Below are positions 1 through 64,000 of a DNA stretch of 64,000 nt, piece by piece; the first letter of the stretch is position 1; the number at the start of each line of letters is the position of its first letter. Position numbers and translations under genes: made by a program. A model generated the notes under the pieces. The model had not been told where the DNA came from. It made no database searches and worked only from the letters and a program-made list of their open reading frames with translations. This DNA is from Jiulongibacter sp. (GTDB taxonomy: Bacteria > Bacteroidota > Bacteroidia > Cytophagales > Spirosomataceae): positions 1-64,000 of the forward strand of contig JAHEBN010000003.1 in NCBI GenBank assembly GCA_024645245.1, in the 5' to 3' direction.

Positions 1-179
1 GTTTAGCTGCAATTGGTGCTGGAATTGGTATTGGTAGAATCGGTGGTAGTGCTATGGAAGGTGTAGCTCGTCAACCAGAAGCTGCCGGTAAAATTCAGTC
101 AATGATGATCATTATTGCTGCACTTATTGAGGCTGTAGCCTTATTTGGTGTGGTAGTTGGTCTTTTGGCGATAATCTAA
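1..179 (+). CDS. atpE: ATP synthase F0 subunit c, 3' part only
   Basis: Only the C-terminal 58 or so residues lie in the window; the 5' end is beyond the left edge. The fragment shows the end of the first glycine-rich helix (GAGIGIGRIGG), the conserved polar loop (ARQPEAAGK) and the second helix with the ion-binding carboxylate in AALIEAVALFG. The c subunit forms the membrane rotor ring that carries ions through F0. The residue after the key Glu is Ala rather than the Ser/Thr typical of sodium-binding rings, so a proton-driven ring is inferred. It is followed by atpF and atpH on the same strand. Confidence 0.96.
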   Translation, partial: LAAIGAGIGIGRIGGSAMEGVARQPEAAGKIQSMMIIIAALIEAVALFGVVVGLLAII

Positions 180-260
180 TTTTTGCCTTTAGTTTTGCTC
201 TGTTCACATTAGGTGTCAGAGCAAAACTATTTTTATGAATTTAATATCTTTTTACATAAT

Positions 261-755
261 ATGGAATTATTAACTCCCGGTATTGGTCTTATTTTTTGGC
301 AAATACTAATATTCTTAACTTTGTTTTTCGTACTTAAAAAATTTGCCTGGGGAGGAATTCTCAAGGCATTGTCTGATAGAGAAAATGAGATTGATTCTGC
401 TTTAAGAATGGCTGAAGAAACTCGTGCCGAAATGGCAAAGCTAAAATCGGATAATGAAAAACTTTTGTCTGAAGCACGTTTGGAACGCGATAAAATAATA
501 AAAGAGGCAAAAGAAAGTGCCGTTACTTTAATTACAAGTGCACAGGAAAAGGCCGTTGCTGAGGGCAATCGAATTATTTCTGATGCTCGTGAAGCGATTC
601 AAAACGAAAAAACAGCCATGGTTGCAATGATGAAAAAAGATGTGGCAACACTATCTATTGAAATTGCTGAAAAATTACTTAGAAAGGAATTGCTTGATAA
701 AAAAGCTCAACAATCTTTAGTTTCTGAGTTAATTTCAGAGGCAAAATTGAATTGA
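261..755 (+). CDS. atpF: ATP synthase F0 subunit b
   Basis: Peripheral stalk subunit that links the membrane sector to F1. The protein opens with MELLTPGIGLIFWQ, the usual start of Bacteroidota b subunits, then one membrane helix (residues about 10-30) and a long charged coiled coil (SDRENEIDSALRMAEETRAE onward). Length 164 aa is normal. An upstream GTG at 213 would add 16 residues before the family's usual N-terminus, so the ATG at 261 is preferred. It lies 81 nt after atpE and 94 nt before atpH. Confidence 0.95.
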   Translation: MELLTPGIGLIFWQILIFLTLFFVLKKFAWGGILKALSDRENEIDSALRMAEETRAEMAKLKSDNEKLLSEARLERDKIIKEAKESAVTLITSAQEKAVAEGNRIISDAREAIQNEKTAMVAMMKKDVATLSIEIAEKLLRKELLDKKAQQSLVSELISEAKLN

Positions 756-805
756 TTTTATTACGTTCAATAAATTATTAAGAAAATAATATTAAATCTA
801 ATTTT

Positions 806-832
806 CGGTAGGTAAATTTGTGTACTCTACCG
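806..832 (+). other. Hairpin in the atpF-atpH gap
   Basis: CGGTAG (806-811) pairs with CTACCG (827-832), and GTA (812-814) with TAC (823-825), leaving one bulged base and an 8-nt loop. No T-run follows, so this is not a standard terminator. It ends 17 nt before the atpH start codon, so an RNA-processing or translational role is possible but is inference only. Confidence 0.45.
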
Positions 833-849
833 TTGATAAATTACCTTAA

Positions 850-1383
850 ATGTCAGATTCAGTAATTGCTTACCGTTACGCCAAGGCCTTAATAGATTTG
901 GCTTTAGAGCATAAAGTAGTAGAGGACGTAAATAAGGACATGACTTTTTTTAAAGTATTGTGCGATGAGAATCGCCAGTTTCTTAAAGTTATGGGTAATC
1001 CTATAATTCGTCACGAAAAAAAGTTAGGAATTTTAAAAAATATTTTCAAAAATCGGGTGTCCGATGTGACCTATACGATTTTTAACGTCTTAACGAAGAA
1101 GAACAGAGAAAATTTGATTTATTCTATAGCAGTTGAATTTCAAAAATTGTATAACACATTAAACAAAATTGAAATTGCTAACGTTAGTACAGTTGAGGAA
1201 CTAACAAATGAGCAAAAAGATCAATTCTTAAAAGTAGTGGCAGATGCTACAGGTCATAAGGTAGAATTGATAGAAAATATAGACCCTGCCTTAATTGGAG
1301 GGTATGTTTTAAAAGTCGGAGATGCACAAATTGATACTTCGATAAAAAAGAGATTAAACGATTTAAAGCTAGAATTAGCGTAA
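850..1383 (+). CDS. atpH: ATP synthase F1 subunit delta (OSCP)
   Basis: The delta subunit caps F1 and joins it to the b-subunit stalk. The 177-aa protein starts SDSVIAYRYAKALIDLA, the hallmark N-terminal helix of the family, and ends with the typical GGYVLKVGDAQIDTSIKKRL segment. Length is normal. It is the last gene of this atp cluster: a terminator follows at 1420 and the next gene is on the other strand. In many bacteria atpA follows directly, so the alpha, gamma, beta and epsilon subunits must be encoded elsewhere. Confidence 0.96.
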   Translation: MSDSVIAYRYAKALIDLALEHKVVEDVNKDMTFFKVLCDENRQFLKVMGNPIIRHEKKLGILKNIFKNRVSDVTYTIFNVLTKKNRENLIYSIAVEFQKLYNTLNKIEIANVSTVEELTNEQKDQFLKVVADATGHKVELIENIDPALIGGYVLKVGDAQIDTSIKKRLNDLKLELA

Positions 1384-1419
1384 AGAATATTAGTTTTCAT
1401 GGCTATAAAGTTGAGAAAG

Positions 1420-1443
1420 ACCCTGGTTTTGCCGGGGTTTTTT
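1420..1443 (+). terminator. Rho-independent terminator after atpH
   Basis: ACCCTGG (1420-1426) pairs with CCGGGGT (1432-1438) with one G-T wobble and a 5-nt loop, followed by a T-run to 1443. It ends the atpEFH transcript. Confidence 0.8.
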
Positions 1444-1599
1444 CTTTTCTGTACATGCAGAAGCCCTTTCCTAATTTGATATTCCGGTATAGGCTTAATG
1501 CTTTGCTATAAAATACATTACGTGATTTAATAATTTGTTTTTATATAAACCTCTGTATTCGGAACTGTAATTCTAGAATAGATTCTTATTTAACGAAAG

Positions 1600-4116
1600 T
1601 TATTTTAGAACAGAAATTTTAAATCGTCTGATTGCCGCAATGCTGATACCTGAAACAAGCAGAGCAATGCCTAGCCAAAGTAGATTGATTAATGGCTTTT
1701 CAATGGCTTTTAAAACTATATAATCCCTTTCACTACGACTTATAGAGAAAGTGAATTGGCCAGTGAGAGGATCAATTTTACTTAATTGAGCACGCAAGCC
1801 AAGTTCATTGCTTGTGACGGGTTTGCTCCAAACCTGGTTGCTTTTAATTACAAATGCCGGTCTGATAATTCTTTCCCCGTCTCGGTCGAGTATTCTTAAG
1901 GTAGATACTGCTGCCGCATCGCCCTCTTCTAATTTCATCCCATCAATTTCCCGAACACCTTGAACATCATCAAGGATTGCAACGTAATCATTGAGAAAGA
2001 AAGTATCTTTCAGAGCTACAGTATAGTCCATTGGGAGACCCCATTCTTTATCTTCATCCAGAACCACATAGGTTACATGCGAGTAAACATCTTTATTCCA
2101 GAATTTTTTAATATCTGGAGATACAACATTTCCCATTTTTTCATTTTTTTGAAAACGTGGAAACAGATTGTAACTTTTACCTTTATCTGTTGTATAATTT
2201 ACCTCGAAATAGGTATTTTCTGCTTCATAAGCCAAAGTATCGCCTCGATGTTTTAAAGTATCGCTGCCATCCACAATATCTGCTTTGGCTACGCCCAAAT
2301 ATCCTGTTCCAACTATAGGTTGTACAAATTTCTTTTCAATGTAACCCGGTACTCCCCGTACATCTAGAAATTGTCCTGCGTAATTCAGACTGAAATCCTT
2401 TAATTTATAAGGCCTGTTGAGCCAAAGAAGTACATTTTCTTTACTTTCTTCATCTGAATCCGAGAAGATTTTCGAACCTGTAGTATTGATGGAAACAGTT
2501 TTTTCATAGGCTGAAGAATACATGATTCCAATTAACATCAGGGCAAGACCAATATGAGCCATTGCTCCACCGGCTACTTTTATTTTTCCTTTAAATAACT
2601 CAAATAGTATATGAGCATTGGCTACAATGGCAAACATGGAAGCTACCAGTAGCAAAATGTATTGAATATCCTTTAGGGGTGTAAGAAGAATAAATAAAGA
2701 AGAAACAAATAATGCTATAATAAGCGGATTAAGTAATTTCTTTAAATTTTTTTCATCCGTTTTACGCCAAAATAAATATTGAGCAATACCTGTAAGAATT
2801 GTAGCTCCCATAAATAGCCACATTTGAAAACCGGTATAATGCTTAATCTGATTAGAAGGTAAAGCCATATTCAATTTGATACCCAATGCTTTAGCCAAGC
2901 TATTATAGACAGGTATGGATGTAGTGATAATTACTTGAAAAGCAGCCAAAGAAAGTACCAAAACACCCATTATGATCCAAAAGTCTGCGTTCCAGGTTTG
3001 CAATTCTTTATTGTCTTTAGGCAAAAGTTTCCACCTGAATATACTTAGCAGTATAGATCCGAAAAGAAATACAAAAAGATAGATCATCAATTGACCAGAA
3101 AGCCCCAGATCTGTGAAAGAGTGTACGGAGGCATTTCCCAATATCCCGCTTCGGGTAAGGAAAGTGGAATATAAAATAAGTATAAACTGTGCTATAATTA
3201 ATATGTAGCTATATTTTAAAGCAGTACTGCTTTTTCTGGCCAATAGTACGGTATGAAATGAAGCAACTAAGACAATCCAGGGAACGTATACCGCATTTTC
3301 TACCGGATCCCAATTCCAGTAACCTCCAAAGTTAAGGGTTTCATAAGCCCAGATACCGCCCATCATGATTCCTGTTCCCAAAATTACAGCAGCAGTTAAT
3401 GACCAGGGCAAAGCTTTATTTAACCAACCATGAAAATCTTTTTTCCAAAGAGATGCCATGGCCATAGCAAAAGGTACCATAGTTAATGAGAATCCTAAAA
3501 ACAAAGTGGGAGGATGTATGACCATCCAATAATTCTGTAATAATGGATTCAAACCATTTCCATCTTTTGGTACAAAGTCGGGCTGCATTTGCCAAACTGG
3601 TAAGTCAGGCATGGATTGCTTTAGAAGAAGAAATGGAGAACTACCTATTTTAAATTGTTCAAAAAATACCACACCTAAAATCATTGAAGAAAGAAATACC
3701 TGCACAGAAGTAATTATGAACATTACAGGTGCTTGTAAATGATCCGTTTTTTTTCGATTTGTTAAAATAAGAATCAATCCAACCCAGGCGTTCCAAAACA
3801 TCCAGAGTAAAAAACTACCTTCCTGATCTTGCCAAAAACAGGAAATAGCATAACCCAAAGGCAAGCTCATGGAGCTGTTATCCCAGGCGTAATGGTATTC
3901 AAAATAATGATTAAATATAATTGCGAAAAGTGAGGCACAAATTATTACTACCGAGATTAGCTGAAACACAAATAAACGATTGGCATTTTTCTGCCAATAA
4001 GCCTGATTTTCATTTTGAGCCGTAGCTTTCCAATAGAAATAGGCTGCAATTAAGGAGCTTATAAATGTTAAGATTACTGAGATATGTCCAATTTCGCCTA
4101 AATATGGTCTGAGCAT
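1600..4116 (-). CDS. ccmF: Cytochrome c haem lyase, CcmF/CcsA family
   Basis: Large polytopic inner-membrane protein of the haem-handling family that attaches haem to apocytochrome c outside the membrane. Numbered from the longer start at 4164, it shows WQDQEGS at 111-117, WMVIHPPTLFLG at 213-224 and the tryptophan-rich haem-binding WWD-type motif GGYWNWDPVEN at 280-290, with a further periplasmic His near SVHSFTDL. The C-terminal third contains a periplasmic domain and a final membrane helix. The ATG at 4116 gives MLRPYLGEIGHISVI, which fits family N-termini (a GxxGH motif near the start); the start at 4164 would add 16 residues. It is divergent from two thioredoxin-like genes that could supply reduced CXXCH cysteines. 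Confidence 0.9.
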   Translation of the reverse strand: MLRPYLGEIGHISVILTFISSLIAAYFYWKATAQNENQAYWQKNANRLFVFQLISVVIICASLFAIIFNHYFEYHYAWDNSSMSLPLGYAISCFWQDQEGSFLLWMFWNAWVGLILILTNRKKTDHLQAPVMFIITSVQVFLSSMILGVVFFEQFKIGSSPFLLLKQSMPDLPVWQMQPDFVPKDGNGLNPLLQNYWMVIHPPTLFLGFSLTMVPFAMAMASLWKKDFHGWLNKALPWSLTAAVILGTGIMMGGIWAYETLNFGGYWNWDPVENAVYVPWIVLVASFHTVLLARKSSTALKYSYILIIAQFILILYSTFLTRSGILGNASVHSFTDLGLSGQLMIYLFVFLFGSILLSIFRWKLLPKDNKELQTWNADFWIIMGVLVLSLAAFQVIITTSIPVYNSLAKALGIKLNMALPSNQIKHYTGFQMWLFMGATILTGIAQYLFWRKTDEKNLKKLLNPLIIALFVSSLFILLTPLKDIQYILLLVASMFAIVANAHILFELFKGKIKVAGGAMAHIGLALMLIGIMYSSAYEKTVSINTTGSKIFSDSDEESKENVLLWLNRPYKLKDFSLNYAGQFLDVRGVPGYIEKKFVQPIVGTGYLGVAKADIVDGSDTLKHRGDTLAYEAENTYFEVNYTTDKGKSYNLFPRFQKNEKMGNVVSPDIKKFWNKDVYSHVTYVVLDEDKEWGLPMDYTVALKDTFFLNDYVAILDDVQGVREIDGMKLEEGDAAAVSTLRILDRDGERIIRPAFVIKSNQVWSKPVTSNELGLRAQLSKIDPLTGQFTFSISRSERDYIVLKAIEKPLINLLWLGIALLVSGISIAAIRRFKISVLK

Positions 4117-4255
4117 TGCTGATTGCTGATGTTTTAAGAAATAAAGTGCAAATTTACTCATCAAAGCAGCACGGCTTTAGTTTTTTAGTAAAAATTAATG
4201 CAATCACGCATAAAAAAGAATAAGCCTTTCGTTTTGATTATCAGAAGATTATTAA

Positions 4256-5617
4256 ATGGGTAAATATTTTTTTTCGAGGATGAACTGGAAAATCAAGTGG
4301 TATATATCAGCAATTTTGGTTTCGTTTTTACTGGAACATCAATCAAAAGCTCAGGGTGTACTTTTCTGTCAAAATAGTTGCGATAGTCTTTTTAAAGTAG
4401 CGGAAACACAAAATCAAATGCTTTTTGTGGATCTTTATGCTGATTGGTGTGCCCCTTGCAAAACCATGGAAAAGATGGTTTTTACAAATGAATCTGTCGG
4501 TGCATATTTTAATAAAGAATTCTTAAATATTCGGGTAAATGTAAATCACGATTTTGGTAAATGGCTGATCGAAAAATACCACATTACTGAGTTTCCCACC
4601 TATTTATTCCTAAATCATGAAAATGGTTTAGTGTATAAAATTATTGGATATCAGTCGATTAATAATCTATCTGATGAAGCAAAAAAAGCATCCCAGATAT
4701 GGCAGAAATTTATTCCATTAAAGCAATTGGATCAGAATTTTGCCGAAGGAAATAGAAATCAAAATTTTTTATACGAATATATTAAAAGGAAAAACACCGA
4801 AACAGGACCTCAACCCGAGCTTTTAGATGCATTTCTTCAATCTGTTCCTAAATCCGAATTGAGAACCGAAAAGGTACTTGAGGTAATTTCCGCCAATTGT
4901 AAGTCTGTAAAGTCTACAGCTTTTCAGGTATTAGTTGAGTCATTGAGTAGGTTCCAGTCCATGACTGAAATGCAGCAAAAGGCTATACTTTCTGGAATTT
5001 CTAATTCTAAAAAAGAAACACTTCGAAAGGCAATTCAGGAAAAAGACGATGAATTATTTAATGTTTTGATTGATGCGGTTTATCAAACAGCCTATAGCCG
5101 TGAGTCGGCTTTCGCTGAAGAAAGACAGCTTCGGTATGATTTTGCAAAACATACTTCTAATTTTAAATTTTTTAAAATAATTGCAGAAGAGGAAGCCATG
5201 AATATTTTACAAAGAAACCCGGAAGATTACCAACAAGAAACGCAACAAACGATTGAGGAATTCAAAGCTGGTGCCGTTTCCAGGGGAATTTCTGCCAATT
5301 CTTCTCAGTATAATATGATATTAGCCGGGTTGGAAAATGGGGCATCAAGATTGGCATCTTATCAATTGAATGACTTTGCAAGGGGTTATTATTTAATGGC
5401 TGATAAGACTGAAGAATTTAAGCTGGCCTTAAAATGGTCGGCCTATTCAATTAAGCTAAATGAGACAGCCGCAAATTGGGAAACATATGGGCTTTTACTT
5501 GGTAAGCTGGGTAGAAAATCAGACGCCAGAAAGGCTTTAAAAAGAGCTTTTAAGCTCGGGAAAACAGAAAAACCGCTGAATGGAAGTCTTAAGGAATATC
5601 TGAAATCTAAATTGTAA
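4256..5617 (+). CDS. Exported thioredoxin-fold protein with helical C-terminal domain
   Basis: Probable periplasmic thiol-disulphide protein. A signal peptide (hydrophobic stretch YISAILVSFLL) is followed by a thioredoxin domain of about 110 residues with the active site WCAPC at 64-68 and the cis-proline region TEFPTYLFL. The remaining 300 or so residues are mostly helical; the last 60 (ALKWSAYSIKLNETAANWE, GRKSDARKALKRAFKLG) look like TPR repeats. The ATG at 4280 gives a more compact signal peptide and is a reasonable alternative start. It is divergent from ccmF and followed by a second thioredoxin-like gene, so a role in cytochrome c maturation or envelope redox folding is inferred. Confidence 0.8.
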   Translation: MGKYFFSRMNWKIKWYISAILVSFLLEHQSKAQGVLFCQNSCDSLFKVAETQNQMLFVDLYADWCAPCKTMEKMVFTNESVGAYFNKEFLNIRVNVNHDFGKWLIEKYHITEFPTYLFLNHENGLVYKIIGYQSINNLSDEAKKASQIWQKFIPLKQLDQNFAEGNRNQNFLYEYIKRKNTETGPQPELLDAFLQSVPKSELRTEKVLEVISANCKSVKSTAFQVLVESLSRFQSMTEMQQKAILSGISNSKKETLRKAIQEKDDELFNVLIDAVYQTAYSRESAFAEERQLRYDFAKHTSNFKFFKIIAEEEAMNILQRNPEDYQQETQQTIEEFKAGAVSRGISANSSQYNMILAGLENGASRLASYQLNDFARGYYLMADKTEEFKLALKWSAYSIKLNETAANWETYGLLLGKLGRKSDARKALKRAFKLGKTEKPLNGSLKEYLKSKL

Positions 5618-5756
5618 ATAGATTAAGAGGTTTCGGTTAAAAAAACCGATAAAAGGGCTTTTATTCAGGTATTAATATATAATTTTTAAAAATATGTTTA
5701 AGAGTTTGAATTCTGGTTTACTTTTTGAATAGATAATCTTAAACAATTATTTACGG

Positions 5757-6200
5757 ATGCAGACCTTTTTACGTGCTTTGGCAGTTTTTGTGTTGTTTAT
5801 AATGGATAGTTGCCAAAAACCTCCAAATTCTTCAGTGGCTTTTCAAAATGTACAAGAAGTGGATTTTGAACAGATCCTTTTTAGTGCAAAGAAAAAACAT
5901 AAATTAGTATTTGTAGATATGTATGCTACCTGGTGCGGCCCATGTAAATACATGGATCTTAATGTTTTTAATAAGCCGGAAATAGCTCAAAAATTAAACA
6001 AAGAATTTGTCAATTACAAGGTAGATGTTGACTCATTTGATGGCTCCAGATTACGAAAGAAGTTTCGTGTGGATTCCTTTCCGACCTATTTAATTATTAA
6101 CGAAAATGGTGTAGTAATCCATAGACTTGAAGGTATATTTACTCCACCCGTCTTAATGGATGAGGCGGATTTCGCAATAGCCGAAAGTAAAAAGAAATAA
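5757..6200 (+). CDS. Thioredoxin-family protein, probably membrane-anchored
   Basis: A 147-aa protein with a hydrophobic N-terminus ending at Cys19 (FIMDSC), a weak lipobox that would make it a lipoprotein. The thioredoxin fold has the active site WCGPC (Cys60, Cys63) and the cis-Pro segment DSFPTYLIIN. It is 139 nt downstream of the larger thioredoxin-like gene on the same strand and shares its VFVDMYATWC style, so the pair is probably related by duplication. Its stop lies 8 nt from the convergent GroES-like gene. The substrate is unknown. Confidence 0.82.
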   Translation: MQTFLRALAVFVLFIMDSCQKPPNSSVAFQNVQEVDFEQILFSAKKKHKLVFVDMYATWCGPCKYMDLNVFNKPEIAQKLNKEFVNYKVDVDSFDGSRLRKKFRVDSFPTYLIINENGVVIHRLEGIFTPPVLMDEADFAIAESKKK

Positions 6201-6208
6201 AAACTTTC

Positions 6209-6589
6209 TCAAAAAAGGTCTTCATACCTCTCCAATAATAAAATAGAAGACTGAGGTACTATAACGTATTTCTCATCTTCGTACTGAATTTCGATCGCGT
6301 ATCTTTGTAAATATATAGCGACATCACCCTCTTCAGCCTGAAGTGGCATATACTTTATTTTTTCTTCCGTTTGCTTCCAGGGCTCCTCATCGTTAGTCAT
6401 TGGTGGCAATGGATAACCGGGACCTACTTTTACTACGGTACCACTTTGTACATCTTCTTTTTCTGTTACAGTGGGAGGCAAATAAAGTCCCGTTTTTGTC
6501 TGATCATTTTTGTTTTTTGGTTTGATAAGTACTTTATCTCCTACCACCAGAAGCTTCGTTAACTTATTATCTTTCGTTACGCCAATCAT
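6209..6589 (-). CDS. GroES-like (Cpn10-fold) protein, not classical GroES
   Basis: A 126-aa protein with the GroES pattern VVGDKVLIKPK, a GLYLPP segment and SGTVVKVGPG, followed by a loop and an EGDVAIYLQRYAIEIQYEDEKYVIV barrel end. It is about 30 residues longer than normal GroES, with an extra charged PPMTNDEEPWKQTEEKIKYM insert, and no groEL is adjacent. It starts 3 nt after the stop of the D-threonine-aldolase-like gene, so the two are almost certainly cotranscribed. Whether it binds GroEL or does something else cannot be told. Confidence 0.82.
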   Translation of the reverse strand: MIGVTKDNKLTKLLVVGDKVLIKPKNKNDQTKTGLYLPPTVTEKEDVQSGTVVKVGPGYPLPPMTNDEEPWKQTEEKIKYMPLQAEEGDVAIYLQRYAIEIQYEDEKYVIVPQSSILLLERYEDLF

Positions 6590-6591
6590 TT

Positions 6592-7698
6592 TTAAAAATT
6601 AATTTTTCTTCTTCTACCTGCTATAGGCCAATTTTCAACAAATTTATTATGTTTTACCAAAAATGCCTCGTCATATAAATTTACAGTGGGGCATACATGA
6701 TATGGTACACCATATAACACATCTCCTACCTTAAAAGTTGAGCTGTCTTTTACATGTACCACGCCGTGCTCTTCACTTTGACCAACGAGTTTAGCTTCGG
6801 GGTGATTCAGGTAGCGTATTCTTTTATCTATTGGATTTTCTGAAGATACGGCTTTATGTCCCATGTCGGTTGTAATGGTGTTGGGTCCGGGAATGGATAT
6901 GATTCGGCTTATTACCAAAGCTGCATAATAAAATTTTTGTTCAAGTAACAAATCTCCATAACCCCAGTCCCACAAAACACAGGTTCCCGGGCTGCAGATT
7001 CTGTTTTTATTTTCAACATGTCCACTGAATGTTGGTGTGCCTCCCGCAACCAAAACAAGCGATTGGTCTTTGGAGAACATGTCGTTAAAGACATCTTCTA
7101 TCTCTTTGATTCCATTTTTAATATTCTCTTTTCTTTCGAATATATCGGATTCCCGTAGATGCCCATCATATACATGAAACCCCACAAGTTTTAAATTAGG
7201 AAGGTTTTGAATTAATACTGTAAGTTGATCAAGTTTTTCACCTGTACTTATCCCGCTTCGTCCCATTCCATTATTAATATCGATAAATATTTTTGCTTTC
7301 AAATCAGCATTTGTCATTTTAGAATTTAAAAGTATTGCTGTATCGGGATCATCAATCAGACTTGCAAATTCCGTGTAAGGATAGCTCCGCTTCAAGTTCA
7401 TCAATCTTTCAATTTTTGGCCCTACCAACTGATGAGCGATTAATACCATCTTCGCACCGGATTGAGCTGCTAATTCGGCTTCGGCTATAGTTGCCGATTT
7501 AAAAGCAAATATCCCTTTTGATACCATTTTTTCTATTACTTTTCCCATTTTGTTAGTCTTCACATGTGGCCATAACCTGTTGGTATTTCCATCAACCATG
7601 GCAATCATTTCGTCTAAATTCTTGTTTAAGAATTCTTCATAAATCACAAGAGAGGGCGAATCTACAGATTCAATATTTTCAATTTCGTACCAATTCAT
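6592..7698 (-). CDS. D-threonine aldolase-type PLP enzyme (DSD1 family)
   Basis: PLP-dependent enzyme of the alanine-racemase-fold group that contains D-threonine aldolase and D-serine dehydratase. The Schiff-base lysine is expected at Lys47 in WPHVKTNK. The barrel end carries AGGTPTFSGH, and the C-terminal domain has EEHG and HVCPTVNLYDEAFLV, whose His and Cys match the divalent-metal site of the family. Length of 368 aa is normal. Its ATG overlaps the nnr stop in an ATGA arrangement and a GroES-like gene follows after 2 nt, so the three form an operon. The exact substrate (D-Thr, D-Ser or another beta-hydroxy-D-amino acid) is not decidable from sequence. Confidence 0.86.
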   Translation of the reverse strand: MNWYEIENIESVDSPSLVIYEEFLNKNLDEMIAMVDGNTNRLWPHVKTNKMGKVIEKMVSKGIFAFKSATIAEAELAAQSGAKMVLIAHQLVGPKIERLMNLKRSYPYTEFASLIDDPDTAILLNSKMTNADLKAKIFIDINNGMGRSGISTGEKLDQLTVLIQNLPNLKLVGFHVYDGHLRESDIFERKENIKNGIKEIEDVFNDMFSKDQSLVLVAGGTPTFSGHVENKNRICSPGTCVLWDWGYGDLLLEQKFYYAALVISRIISIPGPNTITTDMGHKAVSSENPIDKRIRYLNHPEAKLVGQSEEHGVVHVKDSSTFKVGDVLYGVPYHVCPTVNLYDEAFLVKHNKFVENWPIAGRRRKINF

Positions 7699-8717
7699 TG
7701 TATATAATTTATTAATTCTGAGGCTAATAATGATCTCATTGTGTATTTTTCTGTAAATCGTTCGGCTGCTTTCCCATGTTCATAAACAGCGGTAATTGCA
7801 GCTTCCAATTCGCTATAACCCTGGCAGAGCAGACCGAGAATAATCCCGGTAAGCACATCTCCGGTTCCGGCTTTAGCTAAAGCAGAATTTCCAGCATTAT
7901 TAAGATATAGCTCACCATCAGGTAAGGCAATCGCAGTATATGCACCTTTTAATACTATAATGCAATTTGTTTGTTTTGCAAAATTTTTCAAAATTTCAAA
8001 TTTTTCCTCAGAATTCGCCCAATTCTTTTTAACCATATTTTTAAATTCTTTGGGATGTGGCGTTAAAATGCAATTGGCAGGAAGATCAACTATAAGTTCA
8101 GGATTATCGGCAAGAATATTCAAGGCATCGGCATCTAAAACCAAAGGAACTTTAATTTTTAATTTTAGAAATTTTCTTAAATTTTCGATTGTTTTGTTTT
8201 CAGTACCTAAACCCGGACCGATGGCAATTGCTGTAAACAGATCGATTTTTTCCGGAAAATTAATACTAATTACCGCCTCTGGACAAAATACGTTTAGCGG
8301 CACTTTATTTTCAAGAGAGGTGAATACCGTGATTTTTCCTGCACCTGTTTTTAAGGATGCTTTCGAGGCGAGCATTGCCGCACCGGCCATTTGAGTATTA
8401 CCTGCCCAGAGTAAGCCATATCCGAAGGTGCCTTTATGGCTTATTTTAGGGCGAATCTTTTTAAATCTATTTATCAATAAATTTGAAATGTAAAAATTGG
8501 AAACGGGTTGATTGGCAATAAAGAGTTCCGAAAGTTCTATATTCAAAATTTCCCAATCCCCGGTGAAAATATAATTCTCTTCAAAAAAGAAAGTGAGTTT
8601 TGGAGATTGAAACGTAAATGTCTTTTTTGCTTTTATTATAGTATCATCCTTTAAATTTTGTTTGTCAGCGAAAAGTCCGGAGGGTACATCTATGGAGTAA
8701 ATGTCACAGAAACTCAC
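7695..8717 (-). CDS. nnrD: ADP-dependent NAD(P)HX dehydratase part of nnr
   Basis: Downstream portion of the broken nnr gene, readable from a GTG at 8717. It keeps the whole ribokinase-like dehydratase domain: GPGLGTE, LDADALNIL, ILTPHPKEF, VLKGAYTAIA and the catalytic-loop motif GTGDVLTGII. The domain converts NAD(P)HX back to NAD(P)H using ADP or ATP. The piece also carries the last 55 or so residues of the epimerase domain, which should not fold alone. Whether this fragment is translated independently is unknown, but the dehydratase motifs show no decay, so the nonsense mutation is recent or not inactivating. Confidence 0.6.
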   Translation of the reverse strand: MSFCDIYSIDVPSGLFADKQNLKDDTIIKAKKTFTFQSPKLTFFFEENYIFTGDWEILNIELSELFIANQPVSNFYISNLLINRFKKIRPKISHKGTFGYGLLWAGNTQMAGAAMLASKASLKTGAGKITVFTSLENKVPLNVFCPEAVISINFPEKIDLFTAIAIGPGLGTENKTIENLRKFLKLKIKVPLVLDADALNILADNPELIVDLPANCILTPHPKEFKNMVKKNWANSEEKFEILKNFAKQTNCIIVLKGAYTAIALPDGELYLNNAGNSALAKAGTGDVLTGIILGLLCQGYSELEAAITAVYEHGKAAERFTEKYTMRSLLASELINYIQ

Positions 8718-9158
8718 ATTTATCTGGTCAATAATTTGCTTGAATAATCCCTTTACAGGCCGGTTTAATCCAGAACCGAAAATGCCATCAATCGCATATT
8801 TTTCTGCTTTGATTGTGGAAATATCATCTTCTTATTCTATGTAATTTATTTTTAATTCATTTTGCAGAGCCCTTTTAAGGTTTGTTTCGAATTCTTGTGT
8901 GGCTTTACCAAAGTTAATAATCCAAATTATAACTTCATAACCAGCCTGATGTAACATGCGGGCTACTGCGAGAGCATCGCCGCCATTATTACCTTTACCT
9001 GCAAAAATATTTACCGGTGAAATGGGTTTTATTTCGTGTAGTAAACGATCAGTAAAAGCACGAGAAGCCCTTTCCATCAAATTTATTGGACTGATGGGTT
9101 CATGACTAATAGTATATTGATCTGCCTCTCTGGTTTGAGTTGTGTTTAGAATTTTCAT
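7695..9158 (-). pseudogene. nnr: nnr, NAD(P)HX epimerase/dehydratase with an in-frame stop
   Basis: The gene reads in one frame over 488 codons except for a TAA at 8832-8834, about 108 codons in. The first part is the epimerase (YjeF_N) N-terminus: MKILNTTQTREADQYTI and the AGKGNNGGDALAVARML nucleotide loop. After the stop the same frame continues with AIDGIFGSGLNRPVKG and YSIDVPSGL, standard epimerase motifs, and then the dehydratase domain. No frameshift is needed; a single substitution explains it. The epimerase half should therefore be non-functional unless the codon is read through or is a sequencing error. Nnr repairs hydrated NAD(P)H. Confidence 0.82.
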
Positions 9159-9219
9159 AGAAGTGTTTAATCTCTCAAATGATCAAATTCACGATTTATT
9201 CAGAATACTTTAAAATTGC

Positions 9220-9227
9220 TACTTTTG
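9220..9227 (+). promoter_or_regulatory. -7 promoter element for the VOC gene
   Basis: TACTTTTG matches the Bacteroidota -7 consensus TAnnTTTG. It places the transcript start near 9231, upstream of the ATG at 9267, and argues against starts before that point. Confidence 0.55.
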
Positions 9228-9266
9228 TGTGAAATTAAGCTTAATAATTTTAGAATAATAAAAGAA

Positions 9267-10310
9267 ATGGCAGAAGAGGTTTTGATTTCAGGAATTCAGC
9301 AAGTGGGTATTGGTGTAACTGATGCCGGAAGGTCCTTCGAATGGTACAATAGACACCTCGGTTTGGATGTTCCAGTTTTTGATGATATTGCTCGTGCAGA
9401 ATTAATGATAAAATACACCCTGGGTAATGTTCGTGAACGTCGGGCTATTTTGGCTATGAATATGGCCGGTGGAGGTGGGGCTGAAATCTGGGAATCAAAA
9501 AAACCCCTACCTATTGCACCTGAATCTGAGCCGGTAATCGGTGACATAGGCATTTTCTGTCTCAAATTTAAATCTGGAGATGTAGCAGCTTTTGCTAAAA
9601 AAAACAATCTGGAAACTTTCGTTTCCCCTGAAGGTAAAACGGGTTGTTGGATTCAGGATAATTTTAAAAATCAACTTCAGGTAGTTCCCGATAATTCCTG
9701 GTTTAAAACGAATAATGAAAAGCGTGGTGGTGTATTGGGGGTAATTATAGGTGTTACTGATATGGACAACGCTTTGGGGTTTTATAAGAATGTTCTTGGT
9801 ATCGGAGAAGTAGTTTACGACAAATCAGGTGAATTTTCTGATTTTAAAATGCTTTCCTCCGGCGAAGGTACTTTTAGAAGGGTCCTTCTTCGTAAAATTA
9901 ATGAAGGAGTAGGAGCTTTTAGTAAATTGTTTGGAAATATTGAAATTGAGCTCGTTCAGGCATTGGATAGAAAACCAACCGTGATTTTTGAAGGACGCTC
10001 ATGGGGTGATTTAGGCTTCATTCACTTATGTTTTGATACCTTAAATATGGAAGGTTTAAAAGCAAAATGTCAAAAAAATGGTTTTCCGTTTGAAGTAGAT
10101 AGCGGAAATACTTTTGACATGGGTGATGCCGGAGGTAGATTTAGTTATATAGAAGATCCGGATGGAACATTGATCGAGTTTGTAGAAACGCACAAAGTAC
10201 CTGTAATGAAAAAATTGGGGCTGTATATCAACCTGAAAAAAAGAGGGATGTATAAAACCCTACCAGACTGGATGATAAGTACCTTGGGCTGGGGTAGAGT
10301 TAAGCTTTAA
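9267..10310 (+). CDS. VOC (glyoxalase/dioxygenase-fold) family protein
   Basis: A 347-aa protein with two vicinal-oxygen-chelate modules: residues about 8-150 (GIGVTDAGRSFEWYNRHLGLDV) and 160-320 (IGVTDMDNALGFYKNVLGIG, then FSYIEDPDGTLIEFVETH). The second module carries a His in LGFIHLCFD and the Glu of LIEFVE, a pattern that fits a metal site. Such proteins isomerise, cleave or oxidise small molecules through a bound metal; the substrate here is unknown. The ATG at 9267 was chosen because a -7 promoter box lies at 9220 and the sequence MAEEVLISGIQQVGIGV begins a VOC strand. It is divergent from nnr. Confidence 0.8.
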   Translation: MAEEVLISGIQQVGIGVTDAGRSFEWYNRHLGLDVPVFDDIARAELMIKYTLGNVRERRAILAMNMAGGGGAEIWESKKPLPIAPESEPVIGDIGIFCLKFKSGDVAAFAKKNNLETFVSPEGKTGCWIQDNFKNQLQVVPDNSWFKTNNEKRGGVLGVIIGVTDMDNALGFYKNVLGIGEVVYDKSGEFSDFKMLSSGEGTFRRVLLRKINEGVGAFSKLFGNIEIELVQALDRKPTVIFEGRSWGDLGFIHLCFDTLNMEGLKAKCQKNGFPFEVDSGNTFDMGDAGGRFSYIEDPDGTLIEFVETHKVPVMKKLGLYINLKKRGMYKTLPDWMISTLGWGRVKL

Positions 10311-10359
10311 ATAAGCTGGTATTTTTAGAAAAAATTTAAGGAAATTTAAAAATAATGCT

Positions 10360-10367
10360 TACTTTTG
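10360..10367 (+). promoter_or_regulatory. -7 promoter element for rplS
   Basis: TACTTTTG matches TAnnTTTG. Transcription would start near 10371, leaving an 80-nt untranslated leader before rplS. A long leader could host autogenous ribosomal-protein control, but no clear fold is evident by eye. Confidence 0.55.
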
Positions 10368-10450
10368 CGGTCTGTTTTTAGGTACGCTGCAAAAACCTGA
10401 ACATGTAGCCTCTGTCTGAAATATTTTTAACGATTGAAAAATATATAAAA

Positions 10451-10804
10451 ATGAGCGAATTAATTAAGTTTGTAGAACAAGAATTGCAGGGAGAAAAGGT
10501 AGAAATGCCGGATTTTAAAGCAGGTGATACCGTCAATGTTCATGTACGAATCAAAGAAGGTAACAAAGAGCGTATTCAGGTTTATCAGGGAGCTGTAATC
10601 CAAAGGAAAAACAGTGGTGGAAACGGTGAAACTTTCACTGTCAGAAAAATTTCAAATGGTATTGGTGTTGAAAGAATTTTTCCTATATTGTCCCCAAGTA
10701 TTGAAAAAATTGAACTTATCCGTAAAGGAAAAGTAAGAAGAGCCAAGCTTTATTACCTGAGAGGAAAACAAGGTAGAGCGGCCAAAATCAAAGAATTGAA
10801 ATAA
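10451..10804 (+). CDS. rplS: 50S ribosomal protein L19
   Basis: L19 sits at the interface of the large and small ribosomal subunits. The 117-aa protein shows the family signatures [37 protein letters not shown] and [16 protein letters not shown], ending [16 protein letters not shown]. Length is normal. In many bacteria rplS follows trmD and rimM; here it stands alone between a VOC gene and dapF, with its own -7 element and terminator. Confidence 0.97.
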
Positions 10805-10854
10805 GACATTTAAGAATATAAGTAATAGCTTTTTCATAATTTGTGTTGGAAAAT

Positions 10855-10882
10855 GCCGACTTTGTAAGTCGGCTTTTTTTTT
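10855..10882 (+). terminator. Rho-independent terminator after rplS
   Basis: GCCGACTT pairs with AAGTCGGC across a 3-nt loop, followed by nine T residues ending at 10882. It separates rplS from dapF. Confidence 0.9.
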
Positions 10883-10902
10883 GAAAAATTTATCCTTATC
10901 TC

Positions 10903-11673
10903 ATGATTGAATTTTATAAATATCAAGGTACCGGCAATGATTTCATCATGATTGATGACAGATCAGGGAATTTTAATCTTTCGGCTGATGAAAGGGAAAA
11001 ACTTTGTGACCGACGTTTCGGAATTGGGGCGGATGGCTTGATTTTACTTCAAAAAGATCCGGAATTTGATTTTAGAATGGTATATCACAATGCCGATGGC
11101 CAGGAAGGTAGTATGTGTGGTAATGGTGGAAGATGCACCGTAAAATTTGCACATGATTTGGGGGTTTTTGAGAAGGAAACCAGATTTATAGCGGTGGACG
11201 GACCTCATGATGCCTCAGTCAATGGTACAATTGTATCGCTTAAAATGATTGACGTACCGCGAATTTCTATAGAAGATGGATTAGACTTTGCAGATACCGG
11301 ATCGCCCCATGTTGTGGTTTTTAAAGAAAACATTCAGGAATGCGATGTATATCAGGAAGGAAGAGCTATCAGATATTCCGATTACTGGCTAAAAAGGGGT
11401 GGTGTTAATGTGAATTTTGTTCAATTAATTCTCAAAAACGAAATTTACGTACGTACCTATGAGCGGGGAGTTGAAGATGAAACTTTTTCTTGTGGAACAG
11501 GGGTTACTGCTTCGGCATTGGTATGTTCCAAAATTAAGGACTTAAAATCACCGGTTAAGATAAATACCAAAGGAGGGGAGTTGGAAGTTGCTTTTGAGGT
11601 TAATTCTACTGGAAAATTTCAGAATATTTATTTGATCGGACCAGCCTTGAAAGTATTTAAAGGGGTATTCTGA
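10903..11673 (+). CDS. dapF: Diaminopimelate epimerase
   Basis: Converts LL- to meso-diaminopimelate for lysine and peptidoglycan synthesis. The N-terminus FYKYQGTGNDFIMIDD and the two catalytic cysteine motifs, MCGNGGRC and SCGTGVTA, are intact, and both repeats of the epimerase fold are present in 256 aa. It lies 20 nt after the rplS terminator, so it needs its own promoter in that short gap or read-through. A gap of 259 nt without recognisable genes follows before rho. Confidence 0.96.
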   Translation: MIEFYKYQGTGNDFIMIDDRSGNFNLSADEREKLCDRRFGIGADGLILLQKDPEFDFRMVYHNADGQEGSMCGNGGRCTVKFAHDLGVFEKETRFIAVDGPHDASVNGTIVSLKMIDVPRISIEDGLDFADTGSPHVVVFKENIQECDVYQEGRAIRYSDYWLKRGGVNVNFVQLILKNEIYVRTYERGVEDETFSCGTGVTASALVCSKIKDLKSPVKINTKGGELEVAFEVNSTGKFQNIYLIGPALKVFKGVF

Positions 11674-11932
11674 AATATTTTTATTGGAAAAATGATTTTA
11701 TTCTTTGACAAAAGCTTTTTTAGTTTTAGTATTGCATCGTAATCTGCATCATACTACAGCAGTTATGGTCTAAACAGGCTCCTTAATCTTGAGAAAAACA
11801 AATGCCAGGCCGGTTTATCCTTTTATAAATCAAATTTTTTAGTAGTTGAAATTTTCCAAAAATAATACAGGAATCAGTTTTGTCTGATTTTAATCCTCAG
11901 AAATACTTGTGTTAAATCTTCATTAAGACTAT

Positions 11933-13666
11933 ATGTATCAACAAGACGACTTAAAAGTCAAACTTTTGTCCGAACTCAAGGCAATTTGTGCTGAATTAGG
12001 AATTGATCCAATCAAAGGACTTGCAAAAAAAGATCTGATTGATAAAATAATTGAAGTTCAGGCTTCAAAAGAGGCTGAGACTGCTTCACCCGACGATAAA
12101 TCCGGTGATCAGAATACCGAAGAAACTGGCCGAGATGGTAAAAGACCTCGTAAGAGAATTAACAGGGCCGCTTCAGATTTGCCCGTTTTAACTATAGCGT
12201 CAGAAAACCAGCCGGTAATAGAAGAAAACTCTATTGAAGCGGAACCAAAATCAGAAGAAAAAACTGAATCAAGACCTGAACAAAAAACTCATTCCAGAAA
12301 ACCTCAAAAAAATGAGGCTCCTGCAGAGATTGAGAATTCAAATAATGACGACGAATCTCCTCTAAGCCTAAATTTGGAAGATGATTTGGATTTGTCTGAT
12401 TTGGAAGAGGAAATTCCGGATATTACCGATGAAGATCTTGGCTTAGTGCCTGATGACGAGGAAGACAAACAGGATCCTGTAGAAACCAGAAAAAGAGAAG
12501 ACTACTCTCGTGGTATCAAACGCCAGTTTAATAACCTGATAAAAGAATTTGATGGCTTGATAGAGAATGAAGGCGTTTTGGAAATTATGTCGGAAGGTAG
12601 CTATGGATTTTTACGCTCCGCAGACTATAATTATCTGGCTTCACCGGATGATATTTATGTATCCCCATCACAAATCAAACTTTTTGGTTTAAAAACAGGA
12701 GATACGATTAAAGGATCCATACGACCGCCTAAAGAAGGAGAAAAGTACTTTGCACTTCTTAAAGTTTTATCTGTTAATGGCAAGACATCAGAAGAAATAA
12801 GAGATCGCGTGCCTTTTGAATACCTTACGCCTCTTTTTCCTGAAGAAAAAATTACACTCGCTACTCGTCCTGAAATAATGTCTACACGTGTGCTTGATCT
12901 TTTTGCTCCTATCGGAAAAGGTCAGAGAGGCATGATTGTGGCTCAGCCGAAAACAGGAAAAACTGTCTTATTAAAAGAAATTGCCAATGCAATTACCAGA
13001 AATCATCCGGAGATATATTTAATTATATTACTTATAGATGAAAGACCAGAAGAGGTTACCGACATGCAGCGAAGTGTTCGTGCTGAAGTGATTTCTTCAA
13101 CTTTTGATGAAACAGCCGACAGACACGTAAAGGTGTCGGGAATGGTACTCGAAAAAGCGAAAAGGTTGGTGGAGTCTGGTCATGATGTTGTCATTTTGTT
13201 AGATTCAATTACTCGTTTGGCTCGAGCTTATAACACCGTTATACCTTCATCGGGAAAGATACTTTCCGGAGGTGTTGATGCCAACGCACTTCATCGCCCT
13301 AAGCGTTTCTTTGGAGCGGCACGAAATGTAGAAAATGGCGGTTCACTTACAATTGTGGCAACAGCCTTGATTGATACAGGTTCCAAAATGGATGAAGTGA
13401 TTTTTGAAGAATTTAAGGGTACCGGAAATATGGAATTGCAACTTGACAGGCGTTTAGCTAATAAGCGGGTATTTCCATCGATAGATATTTTAACCTCAGG
13501 AACGAGAAGGGAGGATTTACTTCTTAGTAAAGAAGAAATTCAGAAAGTATGGCTATTACGAAAATATATGTCGGATATGAATCCAATGGAAACTATGGAA
13601 TTTTTACTCGACAAAATGAAAGGTACCAGAAATAATGAAGAATTTCTGATAACCATGAATCGTTAA
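11933..13666 (+). CDS. rho: Transcription termination factor Rho with long acidic insert
   Basis: Hexameric RNA helicase that ends transcription. Residues 1-45 form the Rho_N (SAP-like) helical domain. Residues about 45-195 are a low-complexity, charged, probably disordered stretch (many E, D, K, S, P). The cold-shock-like RNA-binding domain ([10 protein letters not shown]) follows, then the ATPase with Walker A in [22 protein letters not shown] and the Q/R loops ([34 protein letters not shown]). At 577 aa it is much longer than E. coli Rho (419 aa). Such inserts are known in Bacteroidota. Confidence 0.96.
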
Positions 13667-13813
13667 AGAAAATCTCTATTGAAAGGGGGTATTAGCGATT
13701 ATTTTATTTTTTTTTAATACAGAAGTATATAATATTCAGTCGATTGGCTTTATATTTAAGCTAATATTTTATATCGCATACTTTATTCTAAACCTAAAAC
13801 CTCCTTTCAAATC

Positions 13814-14347
13814 ATGAACAGATTTCTTGTTCCACTCCTGATTTTATTAGGGTCATTACTTTACAGTTGGTTTTGGAATTGTGTAAGGAAGCCCCACTGT
13901 TCTGCCCAAATGGCAGTTGAAACACCGGCCATCCTTGCCCCCATACCTGTCGAAAAACCAATGGCAGATACAGCTGCTGTGGAAATGACACCTGAAGAAG
14001 AATTATTATTCACTCCATTAGATGTGTATTTCGAAACCGGAAAATCTTCCATAATTCGAAATGCAGAATTGGAAAACTGGCTGGAAACCGCGAAGCAATA
14101 TCTTGCCGCACATCCTGACAAAAAGCTGAGTTTGGTAGGAAACACTGACAGTGATGGCTCGGAAGTTTCAAATCAATTATTGTCTGAAAACCGTTCCGAA
14201 AAAGTTAAATCGATAATTTCGGCAGAGGGTTTTTCTGCAGAGCAATTGCTTACTTCAGGTAAGGGTGAAACTGATCCTGTAGTCAGTAATGATACACCAG
14301 AGGGAAAAGCAAAAAATCGAAGGGTTTCAATCCGCTTAATGAAATAA
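13814..14347 (+). CDS. OmpA-domain protein with N-terminal membrane anchor
   Basis: An N-terminal hydrophobic helix (residues about 4-22, LVPLLILLGSLLYSWFW) is followed by a short linker rich in A, P and E and then an OmpA C-terminal domain: VYFETGKSSI, GNTDSDGSEVSNQLLSENRS and GKAKNRRVSIRL. The domain normally binds peptidoglycan through an Asp and an Arg, both present here (TDSDG, NRRV). It sits 27 nt before a second membrane-anchored gene, so the two are likely cotranscribed. Its function beyond cell-wall tethering is unknown. Confidence 0.8.
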   Translation: MNRFLVPLLILLGSLLYSWFWNCVRKPHCSAQMAVETPAILAPIPVEKPMADTAAVEMTPEEELLFTPLDVYFETGKSSIIRNAELENWLETAKQYLAAHPDKKLSLVGNTDSDGSEVSNQLLSENRSEKVKSIISAEGFSAEQLLTSGKGETDPVVSNDTPEGKAKNRRVSIRLMK

Positions 14348-14374
14348 TAATTTAAAATTTTAAAAAGAAATAAA

Positions 14375-14914
14375 ATGGAAAATTTAAAGTGTTTATTCTC
14401 TAATTTCCCTTGGGATATATTATTGTTTTGGTTACTACCTCTTTTGCTACTTTGGTGGTGGCTTTCTCGCCAAATTAGCAGATATAAATCTCATATCTCT
14501 GAACTTCAAGACAGAATAAACTTTCTGGAGGGCGAGTTAGATGCCTGTCGCAAAGCTAAGGTTTCAGGCAATGCAGGTGCAACTGCCGCAGTTTCTGCTG
14601 CCGCTGGCGTGACTGTTCCTGTAGCCGCAATGGCAACATCAGCTCCAAAGAAAACAAATAAGAAGGATGACTTAAAAGTAGTGGAGGGAATTGGGCCTAA
14701 AATTGAAGAATTATGCAATAAGGCTGGTATTTATACTTTCGCTGAATTGGCAGATACATCTGCAGAAACCTTAAGAGGTATTCTGGATGCCGCTGGAAAC
14801 AGATTCCAAATGCATGACCCAACCACCTGGCCTGCACAATCGGCCCTAGCCAGAGATGGTAAATGGGATGAATTAAAAGCCTGGCAAGATGAGTTAAATA
14901 AAGGAAAGGCATAA
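14375..14914 (+). CDS. Membrane protein with C-terminal helix-hairpin-helix domain
   Basis: A 179-aa protein. Residues about 12-30 form one membrane helix (DILLFWLLPLLLLWWWLS), followed by a short coiled coil (ISELQDRINFLEGELDACRK), an Ala/Val-rich linker, and a helix-hairpin-helix domain from residue 95 (DDLKVVEGIGPKIEELCNKAG, FAELADTSAETLRGILDAAG). This HhH type is found in many proteins labelled as flap-endonuclease-like, usually without nuclease residues, and none are visible here. A membrane-tethered DNA-binding role is inference. It follows the OmpA-like gene. Confidence 0.75.
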   Translation: MENLKCLFSNFPWDILLFWLLPLLLLWWWLSRQISRYKSHISELQDRINFLEGELDACRKAKVSGNAGATAAVSAAAGVTVPVAAMATSAPKKTNKKDDLKVVEGIGPKIEELCNKAGIYTFAELADTSAETLRGILDAAGNRFQMHDPTTWPAQSALARDGKWDELKAWQDELNKGKA

Positions 14915-14932
14915 GCCTATTGGTTTAATATT

Positions 14933-14966
14933 AAAAAAGGGGCGATCTTTATCCGCCCCTTTTTTA
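14933..14966 (+). terminator. Terminator after the OmpA/HhH pair
   Basis: GGGGCG (14939-14944) pairs with CGCCCC (14954-14959), preceded by an A-run and followed by seven T residues. Confidence 0.85.
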
Positions 14967-14989
14967 TTGACTTTATAAGTAAGATAATT

Positions 14990-15511
14990 ATGATGGACCT
15001 TAGATTTAAGAGTAAGTTAAAGAAGATAAAGACATTTGTTTTTGATGTGGATGGAGTATTTACTGATGCCCGCCTGATAGTAACAGATACCGATATACAA
15101 CGTGTGTTTAATGTTCGGGATGGCTATGCTGTTCAAATATGCTCACGTCTTGGATTTAATCTGGCTGTAATATCCGGAGGAAAACAAGAAAGTGTAGCCA
15201 AAAGGCTCAAAGGACTTGGAATTCAGCATGTTTTTTTATCTGTCCCCTCGGCAGATAAATTGAAGGTATTTGATGATTACATCCTAAAAAATAACCTGAA
15301 GGAGGAGGAAATACTTTTTCTAGGTGATGACCTGCCCGACTACGAAATTATGAAAAACCGGAAAGTTTTATCTTGCTGCCCGGCCGATGGAGTTCCGGAA
15401 ATTAAAAAAATTGCAAATTATATTTCTAAAAAGAGCGGTGGTGATGAGGTTGTAAGAGATGTAATCGAAATGGTATTGAAATCACAGGATAAGTGGATGA
15501 CAATATTTTAA
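14990..15511 (+). CDS. kdsC: 3-deoxy-D-manno-octulosonate 8-phosphate phosphatase (HAD family)
   Basis: Dephosphorylates KDO-8-phosphate on the way to CMP-KDO for lipopolysaccharide. The compact, capless HAD protein of 173 aa has motif I FDVDGVFTD (Asp19, Asp21), motif II AVISGG, a Lys in SADKLKVF and motif IV LGDDLPDYE. The NVRDGYAVQ segment after motif I is typical of KdsC. The first of two tandem ATGs is used. No kdsA, kdsB or kdsD is adjacent. It converges on the LytTR-like gene with a hairpin between them. Confidence 0.9.
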   Translation: MMDLRFKSKLKKIKTFVFDVDGVFTDARLIVTDTDIQRVFNVRDGYAVQICSRLGFNLAVISGGKQESVAKRLKGLGIQHVFLSVPSADKLKVFDDYILKNNLKEEEILFLGDDLPDYEIMKNRKVLSCCPADGVPEIKKIANYISKKSGGDEVVRDVIEMVLKSQDKWMTIF

Positions 15512-15540
15512 AAAAGCAGCGACCTAAGTCGCCGTTTTTA
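15511..15540. terminator. Short bidirectional hairpin between convergent genes
   Basis: GCGAC (15519-15523) pairs with GTCGC (15528-15532), flanked by an A-run and a T-run, so it can act for kdsC and for the opposing gene. The stem is short. Confidence 0.55.
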
Positions 15541-16452
15541 TAAATCTTTAAAGAATGAAGTTTTTACAATCTTTTCCTCATCAAGTTTTGAAATCTTTAT
15601 CTTAAATCCTGAGGCGTCGCTACTAACTTTCAAAAGAGCATTAATATTGACATAAAAATCGGAGCTTGTTTTTTTAAATTGAGAATGCCTGCTAATTTCC
15701 TTAATTACGTCTGATTTTGGAATATCGAGTTCTTTTTTAACCGTGCCGAAAATATTTTGAAAATTAAATTCTGAGCGGTATTTGCCAATTTGCACATTGA
15801 TAAGCTGATTGGGTACTATACTTATTTTATCGTTCGAGCCTGTAAAAACCATTACAGGGTATAAACCTTGAGTTTGACCTTTTAAAGGCATATTTTTGAT
15901 GAATTCATTAAATTCCAATGATTTCATAAGGTTAGTTTTGTGAAGAAAATACTCTTTGAGAAAAGTATAAATCACTCCAAGAAATGATCCAATACCGGTC
16001 AAAATTAAGAGTTCTGCGGGTAAATTAAATCTTGCTATTCCGGTTTGATTTCCCATTATCATTACTACCAGACCTGTAAAAAATAATCGCATTACAATAA
16101 TGGAAATTTCCTGAATAACCTTCCATTTTGATTTATCGAAATAGCCGGAAAATAGTTTTGGTAAAATAAATTCGGTAATTAACATTCCAGAAAGTGCACC
16201 TATTCCTAAAAGTATTATTAGCAGATTCTTATTACTACTACCATATAAAGCGATTTCAAAGGGCTGTAAAAAAAAAGCAATTAACGTTATTGTTATTGCA
16301 ACCAAAACAGAATTTAATAATCCATTAATGGATAAATAACTTGAACTGATCTGTTTGTTGCATTTAGCTCTAAAGGCAGAAATTAATCTGTTTAACACCG
16401 TTAAAAGGTGTTGAATTAATGTGATTGGGAAACTAATAATGGCTTTTATCAT
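15538..16452 (-). CDS. Four-helix membrane protein with a LytTR-like C-terminal domain
   Basis: A 304-aa protein. After a basic N-terminus come four probable membrane helices (residues about 45-65, 75-95, 118-138, 147-167). The last 105 residues resemble a LytTR DNA-binding domain: a VMVFTGSNDKISIVPNQLINVQIG strand region, a middle VKKELDIP helix and a DFYVNINALLKVS stretch matching the FVRIHRSFIVN region of LytTR proteins. The usual His/Arg pair is altered (SRHSQFKKTSSDF), so DNA binding is uncertain. Membrane-bound LytTR proteins without a histidine kinase partner are common in Bacteroidota. Its target is unknown. Confidence 0.6.
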   Translation of the reverse strand: MIKAIISFPITLIQHLLTVLNRLISAFRAKCNKQISSSYLSINGLLNSVLVAITITLIAFFLQPFEIALYGSSNKNLLIILLGIGALSGMLITEFILPKLFSGYFDKSKWKVIQEISIIVMRLFFTGLVVMIMGNQTGIARFNLPAELLILTGIGSFLGVIYTFLKEYFLHKTNLMKSLEFNEFIKNMPLKGQTQGLYPVMVFTGSNDKISIVPNQLINVQIGKYRSEFNFQNIFGTVKKELDIPKSDVIKEISRHSQFKKTSSDFYVNINALLKVSSDASGFKIKISKLDEEKIVKTSFFKDL

Positions 16453-16614
16453 TTAATTAATTTGATATTTAATTTAAATTCTTCAAAAACTGTACCAATA
16501 GCGACGTAAAAATTTATATAGAATTGAATTCTAAAGCCAATATTTATAAGAATTATATGTTATTTAGCAGGAAGTTTATTTTTTAAATCAATAATTCTAA
16601 AGAATACAGCACGG

Positions 16615-17283
16615 ATGAAACTAAAACAGCTAATTATTTTTTCTCTTTTTTTAAATTTTCTAACTGTTAAAATACGAGCACAGGTAGTACTTAATACTTC
16701 AATAGATTCACTTAGCTATGCTATAGGTGTTAATATTGGTGAAAATCTCAGAAATCAAAAACTAAGCCCCAATACACAAATTCTTGCATCAGCTATTGAT
16801 GAAGTATTGAAAAATAATGCTCTTTTAATGAACTCTCAGGAATGTGGAGCCTATATTCAATCATATTTTCAGAAGTCGATGCAGAAGGTGGGTGATGAAA
16901 ATGCTAAAAATAGTGCGGCATTCCTAGAAGCTAATAAAACAAAAGCCGGAGTGCAATCATTGGCCAGCGGTCTTCAATATTTGGTACTTGCAACAGGAGA
17001 AGGGGCAAAACCTATGTCTTCCGACAAAGTTAAAGTACATTATCATGGGACTTTGATCGACGGTACAGTTTTTGATAGTTCTGTTGATAGAGGTACCCCC
17101 GCTACATTTGGAGTTACTCAAGTGATCAAAGGTTGGGTAGAGGCATTACAATTAATGTCTGTAGGCTCAAAATGGAGGTTGTTTATTCCAGCTGATTTGG
17201 CATATGGCCCACAAGGACCGCCATCAATAGGTCCTAATCAGGCTTTGATTTTTGATGTTGAATTACTTGAAATTGTTAAATAG
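16615..17283 (+). CDS. Exported FKBP-type peptidyl-prolyl isomerase
   Basis: A 222-aa FkpA/Mip-like protein that accelerates proline isomerisation of envelope proteins. It has a signal peptide ([18 protein letters not shown]), an N-terminal helical dimerisation domain ([17 protein letters not shown] to [11 protein letters not shown]) and a C-terminal FKBP domain with [30 protein letters not shown] and FIPADLAYG. The key aromatic and Asp residues are present. It precedes the Prc protease gene by 58 nt on the same strand, so the two probably form an envelope-quality operon. Confidence 0.92.
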
Positions 17284-17341
17284 TGTTAATGCCGGATATT
17301 TGAGTAAGAATATTCGTTTTTATTAAAAATAAAGTAGAATT

Positions 17342-19408
17342 ATGAACATAAGAAGTTGGAAGGTCTTGATCTTATCACTTTTCTCTTTGAGTACTTTTGC
17401 TCAGCAGGAAAGTCCAAAGTACAGTTATGATGATTTAAAGCCCAATGCTTCTTTTGGTCGAGTTGAGCAATTTGTAACTCAATTTTTAAATAATTATCAT
17501 TATCAGAGTTTTCATATTAATGATTCTCTTTCTAATAAAATATTTGATAATTTTTTAAATGAAATAGACGGCGGCCATTCTTATTTTACTCAGGAAGATA
17601 TTGACTCTTTTGAGAAGGATCGGTTTATTTTGGATGAAGCTCTTTTTTCAGGTGATCTTACGGCCCCATATGAAATATTTAATGTATACCGTAAAAAATA
17701 TAGAGATCGTTATGATTTTGTAATGAATTACCTCGATCAACCTTATGATTTTAATACAGATAAGACATATCAGGTTGAACGCAAGAACCTAAAGTGGGCT
17801 AAAGATGAATCTGAATTGGATGAAGAATGGAGAAAAATACTTTTAAGTCAGTCATTGAATCTAAAGCTTACCGGTATTTCGGACAGTGCTATTTCAGCTA
17901 CTTTGAAAAAACGTTATGAACGATATGAGAACCGTCTGGCAAAATGGAGATCAGAAGATGTATTTCAATCATTTATGAATGCATTTACGGAAGTTATCGA
18001 TCCGCATACCAATTACATGATTCCAAGTACGGCCGAACAATTTAATATTGATATGAGCCAATCGTTGGAGGGTATTGGGGCCTCTCTCCGAAATGAAGGA
18101 GATTATGTTATGATAGTTGATATTATTCCAGGTGGACCACTTTTTAAATCGCAACAGGCAAGCAAAGAAGAATACATAGTTGCTGTGGCACAGGGTGATG
18201 ATGGCGAATATCAGGAAATAATAGGTTGGCTTACAGATGATGCTGTTAAATTAATAAGAGGTAAGAAAGGCTCTGTGGTTAAGTTAAAATTATTGCCATC
18301 TGATGCACCAATGGGTACGGAGCCAAGAGAAATTCGATTGGTTCGTGAAAAAATAAAACTGGAAGAAGCAGTTGCGAGCTCATCGATTGTAGATTTTAAA
18401 TCTGATAAAAAGTCGTATAAAATTGGTGTTATAGATATTCCAATGTTTTACCGTGATTTTGAATATGCCCGTAAAGGTGGAGATTTTCAGAGTACTACTA
18501 AAGATGTAAAACGCTTTTTGGAAGAATTTAAAGGACAAAATGTAGACGGTGTTGTCGTTGATTTACGAAATAACGGTGGTGGCTCACTTACAGAAGCTAT
18601 AAGTCTTACCGGTTTATTTATCCCACAGGGTCCAGTTGTTCAACGCAGATCTGGCAAAGGGAAAGTAGATGTGGAAGACGATACAGATAATTCTGTTAGT
18701 TGGGATGGTCCACTATTACTTTTGCAAAATAGATTTTCGGCATCAGCTTCGGAAATTTTCGCCGGAGCAATTCAAGACTATAAAAGAGGTTTGATAGTAG
18801 GTGAGCAATCTTTTGGTAAGGGCACAGTTCAGCAACTGGTAGATCTTGATCAGTTTCTGATGTCTCCCCGAGTGGCTTCACGTGATAAAGGTGCCAATAC
18901 AGCGGTAGGGTTTGATCAAAAAGAGAAATTTGGCCAGTTAAAATTAACCACTGAGAAGTTTTATAGAATTACAGGAAATAGTACCCAAAGAAAAGGTGTA
19001 ATACCTGATATTGCATTTCCTTCTCCTTTCGATTCGGAAGAAATGGGAGAAAGCTCTCGTCCAAGTGCACTATCTTATGATGAGATTGGTGGAACGAATT
19101 TTAAATCATCAGACCGTATTAATGATAAAGTGCTGAGCAAATTAAAAGCTCGATACGAGGGCAGATTGAAGTCGGATGAAAATTTGAAAGAATTAATAAC
19201 GGAATTGGAAGAATATAGCGAGTTGAGAAAGAAAAAGGAATATTCGTTGAACTACGATATTCGTTTGAAAGAAAAAGAAGAAAGTGAAAATCAGAGAAAT
19301 GCGATGAAGAAGCTTAATAAGTCAAAAGACGAAAGTAGTCGTGAAAATGATCTGTATCTGGATGAGGCTAAGAAGGTAATTTCGGATTTGATTTCGATTC
19401 AGAAATAA
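17342..19408 (+). CDS. prc: Carboxy-terminal processing (tail-specific) protease
   Basis: Periplasmic S41 serine protease of 688 aa. A signal peptide (VLILSLFSLSTFAQ) is followed by the N-terminal helical domain (NEIDGGHSYFTQEDI), a PDZ domain (SLEGIGASLR to KLKLLPSD) and the catalytic core with VVDLRNNGGGSLTEA, the nucleophile Ser in RFSASASEIFAGA and the general-base Lys in SFGKGTVQQL. The C-terminal basic region matches the Prc-specific extension. It follows the FKBP isomerase gene, and its end faces lon across a shared terminator hairpin. Confidence 0.94.
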   Translation: MNIRSWKVLILSLFSLSTFAQQESPKYSYDDLKPNASFGRVEQFVTQFLNNYHYQSFHINDSLSNKIFDNFLNEIDGGHSYFTQEDIDSFEKDRFILDEALFSGDLTAPYEIFNVYRKKYRDRYDFVMNYLDQPYDFNTDKTYQVERKNLKWAKDESELDEEWRKILLSQSLNLKLTGISDSAISATLKKRYERYENRLAKWRSEDVFQSFMNAFTEVIDPHTNYMIPSTAEQFNIDMSQSLEGIGASLRNEGDYVMIVDIIPGGPLFKSQQASKEEYIVAVAQGDDGEYQEIIGWLTDDAVKLIRGKKGSVVKLKLLPSDAPMGTEPREIRLVREKIKLEEAVASSSIVDFKSDKKSYKIGVIDIPMFYRDFEYARKGGDFQSTTKDVKRFLEEFKGQNVDGVVVDLRNNGGGSLTEAISLTGLFIPQGPVVQRRSGKGKVDVEDDTDNSVSWDGPLLLLQNRFSASASEIFAGAIQDYKRGLIVGEQSFGKGTVQQLVDLDQFLMSPRVASRDKGANTAVGFDQKEKFGQLKLTTEKFYRITGNSTQRKGVIPDIAFPSPFDSEEMGESSRPSALSYDEIGGTNFKSSDRINDKVLSKLKARYEGRLKSDENLKELITELEEYSELRKKKEYSLNYDIRLKEKEESENQRNAMKKLNKSKDESSRENDLYLDEAKKVISDLISIQK

Positions 19409-19433
19409 ACCAATTTATAAGATTATTGGTAAT

Positions 19434-19466
19434 AAAAATTCCGGTCATGATTGACCGGAATTTTTA
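19434..19466. terminator. Shared bidirectional terminator of prc and lon
   Basis: AAAAATTCCGGTCA (19434-19447) pairs perfectly with TGACCGGAATTTTT (19452-19465) around a 4-nt loop. The lon stop codon (19445-19447) lies inside the stem, so lon translation runs into its own terminator. Confidence 0.9.
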
Positions 19467-21928
19467 TTTTCTTCAGGGAATTTAAATTGAATAGGATTAT
19501 TCACCTTTGTGTTTAAAAGTGCGATTTTCAAAACATCTTCCACCATATCTACATAATGGAATTTTAAACCTTTGGTGTATTCTTCACCTATTTCTTCCAC
19601 ATCTTTACTATTTTTATGGCAAAGAATTATTTCTTTAATATTGGCTCTTTTGGCGGCAAGTATTTTTTCTTTAATTCCGCCCACCGGCAACACTTTTCCA
19701 CGAAGCGTAATTTCGCCTGTCATAGCCACATTTGATTTTACTTTTCGTTGGGTAAACATGGATGCCATTGAAATTAACATAGTTATCCCGGCAGAAGGAC
19801 CATCTTTTGGTACAGCACCTTGAGGAACGTGGATATGAAGATCGTAATACTGGAAAATACGGTAATCAATATTCAGATCATCTGCGGTAGACTTTAAATA
19901 GGAGAGAGCAGTCATAGCTGATTCTTTCATTACATCACCCAGCTGTCCAGATAAGGTAAGTTGACCTTTTCCTCTGCTTAGGGTAGATTCTATAAAAAGA
20001 ATATCGCCTCCAACGGGTGTCCAGGCTAATCCGGTTACTACTCCAGCCAGATCATTTCCTTCATAAATATCCTGATCAAATATTTTCTTGCCAAGCATTA
20101 TATCGATTTTATCGGCAGTTATTTCTTCATCGTATTCCTCTTCCATGGCAATAGCTTTTGCTATTTTTCTCACCACAGCCCCTATTTTATGCTCAAGAGA
20201 ACGTACGCCAGATTCACGGGTATAGCCTTCAATGATTTCAATCATTGCAGCTTTGTTTATTTTAATATTATAACCTTCCAGACCATGTTCTTTCAATTGT
20301 TTAGGCAAAAGGTGTCTTTTGGCAATTTCATATTTTTCTTCTACCGTATAGCCCGAAATTTCAATAATCTCCATTCGGTCTCTTAATGCCGATTGAATAG
20401 TATCCAAAGAGTTGGCCGTAGCAATAAACAAAACTTTAGAAAGGTCGTAATCCACTTCCAGGTAATTGTCTTTAAATGTATTGTTTTGCTCCGGATCTAA
20501 AACTTCTAATAATGCACTGGATGGATCTCCACGGAAATCACGTGATATTTTATCAATTTCATCTAATACAAAAACCGGATTGGATTTTTTTGCTTTGTTG
20601 ATATTTTGTAGAACTTTACCAGGCATAGCACCTATGTAAGTTTTGCGGTGTCCACGAATTTCGGCTTCGTCGTGAATTCCACCTAATGCCATACGAATGT
20701 ACTCTCTACCCAACGCTTTAGCCACAGATTTCCCCAATGAAGTTTTACCCACACCCGGAGGGCCATAAAGGCAAAGTATTGGTGCTTTCATATCTCCTTT
20801 TAACTTCAATACTGCCAGATATTCAAGAATACGCTCCTTTACTTTTTGTAAGCCATAATGATCGCTATCCAGTATTTTTTTTGCTCTTTTTAAATTGAAA
20901 TTATCCTTGGTGGTGTCATTCCAGGGTAAATCCACCAAAAATTCGGCATAACTCAATGAAATTCCATACTCGGGAGCCATGGAATTGGTTCGAAGAATTT
21001 TATTTAGCTCTTTATTGAAATGTTCATTTACATCTGGTCCCCATTTCTTTTTAGCACCTTTCATTCGAAGCTTTTCTACTTCCTGATCGGGCGAGTCCAT
21101 TCCCAACTCCTCTTGTAAGACTTTAATTTGCTGTCGCAAATAATATTCACGTTGCTGTTGGTCTATATCAGAACTTGCCTTTGATTGAATATCTTTTTTG
21201 ATTTCAAGGACCTGAACTTCCTTCATCATGTGTTCAAGCAGGGTATGAGCCTGATCTTCGCCTTCATATGTTTCCAGCAATAATTGCTTCTCGGCTATTC
21301 CAATGTTCAGATTTGAGCTTAAGAAATGGGTCAGAAAATTGGGAGACTCAATATTGTCAATAGCCACTTGTGCATCCCTTGGAATCTCAGGATTAAGATT
21401 TAAAATATTCAATGCAGCTTCTTTCAGGCTTTGAATTAAGGCTTTTGTTTCTTTCTTTTTGCTGTTTGGAAAGGACTCGGCTATGTATTCTACCTGAGCG
21501 AGTAGAAAAGGATTTGTTTTTAAAAACTTCACAATTTTAAAACGCCTTCGACCCTGAATGATAATAGTAACATTGCCGTCGGGCAATACTATCATTTTTA
21601 GTATATGTCCAATTGTTCCGATTTTATATAGGTCGTCGGTAGTTGGTTCTTCTTTTGTTTGGCGTACCTGGGTAACAATCCCAAGAGTACGATCACCCCT
21701 ATAAGCTTTTTTTACAAGCCTGATGGCTTTTGTGCGTGTTACCGTCACCGGAATTACGATGCCAGGAAAAAGTACGGTATTTCTTAAAGGTAAAATAGAA
21801 AGATCTGTTGGTAAATTGTCATCACTTTCCATTGCTTCGTCAGGAGAAGCAATTTCAATCATTTCTACATTTTCTAAATTTGGTGCGTTTTGTACCAGTC
21901 TTTCAAGGAACTCCAGATCTTGTTTCAT
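19445..21928 (-). CDS. lon: ATP-dependent protease Lon
   Basis: Cytoplasmic AAA+ serine protease of 827 aa that degrades damaged and regulatory proteins. It has the N-terminal substrate domain (LPLRNTVLFPGIVIPVTV), the coiled coil (QQQREYYLRQQIKVLQEELG), the ATPase with Walker A GPPGVGKTS and Walker B VFVLDEIDK, and the protease domain with catalytic Ser in KDGPSAGITM and Lys in GGIKEKILAAKRA. All features of LonA are intact. It is monocistronic, ends in the hairpin shared with prc, and is followed by a 146-nt gap to hisF. Confidence 0.97.
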   Translation of the reverse strand: MKQDLEFLERLVQNAPNLENVEMIEIASPDEAMESDDNLPTDLSILPLRNTVLFPGIVIPVTVTRTKAIRLVKKAYRGDRTLGIVTQVRQTKEEPTTDDLYKIGTIGHILKMIVLPDGNVTIIIQGRRRFKIVKFLKTNPFLLAQVEYIAESFPNSKKKETKALIQSLKEAALNILNLNPEIPRDAQVAIDNIESPNFLTHFLSSNLNIGIAEKQLLLETYEGEDQAHTLLEHMMKEVQVLEIKKDIQSKASSDIDQQQREYYLRQQIKVLQEELGMDSPDQEVEKLRMKGAKKKWGPDVNEHFNKELNKILRTNSMAPEYGISLSYAEFLVDLPWNDTTKDNFNLKRAKKILDSDHYGLQKVKERILEYLAVLKLKGDMKAPILCLYGPPGVGKTSLGKSVAKALGREYIRMALGGIHDEAEIRGHRKTYIGAMPGKVLQNINKAKKSNPVFVLDEIDKISRDFRGDPSSALLEVLDPEQNNTFKDNYLEVDYDLSKVLFIATANSLDTIQSALRDRMEIIEISGYTVEEKYEIAKRHLLPKQLKEHGLEGYNIKINKAAMIEIIEGYTRESGVRSLEHKIGAVVRKIAKAIAMEEEYDEEITADKIDIMLGKKIFDQDIYEGNDLAGVVTGLAWTPVGGDILFIESTLSRGKGQLTLSGQLGDVMKESAMTALSYLKSTADDLNIDYRIFQYYDLHIHVPQGAVPKDGPSAGITMLISMASMFTQRKVKSNVAMTGEITLRGKVLPVGGIKEKILAAKRANIKEIILCHKNSKDVEEIGEEYTKGLKFHYVDMVEDVLKIALLNTKVNNPIQFKFPEENKNSGQS

Positions 21929-22074
21929 TTTAAATGCTTCAAAGCGATAATTTTTGCAGTGCCTGTCACCCTGTCAGTAGAAATGACGAATGCACTACTA
22001 AATTACGTAATTTTATTATTTGTTTTATATAGCCAATCACTGTGCCAAGCCGCCAAATACGGAAAAAATGGCAG

Positions 22075-22830
22075 TTACATTCTCATAGGAATTGATTTTT
22101 CCGTTAAATAAGTTTTTAATTCGGGTATAGGAATTTCCTTGAAATGGAAAATAGAAGCCGCAAGACCAGCATCTGCTTTACCTTTAGTAAATACTTCTGA
22201 AAAATGTTCCATATTACCAGCACCCCCAGATGCAATTACTGGTATGCCAGCATTTTCTGATATCTCTCGGGTAAGTCTTATATCGAAACCATTTTTGGTG
22301 CCGTCGCAATCCATAGAAGTCAATAAAATTTCGCCGGCCCCTCTGTGTTCTACTTCTTTCGCCCATTGCTGTGTTACTAAATTGGTGGGAGTTCTGCCAC
22401 CATGTGTATGAACAATATCTATGCCTTCGATATTTTTAGTGTCAATAGCTACTACTATACATTGACTGCCAAATTCCTGACTTAATTCTGAAATCAATTC
22501 CGGCCTTTTCACAGCAGATGAATTTATCGAGATTTTATCAGCCCCTGCATTTAATAGTGCCTGTACGTCTGAAATAGACGATATGCCACCTCCAACACAA
22601 AATGGAATGTTGATAGTATGAGCTACTTTATTTACTAATTCCAATAGTGTTTTTCGGCCTTCCACAGTAGCTGTGATGTCCAGAAATATAAGCTCATCGG
22701 CTCCTTCTTTGGCATAAATAGCTGCCAGTTCTACTGCATCTCCCGCATCGCGTAAATTAACAAAATTTGTTCCTTTAACAGTACGACCATCTTTAACATC
22801 CAGGCAAGGTATTATTCTTTTAGTAAGCAT
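22075..22830 (-). CDS. hisF: Imidazole glycerol phosphate synthase, cyclase subunit HisF
   Basis: Cyclase half of the HisFH complex: uses ammonia from HisH to convert PRFAR into imidazole glycerol phosphate and AICAR. The 251-aa (beta-alpha)8 barrel has the catalytic Asp in [20 protein letters not shown], the second Asp in [10 protein letters not shown] and the phosphate-binding ASGGAG. Its ATG overlaps the stop of the acetyltransferase gene in a TAATG arrangement, so it is translationally coupled. It is the last gene of the his cluster here. Confidence 0.97.
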
Positions 22831-23279
22831 TAGCTCAGATTATTATAAATGTCTTTTTTAGTAATTTCCATAAAATAATACGGGTTTTCTAATTCGGCGA
22901 AATTAGATTTTTTATAAAGGGCATGAGCATCACGAGTGGCCAATAACCATCGACGGAGGTTTTGAAATTCCTTTATTTTGACTATTTCCTGAATCATGAA
23001 TTTTGCGAGTCCTTTACCTTGTTCTTCAGAAATTACAAAAACATCGGCAAGGTATGCGAAAGTGGTGTAGTCCGTAATTAAACGACAAAATCCAATCTGC
23101 TGATTTTGTTTATAAAGACCGAAAGCCAGTGAATTTTTAATACTTTTAATAACGTACTCTTTGGGAATTCCATTGGCCCAATACGATTTGCATAATACTT
23201 TATGTACCAAATTGGTATCGATACGGCTTTTATTAGTACTCAATATTAAATCCCCATTTACTACTTCATAATTTTTCAT
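22830..23279 (-). CDS. GNAT-family N-acetyltransferase inside the his operon
   Basis: A 149-aa protein with a single GNAT fold: the strand [20 protein letters not shown], the substrate strand [12 protein letters not shown] and the acetyl-CoA-binding motif [12 protein letters not shown] (Q/R-x-x-G-x-G/A pattern), ending [14 protein letters not shown], the usual late-helix signature. It overlaps hisA by 4 nt upstream and hisF by 1 nt downstream, so it is tightly coupled to histidine synthesis. No histidine pathway step needs an acetyltransferase, so its substrate is unknown. Confidence 0.85.
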
Positions 23280-24010
23280 TTTTGATTACTCATAAAGTTT
23301 GCAATTTGAATCATGGAAATTCTACCTTCATAAATTGCTTTGCCTACAATCACTCCATAAAGTTGTTGTTCAGTCAGCTTTGTAATATCATTCATTTCTG
23401 CCACACCGCCACTAGCAATAATATTTATTTGAGGAAATCTATTTTGAATTTTGGTATAAAGATCAAAAGACGGCCCTTGAAGTAGTCCATCTTTATCTAC
23501 ATCTGTGCTAATTACGTATTTTACCCCTTTCGATTCGAATTTTGCCAAAAAATCAAGAATATTCAGACCTGAATCTTCCTGCCAGCCACTCACAGCTATT
23601 CTCTCATTTTTTGCATCGGCACCTAAAATTATTTTATCGCCTCCATATGTTTTAAGCCAATCTTCAAATTTTGCCGGATTTTTGATCGCAATACTTCCAC
23701 CAGTAACTTGTTTAGCCCCATATTCAAATACTTTCTGAATGTCGGTATCCGACTGCACTCCTCCTCCAAAATCTATATGGAGACTTGTTTTTGTTGCGAT
23801 TCTTTCGAGAACTTGAAAATTAATTACACATTTCTGTTTCGCACCATCCAGATCCACCAAATGCAATTTTTGAATGCCATGATCCTGAAACTCTAAGGCC
23901 ACTTCGAGGGGATCTTCGTTATATATTTTCTTAGTATTGTAATCCCCTTTTGTGAGTCTTACACATTTTCCATCGATCAGGTCTATTGCCGGAATAATAT
24001 GAAACATCAA
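23276..24010 (-). CDS. hisA: ProFAR isomerase HisA
   Basis: Isomerises ProFAR to PRFAR, the step before HisFH. The 244-aa barrel has [16 protein letters not shown] with the catalytic Asp, the [10 protein letters not shown] phosphate loop, [14 protein letters not shown] with the second Asp, and IASGGV. The alternative, PriA/TrpF bifunctionality, is not suggested by anything visible. It overlaps hisH by 4 nt and the acetyltransferase gene by 4 nt. Confidence 0.96.
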
Positions 24011-24603
24011 ATTTTAATATTTAAAAAATTACGAAATATCTGCTCACCAGTATCTCCACTTATCTCGCTGTGAAATTGACAGGCATAAAAGTTGTCTTTT
24101 TGTAGCATGGCCGAATATTCTAAAATATAATCTGTTTTGGCGACCGTGTATTTAGATAATGGTGCATAAAAACCATGATTATAATAAACATACGAGTCCG
24201 GTTTTATTTGGTTTAATATTTCAGAATTATAATCGAAAATATTATTCCAACCGGTTTGAGGAATTTTAAACCCCGTGGTTTCAGGGAATTTTTTAATTGG
24301 AATATCAAATACATTCAAACAATCTACATTTCCTTCTTCAGATGAACTACATAATAGCTGCATACCTACACAGGTACCCAGAAATGGTTGAGTAAGTGTG
24401 GGAATGATCTGGTCCAGGCCATTTTTTCTTAAACTAGCCATGGCCGTACTTGCCTCACCCACACCAGGGAAAATTATTCGCTCTGCCTGAAGAATCTCCT
24501 CTGGATCATCTGAAAGAAGATAACTGGCACCTATCCGTTCAAGTGCAATCATCACTGATTTTACATTTCCCGCGTTGTATTTTATAATGGTTACTTCCGG
24601 CAT
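24007..24603 (-). CDS. hisH: Imidazole glycerol phosphate synthase, glutaminase subunit HisH
   Basis: Class-I glutamine amidotransferase that feeds ammonia to HisF. The 198-aa protein has the nucleophile Cys in [11 protein letters not shown], the oxyanion-strand region [10 protein letters not shown] and the His/Glu of the triad in CQFHSEISG. It is the first gene of this group, with a -7 promoter box 14 nt upstream of the ATG. The other his genes (G, D, C, B, I) are not next to it in this window. Confidence 0.96.
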
Positions 24604-24616
24604 GTTAAGTTTTTCT

Positions 24617-24624
24617 CAAAATTA
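24617..24624 (-). promoter_or_regulatory. -7 promoter element for hisHA-GNAT-hisF
   Basis: On the reverse strand TAATTTTG matches TAnnTTTG. The transcript would start near 24613, giving a leader of about 10 nt, too short for a classical his attenuator. Confidence 0.5.
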
Positions 24625-24693
24625 AGGTTTTCGATGCAGAACATATTATCGGGTAGGGTGATTCTTAGAAAGTTGAAAGTTTTACCAAAAAAA

Positions 24694-24722
24694 GCAAAAT
24701 AAAACCCGACAAGCTGTCGGGC
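24694..24722 (-). terminator. Terminator after the GH13-like gene
   Basis: On the reverse strand CCCGACA pairs with TGTCGGG across a 3-nt loop and is followed by TTTTATTTTG. It lies about 170 nt beyond the stop of the GH13-like gene. Confidence 0.75.
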
Positions 24723-24894
24723 CTATTTGTTCGCTAAATTTGTCAGGAAAAAATTCTTTATAATCAGTTAGTTATGATTCCAATAATGTTGCAATTTAGA
24801 TTATCACAATTTAATTCACAATTTTTTCAATAAGATTTCAACATCACTTTATTTGATGATACTATAAAATCAATTTAAACTACTGGTAGGGGCT

Positions 24895-26868
24895 TTATTT
24901 TGATTTTTGAAAAACTGCACATGCGTACTTTCCATTGTATTCGTATACCTTATCGCAATTTTCCAGGATTAATTTAATTGGAATTGTGGATTTATTTATT
25001 TCCATTTCCGGATTCAGGCACGAAATAAAGTAAAACGAATTAATCTGCCATATAATAAATTCTGATGGAAATTGAGCATTAGTTAACATCACAGGAATAG
25101 AATCTGCAATTTCCGGATATATGTTTTCATAGAAGATCCTTAGATTTTCTATTTCGTTAAATTTTTCAAAATCTTTTCCCCATTCAAATGCACCTTTTGT
25201 ATACTTATCTTTTTCAGATTCATCCTCAATTTTGAATACATATAATTTGGTGTATTCTTCATTTTTTCCTCTCTGAAGATGTTGATTTCTGGTTTCAAAA
25301 CCAAGAGACATATAGGAAGGCATATCTGTCAGAAATAATCCTGTGAAAAGCCTCATAATATTGCCCTCCTGATAAAATTCATCAAATCGGGGATCATCTT
25401 TATCTGAGGTAATAATGGTATAGCAAGGAGCAAAATTCTCTGTTTTCAAAAGCTTACGGTATTTATCAAATTTAGTTCGAAAATCCTGGCTTCCGGGCAC
25501 AGAAGATTGAATATCGCCTAGCGTCGCATCCGCATTAATGGCATTTAAATGTTCGCATTCATTGCCATATCCCATAGTATCAGGTTCTGCCAGAAAAGTT
25601 TCTGCATAAAAGGCAAAATAAGGCAGTCCGGTTTTTTGAATATACGATTTGATATAGGCAAGTGGGTCATAATATTCTGGTAAAACAGTTGGAACACCGC
25701 TTGCACGAGGTTGTACATGAGCCATGTCGCCCCGCATAAAATCAAGATTGTATTTATCACGACATGCCAGGTATCTATTTGCCAGGTATTGCCAAAGAGG
25801 TAGATTTGGTTTATCAAAATTAAGTTCCCAAGAACCTGGCTTGGAAGGGAAAAATTTATACCGCGTCAATGGGCCAAACACCCTCGACATTCCCTCGGGT
25901 TGGTCAAACTCGTAGGTGTACCATCTGTTTCCTTTTTTATCCAGAATGTATTCTTTAGAATTTATATGTAAACCCCTGTAAGGGGGTGCCATAGTCATTG
26001 GAAGGGTTTCAAACCCGCTATCAATGATTTTTTGCATTATCTGAAGCCTGCGTTCAAGTCTGCCTTCGTATTGGCTTTCGGGACCAAAAAGGATAAATTG
26101 CCTAATTTGGTCATCTATATTATTGTTTTCCGGATCAAAAAAATCATCTTTAATAAAAGTAATTTCCTGATTATCAGCTGTACCATTTTCTGTCAAAAAC
26201 AGCCAAATGATTTGTTCAATTTCTTTGTATAGATCATTGTCATAACTTTCAATTGTGCCACTTTTACGCTTTACCCATTCAAAGAATCGGGGAAATGTGA
26301 GTGTCATTTCCGAAAATCGATCAGTATGCGGAATTACGTCCATTCCAACTTTTTTGCCCAAAGCATGAAGCAGATTTACTGTAACTTTTAATTGCTTTTC
26401 TACGGTATCTAAAGATGGAACAGCGTTTTGTAACTCTACACTGTAAAACTCCGGATTGATATTCCAGCTTACTTTGCCATATAAACTGCTTACTACACCA
26501 GGCTCCCAAATGGGTAATAAATGTAAGGAGTCTTGAGAAGCAGGAATCGTTAATACGTACTTTACAATATTGAAAAAATTAGTTATTGTTCTTGGATTAA
26601 TACCCACCATATTAGTAGTTTTCATCCAGTTTGTATTGGGTAAAGCGGCTGCAGGGCTTTCTACAGTTAGGTTCGGATTTAGAGCCTCAGTAAGTTTATC
26701 TGTGCCTAATTTGCGATGTAAAATTTCAAGTATTTCAATAGCACTCAGATTTATCGCTATTTCTGGTAAAAGGCCAGTTATAAATGAAAGCTCATTATTC
26801 AGGTATTTTACTTTTCCCTGAGCAAATTTATCGCTCCAGGTCACAATATTTCTTGGTGTGAAACTCAT
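24895..26868 (-). CDS. Divergent GH13 (alpha-amylase-fold) family protein
   Basis: A 657-aa cytoplasmic-looking protein without a signal peptide. Regions resembling the four GH13 signatures occur in order: region I GMDVIPHTDR (about residues 185-195), region II LDFMRGDMAHV with the Arg-x-Asp nucleophile pattern, region III YFAFYAETF with the acid Glu, and region IV ITSDKDDPRF, followed by FLTDMPSYMSLGFETR, which matches the usual lid segment with GxE. The normal region IV His is replaced and the region I Asn is missing. The C-terminus looks like a beta domain. It may act on alpha-glucans or a sugar phosphate; the reaction is unknown. A phosphohexomutase is upstream on the same strand. Confidence 0.65.
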   Translation of the reverse strand: MSFTPRNIVTWSDKFAQGKVKYLNNELSFITGLLPEIAINLSAIEILEILHRKLGTDKLTEALNPNLTVESPAAALPNTNWMKTTNMVGINPRTITNFFNIVKYVLTIPASQDSLHLLPIWEPGVVSSLYGKVSWNINPEFYSVELQNAVPSLDTVEKQLKVTVNLLHALGKKVGMDVIPHTDRFSEMTLTFPRFFEWVKRKSGTIESYDNDLYKEIEQIIWLFLTENGTADNQEITFIKDDFFDPENNNIDDQIRQFILFGPESQYEGRLERRLQIMQKIIDSGFETLPMTMAPPYRGLHINSKEYILDKKGNRWYTYEFDQPEGMSRVFGPLTRYKFFPSKPGSWELNFDKPNLPLWQYLANRYLACRDKYNLDFMRGDMAHVQPRASGVPTVLPEYYDPLAYIKSYIQKTGLPYFAFYAETFLAEPDTMGYGNECEHLNAINADATLGDIQSSVPGSQDFRTKFDKYRKLLKTENFAPCYTIITSDKDDPRFDEFYQEGNIMRLFTGLFLTDMPSYMSLGFETRNQHLQRGKNEEYTKLYVFKIEDESEKDKYTKGAFEWGKDFEKFNEIENLRIFYENIYPEIADSIPVMLTNAQFPSEFIIWQINSFYFISCLNPEMEINKSTIPIKLILENCDKVYEYNGKYACAVFQKSK

Positions 26869-27471
26869 TTTTTTTTGTCAGTAGGTAAGCACAAAGTTAA
26901 TAAACTGAGGCGTTTAATTTAAAGGGTGCTGCTGAAATGTGCCAAAAAATAAAGTACTGAATTTTCCATGCTTCAATGTTCGTAATGCAAAAATTAGAAT
27001 TGAGCTAAAATTGAAATTCTATGAAATATTTGTTTTAACCATCATTCAAATTGTAGAAATTATATTTTGACCGTTTTTAAAAGAGAACGGTACAAACAGC
27101 TGAATTATCCAGTCTTTCCCCAAGAAATATTCATTACTTCACCATCAAGAAATCAATAACTGCCTTAATTAAGAGTCTATTAATGTTTACATATCCGAAC
27201 TTATTTTGTAAGATCTAATCACACAAAAGACTTTGAATCGATTTTAGATTATCCCTAAAAGTCCCAAAGGTTTAGGTGCTGAAATTCACTTTTCTTTCGT
27301 TTAATGTGAATAAGGCTAAACTTAAAGAGCTTTACAAATTTAAACAATTGTTAGGGTGTACCATTTTCTTTTTAGGGGCCAATTGTATAATCTAATTTTG
27401 GCCTTAGAATACAATTTGCCAACAGGAGATTCTTTAAAGGAACGAATTTTCTTTAAAGATTTTATTTAAAA
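26869..27471. other. 603-nt gap without a recognised gene
   Basis: Contains the -7 element of the GH13-like gene (26892-26899, reverse) near one end. Two CTTTAAAG palindromes (27432-27439 and 27451-27458) lie just beyond the phosphohexomutase stop and may be part of a weak terminator. No long open frame, tRNA or clear RNA fold was found, and no decayed gene could be identified. Confidence 0.5.
26892..26899 (-). promoter_or_regulatory. -7 promoter element for the GH13-like gene
   Basis: Reverse-strand TAACTTTG matches TAnnTTTG. Transcription would begin near 26888, 20 nt before the start codon, so the gene is probably transcribed apart from the phosphohexomutase. Confidence 0.5.
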
Positions 27472-29232
27472 TCAAAGATTTAATTCACTTTTTATATTTT
27501 CTACTTTGGTTTTTAGACTTTCATATACCGTATTGAATTCGGCTTTTGACTTAAGTGCGGCTTTTACACCCACATAGAATTTTATTTTTGGCTCAGTACC
27601 TGATGGTCTGCATGTGAACTTAGTGCCGTCTTTCGTAAAAAATTGTAATACGTTCGAGTTTTCAATTCCCAATTTTCCACCTTCTATGTTTTCAGTTCTA
27701 TTTTCTTTTGGTAGGGTTCTAATTAAAGATTTGTAATCGTCTATTTTTATTATTTCGGAGCCAGCTAGTGATTTTGGTGGGTTTTTACGGAAATCTGACA
27801 TCATTTGTTGTATTTCATCGGCTCCGGATTTGCCTTTTTTTGTAACTGAAATTAAGCCTTCGTAATAAAAACCGTATTTAATATACATATCCGAAAGATA
27901 ATCAAACAAACTTATACCTTGATTTTTGGCAAAAGCTGTTAGTTCGGCAATAATAGCACAAGATGCAATGGCGTCTTTATCTCTTACTTTATCACCAATA
28001 AGGTAACCATAACTTTCTTCGCCTCCACCAATAAAAGTCTCCTTTCCTTCTGATTCACGAATAACCTGAGCTATATATTTAAAGCCAGTAAGGGTATTGT
28101 AACATTTAACCTGATATTTAGCGGCCATTGAATCAATTAAATCGGTAGTTACGATCGTTTTGGCTACAAATTCTTTTCCTGTCAATTTTCCGGCTTTCTT
28201 CCAGGCCATTAATAAATAATAAATTATTAGACTGGCGGCCTGATTACCATTCAGAAGTTGCCAGTTTCCGGCAGGATCCTTAACCGCCATACCTACCCTG
28301 TCGGCATCCGGATCAGTAGCAATTACCAGATCGGCATCTATTTTTTTGGCAAGATTCAAGGCCATAGACATTGCTTCTTTTTCTTCCGGATTAGGATAAA
28401 TCACAGTAGGGAAGTTGCCATCTGGAGTGGCCTGTTCTTTTACAATATGTACATTAGTAAACCCCAGCTGGCTTAAGGCCTGTGGCACCATCGTAATCCC
28501 GGTTCCATGAATGGAAGAATATACGATTTTAAGATCTGCCTGTTTTTTTATAATTCGGGGTGAAACGGAAATACTTTTTACTGCTTTCAGGTACTTTTTA
28601 TCAAGCACAGCCCCGATAAACTTAATTCTTTTCTTAACGCCTTTGAATTTGATTTTCGAAATTGTATTTATGGCATTTACTTCTTCTACAATTCCTTTAT
28701 CATGCGGTGCAACCACCTGAGAGCCATCATTCCAATATACCTTATATCCATTGTATTCCCGTGGGTTATGTGATGCCGTAACTACCACACCTGCCTGACA
28801 GCCCAATTCACGAACAGTAAAAGATAATTGAGGTGTTGGTCTTAATTCTGAATATAAAAATGCTGTTATCCCATTAGCTGAAAATATATCAGCTGATAAC
28901 CTGGCAAATTCAGGTGAAAAATTACGACTGTCGTAAGCAATGGCTATTTTTATTCCTCCTTCAGGAAAAGCCTTTTTTAAATAATTCGCTAATCCTTGCG
29001 AAGCAGCTCCTACAGTGTATTTATTCATCCGGTTTGGGCCTACTCCAATTTCTCCCCGCATACCTCCGGTGCCAAACTCCAGGTTTTTATAAAATGCATC
29101 AGTCAGTTTGGTTTCTTCTTTATTGCTAATCCACTCATTAATGATTGCTTTTGTTTCATCATCATACTTTCCTTTTAACCACTTATTTATATTGGTTCTG
29201 GTGGTTTTGTCCAAATTTAATTCCGATAGCAT
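27472..29232 (-). CDS. Phosphohexomutase (phosphoglucomutase/phosphomannomutase)
   Basis: Alpha-D-phosphohexomutase of 586 aa of the PgcA-like long type. Motifs: FGTGGMRGEIGVGPNRMN at the N-terminus, the phosphoserine loop VVVTASHNPREYNGYK, the metal loop ATDPDADRVGMA, the sugar-specificity loop GGEESYGYL and the phosphate-binding RPSGTEPKIKFY. It interconverts hexose 1- and 6-phosphates, a step between glycolysis and glycan or glycogen synthesis. The ATG at 29232 was preferred because residues from MLSELNLD match family N-termini; a start at 29343 would add a hydrophobic, unrelated 37 residues. Divergent from the riboswitch-btuB unit. Confidence 0.92.
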   Translation of the reverse strand: MLSELNLDKTTRTNINKWLKGKYDDETKAIINEWISNKEETKLTDAFYKNLEFGTGGMRGEIGVGPNRMNKYTVGAASQGLANYLKKAFPEGGIKIAIAYDSRNFSPEFARLSADIFSANGITAFLYSELRPTPQLSFTVRELGCQAGVVVTASHNPREYNGYKVYWNDGSQVVAPHDKGIVEEVNAINTISKIKFKGVKKRIKFIGAVLDKKYLKAVKSISVSPRIIKKQADLKIVYSSIHGTGITMVPQALSQLGFTNVHIVKEQATPDGNFPTVIYPNPEEKEAMSMALNLAKKIDADLVIATDPDADRVGMAVKDPAGNWQLLNGNQAASLIIYYLLMAWKKAGKLTGKEFVAKTIVTTDLIDSMAAKYQVKCYNTLTGFKYIAQVIRESEGKETFIGGGEESYGYLIGDKVRDKDAIASCAIIAELTAFAKNQGISLFDYLSDMYIKYGFYYEGLISVTKKGKSGADEIQQMMSDFRKNPPKSLAGSEIIKIDDYKSLIRTLPKENRTENIEGGKLGIENSNVLQFFTKDGTKFTCRPSGTEPKIKFYVGVKAALKSKAEFNTVYESLKTKVENIKSELNL

Positions 29233-29378
29233 TTTATGTAATTTATGAGTGAGTACTAAAAATATTTTATAATCAAATGTCTGTTCTTTGATTAAAAGCT
29301 CCAATTTAGAACAATCCAAGTTTTTGGGCAATAGACACAGCATTTAATTTAAATAAGGCATTAAATTTTTTTTATTTA

Positions 29379-29386
29379 TACCTTTG
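29379..29386 (+). promoter_or_regulatory. -7 promoter element of the riboswitch-btuB transcript
   Basis: TACCTTTG matches TAnnTTTG. The predicted start near 29390 lies just before the 5' strand of riboswitch helix P1. Confidence 0.6.
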
Positions 29387-29392
29387 CCGAAG

Positions 29393-29559
29393 TTTCAGGT
29401 GTAGGTTTTGAATTCATCAGAACTTGCTTAAAAGGGAATCATGTAGAGCGTGAGCTGTTCCCGCAACTGTAAGACATTAATTGTTAATCTCTACTTTGCC
29501 ACTGCTAATATCGCGGGAAGGCCAGATTAAGTTTGTCAAGCCAGGAGACCTGCCTGAAA
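29393..29559 (+). promoter_or_regulatory. Cobalamin riboswitch
   Basis: Shows the conserved adenosylcobalamin-aptamer elements in order: GCTTAAAAGGGAA, GAGCGTGAGCTGTTCCCGCA with ACTGTAA, CCACTG, CGCGGGAAGGC, and the B12 box AGCCAGGAGACCTGCC. P1 closes as TTTCAGG (29393-29399) with CCTGAAA (29553-29559). It precedes a BtuB-like receptor gene, the classical target: high cobalamin would repress expression. No obvious T-rich terminator lies between it and the start codon, so control of translation is more likely than termination. Confidence 0.95.
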
Positions 29560-29634
29560 AATTCTTTTGAAAGATCTACGGGTAATGGGTCTGATAGAGC
29601 GGAAGCAATTATTTAATTTTATTTAGTTTATTTT

Positions 29635-31575
29635 ATGAAAATAGGCTCTCTATTAGCCTTTTTGACCGGTGTGCTATGCATCAGTTCAGTTACATTGACA
29701 GCTCAAAATACTTTGGATGAAGTAAAAGTAACAGCTTCCAAATATTTTACTAAGCAATCTCAAACCGGAAAGAGTATTACTGTAATTCCCGATTCTGTTA
29801 TTTTGGATAATCAGGGGAAAAACCTTTCTCAACTCCTTTCTTCTCAGGTAGGAATACAGGTTTTGGGCTATTCCCAATCACCGGGTAGTATCAAAACTAT
29901 TTATACCCGAGGTGCAGCGGGAGGTCTCACACTTATTTTGCTTGACGGTGTACCTGTATATGACCCTTCTTCCATTGAAGGCAGTTTTGATATTAATTTA
30001 ATTCCGTTATCATCAGTTGAAAGAATTGAAATTATTCGTGGAGGACAGAGCTCTTTGTACGGGTCGGATGCTGTGGCAGGGCTTATCAATATAATTACTA
30101 AAAAAAGCAATTCAGAAAAATTGAAATTTAATTCGGGAATAAATTTATCCAGTTTTCCGGGATTAGGTTTAAATGCTGCCCTAAGCGGAAAAAGCAGCAG
30201 GTTTTCTTATCAGATTACAGGTAATTTGGATAAAAGTAAGGGCTTTTCATCTGCAGAAGTTATTAATGGTGAGAAGGATAAATTATTCAATTCATCGGTA
30301 TTTCTGAACACAAATTACGAAATGGGTAAAATTAACTTTCGACTCGGAGGTGCTTTATCTTCTTATCGCAATGGCCTCGACGCTTCGGCTTTTACTGATG
30401 ACAAAGACTTTGATGCCAAACAATATAATCAATCGATAAAAACTGGTGTAGATGTGGATTTGAAAAATACACTGATAATTTTTAATTATATATATTCTTA
30501 TAATCGACGTAATTACATAGACGACAGTACCGATATTCCTGAAAATGCTTTTAATTATTTCTCTTATGCCCAATATCAAACACATTCTGATATTGCAGAT
30601 GTATATTTTAAAAGGAAATTTGGCAGAAATCTTAATTTACTTTTTGGAGCAGATTGGCGTAAACAAAACACAGAGCAGTCTTATTTTTCAATAAGTTCTT
30701 TTGGCCCATTTACGGATACTCCTATAGACTCAGATTTGGCCAATATTAGTAATTCAAGTGTTTATACTGATTGGAATTTAATTTTACAGAATGGTTTTGG
30801 TTTGGAACTGGGAGGGAGACTAAACCACCATAGCATTTATAAAAATAAATCCAGTTGGTCTGTTAACCCGTTTTGGCAAGTAAATCAAAATATTAAACTT
30901 TTTGGCACGATTTCCAGTAGTTTTAAAAACCCCTCTTTATACCATTTATTTAGTATTTACGGCTCTACTGATCTTAAACCGGAGGTATCCATTAATCGTG
31001 AGACAGGATTACGCCTAAATGATAAGTTAAATCAAAAATCTTTTCAAATAATAGCTTTCGAAAGAAAAGTTGGCAATCTGTTTTATTTTCTTAATCTCAA
31101 TGAATTTCCATACGGCAAATATGTCAATATTGGAAGACAGGTTGATAGAGGATTAGAAGTTGAGGCTCAGATTTCGTGGTCAAAAATGGCGATTTCGTCA
31201 AATTACACTTTACTGAATGGGAAGCAGGTTGATCAAGGTTCTTTTACGGAAGCAGCCTATAATTTACAAAGAAGGCCCAGACATCAGGCAAATTTTACTT
31301 ATTCATTTAAACCAATTGAGAAATGGTTTTTTTTAGGAAATATTAAATTGATAGGAAATAGAAATGATCTTTATTTTGATAATACAACATTTGAAAGCAA
31401 GCAAATAGTATTGCCTGGATATGCAGTGATAAATTTAAGAGCCCAATATCAAGTAAATGCCAAATTGAAGGTATTCAGCGAAATCAGAAATTTGGCCAAT
31501 AAACATTACAATGAAGTGTATGGGTACAGTTCTGAACCGATTAATGTTTTGGCAGGTATATTTTTTGGCAATTAA
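29635..31575 (+). CDS. btuB: TonB-dependent cobalamin receptor, BtuB-like
   Basis: Outer-membrane active transporter of 646 aa. A signal peptide (LAFLTGVLCISSVTLTAQ) is followed by a TonB box-like DEVKVTASK, the plug domain (residues about 45-165; IYTRGAAGGLTLILLDGVPV, ERIEIIRGGQSSLYGSDAVAG) and a 22-strand barrel ending in a phenylalanine-containing strand (NVLAGIFFGN). It lies 75 nt after a cobalamin riboswitch, which fixes the substrate as a corrinoid. It lacks the CarboxypepD_reg domain found in many Bacteroidota receptors. The usual btuFCD partners are not adjacent. Confidence 0.92.
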   Translation: MKIGSLLAFLTGVLCISSVTLTAQNTLDEVKVTASKYFTKQSQTGKSITVIPDSVILDNQGKNLSQLLSSQVGIQVLGYSQSPGSIKTIYTRGAAGGLTLILLDGVPVYDPSSIEGSFDINLIPLSSVERIEIIRGGQSSLYGSDAVAGLINIITKKSNSEKLKFNSGINLSSFPGLGLNAALSGKSSRFSYQITGNLDKSKGFSSAEVINGEKDKLFNSSVFLNTNYEMGKINFRLGGALSSYRNGLDASAFTDDKDFDAKQYNQSIKTGVDVDLKNTLIIFNYIYSYNRRNYIDDSTDIPENAFNYFSYAQYQTHSDIADVYFKRKFGRNLNLLFGADWRKQNTEQSYFSISSFGPFTDTPIDSDLANISNSSVYTDWNLILQNGFGLELGGRLNHHSIYKNKSSWSVNPFWQVNQNIKLFGTISSSFKNPSLYHLFSIYGSTDLKPEVSINRETGLRLNDKLNQKSFQIIAFERKVGNLFYFLNLNEFPYGKYVNIGRQVDRGLEVEAQISWSKMAISSNYTLLNGKQVDQGSFTEAAYNLQRRPRHQANFTYSFKPIEKWFFLGNIKLIGNRNDLYFDNTTFESKQIVLPGYAVINLRAQYQVNAKLKVFSEIRNLANKHYNEVYGYSSEPINVLAGIFFGN

Positions 31576-31610
31576 ATTGGGGTGGTAATGAGAAATGTCA
31601 TATTTTTATT

Positions 31611-31623
31611 AACACAATGTGTT
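31611..31623. promoter_or_regulatory. 13-bp palindrome upstream of the hemerythrin-like gene
   Basis: AACACAATGTGTT is a perfect inverted repeat with one central base, 28 nt before the ATG at 31652. It could be an operator; the factor is unknown. Confidence 0.3.
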
Positions 31624-31651
31624 CAACTTTACATTTCTGAATTTATTAAAT

Positions 31652-32356
31652 ATGAATAACAAGACTTACGAGGAATTAATAAGTGGAAACCAGATTTACC
31701 AAATGGTTACAGAACGTTTGGATACATACTCTACAGACATTGAAAATCTGAAATATGGGGAGATGAACAATGAACTTCTGGATTTGATTCTTGACCTTTA
31801 TGATGATGATAAGGACTTCCCATACAATAAGCTACGTAAATTTTCGATAAGTGAAATTTTGGGATATCTGCAGGCTTCGCATAAATATTATTTAACCAAA
31901 AAACTTCCTGAAATTGAGCAATCCTTGCTCCATATTTTCAGCAAATATGGGCAAACGCATCAATTATTGGCAGCGTTGGCTATGTTTTTTAATAGTTATA
32001 AAACTAAACTGGTTGCACATATTAAAACAGAAGAGAAAGAGTTTTTTCCATATATAAAAAAGCTAATGAAGGCTGAAAAAGGTGAATTGGATTCCAATGC
32101 AAAAGCGGGATTGTTTTCTGAGTCTTCTGTCGAGGATTTTAATGATACGCACGATCCAATTGAAGATGAGTTAAAAGAAGTTTCCAAAATAATTCAGGAG
32201 TTTTCGGGGAAGGACGAAATGCCGCTTCCTTATCGAATCTTTTTGAATCAGGTTGAATTATTCGAGTTGGAGCTTCGTAAGCACGCCATAATTGAAGATC
32301 ATGTATTGGTGCCTATGGCTATAGAGTTGGAAAATAAGTTAAAAAATGTTGCCTGA
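31652..32356 (+). CDS. Hemerythrin-like diiron protein, possibly RIC/YtfE-type
   Basis: A 234-aa all-helical protein with a hemerythrin four-helix pattern: ASHKYYLTKKLPEIE, HIKTEEKEFFPYI (HxxxE), NDTHDPIEDEL and LRKHAIIEDHVLVP (HxxxEDH). These His and Glu residues are the expected diiron ligands. An N-terminal helical region of about 80 residues precedes it, as in RIC iron-sulphur repair proteins, but the Cys-containing ScdA_N motif is not visible. ATG 31652 was chosen; an upstream ATG at 31619 falls in a palindrome. It lies 76 nt after btuB on the same strand and may be cotranscribed with it. Function likely involves iron, oxygen or nitric oxide. Confidence 0.75.
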   Translation: MNNKTYEELISGNQIYQMVTERLDTYSTDIENLKYGEMNNELLDLILDLYDDDKDFPYNKLRKFSISEILGYLQASHKYYLTKKLPEIEQSLLHIFSKYGQTHQLLAALAMFFNSYKTKLVAHIKTEEKEFFPYIKKLMKAEKGELDSNAKAGLFSESSVEDFNDTHDPIEDELKEVSKIIQEFSGKDEMPLPYRIFLNQVELFELELRKHAIIEDHVLVPMAIELENKLKNVA

Positions 32357-32358
32357 TT

Positions 32359-33657
32359 TCAAGATTTGGTCATTTTAAGTTGACAAACTACTTTTCCGAT
32401 TCGTTTTCCGTTTTTAAGCCCTTCCTCATTAGACATCCGGTAATGGATGCCTCCGTACAGACGAGACATTGCCGCCTCTTGGGCATATTCAAGAAAACTT
32501 TCGAAACTTCGGGGTTTAAGTCCATTTTGGTCGTGAGAGTGATCTATAAAGGCATAATTGTAACCAAAAATATCGGAAAGAACCAATGCAATGGCACCGC
32601 TCACTGTTCCGTGGCCTGAAGTATATTCTGGGAAAGGCGGGTTTTCTAAATATGAATTCCATTTTGAATCAATGGCAGTTTGAATAAACGTGACGGGTCT
32701 AAGCATATTATACATATACTTACATTTCCAACATGAGATAAAAGCATCATGAGCCGCAATCCCAACCCGGCAATACACTTCGGCAGCCTTTTCCAAACTC
32801 AGATTTTCTTTCAAAATTAATTGTGTGGTAATAGAAACGCCATGTCCGGGTGGCGTAAAGGTCTTACCAGGATCATCAGACCAAAATCGGGCTATGTCTT
32901 TTTGTTCTTCATTAAGATTTTTTCCTACACTGTATACTTCAAGTGCAGCTACATATAATGGTGAGCTATTACCTAATACGCATGGAGGAGGTACAGGTAA
33001 ATGAAAATCAGCATTGCCTTTTACAAACGTGCGGTTTTCACCCCAATGAGGTTGAAGTGCGTGTTGATTTCCTACCGGTACCCACATACAAGCCCCAGGT
33101 ACCAATTTATAATCTTTAGGGAAATTGTTTTTATGTGCTTCATGCCCACCATCAGATTTTGAATAGGCATAAATTGCTTTGGCTATTTCTTCACCGTATT
33201 TAATAGAGTTTCGAATAACACTTTCATTTAATCCTGCAGAAAGTCTGGAGAGTGTCCTGTTTTTTAAATCTTCAATTTCTCTGGCATTCTGATCACTAGT
33301 GTTTGAAAACATTAAGGCAGTAATAAGCGACTGAGCAGAGTTAGCCACAATACTCCAATTGTAAATTTGACTTTTTTGAGGTAAAGGCATTTTGTCAAAC
33401 TTATCCAATTGGCCTACAAGCGAATTGTAATTTTGGCTGCCATTTACAATTGATTCATAAAGAGTAAGTCCTGTATATCCAAATAACCTGGAAACTACTG
33501 GAGGAGTAAACCCTTCTGTTTTTGGAATCAGCTGGATTTGCAAATCAAACCAATCTGTGGCTACCTGGCTGTCTAGTTCAGCTGTGTTTTTTTGGGCAGT
33601 TACCCGAAAGGATAGCAGCACTAGAAAGCTGATTATATAAAGAAAAGTGTTTTTCAA
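32359..33657 (-). CDS. Vanadium-dependent haloperoxidase/PAP2-family protein, motifs intact
   Basis: Exported protein of 432 aa (signal peptide ending SFRVTAQ). The PAP2/vanadate-pocket motifs are present in order: KYMYNMLRPVTFI (motif 1, Lys and Arg), PEYTSGHGTVSGA (motif 2, Ser-Gly-His) and SRLYGGIHYRMS (motif 3, Arg and catalytic His). The same fold serves vanadium haloperoxidases and acid phosphatases; length and the DWFDLQIQLIPKTEGFTPPVVSR N-terminus fit bacterial haloperoxidase relatives. It lies 2 nt from the convergent hemerythrin-like gene and 67 nt after a paralogue on the same strand. Confidence 0.88.
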   Translation of the reverse strand: MKNTFLYIISFLVLLSFRVTAQKNTAELDSQVATDWFDLQIQLIPKTEGFTPPVVSRLFGYTGLTLYESIVNGSQNYNSLVGQLDKFDKMPLPQKSQIYNWSIVANSAQSLITALMFSNTSDQNAREIEDLKNRTLSRLSAGLNESVIRNSIKYGEEIAKAIYAYSKSDGGHEAHKNNFPKDYKLVPGACMWVPVGNQHALQPHWGENRTFVKGNADFHLPVPPPCVLGNSSPLYVAALEVYSVGKNLNEEQKDIARFWSDDPGKTFTPPGHGVSITTQLILKENLSLEKAAEVYCRVGIAAHDAFISCWKCKYMYNMLRPVTFIQTAIDSKWNSYLENPPFPEYTSGHGTVSGAIALVLSDIFGYNYAFIDHSHDQNGLKPRSFESFLEYAQEAAMSRLYGGIHYRMSNEEGLKNGKRIGKVVCQLKMTKS

Positions 33658-33724
33658 AATGACCCGATTGTTGATAATCTGACGACCAACAATTTATTAA
33701 ATTATTCTGATTTATTAAGTACAC

Positions 33725-35110
33725 TTATTCAGATGTTTTTTTGATCGGAAGTGCGAGTATATTTTTAGCAATTTCTATGCCATTTAAAAGACCATTTTTG
33801 CACGACATGCGATAATGTATACCTCCATAAATCTGTGAAATACTGGCTTCGCTGGCATAATCAGTAAAGTTTTTAAAAGCTCTTTTATTTTTTTTGCCGG
33901 CATAGGTATTGTCTTCAAAAACATATTCTTCTCCAAATTGGTCGGCCATAATAGTTGCGGCGATTCCAGCTATTGTACTTTCAATTGAAGTATAATCCGG
34001 GCTGGAAGAATTAAGGTTTAAAGAACTCCAACCAGGATTTAATGCTTGTCGGATATAGGTAACCGGACGCATATAGTTATAGTTATATTTTGCTCTCATG
34101 GAGCTAATTACTGCGTCATTCATGGCCAGGCCAAATTTCAGGTTAAATACTGCGACTTTATCCAATTTAAGTCCTTCTTTAGTGGCTAAGGTATTTGCTA
34201 CCGCGAGGTGATGGCCTGCAGCCCCTAATAATTCATTTTCATCATTCCAAAAATCTGCTATTGCTTTTTGCTCAGGATTTAAAGAGGCTGAAATTAAATA
34301 TATTTCATTTGCTTCTTTAAAAAAATCGGATTCTTTCTCAAAAGAAAATGGAACCGGTAGCAGAAAGGTCTGATTCTTATTAATCTCTAAAAATTGGCGG
34401 ACATTTCCCCAATTGGGTAACAAGGGAGTTTTTTGATTTCCGGTAGGTTGCCAGGCTGCAGCACCACCTTTTCTGATATAAGTACCAGAGAAATTATTGT
34501 TATAGGCTAAATGACCACCATCCGTTTTAGAATATTCCCACACCGCCGTGGCCATAGCTGCTCCGAATTTAATAGATCTTTCGATAACGTCCTGATCTAT
34601 TCCAACCTTTAATTTGTTTTCAAAAGTTCTTCTTAAAGTATCAATTCTGGATTTAAAAACATCACTTGAGGTCGCATAGATTTCACGCATCAAGGTGTAT
34701 TGTGCTGCATTCGCTGCCAGTCCCCAGTTGTATTTTTTATCTGGCTCAATAGTGGGTATATCATTCCAGTTTTGAAGCTTTCCTTCCAGACTTTGGTAAC
34801 CGGGCATTCCGGGCACAATAGTTTCATAAGTAGCTAAAGATAAATAACCTATAGTGCGTGCCGCCACAGGTGAAATATAACCGGGCGTAGCTTGAATAAG
34901 TTTTATCTGAAGTTCATTCCAATCTGTAATTACATTACCCGAATAAGTTTCGGCCAAAATAGATACAGCATTCGAGGTGCCGGTAGAATCTTCCTGAGGA
35001 TTTATATCGCCTCCACCACCTCCTTTTTTACAGGAAAAAAATACTCCTACGAATAAAGTAAGGAAGACAAAGTGTATAAGGGTATTTTTAATGTATTTGA
35101 TTTTCTCCAT
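33725..35110 (-). CDS. Haloperoxidase/PAP2 paralogue with degenerate active site, lipoprotein
   Basis: A 461-aa paralogue of the next gene. The N-terminus has a lipobox ending at Cys27 (GVFFSC) followed by KKGGGGGD, so it is probably a lipoprotein. Motif 1 is kept (KYNYNYMRPVTYI). Motif 2, SGHGTVSG in the neighbour, reads TSIESTIAG here, losing the Gly and His. In motif 3, SRLYGGIHY becomes SQIYGGIHY, losing the Arg. Vanadate or phosphate binding is thus probably lost, and a structural or binding role is inferred. The two genes are a tandem duplication with diverged function. Confidence 0.82.
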   Translation of the reverse strand: MEKIKYIKNTLIHFVFLTLFVGVFFSCKKGGGGGDINPQEDSTGTSNAVSILAETYSGNVITDWNELQIKLIQATPGYISPVAARTIGYLSLATYETIVPGMPGYQSLEGKLQNWNDIPTIEPDKKYNWGLAANAAQYTLMREIYATSSDVFKSRIDTLRRTFENKLKVGIDQDVIERSIKFGAAMATAVWEYSKTDGGHLAYNNNFSGTYIRKGGAAAWQPTGNQKTPLLPNWGNVRQFLEINKNQTFLLPVPFSFEKESDFFKEANEIYLISASLNPEQKAIADFWNDENELLGAAGHHLAVANTLATKEGLKLDKVAVFNLKFGLAMNDAVISSMRAKYNYNYMRPVTYIRQALNPGWSSLNLNSSSPDYTSIESTIAGIAATIMADQFGEEYVFEDNTYAGKKNKRAFKNFTDYASEASISQIYGGIHYRMSCKNGLLNGIEIAKNILALPIKKTSE

Positions 35111-35235
35111 GTCAATAACTTAGCATTCGGTATTGTTCAGCACAATTATCTTGCCAAAAAGACAATTAAATGGCATCAAAATACAAGTAATCATTTTGTA
35201 ATTGTGATGTTATGAAAAATCTGATTTATTACGTT

Positions 35236-35243
35236 TATTTTTG
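35236..35243 (+). promoter_or_regulatory. -7 promoter element overlapping the dnaG start
   Basis: TATTTTTG matches TAnnTTTG and ends 3 nt before the dnaG ATG at 35247. The predicted transcript start coincides with the ATG, suggesting a leaderless mRNA. Confidence 0.45.
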
Positions 35244-35246
35244 TGA

Positions 35247-37190
35247 ATGATTCCTCAGGAAACCGTACAGCAAGTTCTGCAGGCTGCCGATGTGGTAGAT
35301 GTGATAGGCGATTTCGTTTCTCTTAAAAAAAGAGGGGCAAATATGATCGCTTGTTGCCCTTTTCACAATGAGAAAACCCCCAGTTTCTATGTATCTCCCA
35401 GCAAGCAAATTTATAAATGTTTTGGCTGTGGTAAAGGTGGTGATACGCTCCGGTTTATAATGGATCTGGAAGGGTTAAGCTATCCGGATGCTATTAAATG
35501 GCTGGCTAAAAAGTACGGAATCGAAATTATAGAAAAGGAATTTACCGATGCTGAATTGGTAGCACAAAATGAGCGGGAAAGCTTATATATTGTTCATGAA
35601 TATGCTCGGGATTTTTTCTACAAACAGTTGAATGAAAGTGAGGAAGGCCAAAGTATAGGTCTGTCGTATTTTAAAGAGCGGGGTTTTAGCAAACAGATAA
35701 TTGAACAGTTTGAGCTTGGCTATGCACCGGATAGTTATGATGCTTTAACTCAAGCCGCACTTAAAAGTGGTTACACTTTACAAACATTGGAAAAGGCCGG
35801 CCTTACGATAATCAGAGAAGGCAAGAGCCCTATTGATCGTTTCAGAGGAAGGGTGGTTTTCCCGATTCATAATGTAGCGGGTAAACCGGTGGCTTTTGGT
35901 GCAAGGGTTCTCAAGGTCGACCCCAAATCACCTAAATACCTCAATAGTCCGGAGACTGAGATATACCACAAAAGTAACCTCGTTTATGGAATTTTTCAGG
36001 CCAAAGTGGCCATGCGACGTGATGATGTATGCTATTTAGTGGAAGGATATACAGATGTTACCTCGCTACATCAGGCTGGAGTAGATAATGTGGTTGCCTC
36101 TTCCGGAACTTCTCTTACTAAAGAGCAAATTCAACTTATACGGCGTTTTTCCAGTAATATAACTATTTTATATGATGGTGACGCCGCCGGAATTCGTGCC
36201 TCTTTACGGGGTACCAGCCTGATTTTGGAAGAGGGAATGAATGTGCGTGTGGTACTTTTCCCGGATGGGGAAGACCCGGATAGCTATGTGAGGAAGGTAG
36301 GTTCTGAAGACTTTCAGAAATATATTCAGGATAATCAACAAGACTTCATTCGCTTTAAAACCGAAATATCTCTGAAGGATGTAGGTGAAGACCCCATTAA
36401 AAAAGCGGGTTTGATTACCGAGTTGGTAGAAACAATAACTTTAATTCCCGACCCGATTAAAAGAGCAGTGTTTTATCAGGAAACGGCACATTTGCTGCAA
36501 ATTGATGAACAAATTCTTTTAAATGAAGGCAATAAGATTTTAAGAAAGAAAGTCGCAGATAGAAACAGATCGGTGGGTAATCAGGTAAGTCAGCCTGATT
36601 TTGCTTCTCAAAAGGTAGCTGATTTGTTAATTGAGACTGAAAAATCAAATATCACACTTAAGGCACCAATTCAACTTCAGGAAGAAATATTTATTCGGGA
36701 TCTGGTCATTTATGGGAATGAGGTTTTAGAAAAAGATCCCGAAACAGGCACCGAGATTTCTTTGGCATCCTATATTCTGGATGAAATAACCGGAATAAAT
36801 TTTGAGACTCCAATATTGGGTACAATTATGGGAATTTGCCGAGAAATGTTTACTGAAAATCAACAGATTGATACCAGAAAATTGATTTCGCATGAAAATC
36901 AGGAAATTCAGCAATTGGTAGTTAATTGGCTATCTCCCAGATATGAATTGAGCGAAAAATGGGTTCAATATGAGATTTTTGTTCCTAAATACGTTGATCG
37001 CCTTGATGAATTGGCTTATCGAAATATTCTACGGATAAAGAAAGAGAAATTTGAAAGCGAAATGCGAATGCTGTATGAAGAACTGGGACATATCGAAGGC
37101 GAAGATGAACAAGATCAATTATTGGAGCGAATGAGCAAACTCAAAAAAATAATTATGAAATTAGCAGATGAGCTTGGTTCGGTTATATAA
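35247..37190 (+). CDS. dnaG: DNA primase
   Basis: Synthesises RNA primers at replication forks. The 647-aa protein has the N-terminal CHC2 zinc motif (Cys37, His40, Cys58, Cys61 in CCPFHNEKTPSF and YKCFGCGKGGD), the catalytic core with LGYAPDSYDALTQA and RFRGRVVFPIHN, the TOPRIM residues in YLVEGYTDV and ILYDGDAAGIRASL, and a helical C-terminal DnaB-binding region. It begins MIPQETVQQVLQAADVVDVIG, the standard start. No rpoD or rpsU is adjacent, unlike the proteobacterial macromolecular-synthesis operon. Confidence 0.97.
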   Translation: MIPQETVQQVLQAADVVDVIGDFVSLKKRGANMIACCPFHNEKTPSFYVSPSKQIYKCFGCGKGGDTLRFIMDLEGLSYPDAIKWLAKKYGIEIIEKEFTDAELVAQNERESLYIVHEYARDFFYKQLNESEEGQSIGLSYFKERGFSKQIIEQFELGYAPDSYDALTQAALKSGYTLQTLEKAGLTIIREGKSPIDRFRGRVVFPIHNVAGKPVAFGARVLKVDPKSPKYLNSPETEIYHKSNLVYGIFQAKVAMRRDDVCYLVEGYTDVTSLHQAGVDNVVASSGTSLTKEQIQLIRRFSSNITILYDGDAAGIRASLRGTSLILEEGMNVRVVLFPDGEDPDSYVRKVGSEDFQKYIQDNQQDFIRFKTEISLKDVGEDPIKKAGLITELVETITLIPDPIKRAVFYQETAHLLQIDEQILLNEGNKILRKKVADRNRSVGNQVSQPDFASQKVADLLIETEKSNITLKAPIQLQEEIFIRDLVIYGNEVLEKDPETGTEISLASYILDEITGINFETPILGTIMGICREMFTENQQIDTRKLISHENQEIQQLVVNWLSPRYELSEKWVQYEIFVPKYVDRLDELAYRNILRIKKEKFESEMRMLYEELGHIEGEDEQDQLLERMSKLKKIIMKLADELGSVI

Positions 37191-37379
37191 TTCACCTGCT
37201 AATTTAAAATGGATGATAAGTCGAAATTTCCGAAAATTTATCAATTAGCTTTTTTATAGTTACCTTTTCCTTCTTATATGTGGAGGAATAAATGCCTAAT
37301 ATAATAGTAAAAAAAATTGCTAATTATTTGTGCAATAATCAGCTAAAATATATACCATATTTGAGTTATCAAATTGATA

Positions 37380-37396
37380 CTATTGATAATCAATAG
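37380..37396. promoter_or_regulatory. 17-bp perfect palindrome upstream of a small ORF
   Basis: CTATTGAT-A-ATCAATAG, 36 nt before the small ORF at 37433, with a -7-like CATATTTG about 15 nt further upstream. It has the look of an operator for a dimeric repressor. Confidence 0.4.
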
Positions 37397-37432
37397 ATTG
37401 AAGTTTGATTAAAACCTCAAAACAATAAAATT

Positions 37433-37603
37433 ATGTTAGCCAGAGTAAGAAAAATGGAATCAGAAAGGGTTTTTGTACCCATTATAGCTTTAAGACCAAG
37501 CCGGAATAATCCATCAGAAAGTGAAAGCACATTACAGGTTATGAAAGAAAAAAATCCTTATCTCATGGATTTGATAAGGACTTTTGATTTGGAGTTAAAA
37601 TAA
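37433..37603 (+). CDS. Small unrecognised protein, 56 aa
   Basis: ATG at 37433, TAA at 37601-37603. The protein is basic at the start (MLARVRKMESERVF), has a short hydrophobic stretch (VPIIALRPS), a polar middle (NNPSESEST) and an amphipathic C-terminus (KNPYLMDLIRTFDLELK) resembling a peptide-like binding helix. No signal peptide or family is recognised. Support for it being a gene: it fills the dnaG-amn gap, has a palindrome upstream, and ends 3 nt before the convergent amn stop. Against: it is short and could be chance. Confidence 0.4.
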   Translation: MLARVRKMESERVFVPIIALRPSRNNPSESESTLQVMKEKNPYLMDLIRTFDLELK

Positions 37604-37606
37604 GTT

Positions 37607-38380
37607 TTATTCGAAACGAAGGTGTTTCACCGCTTTTCCGGAATTGGCCAGTTCATTTAGTGAATCGATTCCAATTTCCAGGTGTTTTTGTACAAAATTT
37701 GTTGTTACTTTTTTGTCACTTTGTTCTGTTTTTACTCCATCGGGTGTCATCGGATTATCCGATACCAGCAGTAGAGCACCATGTGGAATGGAATTAACGA
37801 AACCAACTATGAAAATGGTGGCAGTTTCCATATCAATGCCAAGAGCCCTGATTTCTTTCAGATATTCTTTAAATTTTTCATCGTGCTCCCACACGCGTCG
37901 GTTGGTTGTGTAAATGGTACCTGTCCAGTAGTCCATATCGTGTTTTATGATCATTTCAGATACCGAGCGTTGCAATCGGAAAGAGGGTAAAGCGGGTATT
38001 TCGGCCGGGGCATAATCATTACTCGTTCCTTCGCCACGAATTGCTGCAATAGGCAATATAAAGTCGCCCAACTCGGTTACTTTTTTAAGTCCGCCGCATT
38101 TCCCCAGAAAAAGTACTGCTTTTGGCTCAACTGCTACCAGTAAATCCATTACTGTGGCAGCTACTGCACTACCCATTCCAAAGTTTATTATGGTAATATT
38201 TCCGTGAGATGCTGTTTGCATTGCCCGGTCGCGACCTTTAATTTCAACCCCGAATTTTTCGGCAAACATCTCCACATAATTGCCAAAATTGGTTAATAAA
38301 ATATAGGGTTTAAATTCGTCAAGTGCAGTTCCGGTATATCGCGGAAGCCAGTTTTTTACTATTTCTACTTTAGTTTGCAT
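37607..38380 (-). CDS. amn: AMP nucleosidase
   Basis: Cleaves AMP to adenine and ribose 5-phosphate. The protein begins MQTKVEIVKNWLPRYTG and has the nucleoside-phosphorylase fold with LLTNFGNYVE, a glycine-rich VLFLGKCGGLK loop, the GIDMETATIF base/ribose-binding motif and LVSDNPM. It is the 257-aa Bacteroidota type rather than the 480-aa E. coli Amn. The ATG at 38380 matches this N-terminus and avoids overlap with the divergent gene; a longer start at 38527 would run into it. Confidence 0.9.
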   Translation of the reverse strand: MQTKVEIVKNWLPRYTGTALDEFKPYILLTNFGNYVEMFAEKFGVEIKGRDRAMQTASHGNITIINFGMGSAVAATVMDLLVAVEPKAVLFLGKCGGLKKVTELGDFILPIAAIRGEGTSNDYAPAEIPALPSFRLQRSVSEMIIKHDMDYWTGTIYTTNRRVWEHDEKFKEYLKEIRALGIDMETATIFIVGFVNSIPHGALLLVSDNPMTPDGVKTEQSDKKVTTNFVQKHLEIGIDSLNELANSGKAVKHLRFE

Positions 38381-38502
38381 TTGTTTTATTAGTTTGATTG
38401 ATAGAATTTGGTCTTCTGTTTCAATTTGAAAGATTCCCAAATTAATATTCGTCTGAAGCTGTTTTAAGTTAACTTTGGGATATTTCTGACCAAAATTTGC
38501 GG

Positions 38503-38952
38503 ATGCAGCCTTTAAATCTACCTTCATTCGACTGCAAAATTAAAGAAACGGATGGCAAAAACTTTATTTTTGACATTATCCGAAAAAAATATGTTGTATT
38601 AACTCCTGAAGAATGGGTAAGACAGCACATTATTAATCTATTGGTAAACCATTTAAGATATCCGCCAGGTTTAATACGGATAGAGGGGGGTCTGGTTTAT
38701 AACCAATTGCAAAAGCGGTCAGATATATTAGTTTATAATAATGCAGAACCTTATTTACTGATTGAATGTAAATCTGCAGAAGTAAGTTTAGATCAAAAAA
38801 TTGTTTCACAGGCAACCCTGTACAATAAAAGTATAAAGGCCCCGTATATGGCACTAAGCAATGGTCTCAAAACTTTTTGCATCGAAACAGATTGGGAAAA
38901 AGAAATCAGTCGACAGATTACCGAGTTTCCACCTAGTCCTTCCTTTATTTAG
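38503..38952 (+). CDS. Solitary HsdR N-terminal-like protein (PD-(D/E)XK fold)
   Basis: A 149-aa protein of the type I restriction HsdR_N_2 family. It has WVRQHIINLLVNHLRYPPGLIRIE, the acidic residue in KRSDILVY and LLIECKSAE, which together form the PD-(D/E)XK nuclease core, and the VSQATLYNKSI helix. There is no helicase domain, methylase or specificity gene nearby, so it is not a working type I restriction system. Such single-domain proteins are common in Bacteroidota chromosomes; the function is unknown. ATG 38503 is preferred over the TTG at 38497. Confidence 0.85.
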   Translation: MQPLNLPSFDCKIKETDGKNFIFDIIRKKYVVLTPEEWVRQHIINLLVNHLRYPPGLIRIEGGLVYNQLQKRSDILVYNNAEPYLLIECKSAEVSLDQKIVSQATLYNKSIKAPYMALSNGLKTFCIETDWEKEISRQITEFPPSPSFI

Positions 38953-39014
38953 GTAATTGTTCTTTTTTCGTAATTGCTTTTTTTTTAATTTTAAATATTG
39001 ATTATGAGCCTTTT

Positions 39015-39425
39015 ATGAAAAGTTTTGCTTTAGGTATAATTTTATTTCTTTACTCAACAGCTGCTCATTCACAGTCGGGTAAAGAAATAGTACGGAGTAT
39101 ATACTTTGGAGGCGGTAGCTGGAGTATTAGTCGTGAACAGCTTGTTGATTTACAGAAAGTGGTGGATGGAATTAAAAACCTGGAATTTTATGAAATTTCG
39201 GTCACTTCACATACAGATAATATAGGAGGTAAAGAATTTAATGAATACCTCTCCCACATGCGTAGCCAGACAGTTATTGATGAACTTGTCAAAATGAAAG
39301 TACCTCAGGAGACGATTAGGTACAAGGATTTTGATTTTACAGAACCTTTTTTTGATAATTCGAATTATGAGGGGCGGGCAAGAAACAGGAGGGTGGATGT
39401 GATTTTCACTCCTATTACTTTTTAG
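39015..39425 (+). CDS. Small exported OmpA-like protein
   Basis: A 136-aa protein with a signal peptide (LGIILFLYSTAAHSQ) and almost nothing but an OmpA C-terminal domain: RSIYFGGGSWSISREQ, SVTSHTDNIGGKEFNEYLS and GRARNRRVDVIF. The Asp of THTD-type loops and the Arg of RNRRVDV are present, so peptidoglycan binding is plausible. Its stop overlaps the stop of the convergent gene. Confidence 0.8.
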   Translation: MKSFALGIILFLYSTAAHSQSGKEIVRSIYFGGGSWSISREQLVDLQKVVDGIKNLEFYEISVTSHTDNIGGKEFNEYLSHMRSQTVIDELVKMKVPQETIRYKDFDFTEPFFDNSNYEGRARNRRVDVIFTPITF

Positions 39426-39946
39426 TAAAGCTGCTTAAGGGCATCCCAAAGCAGCCTTTTCTCGTTTTGATTGTTTGTTTCGATAATATCCAGTTCATCC
39501 GTAAATAAAAAATTAATCTGTTTTAATTCCTTTACCTGGTACTTGTTAAGATTTAGTTTTTGTAAGAAAACACCTCCCGCTTTTTCACCGAAAATAAGTA
39601 TGCTTTTAACGGCATTATTGTAAATGATTTCTTTAAATCCAGAGCCCTTGTAGGTGCTAAAATCAAGTAAATCTACCTTGTTATAAGATAAATTCAGGGC
39701 CATTAAAATTTTACTTAAAAATGTTCTGTTGTTCTCAGAAATGGCATACACCACAATCAGGTGATGCGTTTTCATCCGGAATATCATTGGCTCGGGCGAA
39801 GCTACTTCTACCGGTTTTTCTAAAGTGGCTTTAGCTGCTTCAGAACCATTTTCTTTACTTAATTTTTGCGGCACAATTTCATTCTTCGTTCCAATTTTAT
39901 AGAGCGTTTCCTGAGCAAAAAGATACTGTGCCAGCGAACTATTCAT
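39422..39946 (-). CDS. Unknown protein behind purA, possible Pol III psi-like
   Basis: A 174-aa protein without signal peptide or membrane helix. Residues 1-55 are polar and probably disordered; from residue 60 an alternating beta/alpha pattern follows: HHLIVVYAI, FLSKILMALNLSYNKVDLLDF, VKSILIFGEKAGG, INFLFTDELDIIETNNQNEK and RLLWDALKQLY. The order of elements and the final LW-x-x-L helix resemble DNA polymerase III subunit psi (HolD). This is a by-eye impression, not a firm assignment. The start codon immediately follows the purA stop, so it is cotranscribed with purA. Confidence 0.6.
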   Translation of the reverse strand: MNSSLAQYLFAQETLYKIGTKNEIVPQKLSKENGSEAAKATLEKPVEVASPEPMIFRMKTHHLIVVYAISENNRTFLSKILMALNLSYNKVDLLDFSTYKGSGFKEIIYNNAVKSILIFGEKAGGVFLQKLNLNKYQVKELKQINFLFTDELDIIETNNQNEKRLLWDALKQLY

Positions 39947-41212
39947 TTATCTCTTTATGGTAGATGTACGATCAGGGCCTGTAGAAACGAAAGTTATAGG
40001 TACACCAACTTCAGCTTCAATAAATAAAATGTAATCTTTTACTTCTTGTGGCAGGTCATTATAATCGCTAATTCCTTTTAATGATTTATTCCAACCCTTC
40101 ATGGTAATGTAAATAGGTTCTACCTTGGTATCTGTAAGATCAAAAGGCATTTCATCGGTCACACTTCCATCGGGAAGTTGGTATTTAGTGCAGATTTTTA
40201 TTTCCTCAAAAATATTCAACACATCCACTTTCATCATAATTAATTGAGTGGCACCATTAAGCATAACTGCGTATTTCAATGCCGGAATATCTAGCCAGCC
40301 ACATCTTCTGGCCCGACCGGTAGTAGATCCAAACTCATTGCCTTCTTTACGCATTGCCTCGCCGGTTTCTTCCATTAATTCTGTCGGGAAAGGTCCGCTT
40401 CCTACACGTGTGCAATAAGCCTTGAATATCCCATATACTTCACCGATTTTGCCTGGTGCCACTCCTAAACCAGAACAAACACCAGCTGCAGTTGTATTAG
40501 AACTGGTTACAAATGGATAAGATCCAAAGTCAATATCAAGTAATGAGCCTTGTGCTCCTTCAGCCAATACCGACTTGCCTTCCGTGAGTTTCTTATTAAT
40601 CAGGTATTCTGTTTCAGATATTACAAATCCTTTTATGAATTCGCAGGCTTCAAAAAATATCCCTTCAGCCTCGGTTAAGTCGTACTCATAATTTAGAAAA
40701 TTAAGCATTTGCTTATGTCTTTCGACCAGAGCCTGGTATTTGCTCTTAAAGTTTTCAGACAAAATATCGCCTAATCTCAGACCATGTCGGGAAACTTTGT
40801 CAGAGTAAGTAGGGCCAATGCCTTTGAGGGTTGATCCGATTTTTGAATCGCCTTTTGCTTGTTCCTGGGCGGCATCCAATAACCTGTGAGACGGTATTAT
40901 GATGGCAGTTTTTTTGCTTATAACCAGGTTTTTACGTACATCTATCGGGAACTTTGCAAGTCCTTCGATTTCTTTTTTAAATATTACCGGATCTAATACA
41001 ACACCATTACCTATAACATTTATACAATCGGTACGGAAAACACCGGATGGAATTTGGTGTAAGACATGCTTAAATCCATCGAACTCAAGTGTGTGGCCGG
41101 CGTTTGGTCCACCTTGAAACCTGGCAACCACATCGTATTCGGGAGCAAGAACGTCTACTATTTTACCTTTTCCTTCGTCGCCCCATTGTAAACCCAATAA
41201 AATATCAACCAT
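39947..41212 (-). CDS. purA: Adenylosuccinate synthetase
   Basis: GTP-dependent ligase joining IMP and aspartate on the way to AMP. The 421-aa protein has the N-terminal LLGLQWGDEGKGKIVD loop with catalytic Asp, GGPNAGHT with catalytic His, STLKGIGPTYSDK, EGAQGSLLDIDFGSYPFVTSSN and TTGRARRCGWLD. The end keeps STGPDRTSTI, the nucleotide-base contact. It follows the fur-family gene by 36 nt and precedes the unknown gene with no gap. Confidence 0.97.
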   Translation of the reverse strand: MVDILLGLQWGDEGKGKIVDVLAPEYDVVARFQGGPNAGHTLEFDGFKHVLHQIPSGVFRTDCINVIGNGVVLDPVIFKKEIEGLAKFPIDVRKNLVISKKTAIIIPSHRLLDAAQEQAKGDSKIGSTLKGIGPTYSDKVSRHGLRLGDILSENFKSKYQALVERHKQMLNFLNYEYDLTEAEGIFFEACEFIKGFVISETEYLINKKLTEGKSVLAEGAQGSLLDIDFGSYPFVTSSNTTAAGVCSGLGVAPGKIGEVYGIFKAYCTRVGSGPFPTELMEETGEAMRKEGNEFGSTTGRARRCGWLDIPALKYAVMLNGATQLIMMKVDVLNIFEEIKICTKYQLPDGSVTDEMPFDLTDTKVEPIYITMKGWNKSLKGISDYNDLPQEVKDYILFIEAEVGVPITFVSTGPDRTSTIKR

Positions 41213-41248
41213 AGTCTTAAACTATCAAAAGTATTTTTTTATTAAAAA

Positions 41249-41701
41249 TCAATTTTTGTTTTCGCAATTTTCCTTTTTGCAATTGCCGTAGAAAATAAGA
41301 GAGTGATGCATTACTTCAAAATGTAACATATCACCAACCATGTTTTGAATATTTTGAATGCGTGGATCGCAAAATTCACTAACCTTGTGGCAATCCATAC
41401 ATATCAGGTGATCATGTTGTTTGAAACCATAAGATTTTTCGTATTGTGCCATGTTTTTTCCAAACTGATGTTTGGTAACCAGGTCGCATTCTACCAATAA
41501 ATCCAAGGTATTGTATACAGTGGCACGGCTTACCTGATATTTCTTATTTTTCATAGAAATATATAAATCTTCCACATCGAAATGATCGGCACGTGAGTAG
41601 ATTTCTTCAAGTATAGCGAATCGTTCTGGAGTTTTTCTTAGTTGTTTTTTCTCCAGATAAGCATTAAAAATCTGTTTCGCAGATTCAAAATTTGACTTCA
41701 T
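41249..41701 (-). CDS. Fur-family transcriptional regulator
   Basis: A 150-aa metal- or peroxide-sensing repressor. The N-terminal winged helix (KTPERFAILEEIYSRADHFDVEDL, VSRATVYNTLDLLVECDLV) is followed by the dimerisation domain with the HDHLICMDCHKVSEF metal site, a second set of ligands in LHFEVMHHSLIFYG and the C-terminal CXXXXC pair in GNCKKENCENK. Fur, Zur and PerR cannot be separated with certainty by eye. Located directly before purA with its own -7 element. Confidence 0.9.
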   Translation of the reverse strand: MKSNFESAKQIFNAYLEKKQLRKTPERFAILEEIYSRADHFDVEDLYISMKNKKYQVSRATVYNTLDLLVECDLVTKHQFGKNMAQYEKSYGFKQHDHLICMDCHKVSEFCDPRIQNIQNMVGDMLHFEVMHHSLIFYGNCKKENCENKN

Positions 41702-41735
41702 AAGCAGTGCTCAAGGGCCACTCAGTATATTTTCA

Positions 41736-41743
41736 CAAAAATA
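41736..41743 (-). promoter_or_regulatory. -7 promoter element of the fur-purA operon
   Basis: Reverse-strand TATTTTTG matches TAnnTTTG, giving a leader of about 31 nt. Confidence 0.5.
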
Positions 41744-41783
41744 GTTCTTTTTAGACCCTAAACATCCCTGTTTTCGAATTATT

Positions 41784-42308
41784 TTAAAAATTAAGTCGTA
41801 AAGCCAAGTGACCCTTCTGGTTTAGGCCTAATTGTAAATTCATGCTTATTTTATCTGGTTTTAACTGTGAATTGTACCAGTTTACTGCGTTTTGCGTAGT
41901 TTCATTGGAAGACTCTACCATGGAAAGGCCAGTGACGAAGAATGCAAGTCCACCCAATAGTTCAGGTAAGTTTCTTTTGGTGTATGGATAAATAACTCCG
42001 TCAATTTCAGCTTCCATCGGAATGCCCTTTATGGCATCGTAAGCCAGGTATATTCCTCCTGCTGCAACTAATGGTCCGATAGGTAATATAATCCTGGATA
42101 TCGTGTTCTTTCTACTCCATTTTTTGCTGGTCTTAAGCATTTCAGCAAACTGATACTTAAAGATTTGGTTGCCATGCAGATATACTTTAGATGTGAAAAG
42201 TTTTCTTTCACAATACAGACTGTCGGAATTGATTTTTTGGGCCAGCGAAAATTTCGAAAGCGTGAAGAAAGCAATTAAGGCGAATAAAAATTTGATAGGT
42301 TTGGTCAT
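41784..42308 (-). CDS. Exported protein of unknown function
   Basis: A 174-aa protein with a signal peptide (FLFALIAFFTLSKFSLAQ). The mature part has a short basic segment (FAEMLKTSKKWSRKNT), two hydrophobic stretches (IILPIGPLVAAGGIYLAYDAI and LLGGLAFFVTGLSMV) and a C-terminal beta strand ending in Phe (QLGLNQKGHLALRLNF). The layout suggests a small envelope protein. No family is recognised. It lies 33 nt after the RelA/SpoT gene on the same strand and may be cotranscribed. Confidence 0.7.
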   Translation of the reverse strand: MTKPIKFLFALIAFFTLSKFSLAQKINSDSLYCERKLFTSKVYLHGNQIFKYQFAEMLKTSKKWSRKNTISRIILPIGPLVAAGGIYLAYDAIKGIPMEAEIDGVIYPYTKRNLPELLGGLAFFVTGLSMVESSNETTQNAVNWYNSQLKPDKISMNLQLGLNQKGHLALRLNF

Positions 42309-42341
42309 TTAAGTTCAAACATAAGCTAAAACTTGAAAAAT

Positions 42342-44606
42342 TCAGGCATTATCATTCTTGTTTCTGGATACCTTATCTATACCATCAATTCCTTTTAGTC
42401 GGTTAATTAACAGGTCAAGGTGTTTCGTGTCATAAACATAAAGTTTGATACTTCCCTCAAACAAGCCGTCGAAAGTATCTACACTCAGGCCACGCATATT
42501 TATATGTAATTCGTTTGAAATTACTTTGCTAATATCTTGTATCATGCCTACCCGATCGATTCCGGTTAATAAAATTGTTACCAGATAAGACTGATCCAAT
42601 TGAGATGTCCAACGGGCTTTTATTACCCTGTTTCCGTAATTTGAAAGTAACTGAAGAGCATTTGAACAATTGGTGCGATGTATTTTAATGCCTTCATTTA
42701 CTGTTAGAAAACCAAAAATATCATCACCCGGGATTGGACTACAGCATCGAGATAATGTATAATCTATTTGCTGCATATCATCTCCAATCAAAATAGTATC
42801 ATTTCCATGCGACTTTTTAATGGCTTTTTCGAAACTTTTGGCATCCTTTAAATCCCTGTCTTCAATAATGACTTTTGATTGACGCGATTTGGCTGCTTCC
42901 CTTTCTGACTTGAATCGCTTTATTTCATCCGGATTTATATATCCTTTACCAAAAGAATAGTATAAATCATTGTAATCTTTCTTATTAAAATAGGCCCTTA
43001 TCTGATTATGAGTTTCCAGTGTATTTTCAATACCTAATATTTTAAGTTTCTTAATAATTACTTCTTTTCCGTCAGATACATATACTTTATTTTCCTCTTT
43101 CAGGAGGTCTTTAATTCGGGCTCTTGCTTTGGTGGTTACCACAAATCGCAACCAATCTTCCGAAGGTTTTTGATTTTTGGTAGTTAAAATTTCGACCTGA
43201 TCACCATTTTGCAAAACATGGTTTATGGGTGCCAGATGACTATTTATTTTTCCTGCAGTACATTTTTTGCCAATTTCTGTATGAATGTCAAATGCAAAAT
43301 CCAGAACTGTTGCCCCTTTTCTAAGTACTTTTAAATCGCCTTTCGGAGTAAAAATGAAAACCTCTTCGTTGTAAAGGTTGCTTCTGAAATCTTCAATAAA
43401 CTCTATGGCCGAGTGGTCTTTTGACTCCAAAGTTTCCCTCACCTGGTTAAGCCACATATCCAATGGCTTGTTCAATCCGGTATTGTTTCCTTTGTATTTC
43501 CAATGTGCAGCATAGCCCCTTTCAGCTATTTCATCCATTCTTTCGGAGCGTATCTGCACTTCAACCCAAACCCCGGTATGACTCATAACAGTGGTATGAA
43601 GAGATTCGTATCCATTGGATCGTGGAGTTGAAATCCAATCTTTTAGACGATCCGGATTTGGCTGATATTCATCTGTTACAATCGAATACGCCTGCCAGCA
43701 TGAAGCCTTTTCTTTTTCGGGCTGATCTAAAGGGATATCTTTTATTATAATTCTGATAGCAAAAAGATCATAGATATTTTCGAAACTGGTATTTTGCATT
43801 TTCATCTTATTCCAAATGGAATAGATATGCTTTGGTCTACCTTTGATGTAGAAATTTAGTTTCGCGTCTTTTAATCGGCGTGCAATTGGTCGCATGAACC
43901 GATCTATAAATTTTTCCCGAAGATCTTTGCTGCTTTTTAATTTCTGGGCAATATCCCGGTAGATTTCCGGCTCACTGTATTTCAGATAAAGGTCTTCCAA
44001 TTCTGATTTTATTTGATACAAACCGAGGCGATGAGCAAGTGGTGCGTAAATGTAAATGGTTTCATGAGCAATTTTGAGTTGCGAATTGCGAGCCATACTT
44101 TCCAAAGTACGCATATTGTGCAATCTATCGGCCAGTTTTATTAAGATTACCCGTACATCTTCAGAAAGGGTAAGTAACATTTTACGGAAATTTTCGGCCT
44201 GAGCAGATTGGCTTTGTTCGAAGTTTTCGGCGATTTTGGTTAACCCATCAATGATTCTGGCCACTTTAGGTCCGAAATCGCGACGCACATCTTTTAAAGT
44301 AAGCTCAGTATCTTCAACTACATCGTGTAAAAGTGCACAGATTATGGAAGTTGGACCAAGGCCTATCTCCTCCACACAAATCAATGCGACATCAAGCGGA
44401 TGATAGATATATGGCTCACCCGATTTTCTTCGCATTTCTTTATGGGCATCCATAGAAATATCGAAAGCCTTTCGGATCTGCTTCATATCATCTCCTTTGA
44501 TGTAAGGATTGGCCAGTTTTAGTATTTTTTTATACCTTTTTCGGATTTCCTTTTTCTCATCTTCCGAGTAATATTCTTTTTTCTCAGTTTCACTTGCCAC
44601 TATCAC
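42342..44606 (-). CDS. RelA/SpoT (p)ppGpp synthetase/hydrolase
   Basis: Alarmone enzyme of 754 aa. Domains in order: HD hydrolase (YIYHPLDVAL, LLHDVVEDTELT), synthetase (FAIRIIIKDIP, RSNGYESLHTTVM), TGS (FIFTPKGDLKVLRKGATVLDFAF), a helical/zinc-finger-like region (CCSPIPGDDIFG) and a C-terminal ACT domain. The HDxxED motif is intact, so both synthesis and hydrolysis are likely. The start is a GTG (44604-44606) followed by IVASETEKKEYY, consistent with the -7 element upstream; another in-frame GTG follows two codons later. Confidence 0.94.
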   Translation of the reverse strand: MIVASETEKKEYYSEDEKKEIRKRYKKILKLANPYIKGDDMKQIRKAFDISMDAHKEMRRKSGEPYIYHPLDVALICVEEIGLGPTSIICALLHDVVEDTELTLKDVRRDFGPKVARIIDGLTKIAENFEQSQSAQAENFRKMLLTLSEDVRVILIKLADRLHNMRTLESMARNSQLKIAHETIYIYAPLAHRLGLYQIKSELEDLYLKYSEPEIYRDIAQKLKSSKDLREKFIDRFMRPIARRLKDAKLNFYIKGRPKHIYSIWNKMKMQNTSFENIYDLFAIRIIIKDIPLDQPEKEKASCWQAYSIVTDEYQPNPDRLKDWISTPRSNGYESLHTTVMSHTGVWVEVQIRSERMDEIAERGYAAHWKYKGNNTGLNKPLDMWLNQVRETLESKDHSAIEFIEDFRSNLYNEEVFIFTPKGDLKVLRKGATVLDFAFDIHTEIGKKCTAGKINSHLAPINHVLQNGDQVEILTTKNQKPSEDWLRFVVTTKARARIKDLLKEENKVYVSDGKEVIIKKLKILGIENTLETHNQIRAYFNKKDYNDLYYSFGKGYINPDEIKRFKSEREAAKSRQSKVIIEDRDLKDAKSFEKAIKKSHGNDTILIGDDMQQIDYTLSRCCSPIPGDDIFGFLTVNEGIKIHRTNCSNALQLLSNYGNRVIKARWTSQLDQSYLVTILLTGIDRVGMIQDISKVISNELHINMRGLSVDTFDGLFEGSIKLYVYDTKHLDLLINRLKGIDGIDKVSRNKNDNA

Positions 44607-44642
44607 CGGTCTGCTTTATTGGGTATGTTGAATTATTTCAGT

Positions 44643-44650
44643 CAAAATTA
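44643..44650 (-). promoter_or_regulatory. -7 promoter element of the RelA/SpoT gene
   Basis: Reverse-strand TAATTTTG matches TAnnTTTG, about 33 nt of leader before the GTG start. Confidence 0.5.
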
Positions 44651-44764
44651 AAGATAGTATAAATAATTAACCTCATTGATTAAAAGGAATATTTACTTTA
44701 AAAACGATTTTTAGGCTCAATTGTGTGATTAGGAAAAAAAAATATAAAATTTTACAGAACTTTA

Positions 44765-44795
44765 TTGTTCATAAATTTTTCATCAATTAACTTTG
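44765..44795 (+). promoter_or_regulatory. Promoter of tRNA-Leu
   Basis: TTG at 44765-44767 and TAACTTTG at 44788-44795, separated by 20 nt, match both the -33 and -7 elements of Bacteroidota housekeeping promoters. This is the most complete promoter seen in the window. Confidence 0.65.
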
Positions 44796-44839
44796 CACCC
44801 CGATTCAGACAGAGCATATCAGAATCGTAGCTTTTAGAT

Positions 44840-44921
44840 GCGGGCGTGGCGGAACTGGTAGACGTGCTAGACTTAGGATCTAGTGCCGCAAGGCGTGGGG
44901 GTTCGATTCCCTCCGCCCGTA
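44840..44921 (+). tRNA. tRNA-Leu, anticodon UAG
   Basis: The acceptor stem GCGGGCG pairs with CGCCCGT, with one G-U pair, followed by discriminator A. The D-arm region GGCGGAACTGGTAGACG, the anticodon loop CTTAGGA with anticodon TAG, a variable arm of class II size and the T-arm GGGTTCGATTCC are all recognisable, as expected for leucine tRNAs. CCA is not encoded. It reads CUA and other CUN leucine codons. It has its own promoter and a terminator 9 nt beyond its end. Confidence 0.95.
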
Positions 44922-44929
44922 CATAACAA

Positions 44930-44964
44930 CCCTCCGGAAAGACATCTATCTGGAGGGTTTTTTA
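44930..44964 (+). terminator. Terminator after tRNA-Leu
   Basis: CCCTCCGGA (44930-44938) pairs with TCTGGAGGG (44949-44957) with one G-T pair, followed by a T-run. Confidence 0.85.
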
Positions 44965-44992
44965 ATTTAATGAATATCCCAAAAAAGCGTTA

Positions 44993-46339
44993 ATGGAAAC
45001 AACATTTGAAAAACTATCGGCTACATTAGGTAATTTAAAAGTACAGATATCACAAGCCGATTATCAGCCGGAAGTAGATAAAAAAATTAAAGAATATGCC
45101 AAAACTGCACGCGTGAAGGGTTTTCGTCCAGGTCATGTACCTTTAGGATATATCAAAAAACTTTACGGTAAAAGCTTAATGGTGGATGAGGTAATAAAGT
45201 CAGTGAGTAATACGGTCAACAGCTACATTGCCGATAACAAAATTAAAGCTGTGGGTGATCCATTGCCCACTGCCGAATCATTAAATCTTGACTGGGACAA
45301 TAACACGGATTTTACATTTGAGTATGAAGTAGGAATGGCCTCTGATTTTGACGCGGATCTCGATAAAATACCTGCTATTGAAACTTTTGAAATTGAGCCT
45401 GACGAAGAACAAGTTTCCAAAGCCTTGGAAGATATTCAAAAGAGATATGGTAAAGATGCGGAAATAGAAGAAGCTGAAGACGGGGATTTGGTTTTTGGTG
45501 AAATAGTACAGGAAAGTTCAGCGTTTACTTCAAACATCGGTATCCCAACAGATAAACTTAAAGAAAATTCTAAAAAACTTTTTAAGGGGTTGGAAAAAGG
45601 TAGTTCTCTTACCATTGATATTCAATCACTATTCGATACTACAAAGGATTTGGGTTTTGCAATTGGTAAATCAGATGAAGAAGCTGCTTCTTTACAAGGC
45701 GATTTCGTTTTGACTGTAAACAGGATTAGTAGAAATGAGCCGGCTGAGTTGAACCAGGAGCTTTTTGATCAGGTACTTGGAGAAGGCAAAGTAGATAATC
45801 TGGATGATTTTAAAAAAGAAGTAAAGTCTTTAATTGCAGAGAATTACTCACGTGAAACACAGTATTTACTGGAGTACGATGTGGAAAAAGCTTTGTTTGA
45901 AAATATTTCCATAGAATTGCCAGATGAGTTTTTGAAAAAATGGCTGCTGCAAGTTAACGAGGGTAAATTTACAGAAGAAGAAATTGAGAAAGATTACGAG
46001 GCATTTGCGAAAGGTTTAAGACTCGATCTAATTAAAAGTGAAATTGCCGGGAAAAACGATTTGAAAGTGGAATATCCGGATGTTTTGGAAGAAGTGAAAT
46101 CTGAAATTAAAAATTATTTCGGGTCGCAGGGTGCCATGCAGGGAATGGATGATTTTATAGAGCAAATGGCGAAAAAGCAACTTTCAGAAAATAAGAACGA
46201 TGCGTTTAAAAACTATTTCAACAAAGCTTATGGCCGCAAGGTGATTGAATTTGCCAAATCAAAAGTTGCTGTGAAAAAACAAACAGTGAAAGTTGATGAA
46301 TTTAATAAAATAGCATCAGAGAAATATCAGGCTGCTTAA
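44993..46339 (+). CDS. tig: Trigger factor
   Basis: Ribosome-associated chaperone of 448 aa. The ribosome-binding N-domain contains the signature region RVKGFRPGHVPLGYIKKLYG (the loop that docks near L23). A divergent central PPIase domain (EEAEDGDLVFGEIVQ) follows, then the long helical substrate-cradle domain. The N-terminal FRxGxxP motif is typical. Together with clpP and clpX it forms the tig-clpP-clpX order found in many bacteria. It starts about 29 nt after the tRNA-Leu terminator. Confidence 0.9.
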   Translation: METTFEKLSATLGNLKVQISQADYQPEVDKKIKEYAKTARVKGFRPGHVPLGYIKKLYGKSLMVDEVIKSVSNTVNSYIADNKIKAVGDPLPTAESLNLDWDNNTDFTFEYEVGMASDFDADLDKIPAIETFEIEPDEEQVSKALEDIQKRYGKDAEIEEAEDGDLVFGEIVQESSAFTSNIGIPTDKLKENSKKLFKGLEKGSSLTIDIQSLFDTTKDLGFAIGKSDEEAASLQGDFVLTVNRISRNEPAELNQELFDQVLGEGKVDNLDDFKKEVKSLIAENYSRETQYLLEYDVEKALFENISIELPDEFLKKWLLQVNEGKFTEEEIEKDYEAFAKGLRLDLIKSEIAGKNDLKVEYPDVLEEVKSEIKNYFGSQGAMQGMDDFIEQMAKKQLSENKNDAFKNYFNKAYGRKVIEFAKSKVAVKKQTVKVDEFNKIASEKYQAA

Positions 46340-46354
46340 TATATGAAATTTATG

Positions 46355-46389
46355 AAATAGTCAGGCATTAAGGCCTGACTATTTTTATT
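46355..46389 (+). terminator. Terminator between tig and clpP
   Basis: AAATAGTCAGGC (46355-46366) pairs perfectly with GCCTGACTATTT (46373-46384) across a 6-nt loop, followed by T-rich sequence. Thus tig and clpP are at least partly separate units. Confidence 0.85.
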
Positions 46390-46454
46390 TAAGACTAATG
46401 GCTTGAAACCAGTTTGAATCAATTGTTGTTTAACCCTAAAACAATAAATACAAT

Positions 46455-47126
46455 ATGCATTTTGGAGAAGAATTTAGAAAATATGCTGTAAAGCACCGTG
46501 GAATCAGTGGTCTCACTTTTGACGACTACATGACGCACAATGTAGAAAACATGACACCCAATATTATCGAAGAACGTCCTATGCGTTTTGCCGCTATAGA
46601 TGTATTTTCGAGATTGATCATGGATCGCATAATATTTTTGGGTCAGGGTGTTGACGATATGGTGGCCAATATTGTGGTTGCTCAATTGCTTTTTTTAGAA
46701 TCGGTTGATTCTAAAAAGGATATTTTGATGTATATCAACAGTCCGGGGGGCTCTGTATATGCCGGTTTGGGCATGTACGATACCATGCAGTATGTGAAAC
46801 CAGAAGTTGCTACTATTTGTACATCATTGGCTGCTTCCATGGGTGCAGTTTTGCTTGCCGGTGGTGCAAAAGGTAAACGTTCGGCTTTACCACATGCACG
46901 TGTAATGATTCACCAACCTTCTGGCGGTACCCAAGGTAAGTCTACCGATATGGAGATTACTGTTAAGCAAATTATTGAATTAAGAAAAGAACTTTACGAA
47001 ATCCTGGCAAATCATACAGGACAACCTTTCGATGTAATCGAAGCTGATTCAGAGCGTGATAAATGGATGAAAGCTGAAGAAGCCAAAGAATACGGCTTAA
47101 TTGATGAAGTTTTATATCGCGTTTAA
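46455..47126 (+). CDS. clpP: ATP-dependent Clp protease proteolytic subunit
   Basis: Tetradecameric serine protease that works with ClpX. The 223-aa protein has the catalytic Ser in AASMGAVLL, the His in [11 protein letters not shown] and the later Asp in the [21 protein letters not shown] region, plus the [18 protein letters not shown] loop. An N-terminal propeptide-like stretch of about 30 residues precedes [10 protein letters not shown]. It lies 71 nt before clpX. Confidence 0.96.
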
Positions 47127-47197
47127 TTTTTACAGGGTTAAGTTAGAGTTTTAATAAAGCCCTGATTTTGTTATTTTTGAATATTAAATAGTAATCG

Positions 47198-48457
47198 ATG
47201 TCTTATAAGGAGCCCTTTTGTTCATTTTGTGGCAGGAAAAAAGCAGAAGTAGATTTATTGCTTTCTGGTACCGAAGGCCACATTTGTAACCATTGTATAA
47301 TTCAGGGTCATGATCTTGTTCAACAAGAACTTTTCGGAATTAATTCTAAAGAGAAGGATAAGAAAAAGAAGAAAAAAGATCTTCCAAAATTTGAACTAAG
47401 GCCTCCAATCGAATTAAAAAATTACCTGGATGATTACATTATCGGGCAGGATGAGGCAAAAAAGGTTCTATGCGTGGCTGTATATAATCACTATAAAAGG
47501 CTTATGCAGGCAACTACCACAGACGAGGTAAATATTGAAAAATCAAATATTATAATGGTGGGTGAAACAGGCACCGGGAAAACCTATCTGGCTAAAACTA
47601 TTGCCAGAATGCTTCAAGTACCATTTGCCATTGCTGATGCCACCGTACTTACCGAAGCAGGATATGTGGGTGAAGATGTAGAAAGTATTTTAACCAGGCT
47701 ACTTCAATCTGCGGACTATAATGTTGAGCTTGCTGAACGTGGAATTGTTTATATAGATGAAGTAGATAAGATTGCCCGTAAATCTGATAACCCCTCTATT
47801 ACCCGTGATGTAAGCGGTGAAGGTGTACAGCAAGGGCTTCTGAAGCTTTTAGAAGGGTCAACCGTTGGTGTACCACCTCAGGGTGGAAGAAAGCATCCAG
47901 ATCAGCCTTTGGTGCAAATCAATACTGAAAATGTTCTTTTCATTTGTGGAGGTGCTTTTGATGGTATCGAAAGACATATTGCCAAAAGAATTAATAAAGC
48001 ACCGATCGGATTCTCGATTGATAATAAATCGAAGGATAAAGTGGATCAAAATCTACTTAAATACGTGACTCAGCAAGATCTTAAATCTTTCGGATTAATT
48101 CCTGAGCTTATTGGTCGGTTGCCTTTGCTTACATATTTAAATCCATTGGATAAAAATACACTAAAAAAAATATTGACCGAACCCAAGAATTCATTGGTGA
48201 AGCAATACAAGAAACTTTTCAAAATGGAAGGTATTGACCTTGTTTTTGAAGAAGACGCCTTAGACTTTATTGTGGAGCAAGCGGTTGAATATAAACTGGG
48301 TGCCCGGGGTTTAAGATCAATCTGCGAATTGATCATGACAGATGCCATGTTTGAACTGCCTTCGGAGAAAAATGTTAAGGAGTTTAGTATTACATTAGAT
48401 TATGCAAAAAGTAAATTCGAAGGTTCTTCTTTTTATGAATTAAAAATGGTCGCCTGA
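47198..48457 (+). CDS. clpX: ATP-dependent Clp protease ATP-binding subunit
   Basis: AAA+ unfoldase of 419 aa that feeds substrates to ClpP. The N-terminal zinc-binding domain has Cys8, Cys11, Cys30 and Cys33 ([14 protein letters not shown]). The ATPase has Walker [11 protein letters not shown], Walker [12 protein letters not shown], pore loop region [11 protein letters not shown] and sensor motifs LGARGLRSI. The IGF tripeptide ([10 protein letters not shown]) is the loop that docks on ClpP, confirming partnership with the upstream gene. A strong terminator follows. Confidence 0.97.
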
Positions 48458-48479
48458 TTATAACAAATTTTAATATTTC

Positions 48480-48525
48480 GGCGTTGGTTAGTGTATTCTA
48501 TAGCTAACCAACGCCTATTTTTTTT
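48480..48525 (+). terminator. Terminator after clpX, ending at the next ATG
   Basis: GGCGTTGGTTAG (48480-48491) pairs perfectly with CTAACCAACGCC (48504-48515). Eight T residues (48518-48525) follow and run straight into the ATG of the next gene. Confidence 0.88.
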
Positions 48526-49059
48526 ATGCGAATTTTCCCAATTCTGTTTTTGACATTTCTGATTTCTTCTTGTAAAACAAATTATGCCTTATTCCAACCC
48601 GGAAGTAGTTTTTCAAATGGGATAGAATATCACGAGTCCAGAAAGAAAATTGAAGTGGATAAACTTTCGGGAAAAGCGGCAGGTTTTGAAATTACCAAAC
48701 CAATTGTAGCGGAGGTTAAATTCAGAAAGTTTAGTTTTCCACCTCTATTACCTAAAAGTTATCGCAGAACAAATGAAAATCGAAAGCGAGTTTCTGATTT
48801 CAAAAATTTACCACCAGGCGGTACAAAACTTTTTCAAAAAAAGCAAACCACTAAAAAGAAGAAAAAGCCCAATAACCGATTCAGGAAAATTAGCAGTAAT
48901 GTTTTTATAGGGATAGTATTTTTAGGGATTGCCATTGGACTTGCACTTTTGAATTTGGAAGGACTTTCGATTTTATTTGGGATAGCATCTGTATTATTCT
49001 TATTTTTTGGACTGAAAAAGGTTTTCAAGCGAAAAAGGTTCAAAAATATTTTTAAATAA
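48526..49059 (+). CDS. Lipoprotein of unknown function with two C-terminal membrane helices
   Basis: A 177-aa protein with a lipobox ending at Cys16 (FLISSC), which fixes the start at 48526. The middle is basic and polar with a Lys-run (KKQTTKKKKK). Two hydrophobic segments near the end (IGIVFLGIAIGLALL and ILFGIASVLFLFFGL) precede a basic tail (KKVFKRKRFKNIFK). No family is recognised. Its stop overlaps the next ATG as TAATG, so it is coupled to the hydrolase. The start codon sits directly on the clpX terminator, so its own promoter is unclear. Confidence 0.75.
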   Translation: MRIFPILFLTFLISSCKTNYALFQPGSSFSNGIEYHESRKKIEVDKLSGKAAGFEITKPIVAEVKFRKFSFPPLLPKSYRRTNENRKRVSDFKNLPPGGTKLFQKKQTTKKKKKPNNRFRKISSNVFIGIVFLGIAIGLALLNLEGLSILFGIASVLFLFFGLKKVFKRKRFKNIFK

Positions 49060-49781
49060 TGCAGGTAGTACTTCTTCATGGTTTTGGCGAAAACGCCGGT
49101 ATATGGGATAGCCTAATTCCACTTTTACCCGATAATTTTGAATATATAACCCCCGATTATTCCCGAATCACTTTTTGTCAAACTATAGATGAGTATGCAG
49201 AATGGTTGCATTCTGAAATAGAAGAAAGGAAAATTACCCGGTTTATATTAATAGGACATTCTATGGGTGGGTATATTTCCATGGCTTATGCTGCCAAATT
49301 CAAAGGATATTTGGCTGGTTTGGGTCTATTTCATTCTACTACTTATGCAGATAGCGAGGAGAAAAAATCAAAAAGAGATAAGACCGTTACATTTTTAGAA
49401 AAATTTGGAACAGCAACTTTTATTGAAGGTTTTCTACCTAATATATACAGCCTTGATTTTCAACGTAAAAATTCAGTTTACATACAAAAACAATTAGTTG
49501 AGAATAAGCAAATACCTGCCCAAGCTTTAATTACGGCAACTATCGCAATGAAAATGCGTGTCGATACCCGTAAAGTCCTGGCAAGTCTGGATTTCCCAGT
49601 TTTGATGATAATCGGTAAAAAAGATGAGTTTGTAAGCTATTCAGATTCGCTGGAACAACTTACAATAATCAAGCACCCACATGTTCTTATACAAGATCAT
49701 GTGGCACATGGTGGTATGATGGAATCACCGAAGGCTGTTTCAGCTGTAATTACCTCCTTTTTAATTGAATCTGAGAAGTAA
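49059..49781 (+). CDS. Alpha/beta hydrolase
   Basis: A 240-aa protein starting straight into the fold with VVLLHGFGENAGIWD (oxyanion HGF), then the nucleophile elbow GHSMGG, the acidic residue region LMIIGKKDEFV and the catalytic His in DHVAHGGMMESP. This is the layout of small esterases and related enzymes such as BioH or MenH; the substrate is unknown. It is coupled to the upstream lipoprotein and its stop abuts the rodA stop with no base between. Confidence 0.88.
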   Translation: MQVVLLHGFGENAGIWDSLIPLLPDNFEYITPDYSRITFCQTIDEYAEWLHSEIEERKITRFILIGHSMGGYISMAYAAKFKGYLAGLGLFHSTTYADSEEKKSKRDKTVTFLEKFGTATFIEGFLPNIYSLDFQRKNSVYIQKQLVENKQIPAQALITATIAMKMRVDTRKVLASLDFPVLMIIGKKDEFVSYSDSLEQLTIIKHPHVLIQDHVAHGGMMESPKAVSAVITSFLIESEK

Positions 49782-51059
49782 TTATTTCACTTTGAAACTC
49801 CGGTGTGCCTCCAGTTTAAGGAAAATAAATAACAGAATAGTAAATGACCATAGAGAAGATCCCCCATAGCTTACAAGTGGCAGGGGAATCCCAATAACCG
49901 GCATAAGTCCGATTGTCATGCCGATATTGACCAGCAGGTGAAAAAACAAAATTGAAGCTACGGAATACCCATAGACCCGCGAGAATTTATTTCTTTGTAA
50001 CTCAGCCAGAGTAATTATTCTCCATAGTAGAGCCAGATATATACTTATTAGTATAAAACTGCCCAAAAATCCCCATTCTTCGCCTATTGTACAGAAAATG
50101 AAGTCGGTAGACTGTTCTGGTACAAAGTCAAACTTTGTTTGGGTTCCTTGCAAATACCCTTTGCCTATAAATCCACCAGATCCAATGGCAATTTTTGATT
50201 GGGTTACATTCCAGCCTGCACCTAAGGGATCAGAATCCGGGTTTACTAATATCTGAATTCGTTTTTGCTGATGTGGCTGTAAAATATGATTGATAAAGAA
50301 ATTTACACCTAATGAAAAAGTTGCAAACAAAGCGAAGAGCCCAAGCATTCGGTAGAGGTTTTGACGGGTGCGTTCGTATCTTTTTAAGAACAAATACCAT
50401 ACCGCTGCCGCAAAAAATCCTATTCCTATAATCACCGACCATGCAGGGAAAAGAAGAGTAAGTATAAGTAATCCGATAAAAGATAGTAATAGAATTGGAT
50501 AAATGGCAGGTAATCCTTCCCGATAAAAAACAACCATAAATGCCGCAAAAGTAAGAGCAGAACCTGTTTCTTTTTGAAGAATAATAATTATCGGCGGTAT
50601 CATTACAATGGCCGCTGCTTTCCAGGCATCTTTAAATTTTGTGATATTCACACCTTGCGTGCTCAGGTATCGGGCAAGTGCCAAGGCAGTTGCGGTTTTT
50701 GCAAATTCCGCAGGTTGAAGGGAGAAAATCCCCAATTTAATCCAGGAATGCGAACCTTTGATGTCACTTCCAATAAAAATAGTGGCAATTAAGAGCAGAA
50801 TCATAAAACCATAAAACAAATAGGCAAAAGAATCATAGATTTTATATTCCAGAAAAAGGATAAACATAACTATGATGAACGATAAAATCATGAAAAGTAA
50901 TTGCCGGCCTGCATTGTGAGCCATGGAATATAAGGGAATTGGGTCCTCTACATTGTAAACAGCGGCATATATATTGAAGAAACCAACAATCAGAAGTGCT
51001 AAATAAAGCACAACAGTGAGCCAATCGATTCCGGATTTAATATTTATTTCGTTAGCCAT
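49782..51059 (-). CDS. rodA: Rod shape-determining SEDS protein RodA
   Basis: Peptidoglycan glycosyltransferase of the SEDS family (FtsW/RodA) with about ten membrane helices in 425 aa. Motifs: HSWIKLGIFSLQPAEFAKTA, the LQKETGSAL loop, KFDFVPEQSTDFIFCTIGEEWG and GIPLPLVSYGGSS. Together with PBP2 it builds the side wall. It lies 2 nt after mrdA, which supports RodA rather than FtsW. There is no terminator at its end; the hydrolase gene converges without a gap. Confidence 0.94.
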   Translation of the reverse strand: MANEINIKSGIDWLTVVLYLALLIVGFFNIYAAVYNVEDPIPLYSMAHNAGRQLLFMILSFIIVMFILFLEYKIYDSFAYLFYGFMILLLIATIFIGSDIKGSHSWIKLGIFSLQPAEFAKTATALALARYLSTQGVNITKFKDAWKAAAIVMIPPIIIILQKETGSALTFAAFMVVFYREGLPAIYPILLLSFIGLLILTLLFPAWSVIIGIGFFAAAVWYLFLKRYERTRQNLYRMLGLFALFATFSLGVNFFINHILQPHQQKRIQILVNPDSDPLGAGWNVTQSKIAIGSGGFIGKGYLQGTQTKFDFVPEQSTDFIFCTIGEEWGFLGSFILISIYLALLWRIITLAELQRNKFSRVYGYSVASILFFHLLVNIGMTIGLMPVIGIPLPLVSYGGSSLWSFTILLFIFLKLEAHRSFKVK

Positions 51060-51061
51060 TT

Positions 51062-52903
51062 TTAATTTTCTGCGTTAGCTTTTGAAGATGCTACGGTAGT
51101 AAAAGATGAATTTATTGTTTGGGTTTTCAAAGCTTGTCTATCTATCCTGCCTCTTATAAATTGCTCAATAATTAATGATGCAATGGGTGCTGCCGCCGAA
51201 CCGCCGAATCCTGCATTTTCGACCACAACGGCAATTGCAATTTTAGGGTTATATCTTGGTGCAAAAGCTATAAATACTGCGTGATCTTTCCCTTTTCTGT
51301 TTTGGGAAGTGCCTGTTTTGCCTAAAATCGGAATATCTGCAATATACGCTCGCCTTGCAGTACCAGCATGAGCCACTTCTTCCATTCCATCCATTATTGA
51401 CTCAAAATGTCGTGATTCAATGCCTGTTTGATGTACTTCCATCAAGCCGGGTTTTAAAGAGGATTTGTCTGACCCAACTCCCCTTACCAAATGGGGTGTT
51501 ATCCAATAGCCGCGATTAGCAAAAATTGCAGCTACATTTGCCAGTTTCAAAACATTCACGCCTAATTCGCCTTCACCAATACTTAAAGAATAGATATTGG
51601 AAAATTTCCAGCGGTTTTTGCCATAAATTTTATCGTAATATTCCACTCCGGGCAATAAGCCGGCCTTTTCCCCCGGAATATCGATGCCAAGTTTTATGCC
51701 GAAACCAAATTTTTCGACCATGTTGTGCCACCTCAGCAGGCCCTCACGTGCTCCTATAAATGGATTTGAGTGATCGTTATTTTCAATTATCTTTTTAAAA
51801 ACCTGGAAAAAATAGGGATTACATGAATACTGAACAGCATTATTCAAATTTGCCAAATGATGCAAACCATGGCCATGACAAGCTACCGGCGAACTTGTTC
51901 CCACAAAAGAACTTTTAGTGGTAATTACGCCTTGCTGTAAACCAACTACCGATTGAACTAGTTTAAAAGTAGATCCCGGCCTGTAAAAAGATGAAATAGC
52001 TCTGTTAAGAAATGGTTTATCCGGATCAACAACTAGTTTTGAATAATTCTTTGAAAACTCTTTACCGGATAATAAACTGGGATTGTAAGTGGGGTAGGAG
52101 CCCATGGCCAGAATTTCACCGGTTTTGGGTTCAATGGCCACAATAGCACCCACCTTATTTAAGAAAAGACTATCAGCTAATTGTTGTAAATCAAGGTCGA
52201 TAGAAGAATACATATTTTTCCCTAAAACCGCCAGTGTATCGTATTTTCCCTCGGCATATGCACCTTTATCTTGTGCATGCACGTCCATTAAAGTATACTT
52301 AATGCCCCTTATTCCCCGGAGTTCGAGCTCATATTCTTTTTCAATTCCTGATAGGCCTATGTAATCACCTTTTCTATAATATTCGGTCTTTTGCTCTTCG
52401 TATTGTTTTTTTGGAATTTCACCAATATATCCCAGGGCATTGGAAAGAGTATTTCCCGGATAAGTCCGGAAAAATGACTGTTCAAAGTTAAATCCCGAAA
52501 AATTGATCATCGCATCTGCAACCCGGGCAAATTCGGTCTTGGTTAGTTGTCTTAAAAATATGGATGCCCTGTTTTTAGAATATGATGAGGCCGTGGCCAT
52601 TGTGCTGTCAAAATAGCCGCGGGTAATATTAAATACCTTACAAAAACGCAATGTATCCAGATTTTTAACCTTGGATGGTGTTACCATCATATCGTAAACT
52701 TCCTCATTGGCAACAATCAATTTATGATTGCGATCGTATATCTGCCCTCGTAGAGGGATTTGAATTTGCCTGCGTATGGCATTGGTAGCTTCTATCGACC
52801 GATACCGCGGATCCAGTAGTTGTAAATAGAAAAGTCTGAATAAATAAAGGATTCCAATGGAGAAGAAAAAGATCAGAATGATCTGCTTTCTGTTTTCGAG
52901 CAT
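51062..52903 (-). CDS. mrdA: Penicillin-binding protein 2 (elongasome transpeptidase)
   Basis: Class B PBP of 613 aa, partner of RodA. It has one N-terminal membrane helix (IILIFFFSIGILYLFRLFYL), the pedestal domain (RGQIYDRNHKLIVAN; IGLSGIEKEYELELRGIRG) and the transpeptidase domain with SxxK in RPGSTFKL, SxN in YSCNPYF and KTG in LGKTGTSQN. MreBCD genes are not in the window upstream; the region before it is divergent from tsaE. Confidence 0.95.
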   Translation of the reverse strand: MLENRKQIILIFFFSIGILYLFRLFYLQLLDPRYRSIEATNAIRRQIQIPLRGQIYDRNHKLIVANEEVYDMMVTPSKVKNLDTLRFCKVFNITRGYFDSTMATASSYSKNRASIFLRQLTKTEFARVADAMINFSGFNFEQSFFRTYPGNTLSNALGYIGEIPKKQYEEQKTEYYRKGDYIGLSGIEKEYELELRGIRGIKYTLMDVHAQDKGAYAEGKYDTLAVLGKNMYSSIDLDLQQLADSLFLNKVGAIVAIEPKTGEILAMGSYPTYNPSLLSGKEFSKNYSKLVVDPDKPFLNRAISSFYRPGSTFKLVQSVVGLQQGVITTKSSFVGTSSPVACHGHGLHHLANLNNAVQYSCNPYFFQVFKKIIENNDHSNPFIGAREGLLRWHNMVEKFGFGIKLGIDIPGEKAGLLPGVEYYDKIYGKNRWKFSNIYSLSIGEGELGVNVLKLANVAAIFANRGYWITPHLVRGVGSDKSSLKPGLMEVHQTGIESRHFESIMDGMEEVAHAGTARRAYIADIPILGKTGTSQNRKGKDHAVFIAFAPRYNPKIAIAVVVENAGFGGSAAAPIASLIIEQFIRGRIDRQALKTQTINSSFTTVASSKANAEN

Positions 52904-53022
52904 CTTACCGTTTCTGAATTTTATGGATCAGGCTGCAAAGTTCTGAAAAAAAGAAGTTTAAAGCGAGTTTTATCTTATAAAATTATGCTTATATTTTCAT
53001 GACTGAATTGTTAATATTATGG

Positions 53023-53030
53023 TATTTTTG
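53023..53030 (+). promoter_or_regulatory. -7 promoter element of the tsaE operon
   Basis: TATTTTTG matches TAnnTTTG and places the transcript start near 53034, 14 nt before the ATG at 53048. Confidence 0.5.
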
Positions 53031-53047
53031 TGACTTGTTTTTATATT

Positions 53048-53497
53048 ATGACAGAAATTTTCGAGCGTATAAGTGCATCTGAAATGGAGATGGTTGCTGT
53101 TAAAATTTTGGAATTGGCCAAAAATTTTGAAATAATAACTTTCCGAGGGCAACTTGGGGCCGGGAAAACAACCCTGGTTCAACAAATGGCTATAAAAATG
53201 GGTGTTGCACAAAAGGTTCAAAGCCCTACCTTCTCCATAGTTAATGAATATCAAACCAGGCAAAATGAAATCATATATCATTTTGATTGTTACCGCCTTA
53301 AAAATGTAACTGAAGCTTATGACTTTGGAATGGAAGAATATCTGGATTCAGGAAATTTATGTTTAATTGAATGGCCGGAAATAATTGAACCTTTAATGCT
53401 AAATCCTTATCTTGATATTGAAATTAGCCTTGATCAGAATAACACCCGTAAAATAACCCTAAAAACTAAGTTTGATAATGAGCGAAGTTATTCATGA
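53048..53497 (+). CDS. tsaE: tRNA t6A modification ATPase TsaE
   Basis: P-loop ATPase required with TsaB and TsaD for N6-threonylcarbamoyladenosine at position 37 of tRNAs. The 149-aa protein has Walker A in GQLGAGKTTLVQ, the family motif VQSPTFSIVNEY and YHFDCYRLKN, and the LIEWPEI element. The ATG at 53048 gives MTEIFERISASEM and fits the upstream -7 element; a GTG at 53030 lies inside that element. The 3' end overlaps ald by 20 nt. Confidence 0.93.
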   Translation: MTEIFERISASEMEMVAVKILELAKNFEIITFRGQLGAGKTTLVQQMAIKMGVAQKVQSPTFSIVNEYQTRQNEIIYHFDCYRLKNVTEAYDFGMEEYLDSGNLCLIEWPEIIEPLMLNPYLDIEISLDQNNTRKITLKTKFDNERSYS

Positions 53498-54692
53498 AAT
53501 AAATATTAAAAGATCGCTGGAGACTAAGGAGTCTATGCAGCCAACAATACAGAGGGGAAAGAGTTTGTTTATCGGAATTCCGAAGGAAGTTTCCATGCGT
53601 GAAAACAGAATTGCACTTACTCCTGATGCGGTATCGGTTTTGGTAAAAAACGGACATAAAATAGTTATTGAAAAAGGTGCCGGTGATACGGCAGGTTTTA
53701 GCACGGAAGAATACAGTAATGCAGGTGCAGACATAGTTTATAACAAATCGGAGGTTTACAAAGCAGAAATTATTTTGAAAATTGAACCGCCTTACGGTGA
53801 AGAATTGGAATTGTTGCAAAATGAACAAGTGCTTATTTCAGCACTTAATTTACCCAACCTTCCTAAAAGTTATTTCGAAATCCTGCTAAAGAAGAGAATA
53901 ACCGCTCTGTCTTTTGAATTTATTGAAGACAAAATTGGTGATTTGCCGATTATAAGAGCAATGAGCGAAATTGCGGGAAGTTCGGCCTTGCTTATTGCTT
54001 CTGAGTATCTGAGTATTGATCATAAAGGGAAAGGTATTTTACTTGGGGGTATCACAGGTGTGCCACCAACATCGGTTGTTATACTTGGAGCCGGTACGGT
54101 GGCAGAATATGCTGCACGAACAGCCTTGGGTCTTGGTGCGGATATTAAGGTATTTGATTTACATCTGTATCGACTTCAAAGACTTAGGTATGCAGTGGGA
54201 CAAAGTATTTTTACTTCCATTCTTGACTCTGAACTTCTTGCAAAAACGCTGGGTCAGGCAGATGTAGTGATTGGGGCACTTCGGGCTGAAAAAGGTTTTA
54301 CGCCAATGGTCGTAACGGAAGAAATGGTACAAAATATGAAAGAAGGGTCGGTTATTGTAGATGTAGCCATTGATCATGGGGGGTGTTTCGAAACTTCAAA
54401 TATGACAACCTTAGAAAATCCCTCTTATATAAAGTACGGTGTCATACATTATTGTGTACCTAATATTGCCTCCAGAGTTGCACATACAGCCAGTTGTTCA
54501 CTTAGTAATATTTTTACACCTTACTTAGTAAAGGCGGGTAATTTAGGTGGAATAGATGAAATGATTCTTACGAACCAATGGTTTATGAAAGGGGTTTATA
54601 GCTATAAGGGAAATATCACTATTCAGCATATTTCTAAAAAATTTAATTTACGTTACCGCGACTTGGGTTTGTTACTAGCAGCCAGATTTTAA
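53478..54692 (+). CDS. ald: Alanine dehydrogenase
   Basis: NAD-dependent enzyme converting L-alanine to pyruvate and ammonia, of the AlaDH/PNT family. The 404-aa protein has IGIPKEVSMRENRIALTPDAV at its start, the Rossmann motif ILGAGTVAEYAARTALGLGA with Asp in KVFD, VIVDVAIDHGG and the C-terminal HTASCSLSNIFTPY. It lacks the long second domain of PntA. The N-terminal 30 residues are an extension typical of the Bacteroidota version. ATG 53478 overlaps the tsaE 3' end, suggesting coupling. Confidence 0.9.
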   Translation: MSEVIHEINIKRSLETKESMQPTIQRGKSLFIGIPKEVSMRENRIALTPDAVSVLVKNGHKIVIEKGAGDTAGFSTEEYSNAGADIVYNKSEVYKAEIILKIEPPYGEELELLQNEQVLISALNLPNLPKSYFEILLKKRITALSFEFIEDKIGDLPIIRAMSEIAGSSALLIASEYLSIDHKGKGILLGGITGVPPTSVVILGAGTVAEYAARTALGLGADIKVFDLHLYRLQRLRYAVGQSIFTSILDSELLAKTLGQADVVIGALRAEKGFTPMVVTEEMVQNMKEGSVIVDVAIDHGGCFETSNMTTLENPSYIKYGVIHYCVPNIASRVAHTASCSLSNIFTPYLVKAGNLGGIDEMILTNQWFMKGVYSYKGNITIQHISKKFNLRYRDLGLLLAARF

Positions 54693-54696
54693 TACT

Positions 54697-55101
54697 ATGA
54701 TAAATCATTCCAACGAAAACAGCATTATGGATGATGCCAATTCTCCTGAATTGGATAAAAAATTATTAGGCAAGGTGTCTACCGATTTTCTCAAAGTTTG
54801 TGATCATCTTAAAGAGACCTCTTATCAAATACGCAGTCGAAAGTTCAGTCAATACCCTATTTTTGTTATATCTGAAAATGAAGTAAGTCTGGGAAATACT
54901 TTATTTGTAAAAAGTGATTTTGAAACCAGCTATAATTATAAAGCTTCATTTCTTGCTGAGTTTATTGAGAGAAACCTAATAGGAGAAGAGTCAGAAATTT
55001 TATTTAAAGAGCATTATAAAGATCCCGAAGAATATTGCTGTTTATTTGCAATGGATAAAGATTTCGCCGGGTTTATTCATTTACCCTATCCTGAAGATTA
55101 G
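54697..55101 (+). CDS. Unknown cytoplasmic protein downstream of ald
   Basis: A 134-aa acidic protein without signal peptide or membrane helix. Recognisable stretches are LLGKVSTDFLKVCDHLKETSYQ, YPIFVISENEVSLGN and PEEYCCLFAMDKDFAGFIH. The pattern suggests a small alpha/beta fold, but no family is recognised. It begins 4 nt after the ald stop, so it belongs to the tsaE-ald operon. An internal ATG at 54727 (MDDANSPELDKK) is an alternative start. Confidence 0.7.
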   Translation: MINHSNENSIMDDANSPELDKKLLGKVSTDFLKVCDHLKETSYQIRSRKFSQYPIFVISENEVSLGNTLFVKSDFETSYNYKASFLAEFIERNLIGEESEILFKEHYKDPEEYCCLFAMDKDFAGFIHLPYPED

Positions 55102-55181
55102 ATTATGAAGATTTATTAAATATAATTTACAGAATAAGGAGAACTGACCAATAAGTCTTTTTATCCATAATCGGCAATTCC

Positions 55182-56759
55182 TTAAAACTCGGAAGTCGTA
55201 TGAAACTCAATATCAGGATTGTTTTCTTTATTCATTCGTAAAATCCAATCTGTTTCAGCTAAAAAGACGGGACGATTATCTTTATCATAAGCGATAAAAT
55301 TGCTTTTCAATCGAATAAATTCCCCGAGCTTTTCGGGGTCATCGGCAGTTAACCAACATGCTTTTGAATACGGTTTTGATTCGAATGAACAGCTTGCCCC
55401 GTATTCATTTAAAAGCCGGTGCTGAATCACTTCAAACTGTAACTCTCCTACCGTACCGATTATTTTCCGGTTTCCCGGCTGCATGGTAAAAAGTTGGGCT
55501 ACCCCTTCTTCTGATAATTGCTGTACTCCTTTTTCTAATTGTTTGGTTTTTAATGGATTAGTATTAATTACTTCGCGGAAAAGCTCCGGTGAAAAACTAG
55601 GAATACCAATGAACTGAAACTGTTCGCCTTCGGAAAGTGTATCACCAATTTTGAAATTTCCGGTATCATAAAGACCTATAACATCACCCGGGTAAGCATC
55701 ATCAACCACATTTTTGCTATCTGCCATAAACATGTATGGATTTGAGAATCTCATCTTTTTACCCGAACGTATGTGCGAATAAAATTCGCCCCTGTTAAAA
55801 GTACCGGAACATATCCTTAAAAATGCTATTCTATCCCGATGCCTTGGGTCAATGTTTGCATGAATTTTAAATACAAAGCCTGAGAAATTCTTTTCTGTTG
55901 GCTGTACTTCACGTTTATCGGTCTTTCTTGAAATAGGTAATGGACTTACCTGGCAAAAAGTATTTAGCAATTCCATTACCCCGAAATTGCTAACAGCCGA
56001 TCCGAAAAATACGGGTGCAAGTTCTCCTTTCAGATAAGCCTCCTTATTGAATTCTTCATAGACACCTTCAATCAGTTCCACATCTTCTCTAAGCTGTGCA
56101 GCATCTTTAGTTCCGATTTTTTCTTCCAGAATGGGTGAGTCAATACCAAATTCGAAAATATCCTCTTCTACTTTCTGTTTATTAATAGCAAAGAAGTTCA
56201 TTTTCTTTTCCAATAGATGATAAACACCTTTGAAATCTCTTCCGCCATTTACCGGCCAGGTAATTGGTCGGGTTTTAATATTGAGTTTTTGCTCGAGTTC
56301 ATCTAACAAATCAAAAGGACCTTTTCCTTCCCGATCCATTTTATTAACAAATATAATTACCGGAGTATCCCGCATGCGGCATACTTCCATCAATTTTTCG
56401 GTTTGCTCTTCCACACCTTTTACACAGTCGATAACCAGAATTACACTATCCACGGCAGTAAGCGTTCGGTAGGTATCCTCCGCAAAATCTTTGTGACCAG
56501 GTGTATCTAATATGTTTATTTTAAGATTTTTGTATTCGAAAGTCATTACCGAAGTGGCGACCGAAATACCACGTTGCTTCTCAATTTCCATGAAATCGGA
56601 GGTGGTTGACTTTTTGATTTTATTAGATTTAACTGCACCGGCTGTTTGAATAGCTCCTCCGAAAAGCAGCAGTTTTTCTGTTAGTGTGGTTTTTCCGGCA
56701 TCCGGGTGGGCAATAATTGCAAAAGTTCTTCTTCGCTTATACTCTTTATCGAAACTCAT
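55182..56759 (-). CDS. prfC: Peptide chain release factor 3
   Basis: Translational GTPase that removes RF1/RF2 after peptide release. The 525-aa protein has G1 [14 protein letters not shown], the switch region [11 protein letters not shown]3 [12 protein letters not shown]4 [12 protein letters not shown], a family-specific [13 protein letters not shown], and the RF3 C-terminal domain ([13 protein letters not shown]). ATG 56759 ([15 protein letters not shown]) is preferred because a -7 box lies at 56788-56795; a start at 56786 would lie upstream of transcription. It is divergent from a 2OG-Fe(II) oxygenase gene. Confidence 0.96.
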
Positions 56760-56787
56760 TTTTATGCTTAAACTGTTTTTTGGCATG

Positions 56788-56795
56788 CAAAAATA
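56788..56795 (-). promoter_or_regulatory. -7 promoter element of prfC
   Basis: Reverse-strand TATTTTTG matches TAnnTTTG; it predicts a 25-nt leader. Confidence 0.5.
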
Positions 56796-56856
56796 GACAT
56801 TTGCTTTTGCTCAAAAAAGTTGTTAGCCAAATGAAATAGGAATGCCAACAATAGTA

Positions 56857-56864
56857 TACTTTTG
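56857..56864 (+). promoter_or_regulatory. -7 promoter element of the 2OG oxygenase gene
   Basis: TACTTTTG matches TAnnTTTG, 11 nt before the ATG at 56876, giving a leader of about 8 nt. Confidence 0.55.
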
Positions 56865-56875
56865 CAAAATTTTAA

Positions 56876-57490
56876 ATGATGGAAATTGTATTTCAGTTTG
56901 AAACCTTAATTCAGCAAATTGCTGAAAACGGTTATGGAGTTTATCCCAATTTTCTATCGAAAAGAGAAGTTGACGATCTTTTGAAATCATTTGATACGCG
57001 ATTAGAAAATAATGATTTTCGTGACGCTTCAATTTCTAAATCAGCTGAAATAAGACAGGAAATAAGAGGCGACAAAATATTTTGGCTGGAGAAAGAGTCG
57101 GCATTTGCATCCGAAAAGCGTTTTTTCGCTTTAATAAGCTTTTTGACCGATTACCTTAACCAAACTTGTTATCTGGGAATAAGAAGTTCAGAGTTTCATT
57201 ATGCTCTCTATCCGAAAGGTAAGTTTTATAAAAGGCACCTGGATCAGTTTCGTAATGATTCGGGTCGTAAACTTTCTGTTATTTGTTACCTAAATCACAA
57301 TTGGGTAGATAAAGATGGCGGACAGCTCCGAATTTACAAGAGAGGTTCTTTTATTGATATTTTACCGCATGCCGGAACCCTGGTTGTATTTCAGAGTGAT
57401 TTATTAGAGCACGAAGTATTAAAAGCCAATAAGCCGCGTAAAAGCATCACCGGCTGGTTGAAGAATACTCCTGATATAGCTCTTTTCTAA
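56876..57490 (+). CDS. 2-oxoglutarate- and Fe(II)-dependent oxygenase, prolyl-4-hydroxylase type
   Basis: A 204-aa protein with the double-stranded beta-helix of the P4Hc group. Fe(II) ligands: His121 and Asp123 in YKRHLDQF and His179 in LEHEVL. The 2OG contact is in KPRKSITGW (Arg188). The strand LSVICYLNHNW, the DKDGGQLRIYK segment and LPHAGTLVVFQSD match bacterial prolyl hydroxylases. The substrate is unknown. It is divergent from prfC with promoters back to back within about 70 nt. There is a second in-frame ATG directly after the first. Confidence 0.88.
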   Translation: MMEIVFQFETLIQQIAENGYGVYPNFLSKREVDDLLKSFDTRLENNDFRDASISKSAEIRQEIRGDKIFWLEKESAFASEKRFFALISFLTDYLNQTCYLGIRSSEFHYALYPKGKFYKRHLDQFRNDSGRKLSVICYLNHNWVDKDGGQLRIYKRGSFIDILPHAGTLVVFQSDLLEHEVLKANKPRKSITGWLKNTPDIALF

Positions 57491-57650
57491 TATCTTCAGA
57501 ATTCAAATATTAATCTGATTTAATAAGTGCTAATCGACAAAGCTCTCTCTTTTATCTACTATTGGTCATTTTTTCTGCAAAAGGAATAATCTTTTCTGGT
57601 TTTAATGTGTCTTTAATTTAACTAAATAGGGTCATTAAAACTTTAAACGC

Positions 57651-60092
57651 ATGAGGTATTTTTTCTTTTTGGTATCTGCTTTTTCTTCAATTTCAATTTT
57701 TGCTCAAAATAGTTCCGGTGGAACTGGCATTATTAAAGGAGAAATTACTGATTCCTTGTCAAAAAATCCAGTGGAATTTGCAGCGGTGGCATTGTGGAAG
57801 GGAAACAAGGCGATCGATGGAACATTAACCTTGCAAAATGGTAAATTTAAATTTGATGGTGTGGGTACTGGTGTCTATAAAATTATCATCTCTTTTGTTG
57901 GTTATTTACCCAAATCAATAGAAAACATTTCTATCGATTCAAAAGGACAGGTTTTGGATCTTCCAATTATCAGGCTTGTATCAGATAATATTAAACTAAA
58001 TGAAGTGGTGGTAACCGGGCAGGCGACTTTGATTGAAGATCATATAGATAAAATGGTATATAATGCCGACAAAGATATTTCAAACCGCGGTGCCACAGCT
58101 GAAGAAGTTTTAAGAAAGGTACCAATGCTTAGTGTCGACCTGGATGGAAATGTGGAGCTTCGTGGTAGTCAGAATGTGAAAGTTCTCATTAATAATAAAC
58201 CTTCTACTATTTTCGCTGCCAGTATAGCTGATGCGATAAAACAAATTCCTTCGGATCAGATTAAATCGGTGGAGGTGATCACTTCACCTGGAGCTAAATA
58301 CGATGGCGAAGGTACTGCCGGAATTATTAATATAATTCTAAAAAAGAATACGCTTTCTGGTGTTACAGGTAATATTTCGACCGGAGTGGGTTATTTGGGG
58401 TCCTTTGCAAACGGTAGTTTGAATCTTCGTGACAGAAAATGGGGGATGTCATTAAACGGTGGAGGGCGTTATTCCTACAATTTCAAAACGGTAGGTGAAA
58501 ATCTTAGAAAAAGTGTAATTAATGATCGGGTATCTTATCTGGAGCAATTTGATGAAAATAAATCATTATGGAATTATGGCAGATATCAGGCTTCATTTGA
58601 TTACGATTTTGATTCGAAAACCAATTTGACAATTTCTTATGCCGGACGAAACCGTGGAAATGGAGGTAAAGGAACACAAATTACACGTTTACTGGATGGA
58701 GAAAGAATTCTTTTAAACGAGAATAACAGATACATAGACCAGATTTCGAAAGGGCTGTCTTCAGATCTTGATTTTACCTTTAATAAAAAATACAGCAACC
58801 CGGTTCAAGAGCTTTCTGTTATGGCTCAATACAGTAATAGCAATAGAAATGACGATTATACGGCCATACAAGATGGCTTACAAGCCGATAGCAGCCGAAA
58901 TAATGGTTTAGATCGCGAAATAAATCTTCAGCTGGATTATGTACAACCACTCGGTGACAAGGTGAAATGGGAATTGGGTGGCAAAGGCTCCATACGAAAA
59001 GCTACGTCAGATGGTAAATTTTATAGTTTTGATCAATCACAGGAAGCTTATTTCTTAAATAGTTTAAGGTCAAATTTCCTGGATTACGACCAGCAGGTTT
59101 GGGCCGGATATTCTTCTTTTACTCTTAAGTTGCCCAAAAACTGGGGACTTCAGGCTGGTGTAAGGTATGAAAGTACGGCAATTGAGGCCACATTTAAAGA
59201 ATTGGCAAACCCGGATATTCCCGGATACAGCAATTGGTTGCCAAGTATAAGTCTAAACCGTAAGTTTAAAGAAGGAGGGAGTATTAAAGCAAGCTATTCC
59301 CAAAGATTACAAAGGCCTTCGATCAGGTATTTGAATCCGTATGTAAACTACTCAAGCAACAATAATATTTCGTATGGAAGTCCAACACTACGACCCGAAT
59401 TGGTTGATCTTGCTGAAATTAGTTATAATGCATTTTTTGATAAGAATTCCATAACTATTTCACTTTTTACCCGAATGGAAGACAATAGCATTACTTCAAT
59501 TAAGCGGGTGATTAGCCAAAATGAGCAGGATATTACAGAAACAACCTATGCCAATATTGGGGTGAGCAAAAGGTATGGTGTCAATTTCTCCTACAACTTA
59601 AATCCTAATAAGAACTGGAGACTGGGAGGCGGGTTTAACACCGATTATACCTACATCGATAATAATACTGTTTCTAATGAAGGCTGGAATTTCAGCCTGA
59701 ACCTGAATACTTCCTATTCATTGCCTAAAGATTGGGCGGTTTCATTTTTCGGTTTTATGCGATCTCGTAGAATTGAATTGCAGGGTACTGATAATGGTTT
59801 TTATTTTCACGGTATTACAGTAAAAAAAGACATTAATAAGAAAAGAGGAAGCTTTGGACTTGGACTTGAAAACCCTTTTGTTAAAAGTATTCGTTTTGAA
59901 TCGGCATATTCAGATTTATCTAACCCCGCCAGTTATTTTACTCAAAGCAACATTCGGAATATGTACCGACGCAGTATCCGAATTGATTTTCAATACCGTT
60001 TTGGTAAATTAGAAAATGATAAAGGAGGATTATTTAAAAAGAATAGAAGAGGAGGGAGTGATGATAGCTCAGGTGGAGAAGAGATGATGTAA
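57651..60092 (+). CDS. TonB-dependent outer-membrane receptor with CarboxypepD_reg domain
   Basis: An 813-aa Bacteroidota outer-membrane protein: signal peptide (LVSAFSSISIFAQ), a beta-sandwich CarboxypepD_reg-like domain (residues about 25-110, GEITDSLSKNPVEFAAVAL, IISFVGYLPKS), a plug domain (115-225, VVVTGQATLIEDHIDK, RGSQNVKVLINNK, IKSVEVITSPGAKYDGEGTAG) and a large barrel of the outer_membrane_beta-barrel family ending in RIDFQYRFGK and a Gly/Ser-rich tail. No SusD partner follows, so it is not a standard SusCD pair; the ligand is unknown. Confidence 0.87.
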   Translation: MRYFFFLVSAFSSISIFAQNSSGGTGIIKGEITDSLSKNPVEFAAVALWKGNKAIDGTLTLQNGKFKFDGVGTGVYKIIISFVGYLPKSIENISIDSKGQVLDLPIIRLVSDNIKLNEVVVTGQATLIEDHIDKMVYNADKDISNRGATAEEVLRKVPMLSVDLDGNVELRGSQNVKVLINNKPSTIFAASIADAIKQIPSDQIKSVEVITSPGAKYDGEGTAGIINIILKKNTLSGVTGNISTGVGYLGSFANGSLNLRDRKWGMSLNGGGRYSYNFKTVGENLRKSVINDRVSYLEQFDENKSLWNYGRYQASFDYDFDSKTNLTISYAGRNRGNGGKGTQITRLLDGERILLNENNRYIDQISKGLSSDLDFTFNKKYSNPVQELSVMAQYSNSNRNDDYTAIQDGLQADSSRNNGLDREINLQLDYVQPLGDKVKWELGGKGSIRKATSDGKFYSFDQSQEAYFLNSLRSNFLDYDQQVWAGYSSFTLKLPKNWGLQAGVRYESTAIEATFKELANPDIPGYSNWLPSISLNRKFKEGGSIKASYSQRLQRPSIRYLNPYVNYSSNNNISYGSPTLRPELVDLAEISYNAFFDKNSITISLFTRMEDNSITSIKRVISQNEQDITETTYANIGVSKRYGVNFSYNLNPNKNWRLGGGFNTDYTYIDNNTVSNEGWNFSLNLNTSYSLPKDWAVSFFGFMRSRRIELQGTDNGFYFHGITVKKDINKKRGSFGLGLENPFVKSIRFESAYSDLSNPASYFTQSNIRNMYRRSIRIDFQYRFGKLENDKGGLFKKNRRGGSDDSSGGEEMM

Positions 60093-60103
60093 AAGCTAGA
60101 GAC

Positions 60104-60140
60104 AAAAAATTACCCGGAGAGTCAAAGTCCGGGTATTTTT
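60104..60140. terminator. Bidirectional terminator
   Basis: TACCCGGA (60111-60118) pairs with TCCGGGTA (60128-60135), with A-rich sequence before and a T-run after. It serves the receptor gene and possibly the convergent transglycosylase. Confidence 0.85.
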
Positions 60141-60158
60141 CTATCTATTTATCAATTA

Positions 60159-62072
60159 TTATCCTTTCACTTTAAGTTTTTGACCAACTTTTACATTGTT
60201 GTCGGTTAGGTTATTCAATTTTTTCAATTGTTCGACGGTAATGCCATCGTAGCGTTGAGCTATATTCCAAAGCGTATCGCCTTTTTGTACTACATATACC
60301 ACTGGATTTTTTGATCGGGTGCTATTACTTGCTGTAGCTGATTTTTGAGTTATAGTGGTGTAATAGACTAATTTTTGTCCTTTTAAAACTTTGGAAGTCT
60401 TCATATTATTCCAATCTTTTAAATCTGATATGCTTACATTGTATTTGTTAGCAATATTTGTCAGGTTGTCACCACTAACCACTTTGTGAAATCTTTTTAC
60501 CGTATTAGTGGTACTCACATAGTTAGTTTTCGAGGGCTCCAGATCTTCAATAGTATTGTATTTTTCCACCTTGGCGGTGTTGGTTTTTACACTTTCGGTA
60601 TCCTTAGTGTCATTTGTTAATTGTGCGTTTTTGTTTTCGGTTAGCTTTTCTATGGCAGTTTGTTCGCCATATACTGGAACTTTTCTAGTTTCCGTCTTAT
60701 AGTACGCCAGTTTTTGTCCCTTTAATATTTTACTGGATTTCAGGTGGTTCCACTCTTTCAAGTCAGAAACACTGACATTGTAACGATCCGCAATATTACT
60801 CAGGTGATCTCCCGAATTAACTCTATGATAAAGTTTTACTTTTTTACTTTCTGTTCGGTAAGAAACAATGTTGGTTGTGCTCTTTGGTTCTGAATTTTCA
60901 ACAGACGGTCTTTGACCGATTACTATTTCACCGTTTGATGAGACATTATTATTTGAAGCCAACATTACGGTAGGTGAATCTTCCGATTGAATATTTGCAT
61001 CAATTATCGAGGCCGACTTGAGAATCATCTCGTGATTTTCTTCAAAATAAGCGTACCTCGATCTTGGGATTTTGATTTCAAAATTTTGGTAATGAGCAGG
61101 TATTTTGTCCACTTTCAGGTGGGGATTCAAACGCATGATTTCATTGTAATCGATCACTCCACAATCTGCCAGTTTGGTCAGATCAGTATATCCCTGCAGT
61201 AAAATTGATTCCGTTTCGTCGGGAAATTCCATTTTATCCTGTTCCGGGAAAATGCCTAATTCAGCCGAATAGTTCATCAAATAAATCAATGATATAAACT
61301 GAGGCACGTATGCCCGGGTATCTCTGTGTATGTAAGGGTGAATATCCCAATAGTTTGACCTGCCCGATTTACGCATTGCCCTACGGATGTTTCCCGGTCC
61401 TGTATTATATGAAGCTAATGCTAAATCCCAATCTCCCAGCGAATTATACAATTGTTTCAGGTATTTACAAGCCGCGTCTGTTGATTTCTCAATGTGCATC
61501 CTCTCGTCAACCACATCATTTATAGTAAGTCCCATTTCACGCCCGGTAGGCGACATAAACTGCCAAAGACCTACAGCTTTTGAGCGACTAATTGCTTTGG
61601 GATTAAGTCCTGATTCCAATAGCGAAAGGTATTTCAATTCATCCGGCATGTGATTTTTTGCCAGGTATTTTTCAAAAACCGGAAAATATCTTTCTTTTCT
61701 TTCCAACATTTCACGTGTAAAGCTTGGTCTTTTTAACGTGAAGTAATCAATGTATTTTTGAACATCATCATTATACGTCAATGGCATAATGTTTTCCAGA
61801 CTTGCCAATCTTTTCTGCACCTCTTCTGTTGGGGCGGTCATAATGCGATAGCTTTTACCGTCGCGGGCATCTACCACATTCAGGATATCCCGATTAAAGG
61901 GTTTAAAATCTTCAATGGGGGCAATTTCTTTTTTCTCACCAATTACTATTACTTCAACGTCACGCATTACTGTCGCGGGTAATTCTAATTCGTTATTTTG
62001 AGCAAATGATGTAGAATTAATTAGCAAATAAACTGAAGCACACAGTAATTTTTTACTAAGTTTTAAAGCCAT
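60159..62072 (-). CDS. Membrane-bound/exported lytic transglycosylase with LysM repeats (MltD-like)
   Basis: Cleaves peptidoglycan glycan strands. A signal peptide (LCASVYLLINSTSFAQ) is followed by a SLT-type domain (about residues 140-290) with catalytic Glu in LLESGLNPKAIS, AVGLWQFMSPTGREMGL, and NTGPGNIRRAMRKSGRSNYW. The C-terminal half carries three LysM repeats (HRVNSGDHLSNIADRYNVS, HKVVSGDNLTNIANKYNVS, YVVQKGDTLWNIAQRYDGI), separated by polar linkers. MltD of E. coli has the same architecture with two LysM domains. Length is 637 aa. Confidence 0.93.
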   Translation of the reverse strand: MALKLSKKLLCASVYLLINSTSFAQNNELELPATVMRDVEVIVIGEKKEIAPIEDFKPFNRDILNVVDARDGKSYRIMTAPTEEVQKRLASLENIMPLTYNDDVQKYIDYFTLKRPSFTREMLERKERYFPVFEKYLAKNHMPDELKYLSLLESGLNPKAISRSKAVGLWQFMSPTGREMGLTINDVVDERMHIEKSTDAACKYLKQLYNSLGDWDLALASYNTGPGNIRRAMRKSGRSNYWDIHPYIHRDTRAYVPQFISLIYLMNYSAELGIFPEQDKMEFPDETESILLQGYTDLTKLADCGVIDYNEIMRLNPHLKVDKIPAHYQNFEIKIPRSRYAYFEENHEMILKSASIIDANIQSEDSPTVMLASNNNVSSNGEIVIGQRPSVENSEPKSTTNIVSYRTESKKVKLYHRVNSGDHLSNIADRYNVSVSDLKEWNHLKSSKILKGQKLAYYKTETRKVPVYGEQTAIEKLTENKNAQLTNDTKDTESVKTNTAKVEKYNTIEDLEPSKTNYVSTTNTVKRFHKVVSGDNLTNIANKYNVSISDLKDWNNMKTSKVLKGQKLVYYTTITQKSATASNSTRSKNPVVYVVQKGDTLWNIAQRYDGITVEQLKKLNNLTDNNVKVGQKLKVKG

Positions 62073-62133
62073 TTTAAAATCGTTTATGTCATATTTCTAT
62101 GACGGGGACACATTTAATTATTAGGAAGTAAAA

Positions 62134-62141
62134 CAAAAATA
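62134..62141 (-). promoter_or_regulatory. -7 promoter element of the LysM transglycosylase
   Basis: Reverse-strand TATTTTTG matches TAnnTTTG, 61 nt upstream of the ATG. Confidence 0.45.
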
Positions 62142-62279
62142 TGTTTTGGATTCCAGATTACAAACAAAAATCTTTTTTTTAACGCCTTAAACGTGGTTTT
62201 TATTAGTTATCGGCAAGTTTTAAATACCTTTTAAACGGTATTAAGGATTAAAAGAAACAATATACATTGAAAAATAAAC

Positions 62280-62325
62280 AAAAAAAGACAACGGCATTAC
62301 GGGAAATATATGCAGTTGTCTTTTT
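62280..62325. terminator. Bidirectional terminator beyond tatA
   Basis: AAAAAAGACAAC (62280-62291) pairs with GTTGTCTTTTTT (62314-62325), and an inner GCAT pairs with ATGC. It lies 22 nt past the tatA stop and between two reverse-strand genes. Confidence 0.75.
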
Positions 62326-62347
62326 TGTGCTTGAAAACCTTTGATTA

Positions 62348-62548
62348 TCAGTCTTCTGTGTTAGCTGCTTTTTCGATATTGTCTTTTACTTCTTTGGTGG
62401 CATCTTTAAATTCTTTGATACCTTTCCCTAATCCTCTTGCCAACTCAGGTAATTTTTTTGCACCAAAGAAAAGAAGGATTACAAAGACGATAACAAATAT
62501 TTCAGTTCCTCCTAAATTTCCTAAAAATAATAATGTCGCTAAATTCAT
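62348..62548 (-). CDS. tatA: Sec-independent protein translocase subunit TatA/E
   Basis: A 66-aa protein with one N-terminal membrane helix (TEIFVIVFVILLFFGAKKLPEL) containing the FG-x-K-K-L-P hinge, followed by an amphipathic helix (ARGLGKGIKEFKDATKEV) and a charged tail. This is the standard TatA pattern; it builds the Tat channel for folded proteins. ATG 62548 fits the -7 element upstream; a start at 62575 would precede transcription. tatC is not in the window. Confidence 0.92.
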   Translation of the reverse strand: MNLATLLFLGNLGGTEIFVIVFVILLFFGAKKLPELARGLGKGIKEFKDATKEVKDNIEKAANTED

Positions 62549-62572
62549 GATATTGATAGATAATAATTTAAA

Positions 62573-62580
62573 CAAAGTTA
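62573..62580 (-). promoter_or_regulatory. -7 promoter element of tatA
   Basis: Reverse-strand TAACTTTG matches TAnnTTTG; it supports the ATG at 62548 with a 21-nt leader. Confidence 0.5.
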
Positions 62581-62605
62581 TAAAAAAAACGCATTTGGAG
62601 ACCGA

Positions 62606-63040
62606 TTAGAGGTTTTTATTTAAATCCCATAATTCAAATTTTTCCATTTCGTCGGCCGCACTCCTTAAAACAAAGGTAAGCAGAGCAACATCATCAGCAT
62701 AGCCCAACACGGGCAGAAAGTCGGGAATGAAATCAATCGGTGAAATAAAATAGACCAATCCGGCAATTAGAATGACCAGATTTTTAATTTCGATATCCCG
62801 ATATTCGCCAGAGGCGTATGCTTTTAGTAATTTTCCTATCAAAACCACCTTATCTCTTATCATATCAAAAACACCACCTACTCCTAAATCGCGGGTTTTG
62901 GTAAGGGCTTTTTTTAATAATTCCAAGAGACTTTTTCCGTTTTTGGAAATTCTTCCCGCTTTATTCAAAGAGCCGCGAAAAAATACGGAATCTAAAATCC
63001 GGCTTAATAAATCGTGATCGTTTGTTTGTTTATCTGACAT
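62606..63040 (-). CDS. YkvA/DUF1232 family membrane-associated protein
   Basis: A 144-aa protein with the DUF1232 signature YFISPIDFIPDFLPVLGYADD, containing the conserved SPIDxIPD core and a following hydrophobic segment. It also has an N-terminal amphipathic helical region. The biochemical role of YkvA proteins is not known. The ATG at 63040 gives MSDKQTNDHDLL; a start at 63184 would add a stretch that overlaps the mdh promoter region. It is divergent from mdh. Confidence 0.85.
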   Translation of the reverse strand: MSDKQTNDHDLLSRILDSVFFRGSLNKAGRISKNGKSLLELLKKALTKTRDLGVGGVFDMIRDKVVLIGKLLKAYASGEYRDIEIKNLVILIAGLVYFISPIDFIPDFLPVLGYADDVALLTFVLRSAADEMEKFELWDLNKNL

Positions 63041-63122
63041 TTGAATGGAAATATAAGGGTAAACATAAATAATGCCTTGAAAATTACATTTTTCGCATAA
63101 AAAGTCAAAATAAGGTGCAAAT

Positions 63123-63130
63123 ACTTTTGG
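63123..63130 (+). promoter_or_regulatory. -7 promoter element of mdh
   Basis: TACTTTTG matches TAnnTTTG, predicting a leader of about 74 nt. Confidence 0.5.
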
Positions 63131-63207
63131 CAACACAGCTATTGCAGACTTAATTTTGTCCAAAGAAAAAGGGATATTCCTCAATATTAAAAAAGAAACA
63201 GAATAAA

Positions 63208-64000
63208 ATGAAAGTTACCGTAATAGGTGCCGGTGCAGTGGGAGCAACCGCTGCCGATGTGATCGCCAGAAACGAAATTGCTGATGAAGTTGTAATTCTT
63301 GACATTCGTGAGGGCTTTGCCGAAGGTAAGGCTATGGATTTAATGCAGACTTCTTCTTTAGAGGGCTTCGACACACGTATTGTAGGCTCTACAAATGATT
63401 ATGAAAAAACTGCAAAATCCGATGTAATCGTGGTAACATCAGGAATTCCACGTAAACCGGGTATGACACGCGAGGAACTTATTGGCATAAACGCCGGAAT
63501 CGTTCGTGATGTGGTAACAAAAGCTTTGGCTGTTTCTCCTAAAGCGGTAATAATCATTGTATCTAATCCAATGGATACCATGTGTTACCTTACTTACCAG
63601 ATAGCTCAGGAAATGGGAATCAGTAAAAAACGCGTTATTGGCATGGGTGGTGCACTCGATTCTTCCCGTTTCCGTTACAGATTAGGTGAGGCTATGGGTG
63701 TTTCTCAAAATGATCTGCACGGTATGGTTATCGGTGGCCACGGCGATACCACCATGATTCCGTTAACTCGTATGGCTACCTGGAATGGTATTCCGGTAAG
63801 TCGGTTTTTAAGTGCAGAACAACAGGCAGATGTGGCACAGAAAACTATGGTGGGTGGTGCTACACTTACAGGCTTGCTAGGTACTTCGGCGTGGTATGCT
63901 CCAGGTGCGGCTATCAGTCAATTAGTGGAAGCGGTATTACGTGATGAGCAGAAAATCGTTCCATGTTCGGTTTACCTGAATGGCGAATACGGTCAAAAAG
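63208..64000 (+). CDS. mdh: Malate dehydrogenase, 5' part
   Basis: NAD-dependent TCA-cycle enzyme of the lactate-dehydrogenase-like type; 264 residues are visible and the gene runs off the right edge. It shows the Rossmann start MKVTVIGAGAVGATAADVI, Asp in VILDIREG, the substrate Arg region SGIPRKPGMTREELI, SNPMDTM, RVIGMGGALDSSRFR and the catalytic His in IGGHGDTTMIPL. The Arg in the RKPGMTR loop marks malate rather than lactate as substrate. The reading frame is open throughout. Confidence 0.95.
   Translation, partial: MKVTVIGAGAVGATAADVIARNEIADEVVILDIREGFAEGKAMDLMQTSSLEGFDTRIVGSTNDYEKTAKSDVIVVTSGIPRKPGMTREELIGINAGIVRDVVTKALAVSPKAVIIIVSNPMDTMCYLTYQIAQEMGISKKRVIGMGGALDSSRFRYRLGEAMGVSQNDLHGMVIGGHGDTTMIPLTRMATWNGIPVSRFLSAEQQADVAQKTMVGGATLTGLLGTSAWYAPGAAISQLVEAVLRDEQKIVPCSVYLNGEYGQK

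Follow-up and report, generated by a model that had tools for sequence, protein, structure and literature searches.

The nearest solved relative by sequence of the protein described here, ORF2, is the vanadium iodoperoxidase of Zobellia galactanivorans (4cit, 4usz; phmmer 1.2e-38 against 4cit), whose fold matches that of ORF2 over 392 residues. The iodoperoxidase has the Ser-Gly-His (SGH) triplet and the motif-3 arginine, whereas ORF2 has Ser-Ile-Glu and Gln at these places and, in addition, a lipoprotein N-terminus. NapH3 of the napyradiomycin pathway (8cxl) belongs to the same fold family (Z 32.0) and is a haloperoxidase homologue that carries out an alpha-hydroxyketone rearrangement instead of halogenation (PMC8407142). 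As described there, NapH3 has kept a catalytic role in a biosynthetic pathway, whereas ORF2 lies between its paralogue ORF1 and dnaG and its motif replacements are not conserved. Pseudoenzymes as a kind are already known, and so, as clusters, are VHPO homologues without catalytic residues, which a survey of halogenases notices, in its available passages, without analysis of orthology, selection or repeated loss and without the lineage of ORF2 (PMC12871659). The pseudophosphatases STYX and MK-STYX are likewise catalytically dead and kept for binding or regulation. Their fold is unrelated to that of ORF2, and they act in eukaryotic signalling. In the open-access literature searched, we found no paper joining vanadium, haloperoxidase and pseudoenzyme, nothing on the lineage of ORF2 by titles and abstract openings, and no single orthologous lineage in which the active site is lost repeatedly, the dead protein is retained and the live tandem partner is lost.

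The window, that is, the whole 64,000-nucleotide stretch of Jiulongibacter sp. DNA that was analysed, contains the features collected in Table 1. The ORF2 frame starts with ATG, and its 461 codons contain no internal stop.

Table 1. Positions in the window of the ORF2 and ORF1 genes and of the ORF2 residues discussed in the text.
Feature	Position	Strand	Basis
ORF2, lipoprotein with a dismantled active site in a predicted vanadium-haloperoxidase fold, 461 aa	33725..35110	-	ORF, profile, alignment, model
ORF2 Cys27, presumed lipidation site	35030..35032	-	invariant in 23/23 aligned rows; lipidation inferred
ORF2 motif 1, Lys341 to Arg348, kept	34067..34090	-	alignment with ORF1
ORF2 motif 2, Ser375-Ile376-Glu377 replacing Ser-Gly-His	33980..33988	-	alignment with ORF1
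ORF2 motif 3, Gln426 (replacing Arg) to His432 (kept)	33815..33835	-	alignment with ORF1
ORF1, haloperoxidase-family paralogue, apparently a secreted non-lipoprotein, 432 aa, TTG start	32359..33657	-	ORF, profile, alignment, model
Intergenic gap between ORF2 and ORF1, 67 bases	33658..33724	-	ORF2 upstream, same strand

The alignment with ORF1 confirmed what the earlier note had claimed for ORF2, namely the change of SGH to SIE and of the motif-3 Arg to Gln, with motif 1 kept. ORF2 has the Lys341 and Arg348 of the K-x6-R-P pattern (in KYNYNYMRP) and the vanadate-ligating histidine (His432); it lacks the SGH triplet, in which Ser375 is kept while Gly is changed to Ile376 and His to Glu377, and it lacks the motif-3 Arg of an active vanadium-dependent haloperoxidase, having Gln426 instead. 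Two further conserved positions nearby are altered, F to S370 and W to M338, and we take this W338 to match Trp350. The description of the Curvularia enzyme gives Ser402, His404, Arg490 and His496 as active-site residues and names Phe397 near the substrate (PMC10278073), to which column 370 of ORF2 (F370) corresponds by spacing. The residue four positions after the last His is Ser in ORF2 and ORF1 alike. With the PAP2 profile (PF01569), ORF2 scored 13.2 bits, below the cut-off of 27.2, and ORF1 31.2 bits, above it; the NCBIfam search gave no useful match. The intact tandem copy that had been proposed was also found, as ORF1, separated from ORF2 by 67 bases and on the same strand, is 39% identical to it over 402 residues and is intact at all seven motif residues (Lys313, Arg320, Ser347-Gly348-His349, Arg399 and His405).

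The earlier claim that the rest of the ORF2 fold is kept agrees with the predicted structure. The AlphaFold2 model of ORF2 (alignment of 51 rows) had a mean pLDDT of 91.4 and a pTM of 0.87, compared with 92.2 and 0.91 for the model of ORF1 (47 rows). The ORF2 model matched 4cit with Z 49.5 and an rmsd of 2.4 over 392 residues at 26% identity, and the next haloperoxidases after 4cit had Z 31-34. The helical-bundle haloperoxidase fold is thus predicted to be whole in ORF2, with an altered active site.

The pair is surrounded by genes for a phosphoglucomutase, a TonB-dependent receptor, a hemerythrin-domain protein and dnaG. No terminator-like site is listed in the 67-base gap, and co-transcription of ORF2 and ORF1 is possible; promoter-like sites were fewer than in shuffled sequences and were not used as evidence. 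The hemerythrin-domain gene (window 31619-32356) is convergent with ORF1, their 3' ends being 2 bases apart, and it adjoins ORF1/ORF2 also in G232, G018, G157, G168, G174, G021, G170, G172 and G169. In the window's genome (4.55 Mb), seven places match ORF2 at 1e-5, ORF2 and ORF1 included, and there are eleven PAP2 matches, nine of them above the cut-off.

ORF2 is probably a lipid-anchored envelope protein, to judge from its N-terminus, whereas that of ORF1 resembles, by eye, a signal peptide without the lipobox Cys. The signals given for surface export of Bacteroidota lipoproteins, located after the Cys, are C-X-K-(D/E)2, that of Capnocytophaga, or S-D rich (PMC5080379). The N-terminus of ORF2, C-K-K-G-G-G-G-G, is by eye unlike C-X-K-(D/E)2, although this signal is that of Capnocytophaga and may not be the one used by Cytophagales. 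For surface exposure, or for the surface complex that the earlier note had considered, we found no evidence.

A single-sequence scan of the genome contigs with ORF2 returned zero relatives. A search with profile A1 then yielded 99, and the 80 best of these were retained. In the following, genome counts include the window's own genome. A match at E 1e-5 was found in 27 of 39 genomes. Within the same family, 28 of 222 genomes had a match at 1e-92, and in an evenly drawn order-level sample 11 of 390 genomes had one at 1e-88, all 11 belonging to the window's family. The 28 family genomes comprise 21 with a sequence in the ORF2 clade, two of Spirosoma (G207 and G226) and five others; among the 28, G142, G134 and G155 matched through ORF1 only, and the sequences of G208 and G224 fall outside both the ORF1 and ORF2 clades. 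Genomes named below include Jiulongibacter sediminis (G018), Emticicia (G133, G139 and G140), Lacihabitans (G021, G168, G169 and G174), Leadbetterella sp. (G173) and Emticicia sp. CRIBPO (G170), which is grouped here with the Lacihabitans genus despite its name. Among the best 80 of the 99 relatives, five at 31-37% identity (L116, L118, L119, L129 and L151) come from records of Comamonadaceae, Burkholderiales, a beta proteobacterium, Micromonospora and Trueperaceae. So scattered a distribution may point to horizontal transfer or to mis-binning of contigs.

The trees used rows of at least 380 residues whose best score exceeded 150 bits, a filter that excluded the fragments at L078, L079 and L080 and also some distant paralogues. 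A tree of 61 rows was followed by one of 53 rows without the motif columns, for which eight distant rows were dropped; the two agree except in the placement of two Spirosoma rows. The 14 rows of ORF1 orthologues group in a single clade, and all 14 are intact. In the 53-row tree the ORF2 clade has 21 rows, of which 11 are dead, that is, without residues that the known mechanism needs, and 10 are intact; in the 61-row tree it has 23, the two added Spirosoma rows being intact. Four groups can be distinguished among the dead rows. P1 consists of the window, G232, G018, G157 and G020, which represent four genera and are dead in all five rows, and P2 is G170. P3 (G169 and G173) shows a partial loss, with SGH kept and Arg and His lost, and P4 (G133, G139 and G140) has lost the motif-1 Arg, Gly, His, Arg and His.

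On the 53-row tree, from which the motif columns are excluded, the dead or intact label needs four changes. Forcing all 11 dead rows into one clade was rejected by the AU test (p 0.00017), the dead group being defined by motifs but after the first tree had been seen. Such change counts are blind to direction, and we read the four changes as losses because regain of several catalytic residues is implausible. On this reading, the ORF2 clade lost its active site on at least four independent occasions. In a quick tree of wider scope (123 rows), from which three cut-off rows were left out and in which repeated sequences were merged, 20 rows are altered in at least one of the seven motif positions and 10 changes are needed, at least 9 of them on starred branches; this count takes in two rows in which only the motif-2 Gly is changed and which may be active.

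Dead or partly dead members also occur outside the ORF2 clade, in Saprospiraceae MAGs (L145, L147 at 3420-4826, L150 and L152) and in a Kapaibacterium MAG (L154). In a Bacteroidota MAG (L158:3492-7885), three haloperoxidase-family, lipoprotein-like frames stand in tandem; the first is intact, the second has C-S-H with the last His changed to Asn, and the third S-E-H with the last His changed to Gln. To judge from these residues, L158 is a second tandem with dead copies.

The residues that remain bear on whether ORF2 has taken up another reaction. If ORF2 were a re-purposed enzyme, the halide or vanadate chemistry would be gone and the remaining Lys, Arg, Ser and His would carry out a different reaction, for which NapH3 would be a precedent (PDB 8cxl; PMC8407142). 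This is the main rival because Lys341 and Ser375 are unchanged in all 11 dead rows; Arg348 is kept in 8 of the 11, and His432 in the window, G232 and G020. However, His432 is lost in G018 and G157, and the motif-2 replacements differ from row to row (IE, LP, AQ, EE and AQ within P1; IE, LP, AQ, EE, IN and DN over the dead groups), so that at the motif positions no alternative set of conserved catalytic residues can be discerned. This variety is what slackened constraint would give. Some replacements recur, namely Ala at 298, Ala-Gln at 425-426 and Gln at 432, perhaps because these changes are easily reached by mutation. When a signature of new chemistry was sought in the five-row dead subclade, seven columns (151, 298, 302, 303, 324, 399 and 409) were invariant in its rows and rare in intact rows, and none of the seven is at one of the seven motif positions. 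We consider a re-purposed catalyst rather unlikely.

The distribution of changes along the protein was compared using as reference the 77 columns of the 53-row alignment in which conservation among the 42 intact rows reaches 95% or more. The number of changed columns was 16 in P1, 21 in P2, 5 in P3 and 15 in P4, compared with 0-3 in seven intact rows checked singly. The departures of the ORF2 subclade (16/77) are beyond chance. The dead groups also share changed columns more often than expected in a test that assumes equal ease of change for all columns (P1/P2, 12 observed and 4.4 expected; P1/P4, 10 and 3.1; P2/P4, 13 and 4.1). The excess persisted when the motif columns were removed (7 and 2.3, 5 and 1.2, and 6 and 1.5, respectively), with p 0.0002-0.0009 for each overlap of P1, P2 and P4, the motif-free columns included. 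Columns 80, 88, 298 and 370 are changed in common by these three groups. The overlap of P3 was weak or at chance (with P1, 2 versus 1.0; with P4, 3 versus 1.0, p 0.048).

When the window is compared with G232, the N-terminal half has 121 identities in 199 positions for ORF2 and 111 in 198 for ORF1, and the C-terminal half has 102 in 200 for ORF2 and 159 in 200 for ORF1. The difference between ORF1 and ORF2 is significant in the C-terminal half (p 3e-9) and not in the N-terminal half (p 0.36), indicating that in this comparison the catalytic half of ORF2 is far less conserved than that of ORF1 and that the N-terminal halves are alike. In a purely descriptive comparison, the mean identity between dead and intact rows was slightly greater in the N-terminal than in the C-terminal half for P1 (0.447/0.411), P2 (0.544/0.518) and P3 (0.760/0.746), and comparisons of intact rows favoured the C-terminal half slightly (0.510/0.559, 0.613/0.668 and 0.617/0.653). 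The Emticicia trio of P4 goes against this N-over-C pattern, with 0.641 for the N-terminal and 0.662 for the C-terminal half when compared with intact Emticicia.

Another possibility is that ORF2 functions exclusively as a partner of ORF1 or as its regulator. The two genes lie 67 bases apart on the same strand, and in 12 genomes, the window included, ORF1 has a complete ORF2 frame as its neighbour (in G024 with ORF1 in pieces), ORF2 being dead in three of them (window, G232 and G169). On the other hand, when whole genomes were searched with ORF1 (E 1e-70), no ORF1 orthologue was found in 7 of the 11 dead-ORF2 genomes, and one more, G173, could not be assessed, its contig ending at ORF2. In the seven (G018, G020, G157, G133, G139, G140 and G170) the search yielded only ORF2 (at most 44% identity) and other paralogues (at most 41%), which were ruled non-ORF1 by identity (56-68% for whole ORF1-clade rows) and synteny, not by a tree. 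The solo dead copies in G018, G157 and G020 stand beside dnaG in the gene order of the window with ORF1 gone, and tblastn for ORF1 remnants in all eight solo loci (L055-L057, L062, L064, L066, L069 and L070) returned the ORF2 gene only. The reverse also occurs, as ORF1 is present in G142, where ORF2 has no match, and in G134, where ORF2 is in pieces. Since solo ORF2 copies exist and ORF1 also occurs without a whole ORF2, neither gene requires the other. We therefore regard an exclusive partnership as improbable, and the enzyme-pseudoenzyme pair of the earlier note does not stand as an obligate unit.

Of the 10 intact rows, all but that of G172 are accompanied by ORF1, which in G024 is in two pieces at a contig end. 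Absence of ORF1 in 7 of 10 assessable dead rows versus 1 of 10 intact rows is suggestive of a tie to the dead state, but it was not significant when kinship was counted (four independent pairs, median p 0.5). Broken frames are found for ORF2 in G134 and the MAG G155 (63% complete) and for ORF1 in the MAG G024 (66% complete); the pieces lie at L078:9685-11005, L079:3-1266 and L080:8153-9240 and may be assembly faults.

Selection on the dead copies was estimated as NG86 dN/dS, which was undefined for 5 of the 24 pairs and is quoted because the maximum likelihood (ML) values were discordant (0.82 versus 0.074 by NG86 for one ORF1 pair; 0.011 and 0.19 for two saturated P1 pairs). The ratio was 0.055-0.068 in the dead Emticicia trio (3 pairs) and 0.056 in the dead G169/G173 pair, compared with 0.048-0.062 for intact ORF2 of Emticicia (6 pairs), 0.074-0.104 for ORF1 of Emticicia (6 pairs) and 0.054 for ORF1 between the window and G232. 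The only defined ORF1 pair of Lacihabitans gave 0.031, below any ORF2 pair, so at least this live pair evolves more slowly than the dead copies. Where it is measurable, that is, in dead copies with close relatives (the Emticicia trio and G169/G173), these ratios indicate strong purifying selection. Synonymous sites in P1 are saturated, and retention in the window's lineage therefore rests on whole frames across four genera.

These data also bear on local decay, in which ORF2 would be on its way to loss. The earlier note had taken intact orthologues as its sign; such orthologues do exist, in 10 of the 21 clade rows, ORF2 is in pieces in G134 and none is seen in G142. Nevertheless, the dead state is common to the whole subclade of the window (5/5 rows, four genera), which argues that it is not local decay, the reading frames are whole, and dN/dS is low in dead lineages where measurable. 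Decay is thus very improbable, and the pseudoenzyme proposal of the earlier note is borne out by a loss that is fixed in the four-genus subclade and recurrent outside it. A sequencing or assembly error at the ORF2 motifs, conceivable in a genome fragmented into 315 contigs, deserves practically no credence, as the frame that carries the motif changes is whole and the single-contig genomes G020 and G232 show losses of a similar kind.

We conclude that ORF2 is probably a vanadium-haloperoxidase-fold pseudoenzyme, an envelope lipoprotein without vanadate or phosphate chemistry that is kept for a non-catalytic role. ORF2 would no longer use vanadate (or phosphate) chemistry, and the function kept may be binding or scaffolding in the cell envelope, residing mainly in the N-terminal helical bundle (residues about 57-255). 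The intact ancestor would already have had this second role, so that catalysis could be dropped repeatedly; the solo copies show that ORF2 is retained without ORF1. As Lys341 and Ser375 (11/11) and Arg348 (8/11) are kept, some anion binding may survive in the dead copies. More tentatively, and with less confidence than in the pseudoenzyme reading itself, the lipoprotein haloperoxidases of Cytophagales could be bifunctional proteins whose main job, carried by the N-terminal bundle, has long been non-enzymatic; catalysis would then be optional, discarded at least four times here and perhaps 9-10 times more widely, with the intact tandem partner often discarded too.

Homology annotation would name the genes of the ORF2 clade haloperoxidases or phosphatases, although 11 of the 21 are without residues that the known mechanism needs. 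The four parallel losses, three of them with close intact relatives, would amount to a natural experiment on a non-catalytic role, and comparison of dead with live copies would make an overlooked envelope function of haloperoxidase-fold lipoproteins testable.
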